Positions 1 through 35,328 of a DNA stretch of 35,328 nucleotides are shown piece by piece. The stretch is from contig QHCE01000091.1 in assembly GCA_003243955.1 (NCBI GenBank), positions 1 through 35,328 on the forward strand, read 5' to 3'. The first letter of the stretch is position 1. Every line of letters starts with the position of its first letter. Origin of the DNA: Acidimicrobiales bacterium (GTDB taxonomy: Bacteria; Actinomycetota; Actinomycetes; Mycobacteriales; QHCE01). A program made the position numbers and the translations under genes. The notes under the pieces are model-generated. The model was not told where the DNA came from, ran no database searches, and saw nothing but the letters and a program-made list of their open reading frames with translations.

Positions 1-299
<299 letters not shown>

Positions 300-821
300 T
301 CAGCTGCTCTGGTTCTGCTCGAACCAGAGCAGCCAGTGATGCAGCAGGATCTCCAGGTGTTGTCGTTGCGCCTCGGTCAGCGGAGCCAGTAGGAGTTCTT
401 CGCGTTCCATTAACCCAGCCAAGGTGGTGTCGGCGAGGTTTCGACCCGCCTCGGTGAGCGTTATAAACACCACCCGTTTGTCCGGTCCTTCGCTGTCGCG
501 TCGTACGAGGCCGGCGGCTTCGAGCCTGTCCACTCGCTGGGTGACAGCGCCGGAGGTGATTAGCGCGGCTCGCTGCAGCTGTCCGGCGGTGAGGCGGAAC
601 GGGTGCCCGGAGCGGCGCAGGGTGGCCAGTACATCCAGGGTCATGGCGTCTGTGCCTAAATCGGCGAGTGCGCGGTGCCGGGCTCGATCGAGGTGCACGG
701 CGATTCGACTCACCCGACTCAGCACCCCGATCGAGGAGACGTCAACATCGGGACGCTGTCGGCGCCATGCCTGCTGTACCCGGTCAATAGCGTCCAGCCG
801 CTCTTTCCCGACGGCTATCAC
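300..821 (-). CDS. MarR-family transcriptional regulator
   Basis: This 173-residue protein has the MarR winged-helix layout. A dimerisation helix comes first (about 30-55). The helix-turn-helix follows, with LTAGQLQRAALITSGAVTQR and then VDRLEAAGLVRR (about 77-108). The wing reads DKRVVFITLTEAGR (about 114-127), and a long C-terminal dimerisation helix closes the protein. The start is GTG at 821, with AAGG a few bases upstream. The gene is divergent from the short-chain dehydrogenase at 897, and the 75-bp gap contains a perfect 9+9 bp palindrome whose edge is only 4 bp from the GTG. This is the usual arrangement for a MarR repressor controlling itself and its neighbour. The inducing ligand is unknown; a substrate or product of the dehydrogenase is a reasonable inference. 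Confidence 0.88.
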   Translation of the reverse strand: MIAVGKERLDAIDRVQQAWRRQRPDVDVSSIGVLSRVSRIAVHLDRARHRALADLGTDAMTLDVLATLRRSGHPFRLTAGQLQRAALITSGAVTQRVDRLEAAGLVRRDSEGPDKRVVFITLTEAGRNLADTTLAGLMEREELLLAPLTEAQRQHLEILLHHWLLWFEQNQSS

Positions 822-824
822 TCC

Positions 825-867
825 ATTACCTTAGCAGTAAGGTAATATTGTTTAGAGCTAAGGTAAT
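825..867. promoter_or_regulatory. Probable MarR operator: one perfect palindrome plus a second half-site
   Basis: Positions 825-846 read ATTACCTTA-gcag-TAAGGTAAT, a perfect inverted repeat with 9-bp arms and a 4-bp spacer. The right half-site TAAGGTAAT recurs at 859-867, exactly 21 bp (about two helical turns) further on. It faces a degenerate left half at 846-854 that keeps about 4 of 9 positions. The pair sits between the divergent marR-like and dehydrogenase genes and would overlap both promoters. That it is bound by the adjacent MarR protein is inferred from position and symmetry. Confidence 0.72.
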
Positions 868-896
868 GCGGCAAGGGAGAATGACAGGGGGGACGC

Positions 897-1658
897 ATGA
901 ACAGAACAGTGGTGATCTCGGGTGGTGGCACTGGCATCGGCCGCACTATCGCAAGCCGCTTCGCTATCCACGGCGACCGGGTGCTCATCATCGGCCGCCG
1001 CGCCGACGTGCTACACAAGGCTGCCGAATACATCGCATCCTCAGGTGCCTCACGCGACCTCCACTCAAGAAGAGTCGAGGTCGCCGCAGTTGACCTGACC
1101 CAACCTGATCAGGTGCAGTCTTTTGTCGACGATCGTTTTCCGGTCGAGACAGCGGTCGACGTGCTAGTTAACGCTGCTGGCAGTGGCGGCCCGCCTGAGG
1201 GGACCTCGCTGAGCGAAGTTGCCGCGGCTTGGGAGCAGACGCTACGAGCCAATGTTCTGACCGCGGTGTTGCTGACCACCGCCTTGGAACCTCGGCTACG
1301 CCGCCCCGGAGGCCGGGTCATCAACTTCTCCTCCATTGCGGCGCTTCGCGGCGGAGGAACCGCTTACGCCGCCGCGAAGGCGGCACTGCACGGTTGGAGC
1401 TACACCCTCGCCGGTGCGTTCGGCCCAGAGGGAATCACCGTCAATGTCATTGCCCCCGGCTTTATCGACTCCACCGAACTTTTCGGCGATACGATGACCG
1501 ATGAACGCCGTCAACGCTTAATCACGGGGACCCTCGTAGGCCGCGCCGGGCACCCCGATGACGTCGCCGCTGCCGTCGATTACCTCGCGCCGCCTGAGGC
1601 TTCCTACATCACCGGCCAGGTCCTCCAGATTAATGGAGGTGCCCTCCTTGGCCGTTAA
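897..1658 (+). CDS. Short-chain dehydrogenase/reductase (SDR), FabG-like
   Basis: A 253-residue classical SDR. The N-terminal Rossmann fold has the cofactor loop SGGGTGIG (about 8-15). The NAAGSGG motif lies near 97-103. The catalytic residues are visible as the Ser in INFSSIAAL and the Tyr and Lys of YAAAK (YxxxK), followed by the PGFIDST segment after the active site. Arg in IIGRRAD after beta-strand 2 favours NADP(H) over NAD(H). The ATG at 897 follows a strong GGGGGGA ribosome-binding site. The natural substrate is not deducible: FabG-like 3-oxoacyl reductases and many xenobiotic or polyol dehydrogenases share this layout. Expression is probably governed by the divergent MarR regulator. 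The stop codon overlaps the convergent Wzz-like gene by 4 bp. Confidence 0.88.
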   Translation: MNRTVVISGGGTGIGRTIASRFAIHGDRVLIIGRRADVLHKAAEYIASSGASRDLHSRRVEVAAVDLTQPDQVQSFVDDRFPVETAVDVLVNAAGSGGPPEGTSLSEVAAAWEQTLRANVLTAVLLTTALEPRLRRPGGRVINFSSIAALRGGGTAYAAAKAALHGWSYTLAGAFGPEGITVNVIAPGFIDSTELFGDTMTDERRQRLITGTLVGRAGHPDDVAAAVDYLAPPEASYITGQVLQINGGALLGR

Positions 1659-2311
1659 CTGTCCAGCCGCTGTGCCGACCGCGGGACAGCATAATTGGCT
1701 CCGTCGATAAGCGTTCCCAGCAGAAATAGCCCCACTGCGATAGCACTACCTAATCCGGCGCTTAAGGCAACCGTCGAAGTACCGAGCCGGTACTGGGCCG
1801 TTGCCGGTAGGACCTTTTGGGGTAAGAGTCCCGGTCGTGGTTGGGTCGGATTCAGCAGCGCTCGGCCGGCTGTTCCAGCTTCGGCGAGCAGCTTCGTGGC
1901 CACGCGATTCGCCTCGCTAGCGCGTGCCGAGTGCACCCGGAACGAGACTTGTCCCGGCGCGGGTCCTGTAGTCCATTCCCACCGATAGGCAGACACGTCG
2001 GGCGGAATGATCTTGTCAGTGCGACCAGCTTTCAATACTCGTGCCGCCTGCTGCGCCTCAATGGCTTTGCTAAAGCTAAGAAATTGCATGTCGGGTGCAA
2101 TGTTTTCCACTGCGAACACTGCCGAAGCGCTGTACTCCTGTGAGGTTCGGCTACTCGTCCACCATCCGATTACGGCTCCACTTACACCGCCTATCAGCGC
2201 GACCACCAGCAGTAGCGCCCACAATCTTGCGACCGATGGGGCGCTCCATCGTGGGCATGAGGCAAGCCAGCGGCGCCGCGCCGCGGACGAAGTGGTCAGC
2301 ACAGTGGCCAC
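1655..2311 (-). CDS. Wzz/chain-length-determinant-like membrane protein
   Basis: About 218 residues with two membrane segments flanking an extracytoplasmic domain: residues about 30-52 (LWALLLVVALIGGVSGAVIG) and about 183-205 (VALSAGLGSAIAVGLFLLGT). The middle part has the alternating strand/helix character of polysaccharide co-polymerases, and a Pro-rich stretch (NPTQPRPGLLPQK) sits just before the second membrane segment, as in Wzz-type proteins. No kinase (BY-kinase) domain is fused. The start is GTG at 2311 or the in-frame GTG three codons later; neither has a strong ribosome-binding site. The gene is divergent from the polymerase/ligase-like gene, supporting a role in chain length or export of a surface polysaccharide. 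Family assignment rests on topology and context rather than a strict motif. Confidence 0.6.
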   Translation of the reverse strand: MATVLTTSSAARRRWLASCPRWSAPSVARLWALLLVVALIGGVSGAVIGWWTSSRTSQEYSASAVFAVENIAPDMQFLSFSKAIEAQQAARVLKAGRTDKIIPPDVSAYRWEWTTGPAPGQVSFRVHSARASEANRVATKLLAEAGTAGRALLNPTQPRPGLLPQKVLPATAQYRLGTSTVALSAGLGSAIAVGLFLLGTLIDGANYAVPRSAQRLDS

Positions 2312-2389
2312 GCTACTTCAGGTGTAGTCATCCAATGGCAGAGGCATACATATCCGCGGTCACCTTTATCGAGTTTGCTAAGGTGCCGC

Positions 2390-4072
2390 GTGTCCTCCGC
2401 ATCGAGTGAGTTACTTCCGGCAGAGCCATTTGCCTCGCAACGCCCAGCTGCGCGTTCCATGTACTGTTCGGCGTTGGTTGCCGTTGCGGGTAGTTTCATG
2501 ATCAGTGTGCTGGTCGCTCGAGCCGCTGTTGCCGGTGAGTTTGCCGTCGCGCTGGCCGTGCTGCCCTACCTAATGCTCGTCCTTGGATTGTGGTGGTTGA
2601 CCCACGGCAATGTTGTGGTCGTTGTGCTCGCCGCTTACCTGGTCGGTCCCGCGCCCGCCGACAATTTACTGCCGCAAGTTTTCATTTTCCCCCACACCGA
2701 CTATGCGCTTCGTGCGCGTGACATGTTCTTTTTGGCTGATCTGGTGTTGTTGTTCGCTGTGCTTATGCTGGCCTGGCAGTCGCGGTTTGTTACGTCTCGG
2801 TTTGTGAGCTTTCCGGAGAACTCAGCCGCACCCACGATGCCGGATCTGCGCTGGCTGGCGTGGTGGTGTGGGAGTCTTGCGGTGCTGGCGGTGTACCCCG
2901 TGCTGACTGGTATCTGGTGGGGGGCTGGCCAGAGCGTGTCAGCGGCGTTGCAAGGGGCCACTATGCCGCTGCGGGCAGTGATTATCGCCGGTCTGGTAGT
3001 GCTCTGGGTGCGGCTACACGGGTGGGAGGCCACGGTGCGTGACACGGCGCGCACCGTCATCGTCGCGGGGGCGCTGCTGGCTGTAGCTGCTGTGGCGGCG
3101 CTCTTGATAGCTCAAGTCCTGGCGCCAGGGCAGCCGCAGTTCTTCGCGTTCGGTTATCCGCTGGTCGTGGATCACCGTCCGGCGCTACCCGGATGGGGCA
3201 ACAACATTCTTTCCAACTACTTGTGCGTATGTGTTGTCGCAGCGGTGCTGTTGCGACAACACATACGTTGGCCACGTGGAGGGACCCTTGTAGCCATTGC
3301 GATGTTGCTACTGGGATTGGTGTTCACCGAATCGCGAGTGGCGATGCTGGTGTCGCTGATTGTGGTGTTCACGCCAATCGTCATTGGTGTGCTGCGTCGC
3401 ATACGGCCCCGGCGCGGCGCGCTACCAGCCATCGCCGCCGCCAGTAGCGTCGCGGTGCTGTTGTGCGTAGTAACCGCGGTTGCGCTGCCAATTCTTAACC
3501 CACGCTTTAACACGCTCACTCCAGGCGTACTCGCGCATCAACTGCCAAGGGCTTCTGATCCCAACTACGCCACCCAGCATCGATCATCGGGTCCGGAGTC
3601 AGGTGCCGACGTTGGTGGGGAATCATTTTCTACCCGTGGAGGTCTGGTGCAGGCAGCAACAGCGATCTGGCAACGTGCCCCCATTGTGGGTAGCGGCTGG
3701 AACAGCTGGGGCTGGGCCAAGAGCGAGGAGAACCCCCGCCTTGTGGTCGCCGTCGACCCGCACAACGGTCTGTTGTGGCTGCTCGCGGAGACCGGGGCTC
3801 TGGGTGTGCTGTTGCTATACGCGATCCCCATCGCGTTGGCTGTGCGGAGGCCGCGGCTGGCTTGGCTGTGGGCAGTACCCGCGGTAGCGACGCTACTGGA
3901 GTTGGTGAACCCCAATGTCCGCAACGGTCATTTTGCCGTCGTGGTGTGGGTTTTGGTGACCCTTGCTATGACAGCGCCACGCGCCGGCTCGTCGCATGAC
4001 ATGGCCTTTAGTAGCCACGCTGTTTGGGCAAAAGTAAACCCGGCGCCAGAGACGCCGGGTGGTGTGCGTTAA
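2390..4072 (+). CDS. O-antigen polymerase/ligase-like (Wzy/WaaL-type) integral membrane protein
   Basis: A protein of about 560 residues with ten or more hydrophobic segments and one large extracytoplasmic loop near the C-terminal third (from about residue 370). Signature patches of the Wzy/O-antigen-ligase family are present: FTESRVAMLVSLIVV in a membrane helix, the loop end VGSGWNSWGWA, and DPHNGLLWLLAETGALG entering the next helix. The family acts at the outer face of the membrane, joining lipid-linked glycan units or transferring a glycan to its acceptor. A TTG at 2375 would extend the frame by five codons, but the GTG at 2390 is preceded at 6 bp by AAGG and is preferred. The last 65 bp overlap, on the opposite strand, the tail of the truncated NYN-domain frame and its terminator hairpin. 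Polymerase and ligase roles cannot be told apart here. Confidence 0.75.
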   Translation: MSSASSELLPAEPFASQRPAARSMYCSALVAVAGSFMISVLVARAAVAGEFAVALAVLPYLMLVLGLWWLTHGNVVVVVLAAYLVGPAPADNLLPQVFIFPHTDYALRARDMFFLADLVLLFAVLMLAWQSRFVTSRFVSFPENSAAPTMPDLRWLAWWCGSLAVLAVYPVLTGIWWGAGQSVSAALQGATMPLRAVIIAGLVVLWVRLHGWEATVRDTARTVIVAGALLAVAAVAALLIAQVLAPGQPQFFAFGYPLVVDHRPALPGWGNNILSNYLCVCVVAAVLLRQHIRWPRGGTLVAIAMLLLGLVFTESRVAMLVSLIVVFTPIVIGVLRRIRPRRGALPAIAAASSVAVLLCVVTAVALPILNPRFNTLTPGVLAHQLPRASDPNYATQHRSSGPESGADVGGESFSTRGGLVQAATAIWQRAPIVGSGWNSWGWAKSEENPRLVVAVDPHNGLLWLLAETGALGVLLLYAIPIALAVRRPRLAWLWAVPAVATLLELVNPNVRNGHFAVVVWVLVTLAMTAPRAGSSHDMAFSSHAVWAKVNPAPETPGGVR

Positions 4073-4451
4073 GCGTAACACGATATGCGCTTACCAGGGT
4101 ACCGGCTTCGTGATCCTCCCCGATACCTTCTCCGGCTGTTGCCAACGGCGCTGTAGCGACTCGTGCGACATAGTTGCCGTAGCTGATCCGCGTCGCCGAA
4201 CCGGAGCGATTGAGCGCACGTAGGTATACATCCTGTTCCCGCTGGCCGTTCATGTTGCCCGCCCCGCTGATGCGTGCGGTGCAGTACGTCACGTTCTCGA
4301 TGACGGCGCCGTTCCACAGCGAACGCGTGGCGACCAGGTCGGCCGTAAGGTTCTTCACATCGAGCCAACGCCAACCAGAAGTTGAACGCCCGCACAAGCC
4401 GCGGGCACCGTAGTACAGGTTATATCCGTCGATGTAGACGCCGACTCTCAT
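4008..4451 (-). pseudogene. Truncated NYN-domain (PIN-like nuclease) protein
   Basis: From the ATG at 4451 the frame begins MRVGVYIDGYNLYYGARGLCG, the hallmark N-terminus of NYN-domain proteins, with the first catalytic Asp in YIDGYN. It continues recognisably through WRWLDVKNL, VTYCTARI, NMNGQREQDVYLRAL and YGNYVARVATAPLA. After about residue 105 the resemblance stops. The second acidic cluster (the DVN...SNDSD region of the family) is absent, and the rest (GIGEDHEAGTLVSAYRVTLN...) looks like unrelated read-through that passes over a terminator hairpin and into the opposite-strand gene. A 3' deletion is the simplest explanation, leaving a probably inactive nuclease. An upstream ATG at 4485 is also in frame, and neither start has a clear ribosome-binding site. 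Intact relatives are presumed ribonucleases. Confidence 0.6.
4039..4059 (-). terminator. Rho-independent terminator on the minus strand
   Basis: A perfect 7-bp stem, CCCGGCG (4039-4045) with CGCCGGG (4053-4059), has a 7-nt loop. Read on the minus strand it is followed by TTTACTTTT. It therefore fits a terminator for minus-strand transcription coming from the NYN-domain gene. It lies inside the last codons of the plus-strand polymerase/ligase gene, and the NYN open frame runs about 30 bp past it, suggesting that the frame's present stop codon is not the original one. Confidence 0.6.
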
Positions 4452-4527
4452 ATCGTCAAACGTATTGGCCGCCCCTGACATAACTGAATGATTGGAGTCA
4501 CTCGCTGTCAAACAGGAGGAAGTGCTG

Positions 4528-5784
4528 ATGCAGTCCATCACCATCAGTGCAGTGTCATCCACAGCTTGCAGTGCGAGAGCGGGCGGTCTCGTCGTACGCA
4601 CCCACGGCGTGAATGAAGCTGGGCTGCTACCGTTAATCGTGCCTACAACCACCTCTGAACACGAGCTGAGCACCGTGCCACAGACCATCGCATTTCTGGT
4701 GGGTTCGGGTGTACAGCTAGATAGCGCTGTCCGAATCACGCAGCAACTGAACCGTCCAGCGGTGGTGCTGGATATGTGGAGCGCACGGCTGCGCCAGGTG
4801 GAGCAGATGACCGTGCCAGGCCATCTGCCGCCAGTGACGCTGCGGCGGCTGATCAAAGTTGGCCGGGCCGCGGCGCGTTGGGCGCAAGCTACACCGGGCG
4901 CGGTTCTGGTAGTACCGCAGGACGTAGGTTTGGTGTATCGCCGAGCAATCGCGGCCGCTCGCCGCGCTGGGGCGGCAATTGTATTGCTCCCAGACGGTGC
5001 CGTGAGCCGGCAAAAGGTAACTAGTCGCAGTCTCAAAGGCGGACTCGTGCCACTGGTTGACCGGCTGCTCGCAGCGATTAGGGTGGTCGCCGGTAGGCAC
5101 GGGCAGATGGCCGCGTCGCGACCCGACCTGGTGCTCAGCTGGGGTCCAGCGTGGAATGAAGTGTTTCGTGCGCAGCGAGTCGGTGCAATTATCGATGTCG
5201 GTAACCCGCGCTCAGACGAACTGGCTCCCCTGGCGCCCGTCTCGCCGGGGGAGCCACGCAGGGTGTTGCTGTGTAGCCAGCCGATGGACCATGACCAGAT
5301 CGGCGGAAAGCTCGCCCAAACCGCGTGGTACGCCTTCGTGGAACACTTGGCGCTTACCGCTCCCAGTGGGGAGCTAGCGGTTCGCCTACATCCTGCCGAG
5401 CGTGATCAGCTAGAGCAGCTGCCGATCGGACCCGCTACTAAGCGCGTGCTCACCAAAGACACTTCTCTTGCCCACGACATTGGTGCTTGTGACGCGGTGG
5501 TGAGCTGGGCGTCGACCACGATGATCGAAGCAGCGGCGGCCTCGCGTGCCGTGGTTTCGGTAGGAATCAACGAGGCAGCCGCTGAGATTGCCCGCGGATA
5601 TTTCTTTCAGCGTGACCCCCGCGCGATCACGGTACTCAGCCGTGACATCGCCGACTTTGCCGCGCTGCGGGAAGTGGTGTCCCGGGCCGCGAGGCAGCAA
5701 GTGGGAATGGCGCAAGAGTACGCGGTAAACGTAGGCTCGGCAACGCAAGCTGCTGCCAAAGCGCTCAACGACTATTCGCGCTAG
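4528..5784 (+). CDS. GT-B-like capsule/surface polysaccharide transferase (CDP-glycerol or polysialyltransferase type)
   Basis: About 418 residues. An ATG at 4492 gives a longer frame, but AGGAGGA at 4514-4520 sits 7 bp before the ATG at 4528 and decides the start. The N-terminal half is Rossmann-like (hydrophobic strands VLDMWSAR, VLVVPQDVG, AIVLLPDGA). The C-terminal half begins at VLLCSQPMDHDQIGG and contains LAVRLHPAERDQLEQ and then VVSWASTTMIEAAAASRAVVSVG. This order of HP and S-x-x-x-x-E motifs is typical of CDP-glycerol glycerophosphotransferase, polysialyltransferase and UDP-GlcNAc 2-epimerase-like GT-B folds. No signal peptide or membrane helix is seen, so it is probably cytoplasmic or membrane-associated. 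It follows the polymerase/ligase and Wzz-like genes, so a role in building the same surface glycan is inferred. Donor and acceptor cannot be named. Confidence 0.6.
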   Translation: MQSITISAVSSTACSARAGGLVVRTHGVNEAGLLPLIVPTTTSEHELSTVPQTIAFLVGSGVQLDSAVRITQQLNRPAVVLDMWSARLRQVEQMTVPGHLPPVTLRRLIKVGRAAARWAQATPGAVLVVPQDVGLVYRRAIAAARRAGAAIVLLPDGAVSRQKVTSRSLKGGLVPLVDRLLAAIRVVAGRHGQMAASRPDLVLSWGPAWNEVFRAQRVGAIIDVGNPRSDELAPLAPVSPGEPRRVLLCSQPMDHDQIGGKLAQTAWYAFVEHLALTAPSGELAVRLHPAERDQLEQLPIGPATKRVLTKDTSLAHDIGACDAVVSWASTTMIEAAAASRAVVSVGINEAAAEIARGYFFQRDPRAITVLSRDIADFAALREVVSRAARQQVGMAQEYAVNVGSATQAAAKALNDYSR

Positions 5785-5851
5785 ATAGGAACTTTTTGGT
5801 AGAGATTCTTGAACTACCCGTCGCCGCAAATTGTCGTAGCCTGCTGATGAA

Positions 5852-8800
5852 ATGGCACCCATGATCGCAGCTCCACCGCACTATGCCTTGGCGCGTGGTC
5901 CCGTTCGCAAGAGCAGTGCTGCCACCCTTGCGTCAGACACTGAGCAGCGGGTTGTCGTCGAGCACACGTCTGGGCCCCTTTTAGTTCTTGCTGGCCCTGG
6001 AACAGGCAAGACGAGCACGTTGTTGGCTGCTGCCGCCGCTCGTATTAACGCCGGCGTGGATCCGTCACGGTTGCTGCTACTCACTTTTGGTCGAGCGGCG
6101 GCAGCTTCGCTGCGAGACCAGCTCACCGGTGCGGTCGACCGCGTGATTACCGAACCGCTCGCACGCACTTTTCACTCATACGCATTTGGTTTGTTACGAC
6201 AGCTCGCTGCACGCCGTGGCCAGCCCGCCCCGCGACTATTGGCCGGCCCGGAGCAAGATTTGCTGATTCGGGAACTGCTTGTCGGGGATGCGGCCGGTAG
6301 GGGAGTGCACTGGCCTGCTGCGCTGCGTGGTGCCCTGCGCACCCGCGGATTCGCTACAGCGCTGCGCGATGTGCTCTCGCGTGCCTATGAGCGCGGTATA
6401 GATCCGGTGCTACTCAACCGCTGGGGAATTGAGCAGAATCAGCCGCAGTGGCGGTCGGCCGCGGCGTTCATGCAGCAATACGCGGATGTCACCGAGCTAC
6501 GAGACGCGAGCCTAGCTGAAGGAGCCTCCTACGACCCAGCGGAGCTGATTCGTGCCGCTATCACCGCGCTGCGTCGCGATCGTGAGCTACTGGCAGCGCA
6601 GCGCAGCCAGTACAGCCATGTATTCGTCGATGAGTATCACGACTGTGATACAGCACAGGAGGAACTACTCCAGCTGCTGACCGGCGGCGGCAGATTTGTG
6701 GTGGTGTTTGCGGATCCAGACCAGTCCATTTATGGCTTTCGCGGCGCCGATTCCGACTGTGTCCGTCGTTTCCGGCAGCGATTCCCCGCCGCCAGCGGCG
6801 AGCCGGCGGCTGCGGTCACGCTGCGTACCTGCCATCGCAGTGCCCGCCTTTTAGTCGAGCACACACGCAACGTAGCGAGTCGGATCAAGGGTCCGGCTCG
6901 GCACCGAGAGCTGCGGGCGTTCGCCGAAATCGATCCCTCATCGCTTAGAGGCACCGACAAAGAGTCATCTGCCAAGGCCGCAGGAGTCGCCGCCTACGAA
7001 GGTAGGCAAGGCGACGAGAACACCGGCAGGGGCTTTTTGGCGGAGCCTCCAACGCCGGCTTGTGCTGTGCACGTGGCTAGATCGACCAGCCACGAAACGG
7101 CGTTGATTACGGCCGCGCTGCGGGAAGCTCACCTCATCGGCGGCGTTGCCTGGGAATCCATGGCGGTCATTGTGCGTTCAGCCTCCCGGTCGGTGGCTAC
7201 GCTGCGGCGAGGGATGCTGACCGCTGGCATACCAGTAGCCGTTGGTCGAGCTCAGATTCCGCTAGCTGAACAGCCAGCGGTGGCACCGTTGCTTGCGCTA
7301 CTACTAGTTGCGCTTCACCCTGCCGCACTTGATGACGCCACCGCGCAGGCGCTGCTGCTTTCCGAGCTGGGGGATGCTGATCCACCAGCCCTGCGCCGGT
7401 TGCGGCGAGCACTGCGGCGCAATGCGCAATCAGCCATGCCGCCAGATGTAGAACCGGCCAGCCGATCACTGTCCACAGGGGGCCTACTCGTCGCGGCGAT
7501 TGTGGATGGAAAGCTGCTAACCGGCATCGAGCCGCGGTTGACCGCCCCACTGCGTCGAATTCGAGCGCTGCTAGAGGCAGCTCAAACAGCGGCCACCGCA
7601 CCAGGTGCTACTGCCGAGACGCTGCTCTGGTCGGTGTGGAAGGCCAGCGGTTTGCCGCAGCGCTGGCAGCAACGCAGCGCTGCGGGGGCTGTGAGCTCGC
7701 TGGCTTCCGCGGCCGATCGGGATCTGGATGCGGTGATCGAGTTGTTTGAAGCGGCCGCCGCGTTCAGCGACCGTATGCCGGGTGCTCGGCTGGAGCTGTT
7801 TATTGAGCATGTACGAGCACAACAGGTTCCCGCGGACGTGTTCAGCAACGCGCGTGCCAGCGGCTCTGGTGTGCGGCTGTTGACCGCGCATGCCGCAAAG
7901 GGGCTGCAGTGGGACGTGGTCGTGGTCGCAGGAGTTCAGGAGGGTGTTTGGCCTAATCTGCGGCTGCGCGGAGGTGTGCTAGGCGCGGCGGACCTCGTCG
8001 AGCTCGCGGCCGGTCGGTCGCAGAGCGGCGCCGCGGCGCGTGCCGCGGCATACCAGCAGCTGCTGGATGAAGAACGCCGCCTGTTCTATGTTGCCGTGAC
8101 ACGGGCACGTTGCCAACTCGTGGTCACGGCAACGCAGGACGAGGAGAATGAACCTTCGCGGTTCCTAGAAGAACTGGACCCGCGCGAGGGCATGGCCGGT
8201 ACTCGGCGAGAACACAGCGACGCCCCAGCACTGCTGACACTTTCGGCGTTGGTGGCTGAGCTCCGTCGCGAAGTTACCCAGAACGTCGTGCCCGACGCCC
8301 AGTCCGCAGAAACACAGGAAGCTATTGTCGCGCGGCGGGCCGCGGCTGCCGCGGTGCTGGCGCAGCTGTCCGCTGCTGGTGTTCCGGGGGCGGCACCGTC
8401 TACGTGGTGGGGTTTGGCGCCGTTGTCAGACCCCGCGCCGCTCATCGAGCCAAGCGCAACGGTGCCGGTATCACCATCTGCTGTGGAGACGTTCTCTCAG
8501 TGCGGGCTCCGCTGGATGCTGGAGCGTCGAGCAGGAGGCAGCCGAACATCCGGCCCAGCACAGCTGATCGGGACAGCGGTGCATGAGGTCGCCGCGGCAG
8601 GATACAGCGCGACTGGGCCGCAGCTGCTTGCGCTACTGCGAGGCCGGCTGGCTGAGCTCGACCTGGGAACAGGCTGGTACGCCCGTAGACAGCGGGAACA
8701 GGCTGAACAGATGGTAGCCAAGCTCGCCCGCTGGCTGGATGAGAACCCGCGCCGTTTTGTAGCTGTTGAACAGGCTTTCGCGGTAGACGTTGGTCGTGCG

Positions 8801-9340
8801 CGGCTGCGCGGAAGGGTGGATCGCCTGGAAGCTGACGAGCAGGGCCGGCTGTTTGTGGTGGATTTTAAAACCGGCTCCTCAGCCCCCAGCAGTGCTGAGG
8901 TTGTTATCCACCCTCAGCTAGGGGCATATCAGCTCGCGGTGTCTGAAGGCGGCTTCGACGTCGCTGCCACAGTAACTGGCTCTATGGCCGGCTCGCAAGC
9001 TGCGCCGGGCATAGGCGAAGGCGACTGCCCGGGTGCGGGTGCCCCGCGCAAGCACAGCACCGGCAGGGGCTTTTTGGCGGAGCCAGTAACTGGCTCACGC
9101 CTGTGTGGTGGGGCAGCGTTAGTGCAGTTGGGTACAGCCAAGACCGCCCGAGAACAGCTCCAGCCTTCGCTAGATCAAGCTCCAAATCCCAAATGGCCTA
9201 TAGAGCTGATAGAACAGGTGGCGCACGGCATGGCTGACGCGGTGTTTACGGCGACGGCCAACTCGGGGTGCGATCGCTGCCCGGTACGTTCAGCGTGCCC
9301 CCTGCACACCGAGCAGACCACTACAGGGCGTTTTCCCTGA
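5852..9340 (+). CDS. adnA: AdnA-like subunit of the AdnAB helicase-nuclease, with two in-frame repeat insertions
   Basis: 1162 residues: an N-terminal UvrD-like motor and a C-terminal RecB-like nuclease. Motor motifs: AGPGTGKTS (Walker A, Lys about 53), LLLLTFGRAAA, VFVDEYHDCD (motif II with His where Gln is usual), ADPDQSIYGFRGAD, LLTAHAAKGLQWDVV and VAVTRAR. Nuclease elements: FSQCGLRW, GTAVHEVAA, GRVDRLEADEQGRLFVVDFKTGS, QLGAYQLAV, and a C-terminal CDRCPVRSACP. That gives four Cys for an Fe-S staple like those of AddB/AdnA. AdnAB resects double-strand breaks in mycobacteria; AdnA precedes AdnB there too. The protein is about 100 residues longer than its mycobacterial counterpart (about 1055). 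Two insertions, at residues about 366-400 and 1040-1082, account for most of that; both are palindromic repeat elements read in frame. The last codons and stop overlap another palindromic repeat. The ATG at 5852 lacks a strong ribosome-binding site, and the ATG at 5861 is an alternative. Confidence 0.9.
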   Translation: MAPMIAAPPHYALARGPVRKSSAATLASDTEQRVVVEHTSGPLLVLAGPGTGKTSTLLAAAAARINAGVDPSRLLLLTFGRAAAASLRDQLTGAVDRVITEPLARTFHSYAFGLLRQLAARRGQPAPRLLAGPEQDLLIRELLVGDAAGRGVHWPAALRGALRTRGFATALRDVLSRAYERGIDPVLLNRWGIEQNQPQWRSAAAFMQQYADVTELRDASLAEGASYDPAELIRAAITALRRDRELLAAQRSQYSHVFVDEYHDCDTAQEELLQLLTGGGRFVVVFADPDQSIYGFRGADSDCVRRFRQRFPAASGEPAAAVTLRTCHRSARLLVEHTRNVASRIKGPARHRELRAFAEIDPSSLRGTDKESSAKAAGVAAYEGRQGDENTGRGFLAEPPTPACAVHVARSTSHETALITAALREAHLIGGVAWESMAVIVRSASRSVATLRRGMLTAGIPVAVGRAQIPLAEQPAVAPLLALLLVALHPAALDDATAQALLLSELGDADPPALRRLRRALRRNAQSAMPPDVEPASRSLSTGGLLVAAIVDGKLLTGIEPRLTAPLRRIRALLEAAQTAATAPGATAETLLWSVWKASGLPQRWQQRSAAGAVSSLASAADRDLDAVIELFEAAAAFSDRMPGARLELFIEHVRAQQVPADVFSNARASGSGVRLLTAHAAKGLQWDVVVVAGVQEGVWPNLRLRGGVLGAADLVELAAGRSQSGAAARAAAYQQLLDEERRLFYVAVTRARCQLVVTATQDEENEPSRFLEELDPREGMAGTRREHSDAPALLTLSALVAELRREVTQNVVPDAQSAETQEAIVARRAAAAAVLAQLSAAGVPGAAPSTWWGLAPLSDPAPLIEPSATVPVSPSAVETFSQCGLRWMLERRAGGSRTSGPAQLIGTAVHEVAAAGYSATGPQLLALLRGRLAELDLGTGWYARRQREQAEQMVAKLARWLDENPRRFVAVEQAFAVDVGRARLRGRVDRLEADEQGRLFVVDFKTGSSAPSSAEVVIHPQLGAYQLAVSEGGFDVAATVTGSMAGSQAAPGIGEGDCPGAGAPRKHSTGRGFLAEPVTGSRLCGGAALVQLGTAKTAREQLQPSLDQAPNPKWPIELIEQVAHGMADAVFTATANSGCDRCPVRSACPLHTEQTTTGRFP
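6947..7050 (+). repeat. Palindromic element copy A, in frame inside adnA
   Basis: The outer arms are complementary. GAGGCACCGACAAAGAG near 6948-6964 pairs imperfectly with the sequence ending CTTTTTGGCGGAGCCTC at 7049. An inner hairpin GCCTAC-GAAG-GTAGGC lies near 6992-7007. The 67-bp core (6966-7032) matches the reverse complement of 26856-26922 at about 63 of 67 positions by hand alignment. The final 27 bp (7021-7047) are identical to 9058-9084 in copy B. In the adnA frame it encodes about 35 residues with no stop, ending NTGRGFLAEP, and falls in a linker between motor motifs. Confidence 0.82.
8970..9096 (+). repeat. Palindromic element copy B, in frame inside adnA, with 13-bp direct flanking repeats
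   Basis: CAGTAACTGGCTC occurs at 8970-8982 and again at 9084-9096, exactly 114 bp (38 codons) apart, so the insertion keeps the frame. Its right end (9058-9084) is identical over 27 bp to the right end of copy A and is read in the same frame as STGRGFLAEP. A shorter match, TAGGC(G)AAGGCGAC, lies at 9012-9025 against 7003-7015 of copy A. The rest has diverged or is a different internal segment. The right junction forms a 17-bp palindrome, GAGCCAGT-A-ACTGGCTC (9080-9096). It falls in the nuclease domain between the QLGAYQLAV motif and the C-terminal Cys cluster. Confidence 0.75.
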
Positions 9341-9407
9341 AAACGTAGTGAGAAAGGGAGTTTTACCGACATTTTCCCTGAAAACGTCCAGTCCCTGAAA
9401 GCGTCGG
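9329..9407. repeat. Tandem CGTTTTC-CCT-GAAAACG palindromes at the adnA/adnB junction
   Basis: CGTTTTC-CCT-GAAAACG is perfect at 9329-9345 and overlaps the adnA stop codon. GACATTTTC-CCT-GAAAACGTC at 9368-9388 is the same unit with one mismatch. A partial third unit, TCCCTGAAAGCGTC, is at 9392-9405; CCGAC at 9366-9370 pairs with GTCGG at 9403-9407. The region could fold as RNA between two cotranscribed genes or bind a protein. Related sequence lies at 20411-20478. Confidence 0.7.
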
Positions 9408-9440
9408 AGAGTGGGTTTAGCAGAGCGAGGAGAGCGCAGC

Positions 9441-12400
9441 ATGGTTTCCTATTCCGCGGTTGAAGTTGCGCGGATGTTGGAGCTACCTGCTCCGACGGCT
9501 CAGCAAGCCGCGATTATCTCGGCGCCGTTGCAGCCGCTGCTTGTGGTGGCTGGAGCCGGCTCTGGAAAAACCGAGACCATGGCGGCCAGGGTTATCTGGC
9601 TCGTGGCTAACGGCCTGGTTCGGCCGGAAGAGGTTTTGGGGCTGACGTTCACCCGCAAAGCGGCCGGAGAGCTAGCCGGGCGTCTGAGTCGACGACTCAC
9701 GCAGCTTGCGGCGCGCGGCCTACTCGAGCAGACCGGGGACCCAGTAGTTTCGACCTACCACGCCTACGCGCTGCGGATAGTGGCCGAGCACGGTATACGG
9801 GCTGGCTACGAGCCGCAAGTCCAACTGTTAGGCGAAGCGGCGAGTTGGCAGCTCGTCGACGCGGTGGTGCGCGGCTACGACGGAGATATGTCATCGGTAT
9901 CCGCAGCGCCGAGCACAGTGACAACGCAGGTGCGTGACCTGGCTGCCCAGCTTGCCGAGCAGTTGCGTAGCCCCGAGGAGCTTGCGGCATTCAGCAGTGC
10001 GCTGTGCGCGCGGATCCAGAGACTGCCAGTCGGGAGCCGACCCGGTCGCGGCAGTGGCACAGTGCCGAAATTGGTGGCCGATCTCCTAGCGCGGCAGCGA
10101 TATCAGCTTCAGCTCCTGCCGCTGATATCGGAATACGCGGCACGTAAGCAGAAAGCGGAGGCAGCCGATTATGGCGATCAAGTGGCCCGTGCCGCGCGGC
10201 TTGCCCGCGACCACCCGGATGTGGGCGGCGGCGAGCGTGCGCGCTTTCGGGTAGTACTGCTCGATGAGTATCAAGACACCAGCTATGCGCAGTTACAGCT
10301 GCTGACCGCGCTATTTGGTGCGGGGCACCCGGTAATCGCTGTCGGAGATTCCTGTCAGGCTATTTACAGCTGGAGAGGTGCCAGCCCCGGCAACCTGACC
10401 CGTTTTCCGACCGACTTTCCCCGTGAAGATGGCGCCGCGGCGGAGGTGGCACCGCTGAGCACAAGCTGGCGGAACCCACCAGCAGTACTTACCGTGGCTA
10501 ATGAGCTTTCTCGGCCGTTGCGCACTGGACAAATGCCTGACCTTACTCCGGCTCCGCAGCACCACGGGAGCGGCGAAGTCCGATACGCCCTCTGCGACTC
10601 GGTGGCTGACGAAGCTGCATGGCTCGCCGCACAGCTCGCCGATATTTGGCGCGACGGCGGCGAAACACCCCCGACTGCGGCTGTGCTGCTGCGCACTCGA
10701 GCCCAGATCTCTCGATACGCCGATGCTCTCACCGCTCGTGGTATTCCAGTAGAGGTCGTCGGTGTCGGTGGCCTGCTAGAGACCGCCGAGGTATGTGATG
10801 TCATTGCCACCCTTCGGGTGCTGGTGGACCCGACAGCGGGTAGCGCGTTGCTGCGCCTACTCACGGGGGCACGTTGGCGGATCGGCCCACGAGACCTGGC
10901 TGCGCTGGCTTCTCGTGCCCACTCCCTAACTGTGGCTGATGCGTCGCTTGAGACTCATCTAGCCGTGGATGAGCCGTCCAGCATTGTCGACGCACTAGAG
11001 GACCTTGGCTCCCAGACGGCTTACTCTTCCGAGGGATACCTGCGGTTACAGATGTTGCGCGATGAGCTTCGCGAACTGCGTAAACAGCTGAGCGCGCCGC
11101 TGCCAGAATTGATCAATGCCATCGAAACCGCGATGGGAATTGGGATCGAAGTCGCAGTTCGGGAGCCTAGTTCACCCACGGTTGCGCGGGTACACCTCGA
11201 CCAACTTGCCACCGTTATCAGCGACTTTGCCAATACAGCGACGCTGGCCACCCCTTCGGCGTTGCTGGCGTATCTAGATGCTGCCGCAGATCACGAGCGG
11301 GGGCTGGCGCCTGGCAGCGTTGCGGTGCACTCCGGGGCTGTGCAGCTGCTAACGGTGCATGCCGCGAAAGGGTTGGAGTGGGATGTTGTTGCTGTTCCGG
11401 AAATCGCGAATTCGGCGTTTCCGAGCAAGGAACGCAGCTGCGGGTTATGGACAAAGAACGCGGGCGTGCTGCCGTTCGAGCTGCGCGGGGACAGTACCGA
11501 GCTTCCCAGCATGCAGCATGCAAGCGTGCAAGATCAGGTAGGCCTGGCCGCGGAACTGGCTGACGTCGAGGACCGCTGGAAGCAGCACTATCTCGCCGAA
11601 GAGCGCCGCCTGGTCTACGTTGCTGTAACTCGGGCGCGGCGAACTCTGCTATGTTCGGCGCATTGGTGGGCGCAGGGAGCAAAAAAGCCACGCGGACCGT
11701 CGCTGTTTTTGAATGAGATTGCCGAATCGGCTAAACGACTCGGAATTGAGCCGGATGTTTGGGTTCAGCCGCCGGCACCGGATGCGGGAAATCCGCTAGC
11801 TGCACAGTCACCTACCGCTGCATGGCCAGCTGATCCGCTCGGTCCGCGCCGCCCGGATATCGAGGCTGGCGCGGCGTTGGTGGTCGCTGCCGATCCCGCA
11901 AGGTTGAATGCTGCCGAGCGCTCGGCCGGCGAGGACTGGTTTGCGCGAGCCCAGTTGCTACTTGCTGAGCGCACTCGGATTGCCCAACCGAATGGTGCTC
12001 CGGTGCTGCTTCCCGACAGCATCTCGGTTTCGGAGCTGGTTGGTCTGAACCGAGATCCGGCGCAGTTCGTTGCGCAACTGCGTCGCCCGATGCCGCGACC
12101 GCCAGCTCCGATGGCTAGACGCGGAACTAGCTTTCACGCGTGGTTGGAGCGGCGCTTCGCAGTGGACCGTTTACTAGACATCGATGAGCTGCCTGGGGCT
12201 GCTGACCTGGATTCGGGCCCCGACGATGATCTGCCTGAGCTGCAACGCGCTTTTGAGGCTAGCGAGTGGGCGCGCCGCAGCCCGATGCGGGTCGAGGTGC
12301 CGTTTTCGATGACGCTTGGAGGTGTAGTGCTGCGTGGTCGGATGGACGCGGTGTTTGCCACTCCGGCGGATGCGCTATCCAACGGTGGAAACGCTACGAG

Positions 12401-12647
12401 ATCGGGATCGCCGCGCTGGGATGTGATCGACTGGAAGACCGGCGCTGTACCCACCGGCCAGGCGGCCCGGCACGTTGCGGTGCAGTTAGCGGTGTATCGG
12501 CTGGCGTGGGCCCGACTGGCCGGCGTCGCGTTAGCTGAGGTTCAGGCGGGTTTTCACTATGTGCGGGCCAATCACACTCAACGTCCGGTCAATCTGCTCG
12601 ATGAAGCTGAACTCACGCGGCTGATCACCTCACTGCCGCTGGAGTAG
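9441..12647 (+). CDS. adnB: AdnB-like subunit of the AdnAB helicase-nuclease
   Basis: About 1068 residues from the ATG at 9441, which follows GAGGAGAG; an in-frame upstream start at 9411 has no such site. The motor motifs are intact: AGAGSGKTET (Walker A, Lys about 43), LGLTFTRKAAGEL, LLDEYQDTSYAQ, AVGDSCQAIYSWRGA, LLTVHAAKGLEWDVV and YVAVTRARR. The C-terminal RecB-like nuclease shows GTSFHAWLERRF, LRGRMDAVF, DVIDWKTGA and VQLAVYRLAW, which carry the expected His, Asp, Asp-Trp-Lys and Gln/Tyr catalytic set; no Cys cluster is present. In mycobacteria AdnB is the driving motor and AdnA the partner; the fully canonical motifs here agree with that. The length is close to the mycobacterial protein (about 1100). 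It is about 100 bp downstream of adnA on the same strand and is probably cotranscribed across the repeat array. Confidence 0.92.
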   Translation: MVSYSAVEVARMLELPAPTAQQAAIISAPLQPLLVVAGAGSGKTETMAARVIWLVANGLVRPEEVLGLTFTRKAAGELAGRLSRRLTQLAARGLLEQTGDPVVSTYHAYALRIVAEHGIRAGYEPQVQLLGEAASWQLVDAVVRGYDGDMSSVSAAPSTVTTQVRDLAAQLAEQLRSPEELAAFSSALCARIQRLPVGSRPGRGSGTVPKLVADLLARQRYQLQLLPLISEYAARKQKAEAADYGDQVARAARLARDHPDVGGGERARFRVVLLDEYQDTSYAQLQLLTALFGAGHPVIAVGDSCQAIYSWRGASPGNLTRFPTDFPREDGAAAEVAPLSTSWRNPPAVLTVANELSRPLRTGQMPDLTPAPQHHGSGEVRYALCDSVADEAAWLAAQLADIWRDGGETPPTAAVLLRTRAQISRYADALTARGIPVEVVGVGGLLETAEVCDVIATLRVLVDPTAGSALLRLLTGARWRIGPRDLAALASRAHSLTVADASLETHLAVDEPSSIVDALEDLGSQTAYSSEGYLRLQMLRDELRELRKQLSAPLPELINAIETAMGIGIEVAVREPSSPTVARVHLDQLATVISDFANTATLATPSALLAYLDAAADHERGLAPGSVAVHSGAVQLLTVHAAKGLEWDVVAVPEIANSAFPSKERSCGLWTKNAGVLPFELRGDSTELPSMQHASVQDQVGLAAELADVEDRWKQHYLAEERRLVYVAVTRARRTLLCSAHWWAQGAKKPRGPSLFLNEIAESAKRLGIEPDVWVQPPAPDAGNPLAAQSPTAAWPADPLGPRRPDIEAGAALVVAADPARLNAAERSAGEDWFARAQLLLAERTRIAQPNGAPVLLPDSISVSELVGLNRDPAQFVAQLRRPMPRPPAPMARRGTSFHAWLERRFAVDRLLDIDELPGAADLDSGPDDDLPELQRAFEASEWARRSPMRVEVPFSMTLGGVVLRGRMDAVFATPADALSNGGNATRSGSPRWDVIDWKTGAVPTGQAARHVAVQLAVYRLAWARLAGVALAEVQAGFHYVRANHTQRPVNLLDEAELTRLITSLPLE

Positions 12648-12699
12648 CTGTTGGTCCGGAGGCAGCAACCGACACATGGGATACGAGTAGCGTGGCGGC

Positions 12700-14130
12700 A
12701 TGCACCAGCACACAGCTAACACGTTGATCAGTCCGGTTCGGAATTTCGTTGAGCGCCATCACACTGAACTACTCGATGACCTCGTCGCGTGGGTTGCGAT
12801 CCCTTCCATCAGTGCCGACCCACATCACCGGGCCGATGTAGCAGCTTCGGCACAGTGGTTCGCCACCGCGTTGCGCCGCACCGGATTCTCGACCGTAGAG
12901 ATCTGGCCGACTCCAGGGCATCCGGCGGTATTTGCCGAGTGGAACAGCGTGGATCCCGATGCGCCGACTGTGCTGGTGTATGGCCATCACGATGTGCAGC
13001 CGGTCGAGCCACTAGAGCAGTGGTCACATCCGCCGTTTGAGCCCACTATGGTGGGAGCGGGCTCAGACACGCAGTTGTTGGGCCGTGGCGTGATCGACGA
13101 CAAAGGCCAGCTGGCGTTTCACCTGCTGGGCTTGCGCGCGCATCTGGCCGCCACAGGTGGTAGCGCGCCGGCGGTGAACCTGAAGTTCATCGTGGAAGGC
13201 GAAGAAGAATCGGGATCGCCGCACTTCGCTAAGCTGCTCGCGCAGCATCGTGACCGGCTGGCGTGCGATGTGATTGTGGTCAGCGACACCACAATGTTCA
13301 ACGAACAGACGCCGAGTGTCTGCACCGGAATGCGCGGCATGGTGACATGCCAGATCGACATCGCTGGGCCGCGGATTGATCTGCACTCTGGAATCTTCGG
13401 CGGTGCGGTGCCCAATCCCGCCCATGTACTTGCTGATCTACTGGCCGGCCTACACGATGCGCAGGGCACGGTAGCGATCCCGGGTTTTTACGATTCTGTT
13501 GTTCCGCTCACCAGCGCCGAGCGTGAGAACTATGCGCGGCTCCCGTTTAATGAAGCAGAATGGCTAGTGGGCACGGCTGTGTCCTCTGGTGTATTCGGGG
13601 AACGTGGATACAGCACGCTGGAGCGCATCGGTGCCCGGCCGACCGCCGAGGTGAACGGGGTGTGGAGTGGTCACACCGGTGCTGGTTTCAAGACGATCAT
13701 TCCAGCAAGCGCCCACGCCAAGGTCTCGTTCCGACTGGTTGCCGACCAGGAGCCGAGTACGGTTCTGGAGTTATTTCGGCGGTATGTCGCCGAGCGCGCA
13801 CCGGCGTCAGTGCGAGCGGAGGTCTCTACCGAAGGTGATGGCGTGCGGCCCTGCTCGACACCGATCGATCACCCGGCTAATCAGGCGCTAGCGCGCGCTA
13901 TGAGCCGGGCGTTTGAGACGGATGTGTTGTTTACTCGAGAGGGCGGTTCGGGACCGGAGGCGGATCTCGCTGAAACGCTAGGGGCTCCACTGGTGTTTTT
14001 AGGTGTTGGCTTGCCCGATGACCGGTTCCACGCGCCCAATGAACGAGTCCGGCTGCGGTTCTTGTATAAAGGCGCCGAAGCGGCTGCTTACCTCTGGTCT
14101 GAGCTCGCCGGGCTCGGCACATCTCACTGA
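12700..14130 (+). CDS. M20 family dipeptidase/metallopeptidase
   Basis: 476 residues, the usual size for M20 dipeptidases. The zinc-site motifs are in order: VLVYGHHDVQPVEP (metal His and following Asp, about 92-105), LLGRGVIDDKGQ (bridging Asp, about 127-138), FIVEGEEESGS (catalytic Glu and metal Glu, about 164-174), VVSDTTMF (metal Asp) and a C-terminal FHAPNERVRL (metal His). The central part (from about 215 to 390) is the lid/dimerisation domain with RIDLHSGIFGG. The enzyme is expected to be cytoplasmic and to hydrolyse short peptides or N-acyl amino acids using two divalent metals; the substrate cannot be narrowed. It starts 52 bp after adnB. The ATG at 12700 has only a weak upstream GGCGG. 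Nothing appears truncated. Confidence 0.9.
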   Translation: MHQHTANTLISPVRNFVERHHTELLDDLVAWVAIPSISADPHHRADVAASAQWFATALRRTGFSTVEIWPTPGHPAVFAEWNSVDPDAPTVLVYGHHDVQPVEPLEQWSHPPFEPTMVGAGSDTQLLGRGVIDDKGQLAFHLLGLRAHLAATGGSAPAVNLKFIVEGEEESGSPHFAKLLAQHRDRLACDVIVVSDTTMFNEQTPSVCTGMRGMVTCQIDIAGPRIDLHSGIFGGAVPNPAHVLADLLAGLHDAQGTVAIPGFYDSVVPLTSAERENYARLPFNEAEWLVGTAVSSGVFGERGYSTLERIGARPTAEVNGVWSGHTGAGFKTIIPASAHAKVSFRLVADQEPSTVLELFRRYVAERAPASVRAEVSTEGDGVRPCSTPIDHPANQALARAMSRAFETDVLFTREGGSGPEADLAETLGAPLVFLGVGLPDDRFHAPNERVRLRFLYKGAEAAAYLWSELAGLGTSH

Positions 14131-14227
14131 GCGAATTGCGAAGTGCGGCTTGGTATCAATCGTCGGCGCGTCGATTACTGTATTTGATGCCACGAAGCAA
14201 GCTACGGCAGGTCAGCATCTAGGCATT

Positions 14228-14494
14228 CTAAACTTTTTCAATGTTCAGAGCCAAAAGACCTGGGGTATCAGCATCGTCACCAAAACCGGTGAGAAAGCGC
14301 TCATCCTCGTGCGCTACAGCCCGCATGTGCGGCAGATTCAGAGCTGGCAGAAGATTCCAATCTGGGCGCAGATTAGCTGCTTCTTTTTCTACAGCATCAC
14401 GCATGACTTGCGCTTCAGAAGTTCCTCGACTCTGTGCAATCAGCTGAATATTGTGCTTAAGTTCCTCACTGAGGTACGTCGTCGTTTTCACCAT
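14228..14494 (-). CDS. Orphan ribbon-helix-helix (VapB/CopG-type) antitoxin-like protein
   Basis: 88 residues. The first 44 (MVKTTTYLSEELKHNIQLIA, then SRGTSEAQVMRDAV) match the ribbon-helix-helix pattern: a short basic strand, helix A, a turn, then helix B. The remainder (HEDERFLTGFGDDAD) resembles the toxin-binding tail of VapB antitoxins. In this class the PIN toxin gene normally follows at once on the same strand. Here the sequence between the stop at 14228 and the dipeptidase stop at 14130 is under 100 bp and holds no PIN start motif, so the toxin seems lost. TATAGT at about 14505-14510, 11 bp upstream of the ATG, could be a -10 box giving a leaderless mRNA. It may alternatively be a free-standing DNA-binding protein. 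Confidence 0.62.
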   Translation of the reverse strand: MVKTTTYLSEELKHNIQLIAQSRGTSEAQVMRDAVEKEAANLRPDWNLLPALNLPHMRAVAHEDERFLTGFGDDADTPGLLALNIEKV

Positions 14495-14762
14495 GAACCC
14501 AAATTACTATATGTGGGGCACGCATGGTACAGAGATTTGAGGTTTAGCGGCCAAGGTGGCAGCAGCGGCCGGACTGAACTTGTCGTGACGATAACCCCAC
14601 CGTCCGAGCGTGACGTGACGCCGGGCGAATCCCCCTACTGTGTACTGAACTACCCTAGGAACGACTAGGCGTCGTGTGAACACGGTCGTTGAAGACTGGA
14701 ACTGCGTGACCAACAATCTGCCGGTGAGCCGACAGGTGTTGCGCGCTGAAGAAGGAGCCACC

Positions 14763-15878
14763 ATGCGGGTGTTAGCGGCCATGTCGGGTGGCGTGGACTC
14801 TGCTGTGGCGGCCGCCCGAGCCGTGGACGCGGGGCATGATGTCACCGGCGTGCATTTGGCGCTGTCGGCGTCCCCGCAAGCACAGCGCACGGGCGCACGG
14901 GGCTGCTGCACCATTGAGGATTCTCACGATGCGCGCCGCGCCGCTGACGTGATCGGGATCCCGTTCTATATATGGGGTATGGCCTCTGAGTTCTCCGAAG
15001 ATGTCGTGGCCGACTTCGTAGCTGAGTATTCCGCCGGGCGCACCCCAAACCCATGCCTGCGCTGCAACGAAAAGATCAAGTTCGCGGCAGTACTTGATCG
15101 GGCGGTGGCGCTGGGTTTCGACGCGGTGGCTACCGGGCATCACGTGCGGCTATCCGGCGGAGTGCTACGGCGCTCGGTGGATATGGGCAAGGACCAGTCC
15201 TACGTGCTAGCGGTGCTCACCCAGCAGCAGCTGTCGCGAGCGATGTTCCCGCTGGGGGAGCTGACTAAGCAGCAAGTGCGGGCCCAAGCGCGGCAGCGGG
15301 GCTTACTTGTTGCTGACAAGCCGGACAGTCACGACATCTGTTTCATCCCAGATGGGGATACGCAGGGTTTTCTGCGTCGCCATCTGGGTGAAGCCAAGGG
15401 TTCCATCGTGGATGACAGCTCGGGGGAGACCCTCGGAGAACATGACGGTGCTTTTGGCTACACCGTTGGGCAACGCCGAGGCCTGCGGTTACAGCGCCCA
15501 GCCGCCGATGGAAAACCGCGTTATGTGCTTAGCATTGAACCAGTCAGCAATACGGTACGGGTTGGTCCGGCCCAGGCACTAGAGGTAGACGAAGTGGTTG
15601 CGTTAGGGCCGGTATGGACGGGCGGCAAGCCGATTGAGGGACCGTTCGATTGTCAGGCACAGCTCCGGGCTCATGGTGAGGCTTACCCGGCCACGGCCGA
15701 GCTTGTCGATATAGACGGCGGGTCGAAACAGCTGGTAGTACGGCTGCACCGCTGTGCCAGTGGGGTAGCGGCGGGCCAGGCGGTGGTGCTGTACCGTCCG
15801 GATCCCGCTGGCGATATTGTGCTTGCCTCCGGCACCATCGAGACGGCCAACAACACCGCTATGGCAGCGGCGAACTAG
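14763..15878 (+). CDS. mnmA: tRNA-specific 2-thiouridylase MnmA
   Basis: 371 residues from the ATG at 14763, which follows GAAGGAG; the frame is open further upstream, but without support. The PP-loop [12 protein letters not shown] (about 6-17) binds [15 protein letters not shown] carries the nucleophilic Cys and [12 protein letters not shown] the second, persulfide-forming Cys. Central and C-terminal beta-barrel motifs include [11 protein letters not shown] and [15 protein letters not shown]. The enzyme adenylates and then thiolates U34 in the anticodons of Lys, Glu and Gln tRNAs, using sulfur relayed from a cysteine desulfurase. No desulfurase gene is nearby in this window. The stop codon overlaps that of the convergent glycosyltransferase gene by 4 bp (CTAG). 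Assignment is secure from the two Cys motifs. Confidence 0.96.
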
Positions 15879-17080
15879 TCTTCGCGCCGGGAGCGCAGCA
15901 TCGACGCTGCGCCACTGGCGATGTCACGCTCAGCGATAAGAGACCGATACACTTGCTCGTAGCCAGCTGCCATGGCTCCACCGGAGAAGTGCTGTTTGAC
16001 ATGCTCCCGGCAAGCGCCTCGGTCAAGTTGATCCACCTGGGGCAGCATCTCGGCGAGTTCATCCGGATCATCACGCACCCATCCGGTGACGCCGTCAAGT
16101 ACTACCTCAGATACCGCGCCACGGTTCAGTCCGAGTACTGGAGTACCGCATGACATTGCCTCAATCAGAACCATACCGAACGGCTCTGCCCAGCGCACAG
16201 AATGTACTAAACAACGGGCGTTGCGTACTAGCTGTACCACGCTGCGTCGATCTGCGTTGAGCACGAGTTTAACGTCCGGGCCGAGCATCGGTCTGATTTC
16301 TTTTTCCAGGTAGTCGTGCTCATCCTCCTCGTTGAGCTTCCCGGCAAGTATCAGTGGCACGCCAGCTTTGCGGCACATCTCGATCGCAATATCGGGACCC
16401 TTCTCAGGGTTAAATCGCGCTAACCAGAGTGCGTAGTCACCCGGCTGGGGATTAAACGTGAACTGCTGTAGTGGCACGCCGTTATGAACAGTGCCTGCCC
16501 AGTTAAGGTCGGGGCGAGGAGCGCGCTGGCTATTCGAAACTGCCACTAAACAGATAGAGTCCCTCAGCAGCCTGTAGTAATCGGCAAGCTCATGAATTGG
16601 ACGGTGCACGGTAACTACAGTTGGTGCCGTACGCAGTGCGGCTGACAGTGGACCGGCGTTCGTGTGGTCGTGCACGACGTCGAAGTGCTGACTCTCAATG
16701 AACTCGTTTGCGCGGGCGATGTGCAGGACCTCAGGTGAGGTCTGGCTGATATGTGCAAATTGCGGCTCTGCGTTTGTGGAATGAAAGTGTCCGGTAGTGC
16801 CATTTTTTCCCACGCCAATTAGCGTGACGTTATGACCTCGACGGACAAGACCGTCGACGAGTGTTCCGCACACCACCTCAATTCCGCCGTAGCTTGGCGG
16901 TGGAATTTCAAACCATGGCGGGGCGACAATAGCGATCTTCAGTGGACCTTCCATTGGCTGTGAAGGCGCCGATGCGGTTAATAGAGTCGGTAGCTGATCT
17001 GGGAGGTCTTCTGGGATTACTGGCAACTCTGCTTTGAGATTTTCAGGATCATTTCTCCGTGCTATCCGATCTCGCATCAT
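15875..17080 (-). CDS. Family 4 glycosyltransferase paired with a glycogen-debranching protein
   Basis: 401 residues of GT-B fold. After a disordered 45-residue leader comes [20 protein letters not shown], the N-terminal loop typical of this GT4 subgroup. [11 protein letters not shown] and [10 protein letters not shown] follow in the acceptor domain. [16 protein letters not shown] starts the donor domain, and [19 protein letters not shown] is the E-x7-E nucleotide-sugar motif. The ATG at 17080 (ATGATG) follows AAAGG. It overlaps the stop of the upstream debranching gene by 4 bp, so the two are probably translationally coupled. The pair suggests metabolism of an alpha-glucan such as glycogen, or of a trehalose-linked glucan; donor sugar and product are not determined. 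The 3' end overlaps mnmA by 4 bp on the opposite strand. Confidence 0.85.
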
Positions 17081-19197
17081 GCACCTTTCACTATTCCGAC
17101 CGGTAGTCCAGCGATACTGCCAGAATTACCATGCGCCGTTATGGTTACCCGGCTAGAACCGAGTGCTACCCCGTCGAGAGTAATTTCTGCAATCTCGTCG
17201 GGTACAGCAGGAGAAATTTTTACTACTCCCGCTGGTATATCCGGATCGAAGGATAGCATAGCTCTGACCAGCAGTAAGGGCGATGCTGCCGACCACGCCT
17301 GTGGCGAACATGCGCTGGGATAGCTGATCGGGATAGAAAGTTCGTCTCGAGAAAAGCCGCAAAACAACTCGGGAAGGCGACCATCTCGATGATGAGCAAC
17401 GTCTAGTAAGCCCAAAATGACCTTTTTAGCATGGGTAGCGAAACCATATTTCATTAAACCGGCTGCTGTAATTGCAGTATCATGCGGCCAAACTGAGCCA
17501 TGGTGGTAGCTCACGGGATTGTATTTGCGGGATTGTATCGATTCAGTGCGAATTCCCCAACCACTAAAAAGTTGTGGAGATAGAAGTTTATCTGCTACTA
17601 GCTCGGCTTTGTCGTGGTCAAGGATCCCGGTCCATAAACAATGGCCGGGATTGGAAGTAAAAGAGTCTACTTGGTTTTTATCCTTATCGAGCGCAACTGC
17701 CACGAAGTCGTCACTTTTGAGCCAAAATTGTTCGTTGAAAGCTCGCTTGAGCTTTTCGGCTCGACCTCGGTAGATCTCAGCAATGCCAAGATCCCCTTCC
17801 GCGTTGGCGATATCGGCACGAGCTAGGTACGCGGCATAGACGTATGCTTGCACCTCGGCCACCGCGATGGGTGGTTGAGCCAGGCTGCCGTTAGCAAACG
17901 CAATGGCGTCGGATGAGTCCTTCCAGCCTTGGTTAAGTAGCCCGAAGTTGCCCACCCGCTGGTATTCTACGAATCCATCGCCGTCTTTGTCCCCATATGA
18001 CGTGATCCAGTCCAAGGCTCGATCCACGTTGGGCAGCAGCGCACGGATTTTATCCCTAAACCCCCATCGATACAGCTCACCCATCAACATTACGAACAGC
18101 GGCGTGGCGTCAGCTGTGCCGTAGTAAGCGTTCTTTCCGCTTCCGAGGGCATCTGAGCCAGTGAGGCTGTGCCATTCGTTAAGTATTCTTCCGGGTTCCT
18201 CTTCGGTACTCGGATCGACCTTGCTGCCTTGGAGCGCGGCGAGCGCGCGTACGGTGCCGATAGCCAAACCCGGATCCAGGATCAGCGCCATCCACGCCGT
18301 CAGTAATGAATCTCGGCCGAACAAACGCATGTACCAAGGCGCACCGGCTGCAATCGTCGGATACTGCGGATTTTGGGCGTAGAAAAGGCGCAGCGCGCCC
18401 ACATCATCACAGCTGCTGCGCAGCGCTTCGGCAAGTTTAAAGTGTGGGGTTTTCATCCGAGTTGCGACGCGTTGCCAGTCACTCATCCGCTGGGCTGGAA
18501 CGGAGTGCTCCGCTGACTCTCCGCGCTTAAAGCGCGGAGCCACACGCTCACCTTCGAGTACGGGGACGACCTCGATACAGGTGGACCAGCAACCATAAGG
18601 CTCGAGAATGACATGAAATGTGAGTCCAAATGCTGTGGTTTCTAAGTCTAGGGCCTCCGAATCTGGGCCGCGTGCGGTGATGAGTACGCCCATCTGGCGG
18701 TCGCGGGACCAGATCTCGACTCCGTCGGGGGTGGTCGTGGTTTCCGGGCGGCTGAGCTCATTTGAGCGCAGTTCCTTCACGCTGAAGACATCAGCGAAAT
18801 CTGTGGCGGTCAGCAAGGTGACAGTCATGCGGATGGTGGCGTCGCTGTAATTGTGCAACGTGAGTTGATCACGCATCCCGCGTCCGATGAGCCGTACCCG
18901 TCTGGCAACTATGGGAGAATCGCGCACGCCAGTTTGGGGGGGACCGGTACAGATGAATTCGCAACTGAAGGGTTCGTCTGGCACGACAGAGAGGGGTTCA
19001 ACCCGCAGGCCGTCCACGAGTAACTCCCAATGGGAGAGCAACCGAATATCCCGAAAATATAGACCTTGTACCGTGTTATGTATGATGTCGGCGTTTTGTG
19101 CCGAGATCATACATGTCGGTCCCTCAACGAGGGTTACAACCCCGCCATCAGCCCCCCATGATGGAGCTGGTCCTGCATATGCCCATGGGGATGTCAT
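17077..19197 (-). CDS. Glycogen-debranching (amylo-alpha-1,6-glucosidase-like) protein
   Basis: 706 residues. The N-terminal part (from about 15 to 210) is the beta-rich debranching-enzyme N-terminal domain, beginning VTLVEGPTCMISAQNADI and containing GLYFRDIRLLSHWELLVDG. The C-terminal part is an alpha/alpha toroid of the GH63/GH15-like clan, with GAPWYMRLFGRDSLLTAWMA, GFVEYQRVGNFGLLNQGWKDSSDAI and YHHGSVWPHDTAITAAGL, which carry the acidic and aromatic active-site residues. No signal peptide is seen, so it should act in the cytoplasm, removing branch-point glucose from glycogen or a related alpha-glucan. Its ATG at 19197 follows GAGG. It heads a two-gene operon with the GT4 enzyme. Exact linkage specificity is inferred from the family, since several characterised members act on other alpha-glucosides. 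Confidence 0.87.
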   Translation of the reverse strand: MTSPWAYAGPAPSWGADGGVVTLVEGPTCMISAQNADIIHNTVQGLYFRDIRLLSHWELLVDGLRVEPLSVVPDEPFSCEFICTGPPQTGVRDSPIVARRVRLIGRGMRDQLTLHNYSDATIRMTVTLLTATDFADVFSVKELRSNELSRPETTTTPDGVEIWSRDRQMGVLITARGPDSEALDLETTAFGLTFHVILEPYGCWSTCIEVVPVLEGERVAPRFKRGESAEHSVPAQRMSDWQRVATRMKTPHFKLAEALRSSCDDVGALRLFYAQNPQYPTIAAGAPWYMRLFGRDSLLTAWMALILDPGLAIGTVRALAALQGSKVDPSTEEEPGRILNEWHSLTGSDALGSGKNAYYGTADATPLFVMLMGELYRWGFRDKIRALLPNVDRALDWITSYGDKDGDGFVEYQRVGNFGLLNQGWKDSSDAIAFANGSLAQPPIAVAEVQAYVYAAYLARADIANAEGDLGIAEIYRGRAEKLKRAFNEQFWLKSDDFVAVALDKDKNQVDSFTSNPGHCLWTGILDHDKAELVADKLLSPQLFSGWGIRTESIQSRKYNPVSYHHGSVWPHDTAITAAGLMKYGFATHAKKVILGLLDVAHHRDGRLPELFCGFSRDELSIPISYPSACSPQAWSAASPLLLVRAMLSFDPDIPAGVVKISPAVPDEIAEITLDGVALGSSRVTITAHGNSGSIAGLPVGIVKGA

Positions 19198-19442
19198 CGA
19201 TTACCTCTGTATATAGACAATTGCGTAATCCGTGGAAGTCGCGGTCCGCGGCTGTTGCGATATGTGCCCCTATGCCAGCAACATCACGTTTGGGAACTCG
19301 CTCGATCCTAGCTGTCGAGGACGGTCGATTGCGGTTGCTCCCACGTACGCCACACCGCGCTATCGTGGCAAACTCGGTTGCCGAGTGTCGTAGATGAGCC
19401 AAGCACTCGGCTAACGGAACGAGACTTGAGTAAGGGGAGCGC

Positions 19443-20402
19443 ATGAGCGATAAGACGTACACGCTTGGTATCGACATCGGTGGCACCAAGGTGATTGGTG
19501 GCGTGGTCGCCGACGATGGTCAAATTCTTGCGTCCTGTCGGTATCCCACACCCGCCGATGACACTGCTGAGACCGTCGAGGTGATCGGAAAGATCGCCGC
19601 CGAGCTCGGTGCACAGTTCGCCGTTTCGGCGATGGGGATTGCTATTGCTGGATATGTCGACGCATCACGTTCGGTGCTGGAGCATGCACCGAATTTGCTA
19701 TGGGAAGAAAACGTTGCGTTGCGTGCCATGGTGAGTGAGCTAGTGGAGATGCCAGTCACGTTGGAGAACGATGCCAATGCCGCGGCGTGGGGTGAGCATC
19801 GGTTCGGCGTCGGTCTCGGAGTTTCCGACATGGTGCTGCTCACGATCGGCACCGGGATCGGTTCCGGCTTCGTGCTCAATGGTCAGCTGTATCGCGGCGG
19901 CTTCGGGAAAGCTGCCGAATTGGGCCATACTTTGGCGGTGCGGAACGGGGAACCTTGCGGTTGCGGCAGCCGTGGCTGCCTGGAACGGTACGCCAGCGGC
20001 ACCGCACTGGGACGATATGCGCGCGAGGCCGCTGAAAAGGATCCAGTCGCGGCCGCCCGGCTGCGGGAGCTCACCGGCGGTGACCTTGCGGCGCTGACCG
20101 GGGCTCACGTCCAACAGGCCGCTGGTGAAGGAAACCCTGCGGCGCTTGCGGCGTTTGCCGAAGTTGGCGCATGGCTGGGTATCGGGCTTGCCGATGTCGT
20201 GTTCGCGCTGGATCCGCAACTGATCGTTGTTGGTGGTGGAGTCAGTGAATCGGGTGACTTATTGTTGACACCGGCGATTGCCGCTTACAAGACTGTGGTG
20301 GCTAGCCGGGGGCGCAGCGAACCTATGGCGACGGTTGAGCTTGCGGCGCTGGGTAACCAGGCTGGCTTAGTGGGGGCCGCCGATCTGGCCAGACGCCGTT
20401 AG
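19443..20402 (+). CDS. glk: ROK-family glucokinase
   Basis: 319 residues. The N-terminal phosphate-binding DIGGTKVIGGVVADDG (about 11-26) and the second domain's LTIGTGIGSGFVLNG (about 137-151) form the actin-like ATPase fold. LENDANAAAWGEHRFG carries the catalytic Asp. ELGHTLAVRNGEPCGCGSRGCLERYASG is the ROK signature with the zinc-binding His and Cys set (CGCGSRGCLE). The enzyme phosphorylates glucose to glucose 6-phosphate with ATP; some actinobacterial relatives also use polyphosphate, and the sequence does not decide between them. The ATG at 19443 follows AAGGGGAG. There is no helix-turn-helix N-terminus, so it is a kinase and not a ROK repressor. It is divergent from the debranching gene across a 245-bp gap, which fits shared use of glucan-derived glucose. 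Confidence 0.9.
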   Translation: MSDKTYTLGIDIGGTKVIGGVVADDGQILASCRYPTPADDTAETVEVIGKIAAELGAQFAVSAMGIAIAGYVDASRSVLEHAPNLLWEENVALRAMVSELVEMPVTLENDANAAAWGEHRFGVGLGVSDMVLLTIGTGIGSGFVLNGQLYRGGFGKAAELGHTLAVRNGEPCGCGSRGCLERYASGTALGRYAREAAEKDPVAAARLRELTGGDLAALTGAHVQQAAGEGNPAALAAFAEVGAWLGIGLADVVFALDPQLIVVGGGVSESGDLLLTPAIAAYKTVVASRGRSEPMATVELAALGNQAGLVGAADLARRR

Positions 20403-20445
20403 GAGCCAGGGACGTTTCCCCTGAAAACGCCCCTGAAATGAGGCT

Positions 20446-20478
20446 CTAATCGACGTTTTCGGGGAAAGCGTCGATTAG
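20446..20478 (+). terminator. Long hairpin after the glucokinase gene, possible terminator built on the GTTTTC/GAAAAC repeat
   Basis: CTAATCGACGTTTTC (20446-20460) pairs with GAAAGCGTCGATTAG (20464-20478), a 15-bp stem with one G-U pair and a GGG loop. Just upstream, GTTTCCCCTGAAAAC (about 20413-20427) repeats the palindromic unit seen after adnA, and flanking GAGCC (20403) and GGCTC (20442) can also pair. Only ATTTGGG follows, so the U-tract is poor. It may be a terminator, a repeat, or both. Confidence 0.5.
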
Positions 20479-20554
20479 ATTTGGGCTACTACGCTGCAAG
20501 CTGCGACACCCGAGCGCCAGCACACATCCGACGATACCGATTACGCGACCTTAG

Positions 20555-20584
20555 ATCTGGACTGAGTCTTGACTCAGTCCAGAT
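20555..20584. promoter_or_regulatory. Perfect 30-bp palindromic operator upstream of the VapBC-type operon
   Basis: ATCTGGACTGAGT (20555-20567), a CTTG spacer, and ACTCAGTCCAGAT (20572-20584) form a perfect inverted repeat with 13-bp arms. It ends 20 bp before the antitoxin ATG. Phd/VapB antitoxins usually bind such palindromes at their own promoter with the toxin as co-repressor, so autoregulation is inferred. Confidence 0.75.
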
Positions 20585-20604
20585 TGCTGCGCTAGGTTTC
20601 AAGC

Positions 20605-20874
20605 ATGGACGCAGTTATCAGTATCCACGAAGCCAAAACCCATCTGAGCCGATACGTCAAAAAGGCCAAAGCTGGCGAAAGGGTACTCATCGGCAGCTAC
20701 GGAAAAGAGGAAGTTATGTTGGTGCCCGCCAAATCCTCTAGCTCTGGGCTAAAACTAGGCATCTGGACACACAAGCGTCTGCCGCAGGCAGACGAGACCG
20801 CGGATTTAATTGCACCTGACGAAGATATTATTCGTGCAATTGAAACCAGCGTCGGTCACGACTTTCCAGCATGA
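20605..20874 (+). CDS. Phd/YefM-family (VapB-type) antitoxin
   Basis: 89 residues. The N-terminus MDAVISIHEAKTHLSRYVKK, followed by AGERVLIGSYGKEEVMLVPA, is the Phd/YefM fold: strand, EAKTHLS helix, and a G-rich hairpin where a typical member has GRPVA. The C-terminal 30 residues (DETADLIAPDEDIIRAI...) are acidic and would wrap the toxin. It follows a perfect 30-bp palindrome and overlaps the PIN toxin gene by 4 bp (ATGA), so the two are translationally coupled. The protein should neutralise the toxin and repress the operon. The ribosome-binding site is weak (AGG at about 20595). Confidence 0.88.
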   Translation: MDAVISIHEAKTHLSRYVKKAKAGERVLIGSYGKEEVMLVPAKSSSSGLKLGIWTHKRLPQADETADLIAPDEDIIRAIETSVGHDFPA

Positions 20875-21263
20875 ACCTGAATGTGCTTATCGACTCGCAC
20901 GTACTCATTTGGGCGCTGTATGAACCATCGAAAATTGGTAAAATTGCGCAAAAGTTGCTTATGACAGATAGAGAAGTATATTGCTCAACTGTGAGCCTTT
21001 GGGAATTAACGCTCAAATACCATAAGAAAAAGCTTCCCTATTCACCGGATGAGCTGTATATAGGCGCCCGTGAGCTTGGAGTAGAAATCCTTGACCTTAA
21101 AGGAGAGCATGTACGGGCATTGACGAGCATTGATACGAACCACTCTGATCCGTTCGATCGCATGCTAATTACCCAAGCAGCTCGCGAGAGTTTGCTGTTT
21201 ATGACTGCGGATAAAACGCTTCTTGAATTAAATATGCCATTTATAAGAAAAGCAAGCGAATGA
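20871..21263 (+). CDS. PIN-domain ribonuclease toxin (VapC type)
   Basis: 130 residues, the usual PIN toxin size. The acidic catalytic set is visible: Asp in NVLIDSHVLIWAL (about residue 8), Glu in VSLWELTLKYHKKKL (about 45), and Asp residues in NHSDPFDRMLITQA (about 101-105), with FMTADKTL near the C-terminus. PIN toxins of this subgroup (VapC paired with Phd-like antitoxins) cut tRNA or rRNA in a Mg2+-dependent manner; the target here is unknown. The gene is clearly more AT-rich than its neighbours, with codons such as AAA, ATT and TTA common, which fits horizontal arrival of the whole operon between the glucokinase gene and the membrane-protein/plsC genes. The frame and catalytic residues look intact. 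Confidence 0.9.
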   Translation: MNLNVLIDSHVLIWALYEPSKIGKIAQKLLMTDREVYCSTVSLWELTLKYHKKKLPYSPDELYIGARELGVEILDLKGEHVRALTSIDTNHSDPFDRMLITQAARESLLFMTADKTLLELNMPFIRKASE

Positions 21264-21315
21264 ACTTTTTACTTAAATATCTTATACTTCGTCCAGTGTG
21301 GCGAACAAAACGCGA

Positions 21316-21648
21316 TTAGACTTGGGCACCAAGATCAGGATCTTCGGGCTCGTCAGGATCGGGGTTGCGGAGTCGACTGATCAACGTCGCTACTCCGGTG
21401 AGTAGCAGCATCGCCGCCAACAGCAGCGATAGCTGGATAGAAACGCCCAAAAACGACGTTAGGACGGCGGGGTAGAAGAGGAGTCCGAGCCCGACAATCG
21501 TGGCCATGGCGCCGAGCACGCTCGCCGGGGCGAATAGCGGCATTGGCGGTGGCTCGGGCGGAACAAAGGGTGTGTCTTCGTCGGGGTCGAGCTCGTGCCA
21601 CGGCTCGGATGCTGAGTCCTGCGGCGGCTCGGGTTCTGAGGGGAACAT
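21316..21648 (-). CDS. Small two-helix membrane protein, function unknown
   Basis: 110 residues. A Pro- and Glu-rich cytoplasmic N-terminus (about 1-40, with DTPFVPPEPPPMPLF) precedes two hydrophobic segments, about 45-66 and 70-90 (ATIVGLGLLFYPAVLTSFLG and LSLLLAAMLLLTGVATLI). A short acidic tail with repeated DP/EP follows. The pattern is like small conserved actinobacterial membrane proteins found next to acyltransferase genes, but I recognise no named family. It is divergent from the plsC-like gene at 21800. The even acid-rich ends and normal codon use support a real gene. Confidence 0.68.
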   Translation of the reverse strand: MFPSEPEPPQDSASEPWHELDPDEDTPFVPPEPPPMPLFAPASVLGAMATIVGLGLLFYPAVLTSFLGVSIQLSLLLAAMLLLTGVATLISRLRNPDPDEPEDPDLGAQV

Positions 21649-21799
21649 GCAGCTAGCCTATTTCGTGTTTGTGCCCACGAGAATCTGTACCTCCGAGAAA
21701 ATCTGTACTCACGAGAATCGGTGTGTCGGTAGCGACCCGCTGGGCGACATAGGTGGTACGGGGAGCACAGGGCTATCGCGAGATATGGGAGAATGAACC

Positions 21800-22495
21800 G
21801 TGCTTTTTTGGCTGGGTAAGTATGTGGTTCTCGGCCCTTGGCTTCGGCTGGTATTCCGCCCGATCGTGGAGGGTGTCGAACATCTTCCCGGCCACGGTGC
21901 GGCCATTGTGGCTAGCAACCATCTATCGTTCAGCGATTCGGTATTTTTGCCGCTAATGATCAAACGGCGCATCGTTTTCCTGGCCAAGGCAGAGTACTTC
22001 AACGGACGTGGCATTAAAGGTATAGCCAGTCGCATCTTTTTCACTGGCATGGGCGCGGTGCCTATTGATCGTTCCAGTGGTTCCGCGGCGCGTTCGGCGC
22101 TGAATGCTGGTATGCACGCGCTTAATCAGGGCTGCTTGCTAGGCATCTATCCTGAAGGCACACGGTCTCCGGATGGCCGGTTGTATCGAGGCAGGACTGG
22201 TGTGGCGCGTTTGGCACTCCAAAGTGGAGCGCCAGTGATTCCGGTGGTCATGCTCAACACCCACGAAGTGCAGCCGATCGGGCGGAAGATGCCCCGAATC
22301 ATGCGGGTTCGGATCCGGTTTGGCAAGCCCTTGGACTTTTCTGAACACGCAAGTCTGGTCGGAGATCGCCGGGTAGAGCGAGGCGTGACCGATCACATCA
22401 TGGATCAGTTGCGAACTCTGTCTGGACAAGAGTATGTGGACACCTACGCCGCAACGGTGAAATCGGCGTTGCGACGTGAGGGCACACCCACCTGA
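21800..22495 (+). CDS. PlsC-like 1-acyl-sn-glycerol-3-phosphate acyltransferase
   Basis: 231 residues. The N-terminal amphipathic/membrane segment is LFWLGKYVVLGPWLRLVFRP. Motif I NHLSFSD (NHX4D, His about 41, Asp about 46) is followed by motif III YPEGTRSPDG and a downstream VIPVVML strand, the acyltransferase signature. The enzyme should transfer a fatty acyl group to lysophosphatidate or a related glycerolipid or mannolipid acceptor at the inner membrane face. The GTG at 21800 follows GGGAG. A second paralogue lies at 25047; this one sits by the glucokinase neighbourhood, as seen in related actinomycetes, and its acceptor may differ. Possible terminator stem AGGACA/TGTCCT lies at 22513-22531. 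Confidence 0.87.
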   Translation: MLFWLGKYVVLGPWLRLVFRPIVEGVEHLPGHGAAIVASNHLSFSDSVFLPLMIKRRIVFLAKAEYFNGRGIKGIASRIFFTGMGAVPIDRSSGSAARSALNAGMHALNQGCLLGIYPEGTRSPDGRLYRGRTGVARLALQSGAPVIPVVMLNTHEVQPIGRKMPRIMRVRIRFGKPLDFSEHASLVGDRRVERGVTDHIMDQLRTLSGQEYVDTYAATVKSALRREGTPT

Positions 22496-22860
22496 CGGTT
22501 CCTACATTAGTGAGGACATGCACTGTGTCCTTTCATGAGTCGCAGCCAGCGAGAAGAACCAACGCCACCCTGCCAGCTCCATGCCAGCCAACACCAACAC
22601 TTACAGGCGATCTAGCCTGCTCAACCTTCACAGACGCAAAAGTACTAATGAGGTGTGCACGATAAAAATTTTTGCCAAGTTCTCCTAACTTGGCAAAACA
22701 TGCTGCCGCTGACCAGTAAGCCTTGACCCCACAGATACGGCCTTTGCTTGTGACCTTCGAGGTGGCAGGGCGGCCGCTTCACGTAAGACCTGAGGGGTAA
22801 CATTTCTACGAAATGTAGAAGTAGTGCTGCCCTTCGGGGCTAGATCAAAGGACGGCGAAC
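22496..22860. other. 365-bp stretch without a recognisable gene
   Basis: No open frame with convincing codon use or ribosome-binding site was found. The stretch holds several inverted repeats: a weak hairpin at 22513-22531, a 12-bp perfect hairpin at 22670-22698, a 17-bp palindrome TTCTAC-GAAAT-GTAGAA at 22804-22820, and GCCC-TTCG-GGGC at 22829-22840. The last two lie in the probable 5' leader of the DUF3817 gene, whose ribosome-binding site is AAAGGA. A small RNA or a regulated leader is possible but unproven. Confidence 0.5.
22670..22698. terminator. Perfect 12-bp hairpin, terminator-like on the minus strand
   Basis: TTTTGCCAAGTT (22670-22681) pairs perfectly with AACTTGGCAAAA (22687-22698) around a CTCCT loop. 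Read on the minus strand it ends in TTTTTATC, a good U-tract. Read on the plus strand the T-run comes before the stem. No minus-strand gene is evident immediately upstream, so what it would terminate is unclear. Confidence 0.55.
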
Positions 22861-23190
22861 ATGCCTCAGCAGACCCGGCTCTCCACCTCCCCGCTCGCTC
22901 CAACTGCCGGCCTCGTGCGATGGTTTCGAATTGCCGCGATCGCTGAGGCCTGCTCCTGGGCCGGTCTACTCGTCGGCATGCTGTTCAAGTATGTAATTGC
23001 TGCCAACGACATTGGGGTGAAGATATTCGGTCCGATTCACGGCGTGCTCTTCTTGGTTTATGTGGTCACCGTGGTGCTCGTCGCTCGCGCCCGGAGCTGG
23101 ACCCCGTTTCGCTGGACGCTAGGGCTGCTTGCGAGTATTCCGCCGTTTTTCACCATCTGGTTTGAGCGGGCTTCTCGCCGCTTCATCTAG
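22861..23190 (+). CDS. DUF3817 family integral membrane protein
   Basis: 109 residues with three hydrophobic segments: about 20-42 (RWFRIAAIAEACSWAGLLVG), 55-76 (IFGPIHGVLFLVYVVTVVLV) and 84-103. IAEACSWAGLLVGMLFKY and the central GPIHGVLFLVYV match the pattern of the DUF3817 family, small membrane proteins widespread in actinomycetes without a settled function. The ATG at 22861 follows AAAGGA. The leader contains a 17-bp palindrome and a GCCC-TTCG-GGGC hairpin, suggesting control of expression. The C-terminus ends in basic residues (ERASRRFI) after the last helix. The acyl-CoA mutase gene begins about 65 bp downstream on the same strand. Confidence 0.82.
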   Translation: MPQQTRLSTSPLAPTAGLVRWFRIAAIAEACSWAGLLVGMLFKYVIAANDIGVKIFGPIHGVLFLVYVVTVVLVARARSWTPFRWTLGLLASIPPFFTIWFERASRRFI

Positions 23191-23256
23191 GACACAGGTC
23201 AGCACTACGGCCCGCGACCGCATCGCCGGGCATACGATGTCGGTATGGGAGCCGGC

Positions 23257-24960
23257 ATGAGCAGTGACACGAACTCCTCTGGTGGTCACGCTTGGCGGAA
23301 CCGCTACGAGCAGGCTCGAGCATCGGGGCGGTTGCGCGAAGCTGATTTCACCACGCTCTCCGGGTTGCCGGTCGCTCCGGTGTACGGGCCGGCCGAGGGT
23401 GTGCAGCTCCCCGGTTTCGAACGAATCGGTTGGCCGGGGGAGTTTCCCTTCACTCGGGGTCTATACGACACCGGATATCGCGGTAAGCCTTGGACTGTGC
23501 GGCAGTTCGCCGGGTTCGGCAGTGCGGCCGCGACTAACGCCCGATACGCGATGATTCTGCGCCAAGGCGGCGATGGACTGTCGGTAGCGTTTGACATGCC
23601 AACGTTGATGGGATGCGACTCTGACGATCCGCGTGCGCTCGGTGAGGTAGGGCACTGTGGGGTCGCTATCGATTCCGCGGCGGATATGGAGGTCCTCTTC
23701 GCGGGTATTCCGTTGGGCGAGATCACGACGTCGATGACGATTTCGGGCCCGGCGGTGCCGATCTTTTGTATGTACGTCGTTGCGGCCGAGCGTCAAGGTG
23801 TTCCGATGGCGCAGCTCAACGGAACTCTGCAAACCGATATTTTCAAGGAGTACATCGCGCAGAAGGAGTGGATTTTTGCCCCAGAGCCGCATCTGCGGCT
23901 GATCGGCGACCTCATGGAGTTCTGTCAGAGCGGTGTGCCCTCGTACAAACCGCTATCGGTCTCGGGCTATCACATTCGAGAAGCCGGTGCCACCGCGGCG
24001 CAGGAGCTGGCATTCACGCTCGCCGACGGTTTTGGCTATGTGGAACTCGGGCTTTCCCGCGGTTTGTCGATCAACAACTTCGCTTCGGAGTTGTCCTTCT
24101 TTTTCGATGCCCACATCGATTTTTTCGAAGAGATCGCGAAGTTCCGCGCGGCACGACGCATCTGGGCCCGATGGATGCGCGACGTTTATGGGGCCACGAA
24201 CCCGAAAGCGCAATGGTTGCGGTTTCACACCCAGACCGCTGGAGTCTCGCTCACCGCACAGCAGCCGGAGAACAACATTGTCCGTACCGCGGTGGAAGCA
24301 CTGGCCGCCGTGCTCGGCGGCACCAACTCGCTGCACACCAACGCCTTAGATGAAGTGCTTGCGTTGCCCAGCGAGAAGGCCGCACAGATAGCGTTGAGCA
24401 CGCAGCATGTGCTTGCCGCCGAAACTGGAGTGATGAACGTAGCCGACCCGCTGGGTGGCTCGTGGTACATCGAAGAGCTTACCGACGAGCTCGAGCGTCA
24501 AGCTGAAGGCATCTTCAGTACGATCGCCGCGCTGGACCCGGCAGGTGCTGATCACCCAATCGGACCCATGACGGCCGGGATCTTGCGCGGGATCGAAGGC
24601 GGCTGGTTCGTACGCCAGATTGCCGAATCGGCGTTTGTCTACCAGCAGAGGGTGGAGAAAGGCGAGAAGAAGATTGTTGGGGTAAATGTCTATTCCCAGC
24701 CCAACGGTGAGCAGCTTGACGTTTTGCGGATCGGCCGTGAGGTGGAGCGTAAGCAGCGCGAACTGCTGCAACCGCGCCGCGCCAACCGCGACAACGCTGC
24801 GGTGCAGGCTGCGCTAGCCAACCTTGTGGCAGCCGCGCGCGGTACCGATAACGTAGTACCCAGCATGCTCGACGCGGCGCGGGCAGAGGCTACGCTTGGA
24901 GAGATCTGCAACGTTTTGCGCGAGCTGTGGGGTACCTACCGCGAACCAGCCGCGTTCTAA
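23257..24960 (+). CDS. icmA: Acyl-CoA mutase large subunit, isobutyryl-CoA-mutase-like
   Basis: About 567 residues: a TIM-barrel substrate domain without the C-terminal B12-binding domain (no DxHxxG; the protein ends at ELWGTYREPAAF). Adenosylcobalamin-dependent mutases of this layout need a separate small B12 subunit, which is not in this window. Two residues bear on substrate. WTVRQFAGFG has Phe (about 84) where methylmalonyl-CoA mutase has Tyr, and KEYIAQKEW has Gln (about 202) where it has Arg. The Phe/Gln pair is that of isobutyryl-CoA mutases, which interconvert isobutyryl- and n-butyryl-CoA. GLSVAFDMPTLMGCDSDDP and FHTQTAGVSLTAQQPENNIVR are family hallmarks. An ATG at 23245 is possible, but GGGAG lies 5 bp before the ATG at 23257. 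Substrate is inferred from these residues only. Confidence 0.82.
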   Translation: MSSDTNSSGGHAWRNRYEQARASGRLREADFTTLSGLPVAPVYGPAEGVQLPGFERIGWPGEFPFTRGLYDTGYRGKPWTVRQFAGFGSAAATNARYAMILRQGGDGLSVAFDMPTLMGCDSDDPRALGEVGHCGVAIDSAADMEVLFAGIPLGEITTSMTISGPAVPIFCMYVVAAERQGVPMAQLNGTLQTDIFKEYIAQKEWIFAPEPHLRLIGDLMEFCQSGVPSYKPLSVSGYHIREAGATAAQELAFTLADGFGYVELGLSRGLSINNFASELSFFFDAHIDFFEEIAKFRAARRIWARWMRDVYGATNPKAQWLRFHTQTAGVSLTAQQPENNIVRTAVEALAAVLGGTNSLHTNALDEVLALPSEKAAQIALSTQHVLAAETGVMNVADPLGGSWYIEELTDELERQAEGIFSTIAALDPAGADHPIGPMTAGILRGIEGGWFVRQIAESAFVYQQRVEKGEKKIVGVNVYSQPNGEQLDVLRIGREVERKQRELLQPRRANRDNAAVQAALANLVAAARGTDNVVPSMLDAARAEATLGEICNVLRELWGTYREPAAF

Positions 24961-25046
24961 GCTTTAGCCACCATGAGAGACTAGCTACATTCATGCTCGT
25001 GGCGGCATTACGCTGGGTTCGAGGTGTAAGTACAAGCGGAGGTTTC

Positions 25047-25757
25047 GTGCGGCGCGGGTTCTGGCTTAGATTGACCGAAGTCCTCGTTCGGCCAATCGCG
25101 ATAATGATGACCAAGCGGCAGTGGCGTGGTCAAGAGCATATTCCAGCCAGTGGTCCAGCAATTCTGGTTCCTAACCATTTGTCTAACGCCGACCCATTAA
25201 TCGTGGCGCATTTCGTATTTGATCGGCCTCGAAACCCGCGGTTTCTGGCGAAAGACTCCCTGTTCACTGTACCTGTGATCGGTTATATGCTGCGGCAGAT
25301 GCACCAAATCCCCGTTCGACGCGGCACGGCGGATGCGATGACGGCGCTTAAGGCCGCGATTTCGGTGCTCGAATCCGATGAGACAGTGATCATCTACCCC
25401 GAAGGTACGTGCACGGCCGATCCGCAGCTGTGGCCGATGCAGGGTAAGACTGGGGTCGCCCGTCTGGCGCTGACCACCGGAGCGTCGGTGATCCCGATCG
25501 CGCAGTGGGGCGCCCAGCGCTTTCATAACCCGGTGACTGGGAAGATCGGGTTTCGGCCGCGAACTCGAGTGACTGTCGCGGCTGGGCCTCCAGTGGACCT
25601 AACCCGCTTCATGGATTGTCCACTCACCAACGAGGTGCTGCGTGGCGCCACTGATACCATCCTGCGGCGACTTCGTGACGATGTTGCCGCGGTGCGCGGC
25701 GAGCCAGCGCCGGTAGGTCCGTTGTTTGTACCCGCGAAAAGTCGGAGGCTGATATGA
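25047..25757 (+). CDS. PlsC-like lysophospholipid acyltransferase, second copy
   Basis: About 236 residues from the GTG at 25047. GCGGAGG lies 4 bp upstream, a better site than those of the ATG at 24993 or the longer frame that begins inside the mutase gene. Motifs: NHLSNAD (NHX4D), FLAKDSLF, YPEGTCTADPQLWPMQGKTG (motif III followed by the substrate loop) and SVIPIAQWG. The gene starts an apparent operon with gpsA (4-bp overlap) and then ddl. Placement immediately before glycerol-3-phosphate dehydrogenase supports a role in phospholipid synthesis, acylating lysophosphatidate. It differs clearly from the first PlsC at 21800, so the two are not a recent duplication. Confidence 0.88.
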   Translation: MRRGFWLRLTEVLVRPIAIMMTKRQWRGQEHIPASGPAILVPNHLSNADPLIVAHFVFDRPRNPRFLAKDSLFTVPVIGYMLRQMHQIPVRRGTADAMTALKAAISVLESDETVIIYPEGTCTADPQLWPMQGKTGVARLALTTGASVIPIAQWGAQRFHNPVTGKIGFRPRTRVTVAAGPPVDLTRFMDCPLTNEVLRGATDTILRRLRDDVAAVRGEPAPVGPLFVPAKSRRLI

Positions 25758-26839
25758 CCGGCGGCCAACGCAGGTCGCCATCGTCGGCTGATCCACTCAT
25801 CGAACCCGTGGCGCCTCCGCTACGAGTGTCGGTACTGGGGGCTGGATCGTGGGGTACCACGTTCGGCAAAGTACTCGTCGATGCTGGCTGTGATGTCCTG
25901 TTGTGGGCGCGCCGGCCCGAGATAGCACGCAGCATCGCCGCCACTGGTCGTAATCCGGATTACCTGCCCCACATCCGATTGCCCGTGGGGCTGCGTGCCA
26001 CTAGCGATTGCGCCCAGGCTATGGAACACGCCCGCGATCTGCTGGTGCTCGCGGTACCGTCACAGACTCTGCGCAGCAACATGGCGGAATGGGCACCAGC
26101 GGTAGACCCGGGCGCTGTTGTGGTCAGTTTAGCCAAGGGTATTGAGCTAGGCAGCGGCCTACGCATGAGCGAAGTTATCGTCGGAGTCTCCGGAATCGAC
26201 TTCCAGCGAGTGGCTGTGGTGAGTGGGCCCAACCTTGCCGAAGAAATTGCGCGAGAGCAACCTACAGCAACGGTGGTGGCATGTGAGGATTCAGCACGCG
26301 CTCAGCTAGTCCAGCGTGCCTGCACGACTAGATACTTACGCCCCTACACCAATCCCGACATCGTCGGATGCGAACTTGCTGGCGCGATGAAGAACGTCAT
26401 CGCGCTCGCCTGCGGAATTGTCTCGGGCATGAAGTTGGGAGACAACGCCACCGCGTCGGTGATCGCACGCGGTTTGGCGGAGATCACCCGTCTTGGTCAC
26501 TTGCTGGGTGCTGACCCGATGACGTTTGCGGGCTTGGCTGGGCTGGGTGATGTGGTGGCGACGTGCTATTCGCGGCTGTCGCGCAACCGCGGGTTCGGGG
26601 AGCTGCTGGGACGTGGCCAGAGCATGAGCCAAGCGCAGCTGCGTAACCCTCAAGTGGTGGAAGGGGTGACGTCTTCGCTTGCCGTGCGGGATTTGGCGCT
26701 GCGGCTGGGAGTAGATATGCCGCTGACCGATCAAATCGTGAAGATCTGCCACGAAGACGCTACCCCAGCGCAGGCGTTCGATGAGCTCATGGCTCGTAAG
26801 CCGCAGGCAGAGTTCGGCATTGTTTCGATGCAGTACTAA
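25754..26839 (+). CDS. gpsA: NAD(P)-dependent glycerol-3-phosphate dehydrogenase
   Basis: 361 residues. After a 22-residue polar leader comes the Rossmann motif VSVLGAGSWGTTFGKVL (GxGxxG type). VVSLAKGIE, SGPNLAEEIAREQPTA, ELAGAMKNVIALACGIVSGM (catalytic Lys of the KN motif) and TFAGLAGLGDVVATCYSRLSRNRGFG then follow, all in GpsA order. It reduces dihydroxyacetone phosphate to sn-glycerol 3-phosphate for phospholipid synthesis. The start codon overlaps the upstream plsC stop by 4 bp (ATGA), so the two are coupled. The stop codon is the first bases of a palindromic element (26838-26940) that separates it from ddl. The leader before the Rossmann fold is somewhat long, and a later start is possible. 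Confidence 0.96.
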   Translation: MTGGQRRSPSSADPLIEPVAPPLRVSVLGAGSWGTTFGKVLVDAGCDVLLWARRPEIARSIAATGRNPDYLPHIRLPVGLRATSDCAQAMEHARDLLVLAVPSQTLRSNMAEWAPAVDPGAVVVSLAKGIELGSGLRMSEVIVGVSGIDFQRVAVVSGPNLAEEIAREQPTATVVACEDSARAQLVQRACTTRYLRPYTNPDIVGCELAGAMKNVIALACGIVSGMKLGDNATASVIARGLAEITRLGHLLGADPMTFAGLAGLGDVVATCYSRLSRNRGFGELLGRGQSMSQAQLRNPQVVEGVTSSLAVRDLALRLGVDMPLTDQIVKICHEDATPAQAFDELMARKPQAEFGIVSMQY

Positions 26840-26940
26840 ACGCCCGCCAATAGGTCCCCTGCCAGCGTTCTCGTCACCTTGCCTACCTTCGTAGGCGGCG
26901 GCTCCTGCGGCCTTGGCAGATGCACTATTGGTGGGCGTTT
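26838..26940 (-). repeat. Palindromic element copy C, between gpsA and ddl
   Basis: The terminal inverted repeats are AAACGCCCGCCAATAG (26838-26853) and the complement of AAACGCCCACCAATAG (26925-26940), 15 of 16 matching. Between them, read on the minus strand, is a 67-bp core (26856-26922) differing from copy A in adnA at about 4 positions, with an inner hairpin GCCTAC-GAAG-GTAGGC. The left terminus overlaps the gpsA stop codon. As RNA it would fold into one long branched hairpin, so it may also affect gpsA-ddl expression. Confidence 0.82.
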
Positions 26941-27018
26941 TAAAGGTGGCAGTTTCGGTTTGAGTAAGCGCAGCTACCGGTCATGCGGGCGTGAAGTATT
27001 ACGGGTAGGGTCGGCGCC

Positions 27019-28161
27019 GTGATGAATCGCCCCACGGCCCTCTCGTCGTCAACCCAGCTCGGGCGGTCAAAAACCGATCGTAAGACTCGGGTGGCGGTGA
27101 TCTTTGGTGGCCGTAGCGGCGAGCATTCCATTTCATGTGTCAGCGCCAGTAGCGTGCTTGCCACACTGGATCGAAATCTTTTCGATGTGGTCCCTATTGG
27201 GATAACTCCAGAGGGCCGTTGGGTGCTCACCTCCGGGAGCCGGGGTGAGCTGGAAATTCACGACCGCGCCTTGCCGTCGGTGAAGGACGGCGCCGCGGTG
27301 ATCCTGGCAGGTGATCCCACCTCGGGCGGCTTGATCAGTATGGACCCAACGGTTGGTGTGGCGGAGCTTGGTGGCATCGATGTGGTCTTTCCGGTCCTGC
27401 ACGGTCCTTACGGGGAGGACGGCACGATCCAGGGCATGTTGGAGATGGCAGGCATTCCCTACGTGGGTTCTGGTGTGCTTGCCTCGGCGGTCTGCATGGA
27501 CAAGGAGTTCACTAAGCGGCTGCTTGTCGCGGCGGGGTTGCCGATCGGTGACTACGTGGTACTGCGGGCCGGTGAGCAGTTAACGCAGGCGCAGCAGCGC
27601 CGGCTCGGCCTGCCCGTATTCGTCAAACCGGCACGCGCCGGTTCCAGCGTCGGCGTCAGCAAGGTGACTAGCTGGGATGAGCTGGAAGGCGCGGTAGCCG
27701 CCGCACGAGAGGTCGATCCAAAGATCCTTGTTGAGGCCGCAATCGTTGGTGCGGAGGTGGAGTGCGGTGTGCTGGAAGGGATCGCCAGTGGGCCGCCTGA
27801 GGCGAGCCTTCCAGCCGAAATTCGGGTAATACGAGGTCACGATTGGTATGACTTTGAGGCTAAATACCTTGACGACGCCTGCGAGTTCGACGTCCCCGCG
27901 CAACTATCCGACGCAGTCACCGCGCAGGTCCGGGAACTAGCCCGTAAAGCCTTTGTTGCGGTGGATGGGGCCAGTCTGGCTCGGGTGGACTTTTTCGTCA
28001 CCGAGCGCAATCAGGTCATTGTGAATGAAATCAACACTATGCCCGGATTCACTCCGATCTCGATGTTTCCACGGATGTGGGCAGCCAGTGGCTTGCCCTA
28101 TCCGGAGCTGCTGAATCGGCTGATCACGACCGCGCTACACCGAGGCACCGGCCTGCACTAG
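27019..28161 (+). CDS. ddl: D-alanine--D-alanine ligase
   Basis: 380 residues of the ATP-grasp ligase. [19 protein letters not shown] (N-terminal D-Ala site), [36 protein letters not shown] (ATP-binding loop), [24 protein letters not shown] (metal Glu and Asn) and the final SMFPRMW are all present. It joins two D-alanines for peptidoglycan stem peptides. The start is GTG at 27019 or the adjacent ATG at 27022; upstream GGGTAGGG is rather distant. It follows gpsA across a 179-bp gap filled mostly by a palindromic element. In mycobacteria gpsA and ddl are likewise adjacent, with a DUF3515 gene convergent just after ddl; here about 3.7 kb of accessory DNA separates ddl from DUF3515. Confidence 0.96.
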
Positions 28162-28338
28162 CGGCTCGGCTGTGGGGTGCAGTCGGCCACTGACTGGTGC
28201 GAAAAAGATGCCGGGAAGCAGACACGACGACGAATCCCGGATTGGGATGACGCCTCTCACCGCCAGAGTTACGCAGGGAGGAGTGCGCTTTCCTATTTCT
28301 GCATTTCTGTTGCAGTGTGAAAATGAGAAGAAGGCCCG

Positions 28339-29982
28339 CTAGCGCCGCCCGGTTCGTTGCCCTGTACGTGTCGCTCCTGTGAAAGGAGCCCCCGGCACTG
28401 GCACTCCTCTGGGCGATTGCCGTGCTGCGCTCTGAAACCCTGCCAGGGCAGGGGGTAGTTGCCCACCACCTCGCGCAGTAGCAGGGGACGGTGATGAGGG
28501 TTGCGTCGGCGGGCGCCCCGCTGCCTCCCGCAGCTGGGCGGCGTTGCTTTCCAGGGCTGCTATTTGTTGATTTACACGTACTTCCGTCTCATCGCGGCCT
28601 TGGAGCCAACCTCTCACTTCCCGAAATTTCTTTAGCGCTAATTCGTTCCGAGGTCCCGTTCCGTGGATACCAATTGCCTTATCCATTTCTAATTTCTCTA
28701 CTGCTAAATTTATGTAAGTTCGAGCCGAGTTAATATCGAGCTGATCCAGCCTTCCTGAGGGTACTCCGACTAGTACTCCGAACTCTCTAGTTAGCTCTTT
28801 AGACCTCGCGATAATTTCCGCGTCAGCTTCTTGTCGACCTGTTTGAGTTGATGCCCGATAGCTTTCCAGTCCTTCCTCAAGAGTATCAAGGCTATTATTG
28901 ACATAAATCTCGTGGGCTTGACGCTCGCGGTATTTCCTTAGACCTGGAAGCACGAGCTTAACTGCCCCATATACTAGTGCCGCCGCCACAAGTGGGGGGG
29001 CAAGGAAAGCACCAATCCCAGCCGCAGCACCTGTAGCAGCGGCGGCTGGGATACCCACACTATGTGCTAGGCCTATTGCCGCACCTGAGAGTAAACCGCC
29101 GACGGTTCCCGGGGCTACAGCCGTGAAGGCGGCGGCCCCCATTCCAACCATGGCTCCTGTACCGGGGAACAGGTTGTCCCGAAGCCTCGTAGCCTCCGCC
29201 CCCGCCGGTATGACGCGGTTATCGGAACCTGGATGTGGGGGAAATGCTGTCTCCCCCGCCGAAACTTCAGATTGGGCTCCGGGTGCCGCCGCAGGAGTAG
29301 CAGTTCCGGCTGGCCCTGGAGCCGCAGTCTCCGGGGCCGGGGGACGCGACACGTTGAGCGCAGCTGCTTGCCTTGCCGGCAGCCTTTCAAGAAGGCCCTG
29401 TGCCGTGGTGAAATTGACGAGATTACGGCTCGCAGTATCTTGGTTCAACTCTTCCAAAGCTGATGTATTCAGCTGATCGACGGCTTCTTGCACTCTGGGA
29501 AGAGCAGCCTCTAGTCTACTACTTTCAATAGCATCGGCTATTCTGGATAGGTTTGTAGGATCATCAAGCTCAGCGGCCGATGTACGCAATAGTTCCATAC
29601 TAGCCGCATCCCCTGCGGAATCAGCAACTCTACTTAGTGCATCAAGGTATTGTCTGAGTGCAAACCTATACTGAATAGCAACAGCTTGATCGGCTTCCCT
29701 CTGTGTAGCTAAAGCAGTATCCGAAATTGGGGTAGGAGCTACAACACTCCTTTCCCTTGCTATCCGGTTTTGCTCCTCACTCGTTCTCCTTCGTTGAAGT
29801 TGCTGGAATGCCTCTCTCCGTTTCGTAACTTGCGCAGCTGCTATGGACAATTCCGCGAGTAATGTATTCCATTCTTGTGCCTTGCTCACCGCTTCCACTC
29901 GTTGTCTAGTGGCTCGTATTAAAGCCTCTTCCTGAAGACTGTCAGGAAACACGTCTGCGGGAAAGGGAAGGGGAGTCGTCAT
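28339..29982 (-). CDS. Large coiled-coil protein with a central glycine/alanine-rich hydrophobic segment, function unknown
   Basis: 547 residues that I cannot assign to a family. Visible layout: heptad-like, highly charged helices at about 15-130 and 140-205; a Pro/Ala/Gly-rich linker at about 210-245; a hydrophobic Gly/Ala-rich segment at about 275-346 (GAMVGMGAAAFTAVAPG, AAATGAAAGIGAFLAPPLVA), long enough for two membrane passes and rich in small residues like a glycine zipper; a second helical region at about 347-490; then a Ser/Pro/Arg-rich tail. No signal peptide. Its ATG overlaps the TGA of the upstream 209-residue gene by one base (TGATG) and is preceded by AGGAG, so the two are coupled. 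Codon use is more AT-rich than the flanking core genes. A membrane-inserting effector, a toxin or a secretion substrate are possibilities only. Confidence 0.72.
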   Translation of the reverse strand: MTTPLPFPADVFPDSLQEEALIRATRQRVEAVSKAQEWNTLLAELSIAAAQVTKRREAFQQLQRRRTSEEQNRIARERSVVAPTPISDTALATQREADQAVAIQYRFALRQYLDALSRVADSAGDAASMELLRTSAAELDDPTNLSRIADAIESSRLEAALPRVQEAVDQLNTSALEELNQDTASRNLVNFTTAQGLLERLPARQAAALNVSRPPAPETAAPGPAGTATPAAAPGAQSEVSAGETAFPPHPGSDNRVIPAGAEATRLRDNLFPGTGAMVGMGAAAFTAVAPGTVGGLLSGAAIGLAHSVGIPAAAATGAAAGIGAFLAPPLVAAALVYGAVKLVLPGLRKYRERQAHEIYVNNSLDTLEEGLESYRASTQTGRQEADAEIIARSKELTREFGVLVGVPSGRLDQLDINSARTYINLAVEKLEMDKAIGIHGTGPRNELALKKFREVRGWLQGRDETEVRVNQQIAALESNAAQLREAAGRPPTQPSSPSPATARGGGQLPPALAGFQSAARQSPRGVPVPGAPFTGATRTGQRTGRR

Positions 29983-30611
29983 CAGATACTCCTATCGATG
30001 TAGACGGATCGGCCAGCCATGAGCTGCGGTAGGGCGGAGATCATCTCGTTGAGTACGGCGGTAGCGTCCTCACTCTTCTTCGCCAGGCCGGAGCCTGGCG
30101 TGACGCGCCCAGTTTCTCGCTGAACGCACGCTCTCCACAGAGAGTGTTGTAAATGTCCGTACATCCATAGGTAATATGTATCGGCGGTGACAGCAAGCTG
30201 CTGTGTGCCTGCGGTGGGAATACCAAACAGCACTGGGGCGTTTGGTGAGTTCCCGAGCCCACGCGTAAGGGGAACGATTCGATGAGCTTCCGCAAAACGG
30301 TGACACGCAACAGGGTCTGCTGTATCCAGCTCCACTAGTGCGCCAACGCTAAGCACAGCGGCCAATACGGGCTCAGGCTCCGCAATGTGGTGCTCCCGCG
30401 CAGTTTCTACAAGGTATTTGCGAGTGCAGCCTTCACCTGCGACTGCTTGCACTATATCGCCGTGGGCAAGTTCCCACAGCAGATACTCCAAGGGGTTGAA
30501 GTTAAACGCCCCATCTCCGTAGCGCACGTCGAAACTGCGGGGGACCTCATCACCGGTGCGGGCAAAAAATGGTCCAACGTCATGCCCGACCGGGATCAGC
30601 AGTACCGTCAT
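29982..30611 (-). CDS. Unknown 209-residue protein with a winged-helix-like region, partner of the coiled-coil protein
   Basis: The open frame extends to a GTG at 30644, but the ATG at 30611 follows AAGGGTAGGGG and is preferred. The sequence has no signal peptide or membrane helix. After the N-terminal strand TVLLIPVGHDV, residues about 40-95 (LEYLLWELAHGD, TRKYLVETAREH, VLAAVLSVGALVELD) alternate short helices and end in a hairpin, as in a winged helix. The later part has VPLTRGLGNSPNAPVLFGIP and YYLWMYGHLQHSLWRACVQ, with conserved-looking aromatic residues. I considered an EspG-type chaperone of type VII secretion, but length and motifs do not support it. The stop codon overlaps the start of the 547-residue gene by one base. 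A chaperone, immunity or adaptor role for that neighbour is inferred from coupling only. Confidence 0.68.
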   Translation of the reverse strand: MTVLLIPVGHDVGPFFARTGDEVPRSFDVRYGDGAFNFNPLEYLLWELAHGDIVQAVAGEGCTRKYLVETAREHHIAEPEPVLAAVLSVGALVELDTADPVACHRFAEAHRIVPLTRGLGNSPNAPVLFGIPTAGTQQLAVTADTYYLWMYGHLQHSLWRACVQRETGRVTPGSGLAKKSEDATAVLNEMISALPQLMAGRSVYIDRSI

Positions 30612-30937
30612 GCCCCTACCCTTAGCTACGTGGTGACTCGACACGCGAGTGCGCCATTGATTCCGGACATTCTACGATTATTGTAGCCGTAAGCGAGCCT
30701 TAACGCCTGCTAATTGAGCATTTCCTTTACTTGCCCGCGAGAGGTCTGCATCACCGGCTGCTGGAGCGGATAGCGCTGGAGAGGGAGCTCATGCTTTTGG
30801 CTGGTTCACGGAGCTCCTCCAACCTCAGTCCGGCTGGTGAAAGTGGCACTTGAAGCTGAGGCTAAGCAGTCTTCGCTGGTGCAGCGTTGTGTCCCAGCAC
30901 AGAGTAAGACAGTTTGCTGCATGCCGCGAGCGCACCT
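30612..30937. other. 326-bp divergent intergenic region
   Basis: This gap lies between the unknown two-gene operon (minus strand) and the AEC transporter (plus strand). I see no gene in it. It contains an imperfect 15-bp palindrome CTACGATTATTGTAG at 30672-30686, about 60 bp upstream of the operon, which could be an operator. GGAGCTC (30784) and GAGCTCC (30811) form a spaced inverted repeat. Both promoters must lie here, but no confident -35/-10 pair could be picked by eye. Confidence 0.5.
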
Positions 30938-31840
30938 ATGACCGCTATTGTGGCTCAGCTGTTTCCCGTTTTTGCCGGTCTACTGGTTGGCTATGTGCTC
31001 TATCTCCAGGGCGTAGCTGGCAGGGCCGATGGCGATTTTTTATTCAAAGTTTGCTATTACGTATGTACGCCAGCGCTGAGCTTCTCGACGTTGGCGACGG
31101 TCAAGATCACCGAGCACCTGCTCGTCTTTCCGCTCGCCGCGTTCGGTATTTTTACCGCTTTGTATGTCGCGGGGTGGGTCGCCGGTAAACGCTTTGGGCT
31201 ATCAGGTGTACGGAGACCGACCTTTCTCCTCGCGTGCATGATCATCAACTCCGGATTTGTCCTACCGTTCGCGCAAGCAATCTACGGGGACGAAGGCGTC
31301 GCCCGCATCGTCATGTTCCAACTTGTGAACCAGTTTCTTACCTTTGGCGTTGGCTACGCTGTTGCCGCTCACAGCAACCCCAACCATCATGGGAGTTTGG
31401 GGCTCGCGAAAAAGGTTCTTTTCAGTCCGCCGCTGTTTGGAGTCATCTCCGGGTTACTAGTAAACGCCTGCGGCTGGACTGTGCCAAGCGCGTTGATGAA
31501 CGGCGCTAATCTTTTCGGTGGCGCGACGGTTTTTGTGCTGACGATTGCCACTGGCATACTTTTTAATCCAACGAGAAATGACTTCTTCCTTACCGTAAAA
31601 GTCATCGTCATCCGGCTGATATGTGGCTTGATGGTTGGCGCGCTTGTCATCGTTGGTTTCGATCTATGCGGCATTGATCGGGTTCTTGTACTCATGTTGA
31701 GCCTGTCGCCAGTTGCGTTCAACGCGGTGACGTTCGCCTCCATGGAGGAACTAGACGCACCTTTCGCCGCCGGCGCGCTGTCTATCTCGCTTCTATTCAG
31801 CTTGGTGCTCACCATCACAGTCGCGGTACTCTTCGCTTGA
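30938..31840 (+). CDS. AEC (auxin efflux carrier) family transporter
   Basis: About 300 residues from the ATG at 30938; a TTG eight codons upstream is also open, but the first membrane helix begins right after this ATG (TAIVAQLFPVFAGLLVGYVL). Ten hydrophobic segments are present. Family-like features include the early FAGLLVGYVL, CYYVCTPALSFSTLA in helix 2, NSGFVLPFAQAIYGDEGVARI in the third to fourth helix, and LNLS-like LMLSLSPVAFNAVTFA in a late helix. AEC proteins move organic acids such as malate or malonate, or other small anions, across the inner membrane; the substrate is not predictable. It is convergent with DUF3515 and lies within the accessory stretch separating ddl from DUF3515. 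Confidence 0.85.
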   Translation: MTAIVAQLFPVFAGLLVGYVLYLQGVAGRADGDFLFKVCYYVCTPALSFSTLATVKITEHLLVFPLAAFGIFTALYVAGWVAGKRFGLSGVRRPTFLLACMIINSGFVLPFAQAIYGDEGVARIVMFQLVNQFLTFGVGYAVAAHSNPNHHGSLGLAKKVLFSPPLFGVISGLLVNACGWTVPSALMNGANLFGGATVFVLTIATGILFNPTRNDFFLTVKVIVIRLICGLMVGALVIVGFDLCGIDRVLVLMLSLSPVAFNAVTFASMEELDAPFAAGALSISLLFSLVLTITVAVLFA

Positions 31841-31850
31841 GCGTTAAGTC

Positions 31851-32444
31851 CTACATTGCGGCATGGGTGAGCGACTCCAGTAAGTAAGGGGCCAGCGGAT
31901 TAAGCAGCTGCGTCGCGGTGATGTCTCGGTAGCGTCGCGGCACGCTAAGTTCCACATACACCGGCAGCGAGGTGCTGGTCCACACCACCCCAGAGGTACT
32001 GTCTTGAGTGCCGCCGTCTTTCGCCACCCATTCCACGCCCTGTACCCCGATGAGCTGCGCGGTAGGAGTAAGCGCGGAAGGCTGTGCCACTCCGCAGCGC
32101 AGCACGATAGCCGGGGCGCCCCAAGCGGCGGCGTACTCTGCGGGTGCAGCTGTGCTACTCGCGCTGCTGGGCTGCACGGGGCGGCGTTGCCCCACGAGCC
32201 GCTGCGGCAGCCGGGCAAGCAGCTCGCGACACGCGGCTTGAGCCTGTGGGGTAGCGGAGACAGGCATGACCCTCACTGGGCTGTTGAGCTGCTTAACGGC
32301 CGGTTCGGCTATGCCCGGTGTTGGCGAGCATAGCCAAAACACCCCCACGCCGGCCAGTAACGCAATTGGTAACGAAAGCGCTGCGGCGAACAGGGCGGGT
32401 CGCCGTGTGTTGCTCGCGGCTATGCGCCGTAGCAGCGACCTCAT
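31851..32444 (-). CDS. DUF3515 family membrane-anchored protein
   Basis: 197 residues. A basic N-terminus and one hydrophobic segment (about 17-40, LFAAALSLPIALLAGVGVFW) place the rest outside the membrane. The extracytoplasmic part has CRELLARLPQRLVGQRRPV, WGAPAIVLRCGVAQP and GVEWVAKDG, the pattern of actinobacterial DUF3515 proteins; two Cys (in the CREL and RCGV segments) could form a disulfide. The function of the family is unknown. Its ATG overlaps the stop of the Lrp/AsnC-domain gene (ATGA), so the two form an operon. In mycobacteria the DUF3515 gene is convergent with ddl, which supports shared ancestry of this neighbourhood. Confidence 0.85.
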   Translation of the reverse strand: MRSLLRRIAASNTRRPALFAAALSLPIALLAGVGVFWLCSPTPGIAEPAVKQLNSPVRVMPVSATPQAQAACRELLARLPQRLVGQRRPVQPSSASSTAAPAEYAAAWGAPAIVLRCGVAQPSALTPTAQLIGVQGVEWVAKDGGTQDSTSGVVWTSTSLPVYVELSVPRRYRDITATQLLNPLAPYLLESLTHAAM

Positions 32445-32710
32445 CGATCTATTGGACTAGGTCTGTGGCTACACGTTTGGCTGGGGACAACCGAACAAGT
32501 GAGTGTGCGGGAGACACCGGGCAGGGTATGCATACGGCCTATGGTGAGTTCATGCATCGCCTCCGTGTCACAGACTCGCACGAAAGCGATCACGTCATAG
32601 GGGCCCATCACGACATGGGCCTCAGCTACCCCGTCTAGGCCGGAGAGCTGTTCTGCCACCTCATGGGCTGTGCCGCTCCTGACCTGAATCAAGATGTACG
32701 CCTCAATCAT
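32441..32710 (-). CDS. Lrp/AsnC ligand-binding (RAM) domain protein without DNA-binding domain
   Basis: 89 residues from the ATG at 32710, preceded by AAGGAG; a longer open frame to 32773 lacks support. The sequence MIEAYILIQVRSGTAHEVAE, LSGLDGVAEAHVVMGPYDVIAFVRV and MHTLPGVSRTLTCSVV is the beta-alpha-beta-beta-alpha-beta RAM fold of Lrp/AsnC regulators. The helix-turn-helix is absent, as in free-standing RAM proteins, which oligomerise and bind amino acids or modulate partner regulators. It is translationally coupled to the DUF3515 gene. Ligand and partner are unknown. Nothing suggests truncation: the protein starts exactly at the RAM domain with its own ribosome-binding site. Confidence 0.87.
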   Translation of the reverse strand: MIEAYILIQVRSGTAHEVAEQLSGLDGVAEAHVVMGPYDVIAFVRVCDTEAMHELTIGRMHTLPGVSRTLTCSVVPSQTCSHRPSPIDR

Positions 32711-32946
32711 GGATCTCCTTGCTTCTGCAAACTCTCTCTGGCGGCTGGCAAATTTACCCGGATTTGACGGCATTACCCGTCGGTGACACCTTCGAGCACA
32801 TAGACTCCAAGTACCCGAAGCCGTGCGGCGATCGGAAACTTTACGGAATGTTTCGTTGGTGTTAAATGCAGGTGTCTAAGATTCCCCGAGGCTACTCCCG
32901 TGACACCTCTCACGGGGACCCACCGATGCAGAAGTGAGCAAGTACG

Positions 32947-34254
32947 GTGTCCAGGAAGCTCATTGCCCGCGCTGCGTGGAGCAGCATTGTGGGGTTGTGT
33001 CACTGCGCTGTGGTACTGCTGGTGTTCAGTGCAGGTGTTCTGGTTCCGGCAGCCCCCGCGTCCGCGGTCACGGTTCGCCAATATTCCTGGCATTTAGCGG
33101 CGCTGCGGGTGGCACAGGCACAGCGGCTTACTCAAGGGCGAGGCGTGGTTGTGGCAGTGCTGGATTCGGGTGTAGACCCCTTCCATCCTGATCTGCGGGA
33201 TCGGCTGTTACCTGGCAAGGGTTTTGGCGCCGACACTGTAGCCAACGGATGGCGGGATGACGACCTCAAAGAGGGGCACGGCACCGCGATGGCTGGCATC
33301 ATCGCCGGGCGAGGGGTCGGAGAGAACAGCGTGCTCGGGATCGCGCCGCAATCGAAGATTATGCCAATCTCCACCGGCGTTCAGCCCACCGTAAATGAGA
33401 TCGCTGACGGGATCCGCTGGGCGGTTGACCATGGCGCTGGCGTGATCAACATTTCCATCGGACGCCCCGGTACCGACATTTCGGTGGGTACAGAGGTGTC
33501 AGCGGTTAGGTACGCGCTGGATCACAACGTAGTGATCGTCGCGGCCGCCGGAAATTCCGAACGGAGTGGGTCCGGTGTGGCCTGGCCAGCGAAAGTACCG
33601 GGCGTGGTGGCGGTGGCTGGTCTGGATAAGCAGCTCCGAGCTTGGCCAGGCTCCGGGCATGGCAAGGAGGTGGTGCTGTCGGCTCCGGCGGTGCAGCTAA
33701 TCTCACCGGTGCCCACCTCCGTGGCGGAGAGCGGATATGCCCTGTCTGACGGCACAAGCGGAGCCAGCGCAATCGTCTCCGGTGTTGCCGCGCTGATCCG
33801 CTCGCGCTACCCAGAGCTGGATGCCAAGAACGTTGTCAACAGGTTAGTAACCACGGCCAAAGACGAAGGCGCCGCGGGGCGTGACGCGGAGTACGGGTTT
33901 GGCGTAGTCCAGCCAGCCGCCGCGCTGGGCGGCAATATTGGAGCGGTATCCCAATGGCCTATCGATACCCCCACACTTCCTCCCAAGCCCGCTTCGGTAG
34001 GCCCGTACGCGCTGCCGCAGCTGGTGTACTCGGGCGGGTTTTCGACTTTGGGGCTGTTTGCCGGAGCCATGGTGATGATTGCGGGAACGCTAGGCTTTCG
34101 CCGCCGACGCAGAATTCGGCTGGCCGCCTTCAACCAACCCGGTCCTGTCGGAGTTGCCCCTCATACTCGGTTTCTGCCCACCGTGTACACCGCCCCGGTG
34201 TTGTCCAATCGCGGACCATTCGAGAACGGTGAACCTCCGGTTTCCCGAAATTAA
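32947..34254 (+). CDS. mycP: Mycosin-type S8 subtilisin-like serine protease
   Basis: 435 residues. The N-terminal signal sequence has hydrophobic core about 13-34 and ends near ASA (about 40). The mycosin-like start YSWHLAALRVAQAQRLTQGRG is followed by the catalytic triad: Asp73 in VVAVLDSGVDPFHPDL, His111 in EGHGTAMAGIIAG and Ser271 in SDGTSGASAIVSG. Asn203 in AAAGNSE is the oxyanion residue. A C-terminal membrane helix (about 366-384) precedes a basic stop-transfer run, and the tail is Pro-rich. Mycosins are membrane-anchored proteases on the outer side of type VII (ESX) secretion systems. No ecc genes, esx genes or other secretion components are recognised in this window, so it is a stand-alone copy here. 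The GTG at 32947 has a weak ribosome-binding site. Confidence 0.87.
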   Translation: MSRKLIARAAWSSIVGLCHCAVVLLVFSAGVLVPAAPASAVTVRQYSWHLAALRVAQAQRLTQGRGVVVAVLDSGVDPFHPDLRDRLLPGKGFGADTVANGWRDDDLKEGHGTAMAGIIAGRGVGENSVLGIAPQSKIMPISTGVQPTVNEIADGIRWAVDHGAGVINISIGRPGTDISVGTEVSAVRYALDHNVVIVAAAGNSERSGSGVAWPAKVPGVVAVAGLDKQLRAWPGSGHGKEVVLSAPAVQLISPVPTSVAESGYALSDGTSGASAIVSGVAALIRSRYPELDAKNVVNRLVTTAKDEGAAGRDAEYGFGVVQPAAALGGNIGAVSQWPIDTPTLPPKPASVGPYALPQLVYSGGFSTLGLFAGAMVMIAGTLGFRRRRRIRLAAFNQPGPVGVAPHTRFLPTVYTAPVLSNRGPFENGEPPVSRN

Positions 34255-34299
34255 GCGGTAGTGCATATGGAAAAACGATGAGGGTGAGCAACAGGCCCG

Positions 34300-35100
34300 T
34301 TAGTTGCCGTTTTGGCATCGATGGCAGGTGTAGGTGCCGCGTGCATAAATGCCCTCGCCTTGCGGCTGCCGAAGTATTCGTTCGCCGCAGCGCCGGCAAG
34401 GCTTTCCGCCGCGTTCGTATACCCAATACTGTTGTCCGGATGCGAGTTTCCCAGTGGTCGACCGGTGAGGTCGTGTGGCATTGGCAAGCAAAAGCCGCCG
34501 AGCCAACGCTACGACCCGGATTGCCGGCAGAGTGTCTGTGGCCGCAAAGGGGGAGACGCCCAGCAGGAAGCACAGCTCGTTTTTGTACAGGTTTCCTATC
34601 CCAGCCATGACCCGTTGGTCCAGCAGCGCGATTCCTATCTCGGCAGCACCGCACGCGGCAAGGCGATCAGCTGCCTGCGTTGCGTGCTGCTCACTCCATG
34701 CCGGATCCAACAGGTCTGGTCCCAGGTGTCCGACCAGCCGTGCCTCGTGCGCGGTGGCCAGCAACTCAAGGTCGTGCAGCGCGAACCCCACAACGGTGTG
34801 CTGCGCAGTTGTCAAAACAGCCCGTGCTTGATGCGCCGGGCGATGCCACTGGCGCTGCCGGTGATCAGATGGGGATACGTGCCAGGAACCGTCCATGCGT
34901 AGATGGCTGTGCAGACTAAGGCCATCATTAAATCGGGTAAATATGTGCTTGCCAACGCTGCGCACACTCGTCACTGTGCGTCCGGCGAGGTTGTGCTCGG
35001 CGTAGCTGGGATGGCGTAGCTCGCCGACTAGCAGGCACTGGCCAGCCAACACCTCATGCAGCCGTCTGGCGGTGAGGTACACCGTGTCACCTTCTGGCAC
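34300..35100 (-). CDS. nei2: Fpg/Nei family DNA glycosylase-lyase (endonuclease VIII, Nei2 type)
   Basis: 266 residues. The protein starts PEGDTVYLTARRLHEVL after the initiator Met, with Pro2 as the Schiff-base nucleophile and Glu3 as catalytic acid. GKHIFTRFNDGLSLHSHLRMDGSW follows in the N-terminal beta-sandwich with the catalytic Lys. The helix-two-turn-helix region has LLDQRVMAGIGNLYKNELCFL. A C-terminal zinc finger is visible as CRRCGERI and YTCHRCQ. PEGDTV is the Nei type (Fpg has PELPEVE). The enzyme removes oxidised pyrimidines and nicks the abasic site in base-excision repair. The ATG at 35100 is fixed by the need for Pro2. It lies 46 bp past the convergent mycosin stop. Confidence 0.94.
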   Translation of the reverse strand: MPEGDTVYLTARRLHEVLAGQCLLVGELRHPSYAEHNLAGRTVTSVRSVGKHIFTRFNDGLSLHSHLRMDGSWHVSPSDHRQRQWHRPAHQARAVLTTAQHTVVGFALHDLELLATAHEARLVGHLGPDLLDPAWSEQHATQAADRLAACGAAEIGIALLDQRVMAGIGNLYKNELCFLLGVSPFAATDTLPAIRVVALARRLLLANATRPHRSTTGKLASGQQYWVYERGGKPCRRCGERILRQPQGEGIYARGTYTCHRCQNGN

Positions 35101-35121
35101 AGTGAACCATTCTGCCAGCCG

Positions 35122-35328
35122 TCAGTGCATGGCGCTAAGAGCCTGGGGCTGGGTTGTTTGCTTGCTGGAAAGGTCTCCTATCCAGGTAAATGCTTGGGGT
35201 AATGCGCGTCGCCACATGCCGAAGTTGTGGCCTCCTTTGCCTATGAGAGTTTTGGTGAGAGTGTCTGGTTCTTTGATGTGCGGAGCGAGTTCTTTGAGGC
35301 CGCCCAGGCCTTCTCGGTCGCCGCTGGA
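35122..35328 (-). CDS. C-terminal end of an esterase/mycolyltransferase (Ag85-like) protein, cut by window edge
   Basis: The minus strand is open from the right edge to a TGA at 35122-35124, about 68 residues. The stretch IGKGGHNFGMWRRALPQAFTWIGDL matches the C-terminal end of Ag85-like alpha/beta-hydrolases of the putative-esterase family. The catalytic His is in GGHNF, and the LPQAFTWIG helix follows. The short tail (SSKQTTQPQALSAMH) is polar. The nucleophile and acid residues lie outside the window, so activity as a mycolyltransferase versus a general esterase cannot be judged. The gene is upstream of nei2 on the same strand with about 20 bp between them. Confidence 0.72.
   Translation of the reverse strand, partial: SSGDREGLGGLKELAPHIKEPDTLTKTLIGKGGHNFGMWRRALPQAFTWIGDLSSKQTTQPQALSAMH

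Follow-up and report, generated by a model that had tools for sequence, protein, structure and literature searches.

What is a palindromic segment doing within the open reading frame of adnA, how did it get there, and is the interior of a gene its usual place? We addressed these questions for the window, that is, the whole stretch of 35,328 nucleotides analyzed here, and for the genome to which it belongs. A sequence-only reading had proposed an in-frame element of the kind known as Rickettsia palindromic elements (RPEs). The segment at 6947-7050 proved to be one copy of a folded repeat with more than 60 copies genome-wide. A dispersed palindrome, in frame in adnA and in other genes and missing from AdnA orthologues, was supported; the emphasis on coding sequence was incomplete, as coding copies are a minority and the main site is the stop codon.

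Copies, anatomy and fold of the repeat

Repeat finding in the window paired 6966-7032 with 26856-26922 (67 nt, 94% complementary), which reproduced the match of about 94% that had been described between a 67-bp core in adnA and the opposite strand of the gpsA-ddl spacer. When other genomic copies were compared with the window by BLASTN, exactly three sites were matched (6943-7056, 8979-9091 and 26836-26947; Table 1). The second of these, another in-frame element in adnA, had been overlooked in the earlier reading. In the whole genome (2.42 Mb, 91 contigs), BLASTN gave 43-46 matches to the element, with a best non-self E-value of about 1e-40, and a covariance model gave 62 matches; a core found nowhere else, which had been considered as an outcome, did not occur.

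Table 1. Positions of the three repeat copies in the window and of the genes that they touch
Feature	Position	Strand	Remarks
adnA, 1162 aa	5852..9340	+	inserts at about residues 362-402 and 1038-1085, missing from orthologues
Copy 1, inside adnA	6944..7056	+	113 nt at 91% identity to a copy elsewhere in the genome
Copy 1, outer stem arms	~6946-6964 and 7034-7052	+	
Copy 1, conserved multi-branched core	6970-7030	+	CTGCCAAGGCCGCAGG...GGCAG
Copy 2, inside adnA	8979..9091	+	long subfamily, left side truncated
gpsA	25808..26839	+	stop codon coincides with the edge of copy 3
Copy 3, gpsA-ddl spacer	26836..26947	-	core antisense to gpsA

Copy 1 scored 117.5 bits with the covariance model, and copy 2 was 93% identical over 101 nt to a long-subfamily copy at G000:C49:21379-21559 in the same genome; an exact 27-nt repeat is common to both adnA copies. 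A 13-bp sequence, CAGTAACTGGCTC, is repeated directly on both sides of copy 2 (8970-8982 and 9086-9098), which makes it a candidate target duplication; most other copies have no counterpart of it. The right (3') edge of copy 3 overlies the TAA stop codon of gpsA (26837-26839), whose product has its natural length, with NCBIfam NF000942 matched up to profile position 332 of 334.

The anatomy of the element was parsed from 42 copies. In its own genome it measures about 105-180 nt, and each copy forms a long stem in which outer arms that are copy-specific, yet pair with each other, surround a conserved core. Cores at unrelated loci were about 90-97% identical. The standard core of 61 nt (CTGCC AA GGCCGCAGGAGCC GCC GCCTAC-GAAG-GTAGGC AA GGCGACGAGAACGCC GGCAG) is predicted to fold as a short stem closing three hairpins, with AA bulges. 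The second and third hairpins are extended in longer subfamilies, and for some copies the favored prediction is a rod, with GTCGCC paired to GGCGAC. For the RNA of 6940-7060 the predicted folding energy was -58.6 kcal/mol (z = -4.9; no shuffle equalled it).

Several measures indicated that the pairing is preserved while the sequence varies. First, the outer arms matched at 74% of positions within a copy versus 51% between copies, and the duplex energy was -29.9 kcal/mol for own arms versus -18.5 kcal/mol for swapped arms. Second, among 22 aligned standard copies, 21 of 38 pairs showed two-sided changes (17 of them in the outer stem), and none of 500 shuffles of this alignment equalled any covariation measure. 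Finally, a second genome, G156, showed two-sided changes in 13 of 29 pairs (28 copies). Such compensatory changes could come from selection or from hairpin-templated repair, either of which requires that the hairpin forms.

Some variants of the architecture were also observed. At L039:1473-1756, about 20 bp separate two diverged copies in a head-to-head arrangement. Three copies of the own genome (L040, L042 and L124; C38:52109, C66:47697 and C7:8596) have an extra left-arm module in common (GAGCCGATTGTCGC.GATCT.ACTCGATC), a pattern pointing to a putative exchange of modules between elements. An extra hairpin, ATGCCC-GTCA-GGGCAT, is present in units of the genome G274 (L078, L097-L107), some 15 nt from one of their ends. 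It recalls the hairpins near the ends of single-strand transposons, but a Y1 transposase was not found in that genome.

Known identities were considered as well. ARAGORN called no tRNA at 43 loci, so that a tRNA or tRNA-derived repeat was rejected, and no Rfam 15 family matched either the window (gathering threshold) or four carrier loci (E <= 1), so that a known RNA family was rejected as well.

Placement at stop codons and within proteins

Placement was counted on predicted genes from a codon-usage gene caller, with a stop codon required within 12 nt of the element edge. In the own genome, 26 copies abutted a stop, 20 of which were antisense only, five lay between convergent genes and one was sense only; the antisense bias of 20:1 gave a sign-test value of 2e-5. 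Random placement in window spacers would put about 4% (3.9%) at a stop, with a tail probability of 7e-17 that is approximate and depends on predicted genes. The same placement and orientation were found in at least three families, one of them outside the order. All 20 nearby stops in G156 were antisense, mostly within 3 nt. In G274, where the unit is about 235 nt long, all stops were antisense at a constant 32-35 nt past the model edge, which is where the longer unit really ends. In family f28, which belongs to the class and lies outside the order, 24 of 27 copies had an antisense stop within 18 nt. Moreover, family models reached the natural C-termini of genes ending at the element (RpoA, TatD, PPOX, GpsA and SSADH), and therefore the element follows complete genes.

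Of 37 copies away from called stops in the own genome, 27 carried TTA, CTA or TCA on their right edge, compared with 28-30% of random windows, suggesting that a stop-like triplet belongs either to the target or to the end of the element itself. The few G156 copies away from genes lacked the triplet, which argues that the determinant there is the stop codon itself and not the bare triplet. As a rule, the element borders the 3' end of a gene, abutting the stop codon with a fixed orientation, and only exceptionally interrupts coding sequence.

The exceptions amounted to about seven of 63 copies (two in AdnA, and one each in NrdA, NadC, a MoeZ-like protein, RimI and an MFS exporter). We compared AdnA with orthologues across many genomes, and NrdA and NadC with solved structures. 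The adnA frame is open across copy 1 and reads LRGTDKESSAKAAGVAAYEGRQGDENTGRGFLAEPPT from residue 365. On either side of the insert, UvrD-type N-terminal, C-terminal motor and PD-(D/E)XK domains were recognized, in line with the earlier statement that the insertion lacks a stop and leaves the motor motifs intact. Alignments with AdnA orthologues broke at about residue 363 and resumed at about 404, and broke again at about 1041 and resumed at about 1085. AdnA of the family mate G001 showed the same breaks, with its two aligned pieces adjacent in the genome, and Mycobacterium smegmatis AdnA (7sjr) and a multiple alignment agreed that both inserts are missing; orthologues carrying the segment were thus not the outcome. 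NrdA contains a clean insert of 35 residues (237-271) between what are adjacent residues 239/240 of Pseudomonas aeruginosa NrdA (5im3). In NadC the element is read in the opposite orientation, immediately upstream of the DVTT motif. It lies in the linker between the ThiF and rhodanese domains in the MoeZ-like protein, and near the N-terminus in RimI and the MFS exporter. The latter two cases are weaker, because the real start codon could lie further in.

All four sense-oriented standard copies (AdnA copy 1, NrdA, RimI and MFS) use the same reading frame. In a typical copy three of the six frames are open, and therefore in-frame passage is not improbable. The in-frame copies are predicted to be hydrophilic linkers, with SAKAAGAAAYEGRQGDENAGR in the common frame. 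In G156, frames are apparently read through the element at the C-terminal ends of an ABC permease (L133) and a MATE transporter (L140), with no stop ahead of it.

Distribution and possible origins

Relatives were found by the first covariance model in three of 399 genomes of the order. Within the family of G156, a model derived from that genome detected the element in 23 of 201 genomes, representing 14 of 44 genera; across the class it did so in 16 of 395 genomes. The own copies were most similar to those of family f28 (7 of 12 genomes; best E-value 6.5e-26), and G001, the only family mate of the own genome, had no copy. Copies of other lineages have the motifs GCAAGRC ... CGCCGYNNRC ... GYNNRCAAG ... 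AACGC in common. Such patchiness, with cores that are almost the same in hosts far apart, suggests that the element either spread horizontally or was lost many times. Tandem arrays occur in several genomes, with a period of about 196-215 bp in G156 or shorter (L129:1001-1714, corresponding to G156:C1:132336-133049; L106:1501-2038; contigs C2, C23 and C127 of G438; G596:C142:17228-17511).

Our analysis established dispersal to unrelated genes, coding inserts that are absent from orthologues, structure-preserving variation, oriented placement at stop codons and patchy class-wide spread. We favor, with a probability of roughly 0.55, a non-autonomous repeat that inserts strand-specifically at stop-like triplets and is mostly retained behind genes and sometimes inside them. 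Copying to new sites would be strand-specific and driven by a factor acting in trans, probably on a folded single strand, and the right end of the element would be joined to a triplet that reads as a stop (TAG, TAA or TGA) along the strand of the gene receiving it. Most surviving copies would form the start of a 3' untranslated region, because real stop codons would be the best tolerated sites. A minority would have landed within genes, where stop-free in-frame copies would survive and be translated, as in AdnA, NrdA, RimI and the MFS transporter. More tentatively, and by analogy with E. coli repetitive extragenic palindromes (REPs), the hairpin at the 3' end may stabilize the mRNA or affect translation termination. 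Against the favored reading, no mobilizing enzyme was found, Y1/RAYT proteins were absent, there was no general target duplication, and the G156 copies away from genes lacked the triplet. With regard to RAYT/IS200-type mobilization, the Y1 family PF01797 was absent from G000 (the own genome), G156, G274 and G001, whereas control genomes were positive, so that this route was rejected.

The orientation bias could equally arise from selection for transcript function. A less probable explanation, which we regard as tentative, is a functional, REP-like RNA element of 3' untranslated regions, in which the hairpin was selected for mRNA 3'-end protection, transcription termination or ribosome slowing, copies spread by their usefulness and coding copies are accidents. 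The precise oriented placement at natural stops in at least three families and the strong conservation of structure favor it, and in E. coli a large share of the REPs are found no more than 15 nt from a stop codon, where they cause ribosomes to stall (PMC12306157). However, the carriers in the order and the class are too few for a generally needed element, and coding insertions show arrival at new sites regardless of untranslated regions. Nor is the hairpin a canonical intrinsic terminator, since no U-tract follows it (27% T in the 15 nt past the element; TTTT in one of 27); a spacer scan called no terminator in the gpsA-ddl spacer. Thus, this explanation fits placement and structure equally well, and the coding copies and patchy distribution less well, than the favored repeat with strand-specific insertion. 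The two are compatible by analogy, as E. coli REPs are both dispersed by a transposase and active near stops (PMC12306157 for the latter).

It is improbable that the element is a miniature inverted-repeat transposable element (MITE) of a known insertion sequence, moved by the transposase of that sequence. Small size, palindromy, high copy number and lack of own coding capacity would suit a MITE, as would a few possible short flanking repeats (CCACCTA at the NadC copy and the 13 bp at adnA copy 2), but the ends are the most variable part of the element, whereas a transposase needs conserved ends, and the longest flanking direct repeats did not exceed the control (5.07 vs 4.92 nt). On these two grounds a classical MITE was rejected, and on the latter so was general target-site duplication. 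Furthermore, PF01797, the sole transposase family searched, was absent from all carriers tested, and no copy was found in the plasmids, phages or viral contigs searched, so that carriage by these was also rejected. Least probable are old, vertically inherited copies whose imperfect palindromes are perfected by hairpin template switching, with neither mobility nor function: such a mutation bias would give copy-specific yet self-complementary arms, but the cores are highly similar between unrelated loci, the family mate lacks copies, and the core most like the own one belongs to a family that lies outside the order.

A bolder extension of the favored repeat, which we consider possible but doubtful, is a class-wide, undescribed mobile hairpin of Actinomycetes that is aimed at stop codons, moves strand-specifically by non-Y1 recombination, and serves as a portable 3' end and an occasional source of protein segments. 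If the favored reading is true, one element would be the actinobacterial counterpart of both REPs and RPEs: structured DNA, scattered over the genome, that marks where genes end and has also entered central proteins such as ribonucleotide reductase. The two covariance models make it a concrete, searchable family in which to ask how palindromic repeats of bacteria can be mobile in the absence of a Y1 transposase, what causes their one-way orientation on stop codons, and how enzymes tolerate insertions of 35 residues.

Comparison with known systems

In the open-access literature we found papers on RPEs, REPs and stem-loop families, none of which describes the present element. RPEs are high-copy palindromic repeats of about 100-150 bp, some of which are in frame and translated, and many of which prefer one frame (PMC10969869). 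Like them, the present element has palindromic in-frame inserts in several unrelated protein genes whose orthologues lack them, a likeness in described properties. Unlike RPEs, nearly half of which are coding in R. conorii, its coding share is small, its main niche is the stop codon, and it has a fixed orientation, a multi-branched core and an actinobacterial host.

Integron attC sites are hairpins with bulged bases, conserved in structure and variable in sequence, that lie directly 3' of a gene in a fixed orientation. The present element resembles them in conserved structure, bulged bases, placement 3' of a gene and single orientation; however, attC sites have their conserved boxes at the base of the stem and occur in cassette arrays, whereas the copies described here are scattered and combine a variable base with a conserved core. 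Mycobacterial MIRUs are also repeats of actinobacteria that have inserted at stop codons or across them, and in this respect they are alike by description; to our knowledge, they are not known as long palindromes.

REPs are about 20-40 nt long; in many genomes they are tied to RAYT (Y1) transposases, and they are rarely found within coding sequence. As with the REPs and BIMEs of enterobacteria, dispersed palindromes are enriched directly after stop codons. The present element differs in its length (about 105-235 nt), its lack of a Y1 transposase, its strict orientation, the variable outer arms around a conserved core and the coding insertions. By the 3'-edge rule and the patchy spread in the class, it has more in common with REP-like elements of gene ends than with an RPE that prefers coding sequence.

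Follow-up and report, generated by a model that had tools for sequence, protein, structure and literature searches.

The window analysed here, a stretch of 35,328 nucleotides, carries on its + strand an open reading frame (5852..9340) whose domain matches, a UvrD-type helicase and a PD-(D/E)XK nuclease, identify the product as AdnA, and which is adjoined by an AdnB-like gene at 9411-12647. Three near-identical 16-bp repeats, TTTTCCCTGAAAACGT, the third of them degenerate, lie between 9331 and 9404, at the adnA stop and before adnB; they are possibly a regulator site. Two further long open frames of the window, at 4492-5784 and 28342-29982, have no Pfam match at E<=1e-5.

The adnA gene is host to two repeats, copy A and copy B, both on the + strand. 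Copy A (6946..7051), delimited by BLAST and by the alignment of copies, is a full-length element that reads [TA]GAGGCACC...GGAGCCTC[CA], and the covariance model R1 (see below) matches it at 6960-7038. Its TA-to-CA distance of 104 bp is not a multiple of three, and copy A therefore needs a further indel. Copy B (8983..9083) aligns as the remnant of a long-form element, with long third and fourth hairpins, whose 5' half is missing. It is flanked by two 13-bp direct repeats, CAGTAACTGGCTC, at 8970-8982 on the + strand (with a TA at 8973-8974) and at 9084-9096, spaced by exactly 114 bp; the right repeat, with a TA at 9087-9088, forms part of the right junction GAGCCAGTAACTGGCTC (9080..9096), an odd palindrome with 8-bp arms and one central base. 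The 3' tip of copy B, CACCGGCAGGGGCTTTTTGGCGGAGCC (9058..9084, + strand), is identical over 27 bp to positions 7021-7047 in copy A, and the peptide TGRGFLAEP is read twice in the adnA frame, both times in one common frame. The direct repeats with their spacing, the palindromic junction, the shared 27 bp and the common frame had been described in the original prediction and are present in the sequence; as for the extent of the relationship, however, the shared 27 bp are only the 3' tip of an element of about 104 bp at copy A. A third copy (26841..26937, - strand), recognized as a match of the R1 model, is antisense to the glycerol-3-phosphate dehydrogenase gene (25754-26839) and lies directly after the stop of that gene.

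Copy B is a genuine insertion in AdnA. AdnA-like genes are present in 24 of the 25 genomes searched, the host genome included, and the loci of 19 relatives were tried, of which 11 yielded a usable protein by our motif filter and eight did not. In the nuclease domain, where the original prediction had proposed a comparison with relatives, the insert is missing in all 11 readable proteins, which pass from YQLAV..GGF to GGA via a short loop. At the site of copy A, the 10 relatives covering that site all have a shorter loop. The solved AdnA structure 7sjr_A has five residues (968-972) at the position of copy B, versus 49 (1037-1085) in the host protein, and 48 residues (302-349) at the position of copy A, versus 98 (306-403).

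A dispersed hairpin with a conserved core

BLAST searches of the host genome gave 51 matches to the element resembling copy A and 24 to copy B, far beyond chance. A covariance model, R1, built from 32 copies from the host genome and from Frankiales MAGs, gave 64 matches in the host genome at E<=1, of which 61 also reach E<=0.024. Copy B, which is truncated, is not among the R1 matches; its 3' part aligns with five long-form copies (C49, C66 (two), C33 and C71), and it begins in the middle of their third hairpin, without their 5' part. The earlier view that the two insertions in AdnA are hits of one family, on the same strand and in the same frame, and that they derive from a dispersed element, was thereby borne out. 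We had considered that copies A and B might represent two separate repeat families, and dropped this because the alignment reveals one core with short or long hairpins. We likewise discarded the idea that the host genome has a pool of hairpins with these arms but no core: the pattern AGAGCGN{8,38}CGCTCT occurs there at six places, each counted once though matched on both strands, versus 11 in the reversed control. At L026 (1408-1580) and L053 (1501-1690) two copies stand in tandem, partly degenerate.

The element is about 100-170 bp in size and forms a long hairpin, in which pairing terminal arms (P1) enclose a conserved internal loop and covarying inner stems (P2 and P3). The aligned copies have the core AAGGCCGCAGGAGCCGCCG, followed by a hairpin and then CAAGGCGACGAGAACGC, and are closed by CTGCC/GGCAG or CTGGC/GCCAG; in the long forms the third hairpin is enlarged and a fourth is present. 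The internal loop has GCAAGGC on one side and AACGC[C/A]GC on the other, and is kept even where lineages differ in their arms and inner stems. The long outer arms differ between copies yet stay complementary, so that nearly all copies possess terminal inverted repeats (helix 1 is paired to 83.1% and helix 2 to 96.4%). When the structure, with 19 pairs, was tested on 32 sequences, 94.1% of the cells were paired, compared with 75.2% in shuffled sequences and at most 48.1% in slid versions of the structure. Furthermore, the number of double-change cells was 115 versus 37.2 in the shuffles, and the covariation score 0.500 versus 0.160. Searches with the Rfam covariance models returned no family at gathering score and only weak listings below threshold. 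Lower in the long stem, copies of the genus g120, for example the one at L227 near the core, have another internal loop, GTAGCGAGC / GCGCAGTAG, that also seems conserved.

Judged by sequence matches, Frankiales MAGs also contain the core, as do several families of Actinomycetes. The exact 20-base core was found at 24 loci in the named genome collection. The remainder of the motif is present at the core loci of Frankiaceae BP_195 and BP_197 and of Frankiales LS_FP_2_bin.126; it is missing at those in Planctomycetes, Massilia, Streptomyces, Rhodococcus and others, which we therefore regard as chance matches. Covariance model matches occur in at least five of the 397 genomes of the order, with at least 10 and at least eight in the one-contig genomes G156 and G273, respectively; these are lower bounds, since scoring was restricted to 11 candidates per genome. 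The reduced pattern GCAAGGCN{36,60}AACGCMGC is noisy, with at least one match in 261 of 394 genomes; 22 of the 394 have at least 10 matches, whereas the control never exceeds six in any genome. The pattern is found 40 times versus 0 for the control in G439, 28 versus 1 in G428 and 25 versus 4 in G611, and its counts range from 0 to 25 within one genus. The matches were examined singly in four genomes, and some of these are chance matches too. In G156 (L112, 1000-2190; C1, about 131.9-133.0 kb), four 196-bp units, each composed of one intact motif and one degenerate one, stand in tandem directly beside a CRISPR-like repeat array. In G273 (L113, L118, L121, L124, L126, L129 and L135), the motif is located within a longer dispersed palindrome of about 230 bp that ends near AGCYTGTCTGTG/CACAGACAGCTT.

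Ends, empty sites and reading frames

Evidence that the element has moved comes from another genus, g120, the genus of the host being represented in the collection by this one genome. At L227, G557 and G611 carry the element and six aligned congeners have an empty site, which in G512 and G595 is also apparent as a continuous BLAST span. In G521 and G467, longer gaps separate the two flanks. At L234, G611 carries the element, and the site is empty in five congeners that were aligned. G611 has it at L230 too, where G530 has other sequence, without the element. In the cleanest cases, full g120 copies end CTAGGGKGTGTC...GACACMCCCTAG. The empty L227 sites L239 and L242 read AACTAGAGCG, from which the other empty sites differ by a few bases; the CTAG in this sequence is common to two convergent stop codons, and CTAG is found at several empty g120 sites. 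In the host genome, a TA is present at the left P1 end of 28 and at the right P1 end of 33 of 52 copies, within a window of 4-5 positions; many copies have no TA at one end. ISY100 and IS630 are described as inserting at TA with a 2-bp duplication, and the title of a reference given in the same source names CTAG as preferred by IS630 (PMC2170065). Because the TA and CTAG ends match this mode of insertion, the element may be read as being of the IS630 type.

When 19 bases were added on each side, 36 of 53 host copies were open in sense frame 0 and just as many in frame 2, compared with 19 in frame 1. Genes were called by a simple open-frame heuristic, for these frame counts as well as for the orientation counts given below; 22 of 62 places were called inside a frame, and many of these frames are short and doubtful. 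The peptide SAKAAG[A/V]A[A/T]Y[E/G]GRQGDEN is common to copy A in AdnA, a ribonucleotide reductase, an MFS transporter and a GNAT acetyltransferase, and the reductase and AdnA contain the stretch SSAKAAGAAAYEGR. In the ribonucleotide reductase, where the copy measures 99 bp (a multiple of three) from TA to TA, 35 extra residues (237-271) stand between the adjacent residues 239 and 240 of 5im3_A. In both the transporter and the acetyltransferase, the start codons of which are predicted, the peptide lies near the N-terminus. An antisense copy is read in a ThiF-rhodanese protein, within the linker that joins the two domains. For the two hits in AdnA, either selection for a tolerated frame or a spreading mechanism within the gene had been proposed. 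The former is plausible, because the frame is shared with three other proteins; the latter is not needed.

Origin of copy B and alternative readings

Taken together, we consider it fairly probable that copy B derives by decay from a non-autonomous palindromic mobile element (MITE) that inserts at TA and depends on a putative IS630/Tc1-mariner-type transposase acting in trans. Such an element would insert at TA, often within CTAG in one genus, and would most likely be cut and pasted by the putative transposase. Many copies lie beside stop codons, a place that offers TA and where an insertion is of little harm. A few in the host genome would have come to rest in frame, in protein loops, linkers or N-termini, since as a rule two of the three sense frames contain no stop. 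AdnA would have been hit twice, and copy B would then have lost its 5' half, leaving a tolerated insert of 114 bp, or 38 codons; we infer that the host proteins are made and working.

The direct repeats around copy B had been interpreted as a target-site duplication. On the one hand, they contain the TA at which most copies end; on the other hand, what adjoins the left repeat is the middle of the element and not its 5' end. Because of this border, the 13-bp repeats would represent either a target duplication followed by loss of the 5' part or, partly, an element end. Duplications of 13 bp are not typical of the family, most copies having only TA at their ends; one other host copy, L030, lies between direct repeats, 9 bp long (CGCTAAACG). 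It is possible, though we lean away from it, that the repeats are instead two element starts, a tandem or palindrome-corrected remnant consisting of an element end, TA and an element start, and not a plain target duplication. This possibility concerns the direct repeats only and is compatible with the MITE explanation. In its favour, GAGCCAG-TA-ACTGGCTC can be read as an element end that runs directly into an element start, and without TVTGS the loop of copy B would be seven residues long, nearer to that of the relatives. However, there is no trace of a second element past 8 bp, and a target duplication with loss of the 5' half takes fewer events.

A plain DNA MITE does not explain the class-wide conservation of the internal loop and the covarying inner stems, nor does it explain a strand signal that we observed in the arms. 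G.T pairs exceed A.C pairs on one strand in five of seven groups (24:1 in Frankiales, 61:15 in g120, 28:2 in G439, 13:1 in G273 and 14:3 in G428), and by 160 to 42 overall, although the p-value of this excess is too strong because the copies within a group are related. The arms show no such bias in G156 (6:7) or in the host genome (14:13), where the count supersedes one of 66:14 into which the inner stem, with its shared T.G pair, had been counted. In addition, orientation relative to genes looks non-random in the host genome and in Frankiales. An antisense gene end lies at the right (3') side of 29 of 57 host copies, versus a sense gene end at the left (5') side of 16 and both in nine, and the Frankiales copies (n=14) have an antisense gene end at the 3' side in 12 cases versus two at the 5' side; in g120 (n=13), a gene stop lies at the 3' side in seven cases versus six at the 5' side. 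The conservation of the core, the G.T bias and the stop-side orientation fit a plain MITE poorly, and the folded strand may therefore have a role.

One way to accommodate these observations is that the element is foremost a functional structured RNA, such as a terminator, a processing site or a protein-binding hairpin at gene ends, that has been copied about, with the core under selection and the AdnA copies as strays. We regard this as unlikely. Besides the conserved loop, the covarying stems, the strand-specific G.T excess and the placement beside stop codons, it would be favoured by sites that, by eye, are apparently common to Frankiales MAGs (L072/L083 and L074/L089). Against it stand the pattern counts of 0 to 25 in one genus, the sites that are empty in congeners and the lack of strand bias in P1 of the host genome. 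Moreover, the strand that folds lies antisense to the adjoining gene, and so the mRNA of that gene would not contain the fold. This antisense position had also led us to consider an integron attC site as a candidate. A somewhat more doubtful proposal is that of a class-wide mobile family in which the conserved single-strand fold is a working part for mobility, for example as a self-processing or protein-binding RNA or single-stranded DNA; we know of no bacterial example of a structured-RNA mobile element of this kind.

Less probable again is movement of the element as RNA or as folded single-stranded DNA, in the manner of a bacterial SINE, of REP/RAYT or of an integron, for which the fold of one strand would be required. 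The strand-specific pairing and the orientation bias would agree with this, as would the intact 3' end and missing 5' half of copy B, and the strand with the bias folds more stably in 13 of 13 g120, six of six G439 and five of five G428 copies. The same strand, however, folds better in only one of five G156 copies and 33 of 52 host copies, and TA/CTAG ends with long terminal inverted repeats suit a DDE transposon. Finally, we reject as highly improbable a local duplication by slippage or gene conversion inside adnA, which would have brought the 27-bp end of copy A into the nuclease domain: the exact 27-mer does occur at these two places only, the outcome that the original prediction had named as favouring a local duplication, but this count, true at zero mismatches, is misleading because full-length relatives with few mismatches are many, and the remainder of copy B matches the C49, C33, C66 and C71 copies, not copy A.

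Relation to known elements

Coding-tolerant palindromic elements are best known from Rickettsia. The element described here is an actinobacterial case that involves at least four host proteins, two of which (AdnA and ribonucleotide reductase) are central to DNA metabolism and one of which was hit twice. As its core is present in several families of Actinomycetes and absent from Rfam, describing it would give a name to a repeat of many genomes; literature searches, limited to openly accessible papers, listed no report of the motif. The filled and empty sites are a ready set to measure mobility, and the element could show whether a DNA transposon can include a conserved RNA-like fold. If a family that uses its fold as a working part is indeed involved, that family also donates peptides to host proteins.

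The catalytic internal loop of the twister-sister ribozyme has a GCAAGG strand, which resembles the GCAAGGC of the element. We rejected this identity: there is no Rfam match at gathering score, twister-sister is not among the weak matches listed, and the AACGC[C/A]GC strand is without a conserved C-A step, the step at which the ribozyme is described as cleaving (PMC11620745).

NEMIS/Correia elements, ERIC and other bacterial MITEs are described as dispersed hairpins, some fused in frame and some RNA-processed (PMC2229807), and are like our element as dispersed hairpins, by description rather than by sequence. The element shares the generic traits of MITEs: it is short and multi-copy, has terminal inverted repeats and filled and empty sites (three g120 loci), and the inspected copies have no transposase gene and carry hairpin insertions only. 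RUP of pneumococcus has its origin in IS630. It is 107 bp long (PMC2229807), and with such IS630/Tc1-mariner MITEs the element has in common the terminal inverted repeats, the TA at the ends of many copies and the lack of coding capacity. It differs in that its terminal sequences vary between copies yet remain complementary, its inner fold is conserved, and its parent IS is putative.

Rickettsia palindromic elements (RPEs), as they are portrayed in the sources used here, are palindromic, dispersed and about 100-150 bp long, and are read in frame, as a recurring peptide, in conserved proteins that are unrelated to each other (PMC10969869, PMC2229807). The likeness to them is one of behaviour, RPE sequences apart: our palindromic dispersed element lies in frame, with a shared peptide, twice in AdnA and in the ribonucleotide reductase, the MFS transporter and the GNAT acetyltransferase, and antisense in the ThiF-rhodanese protein. 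On the other hand, Rickettsia belongs to another phylum, the copies described here are mostly at gene ends, and they have a non-palindromic conserved internal loop that is common to families of Actinomycetes. RPEs are the nearest known elements in behaviour, and IS630-type MITEs such as RUP the nearest in build.
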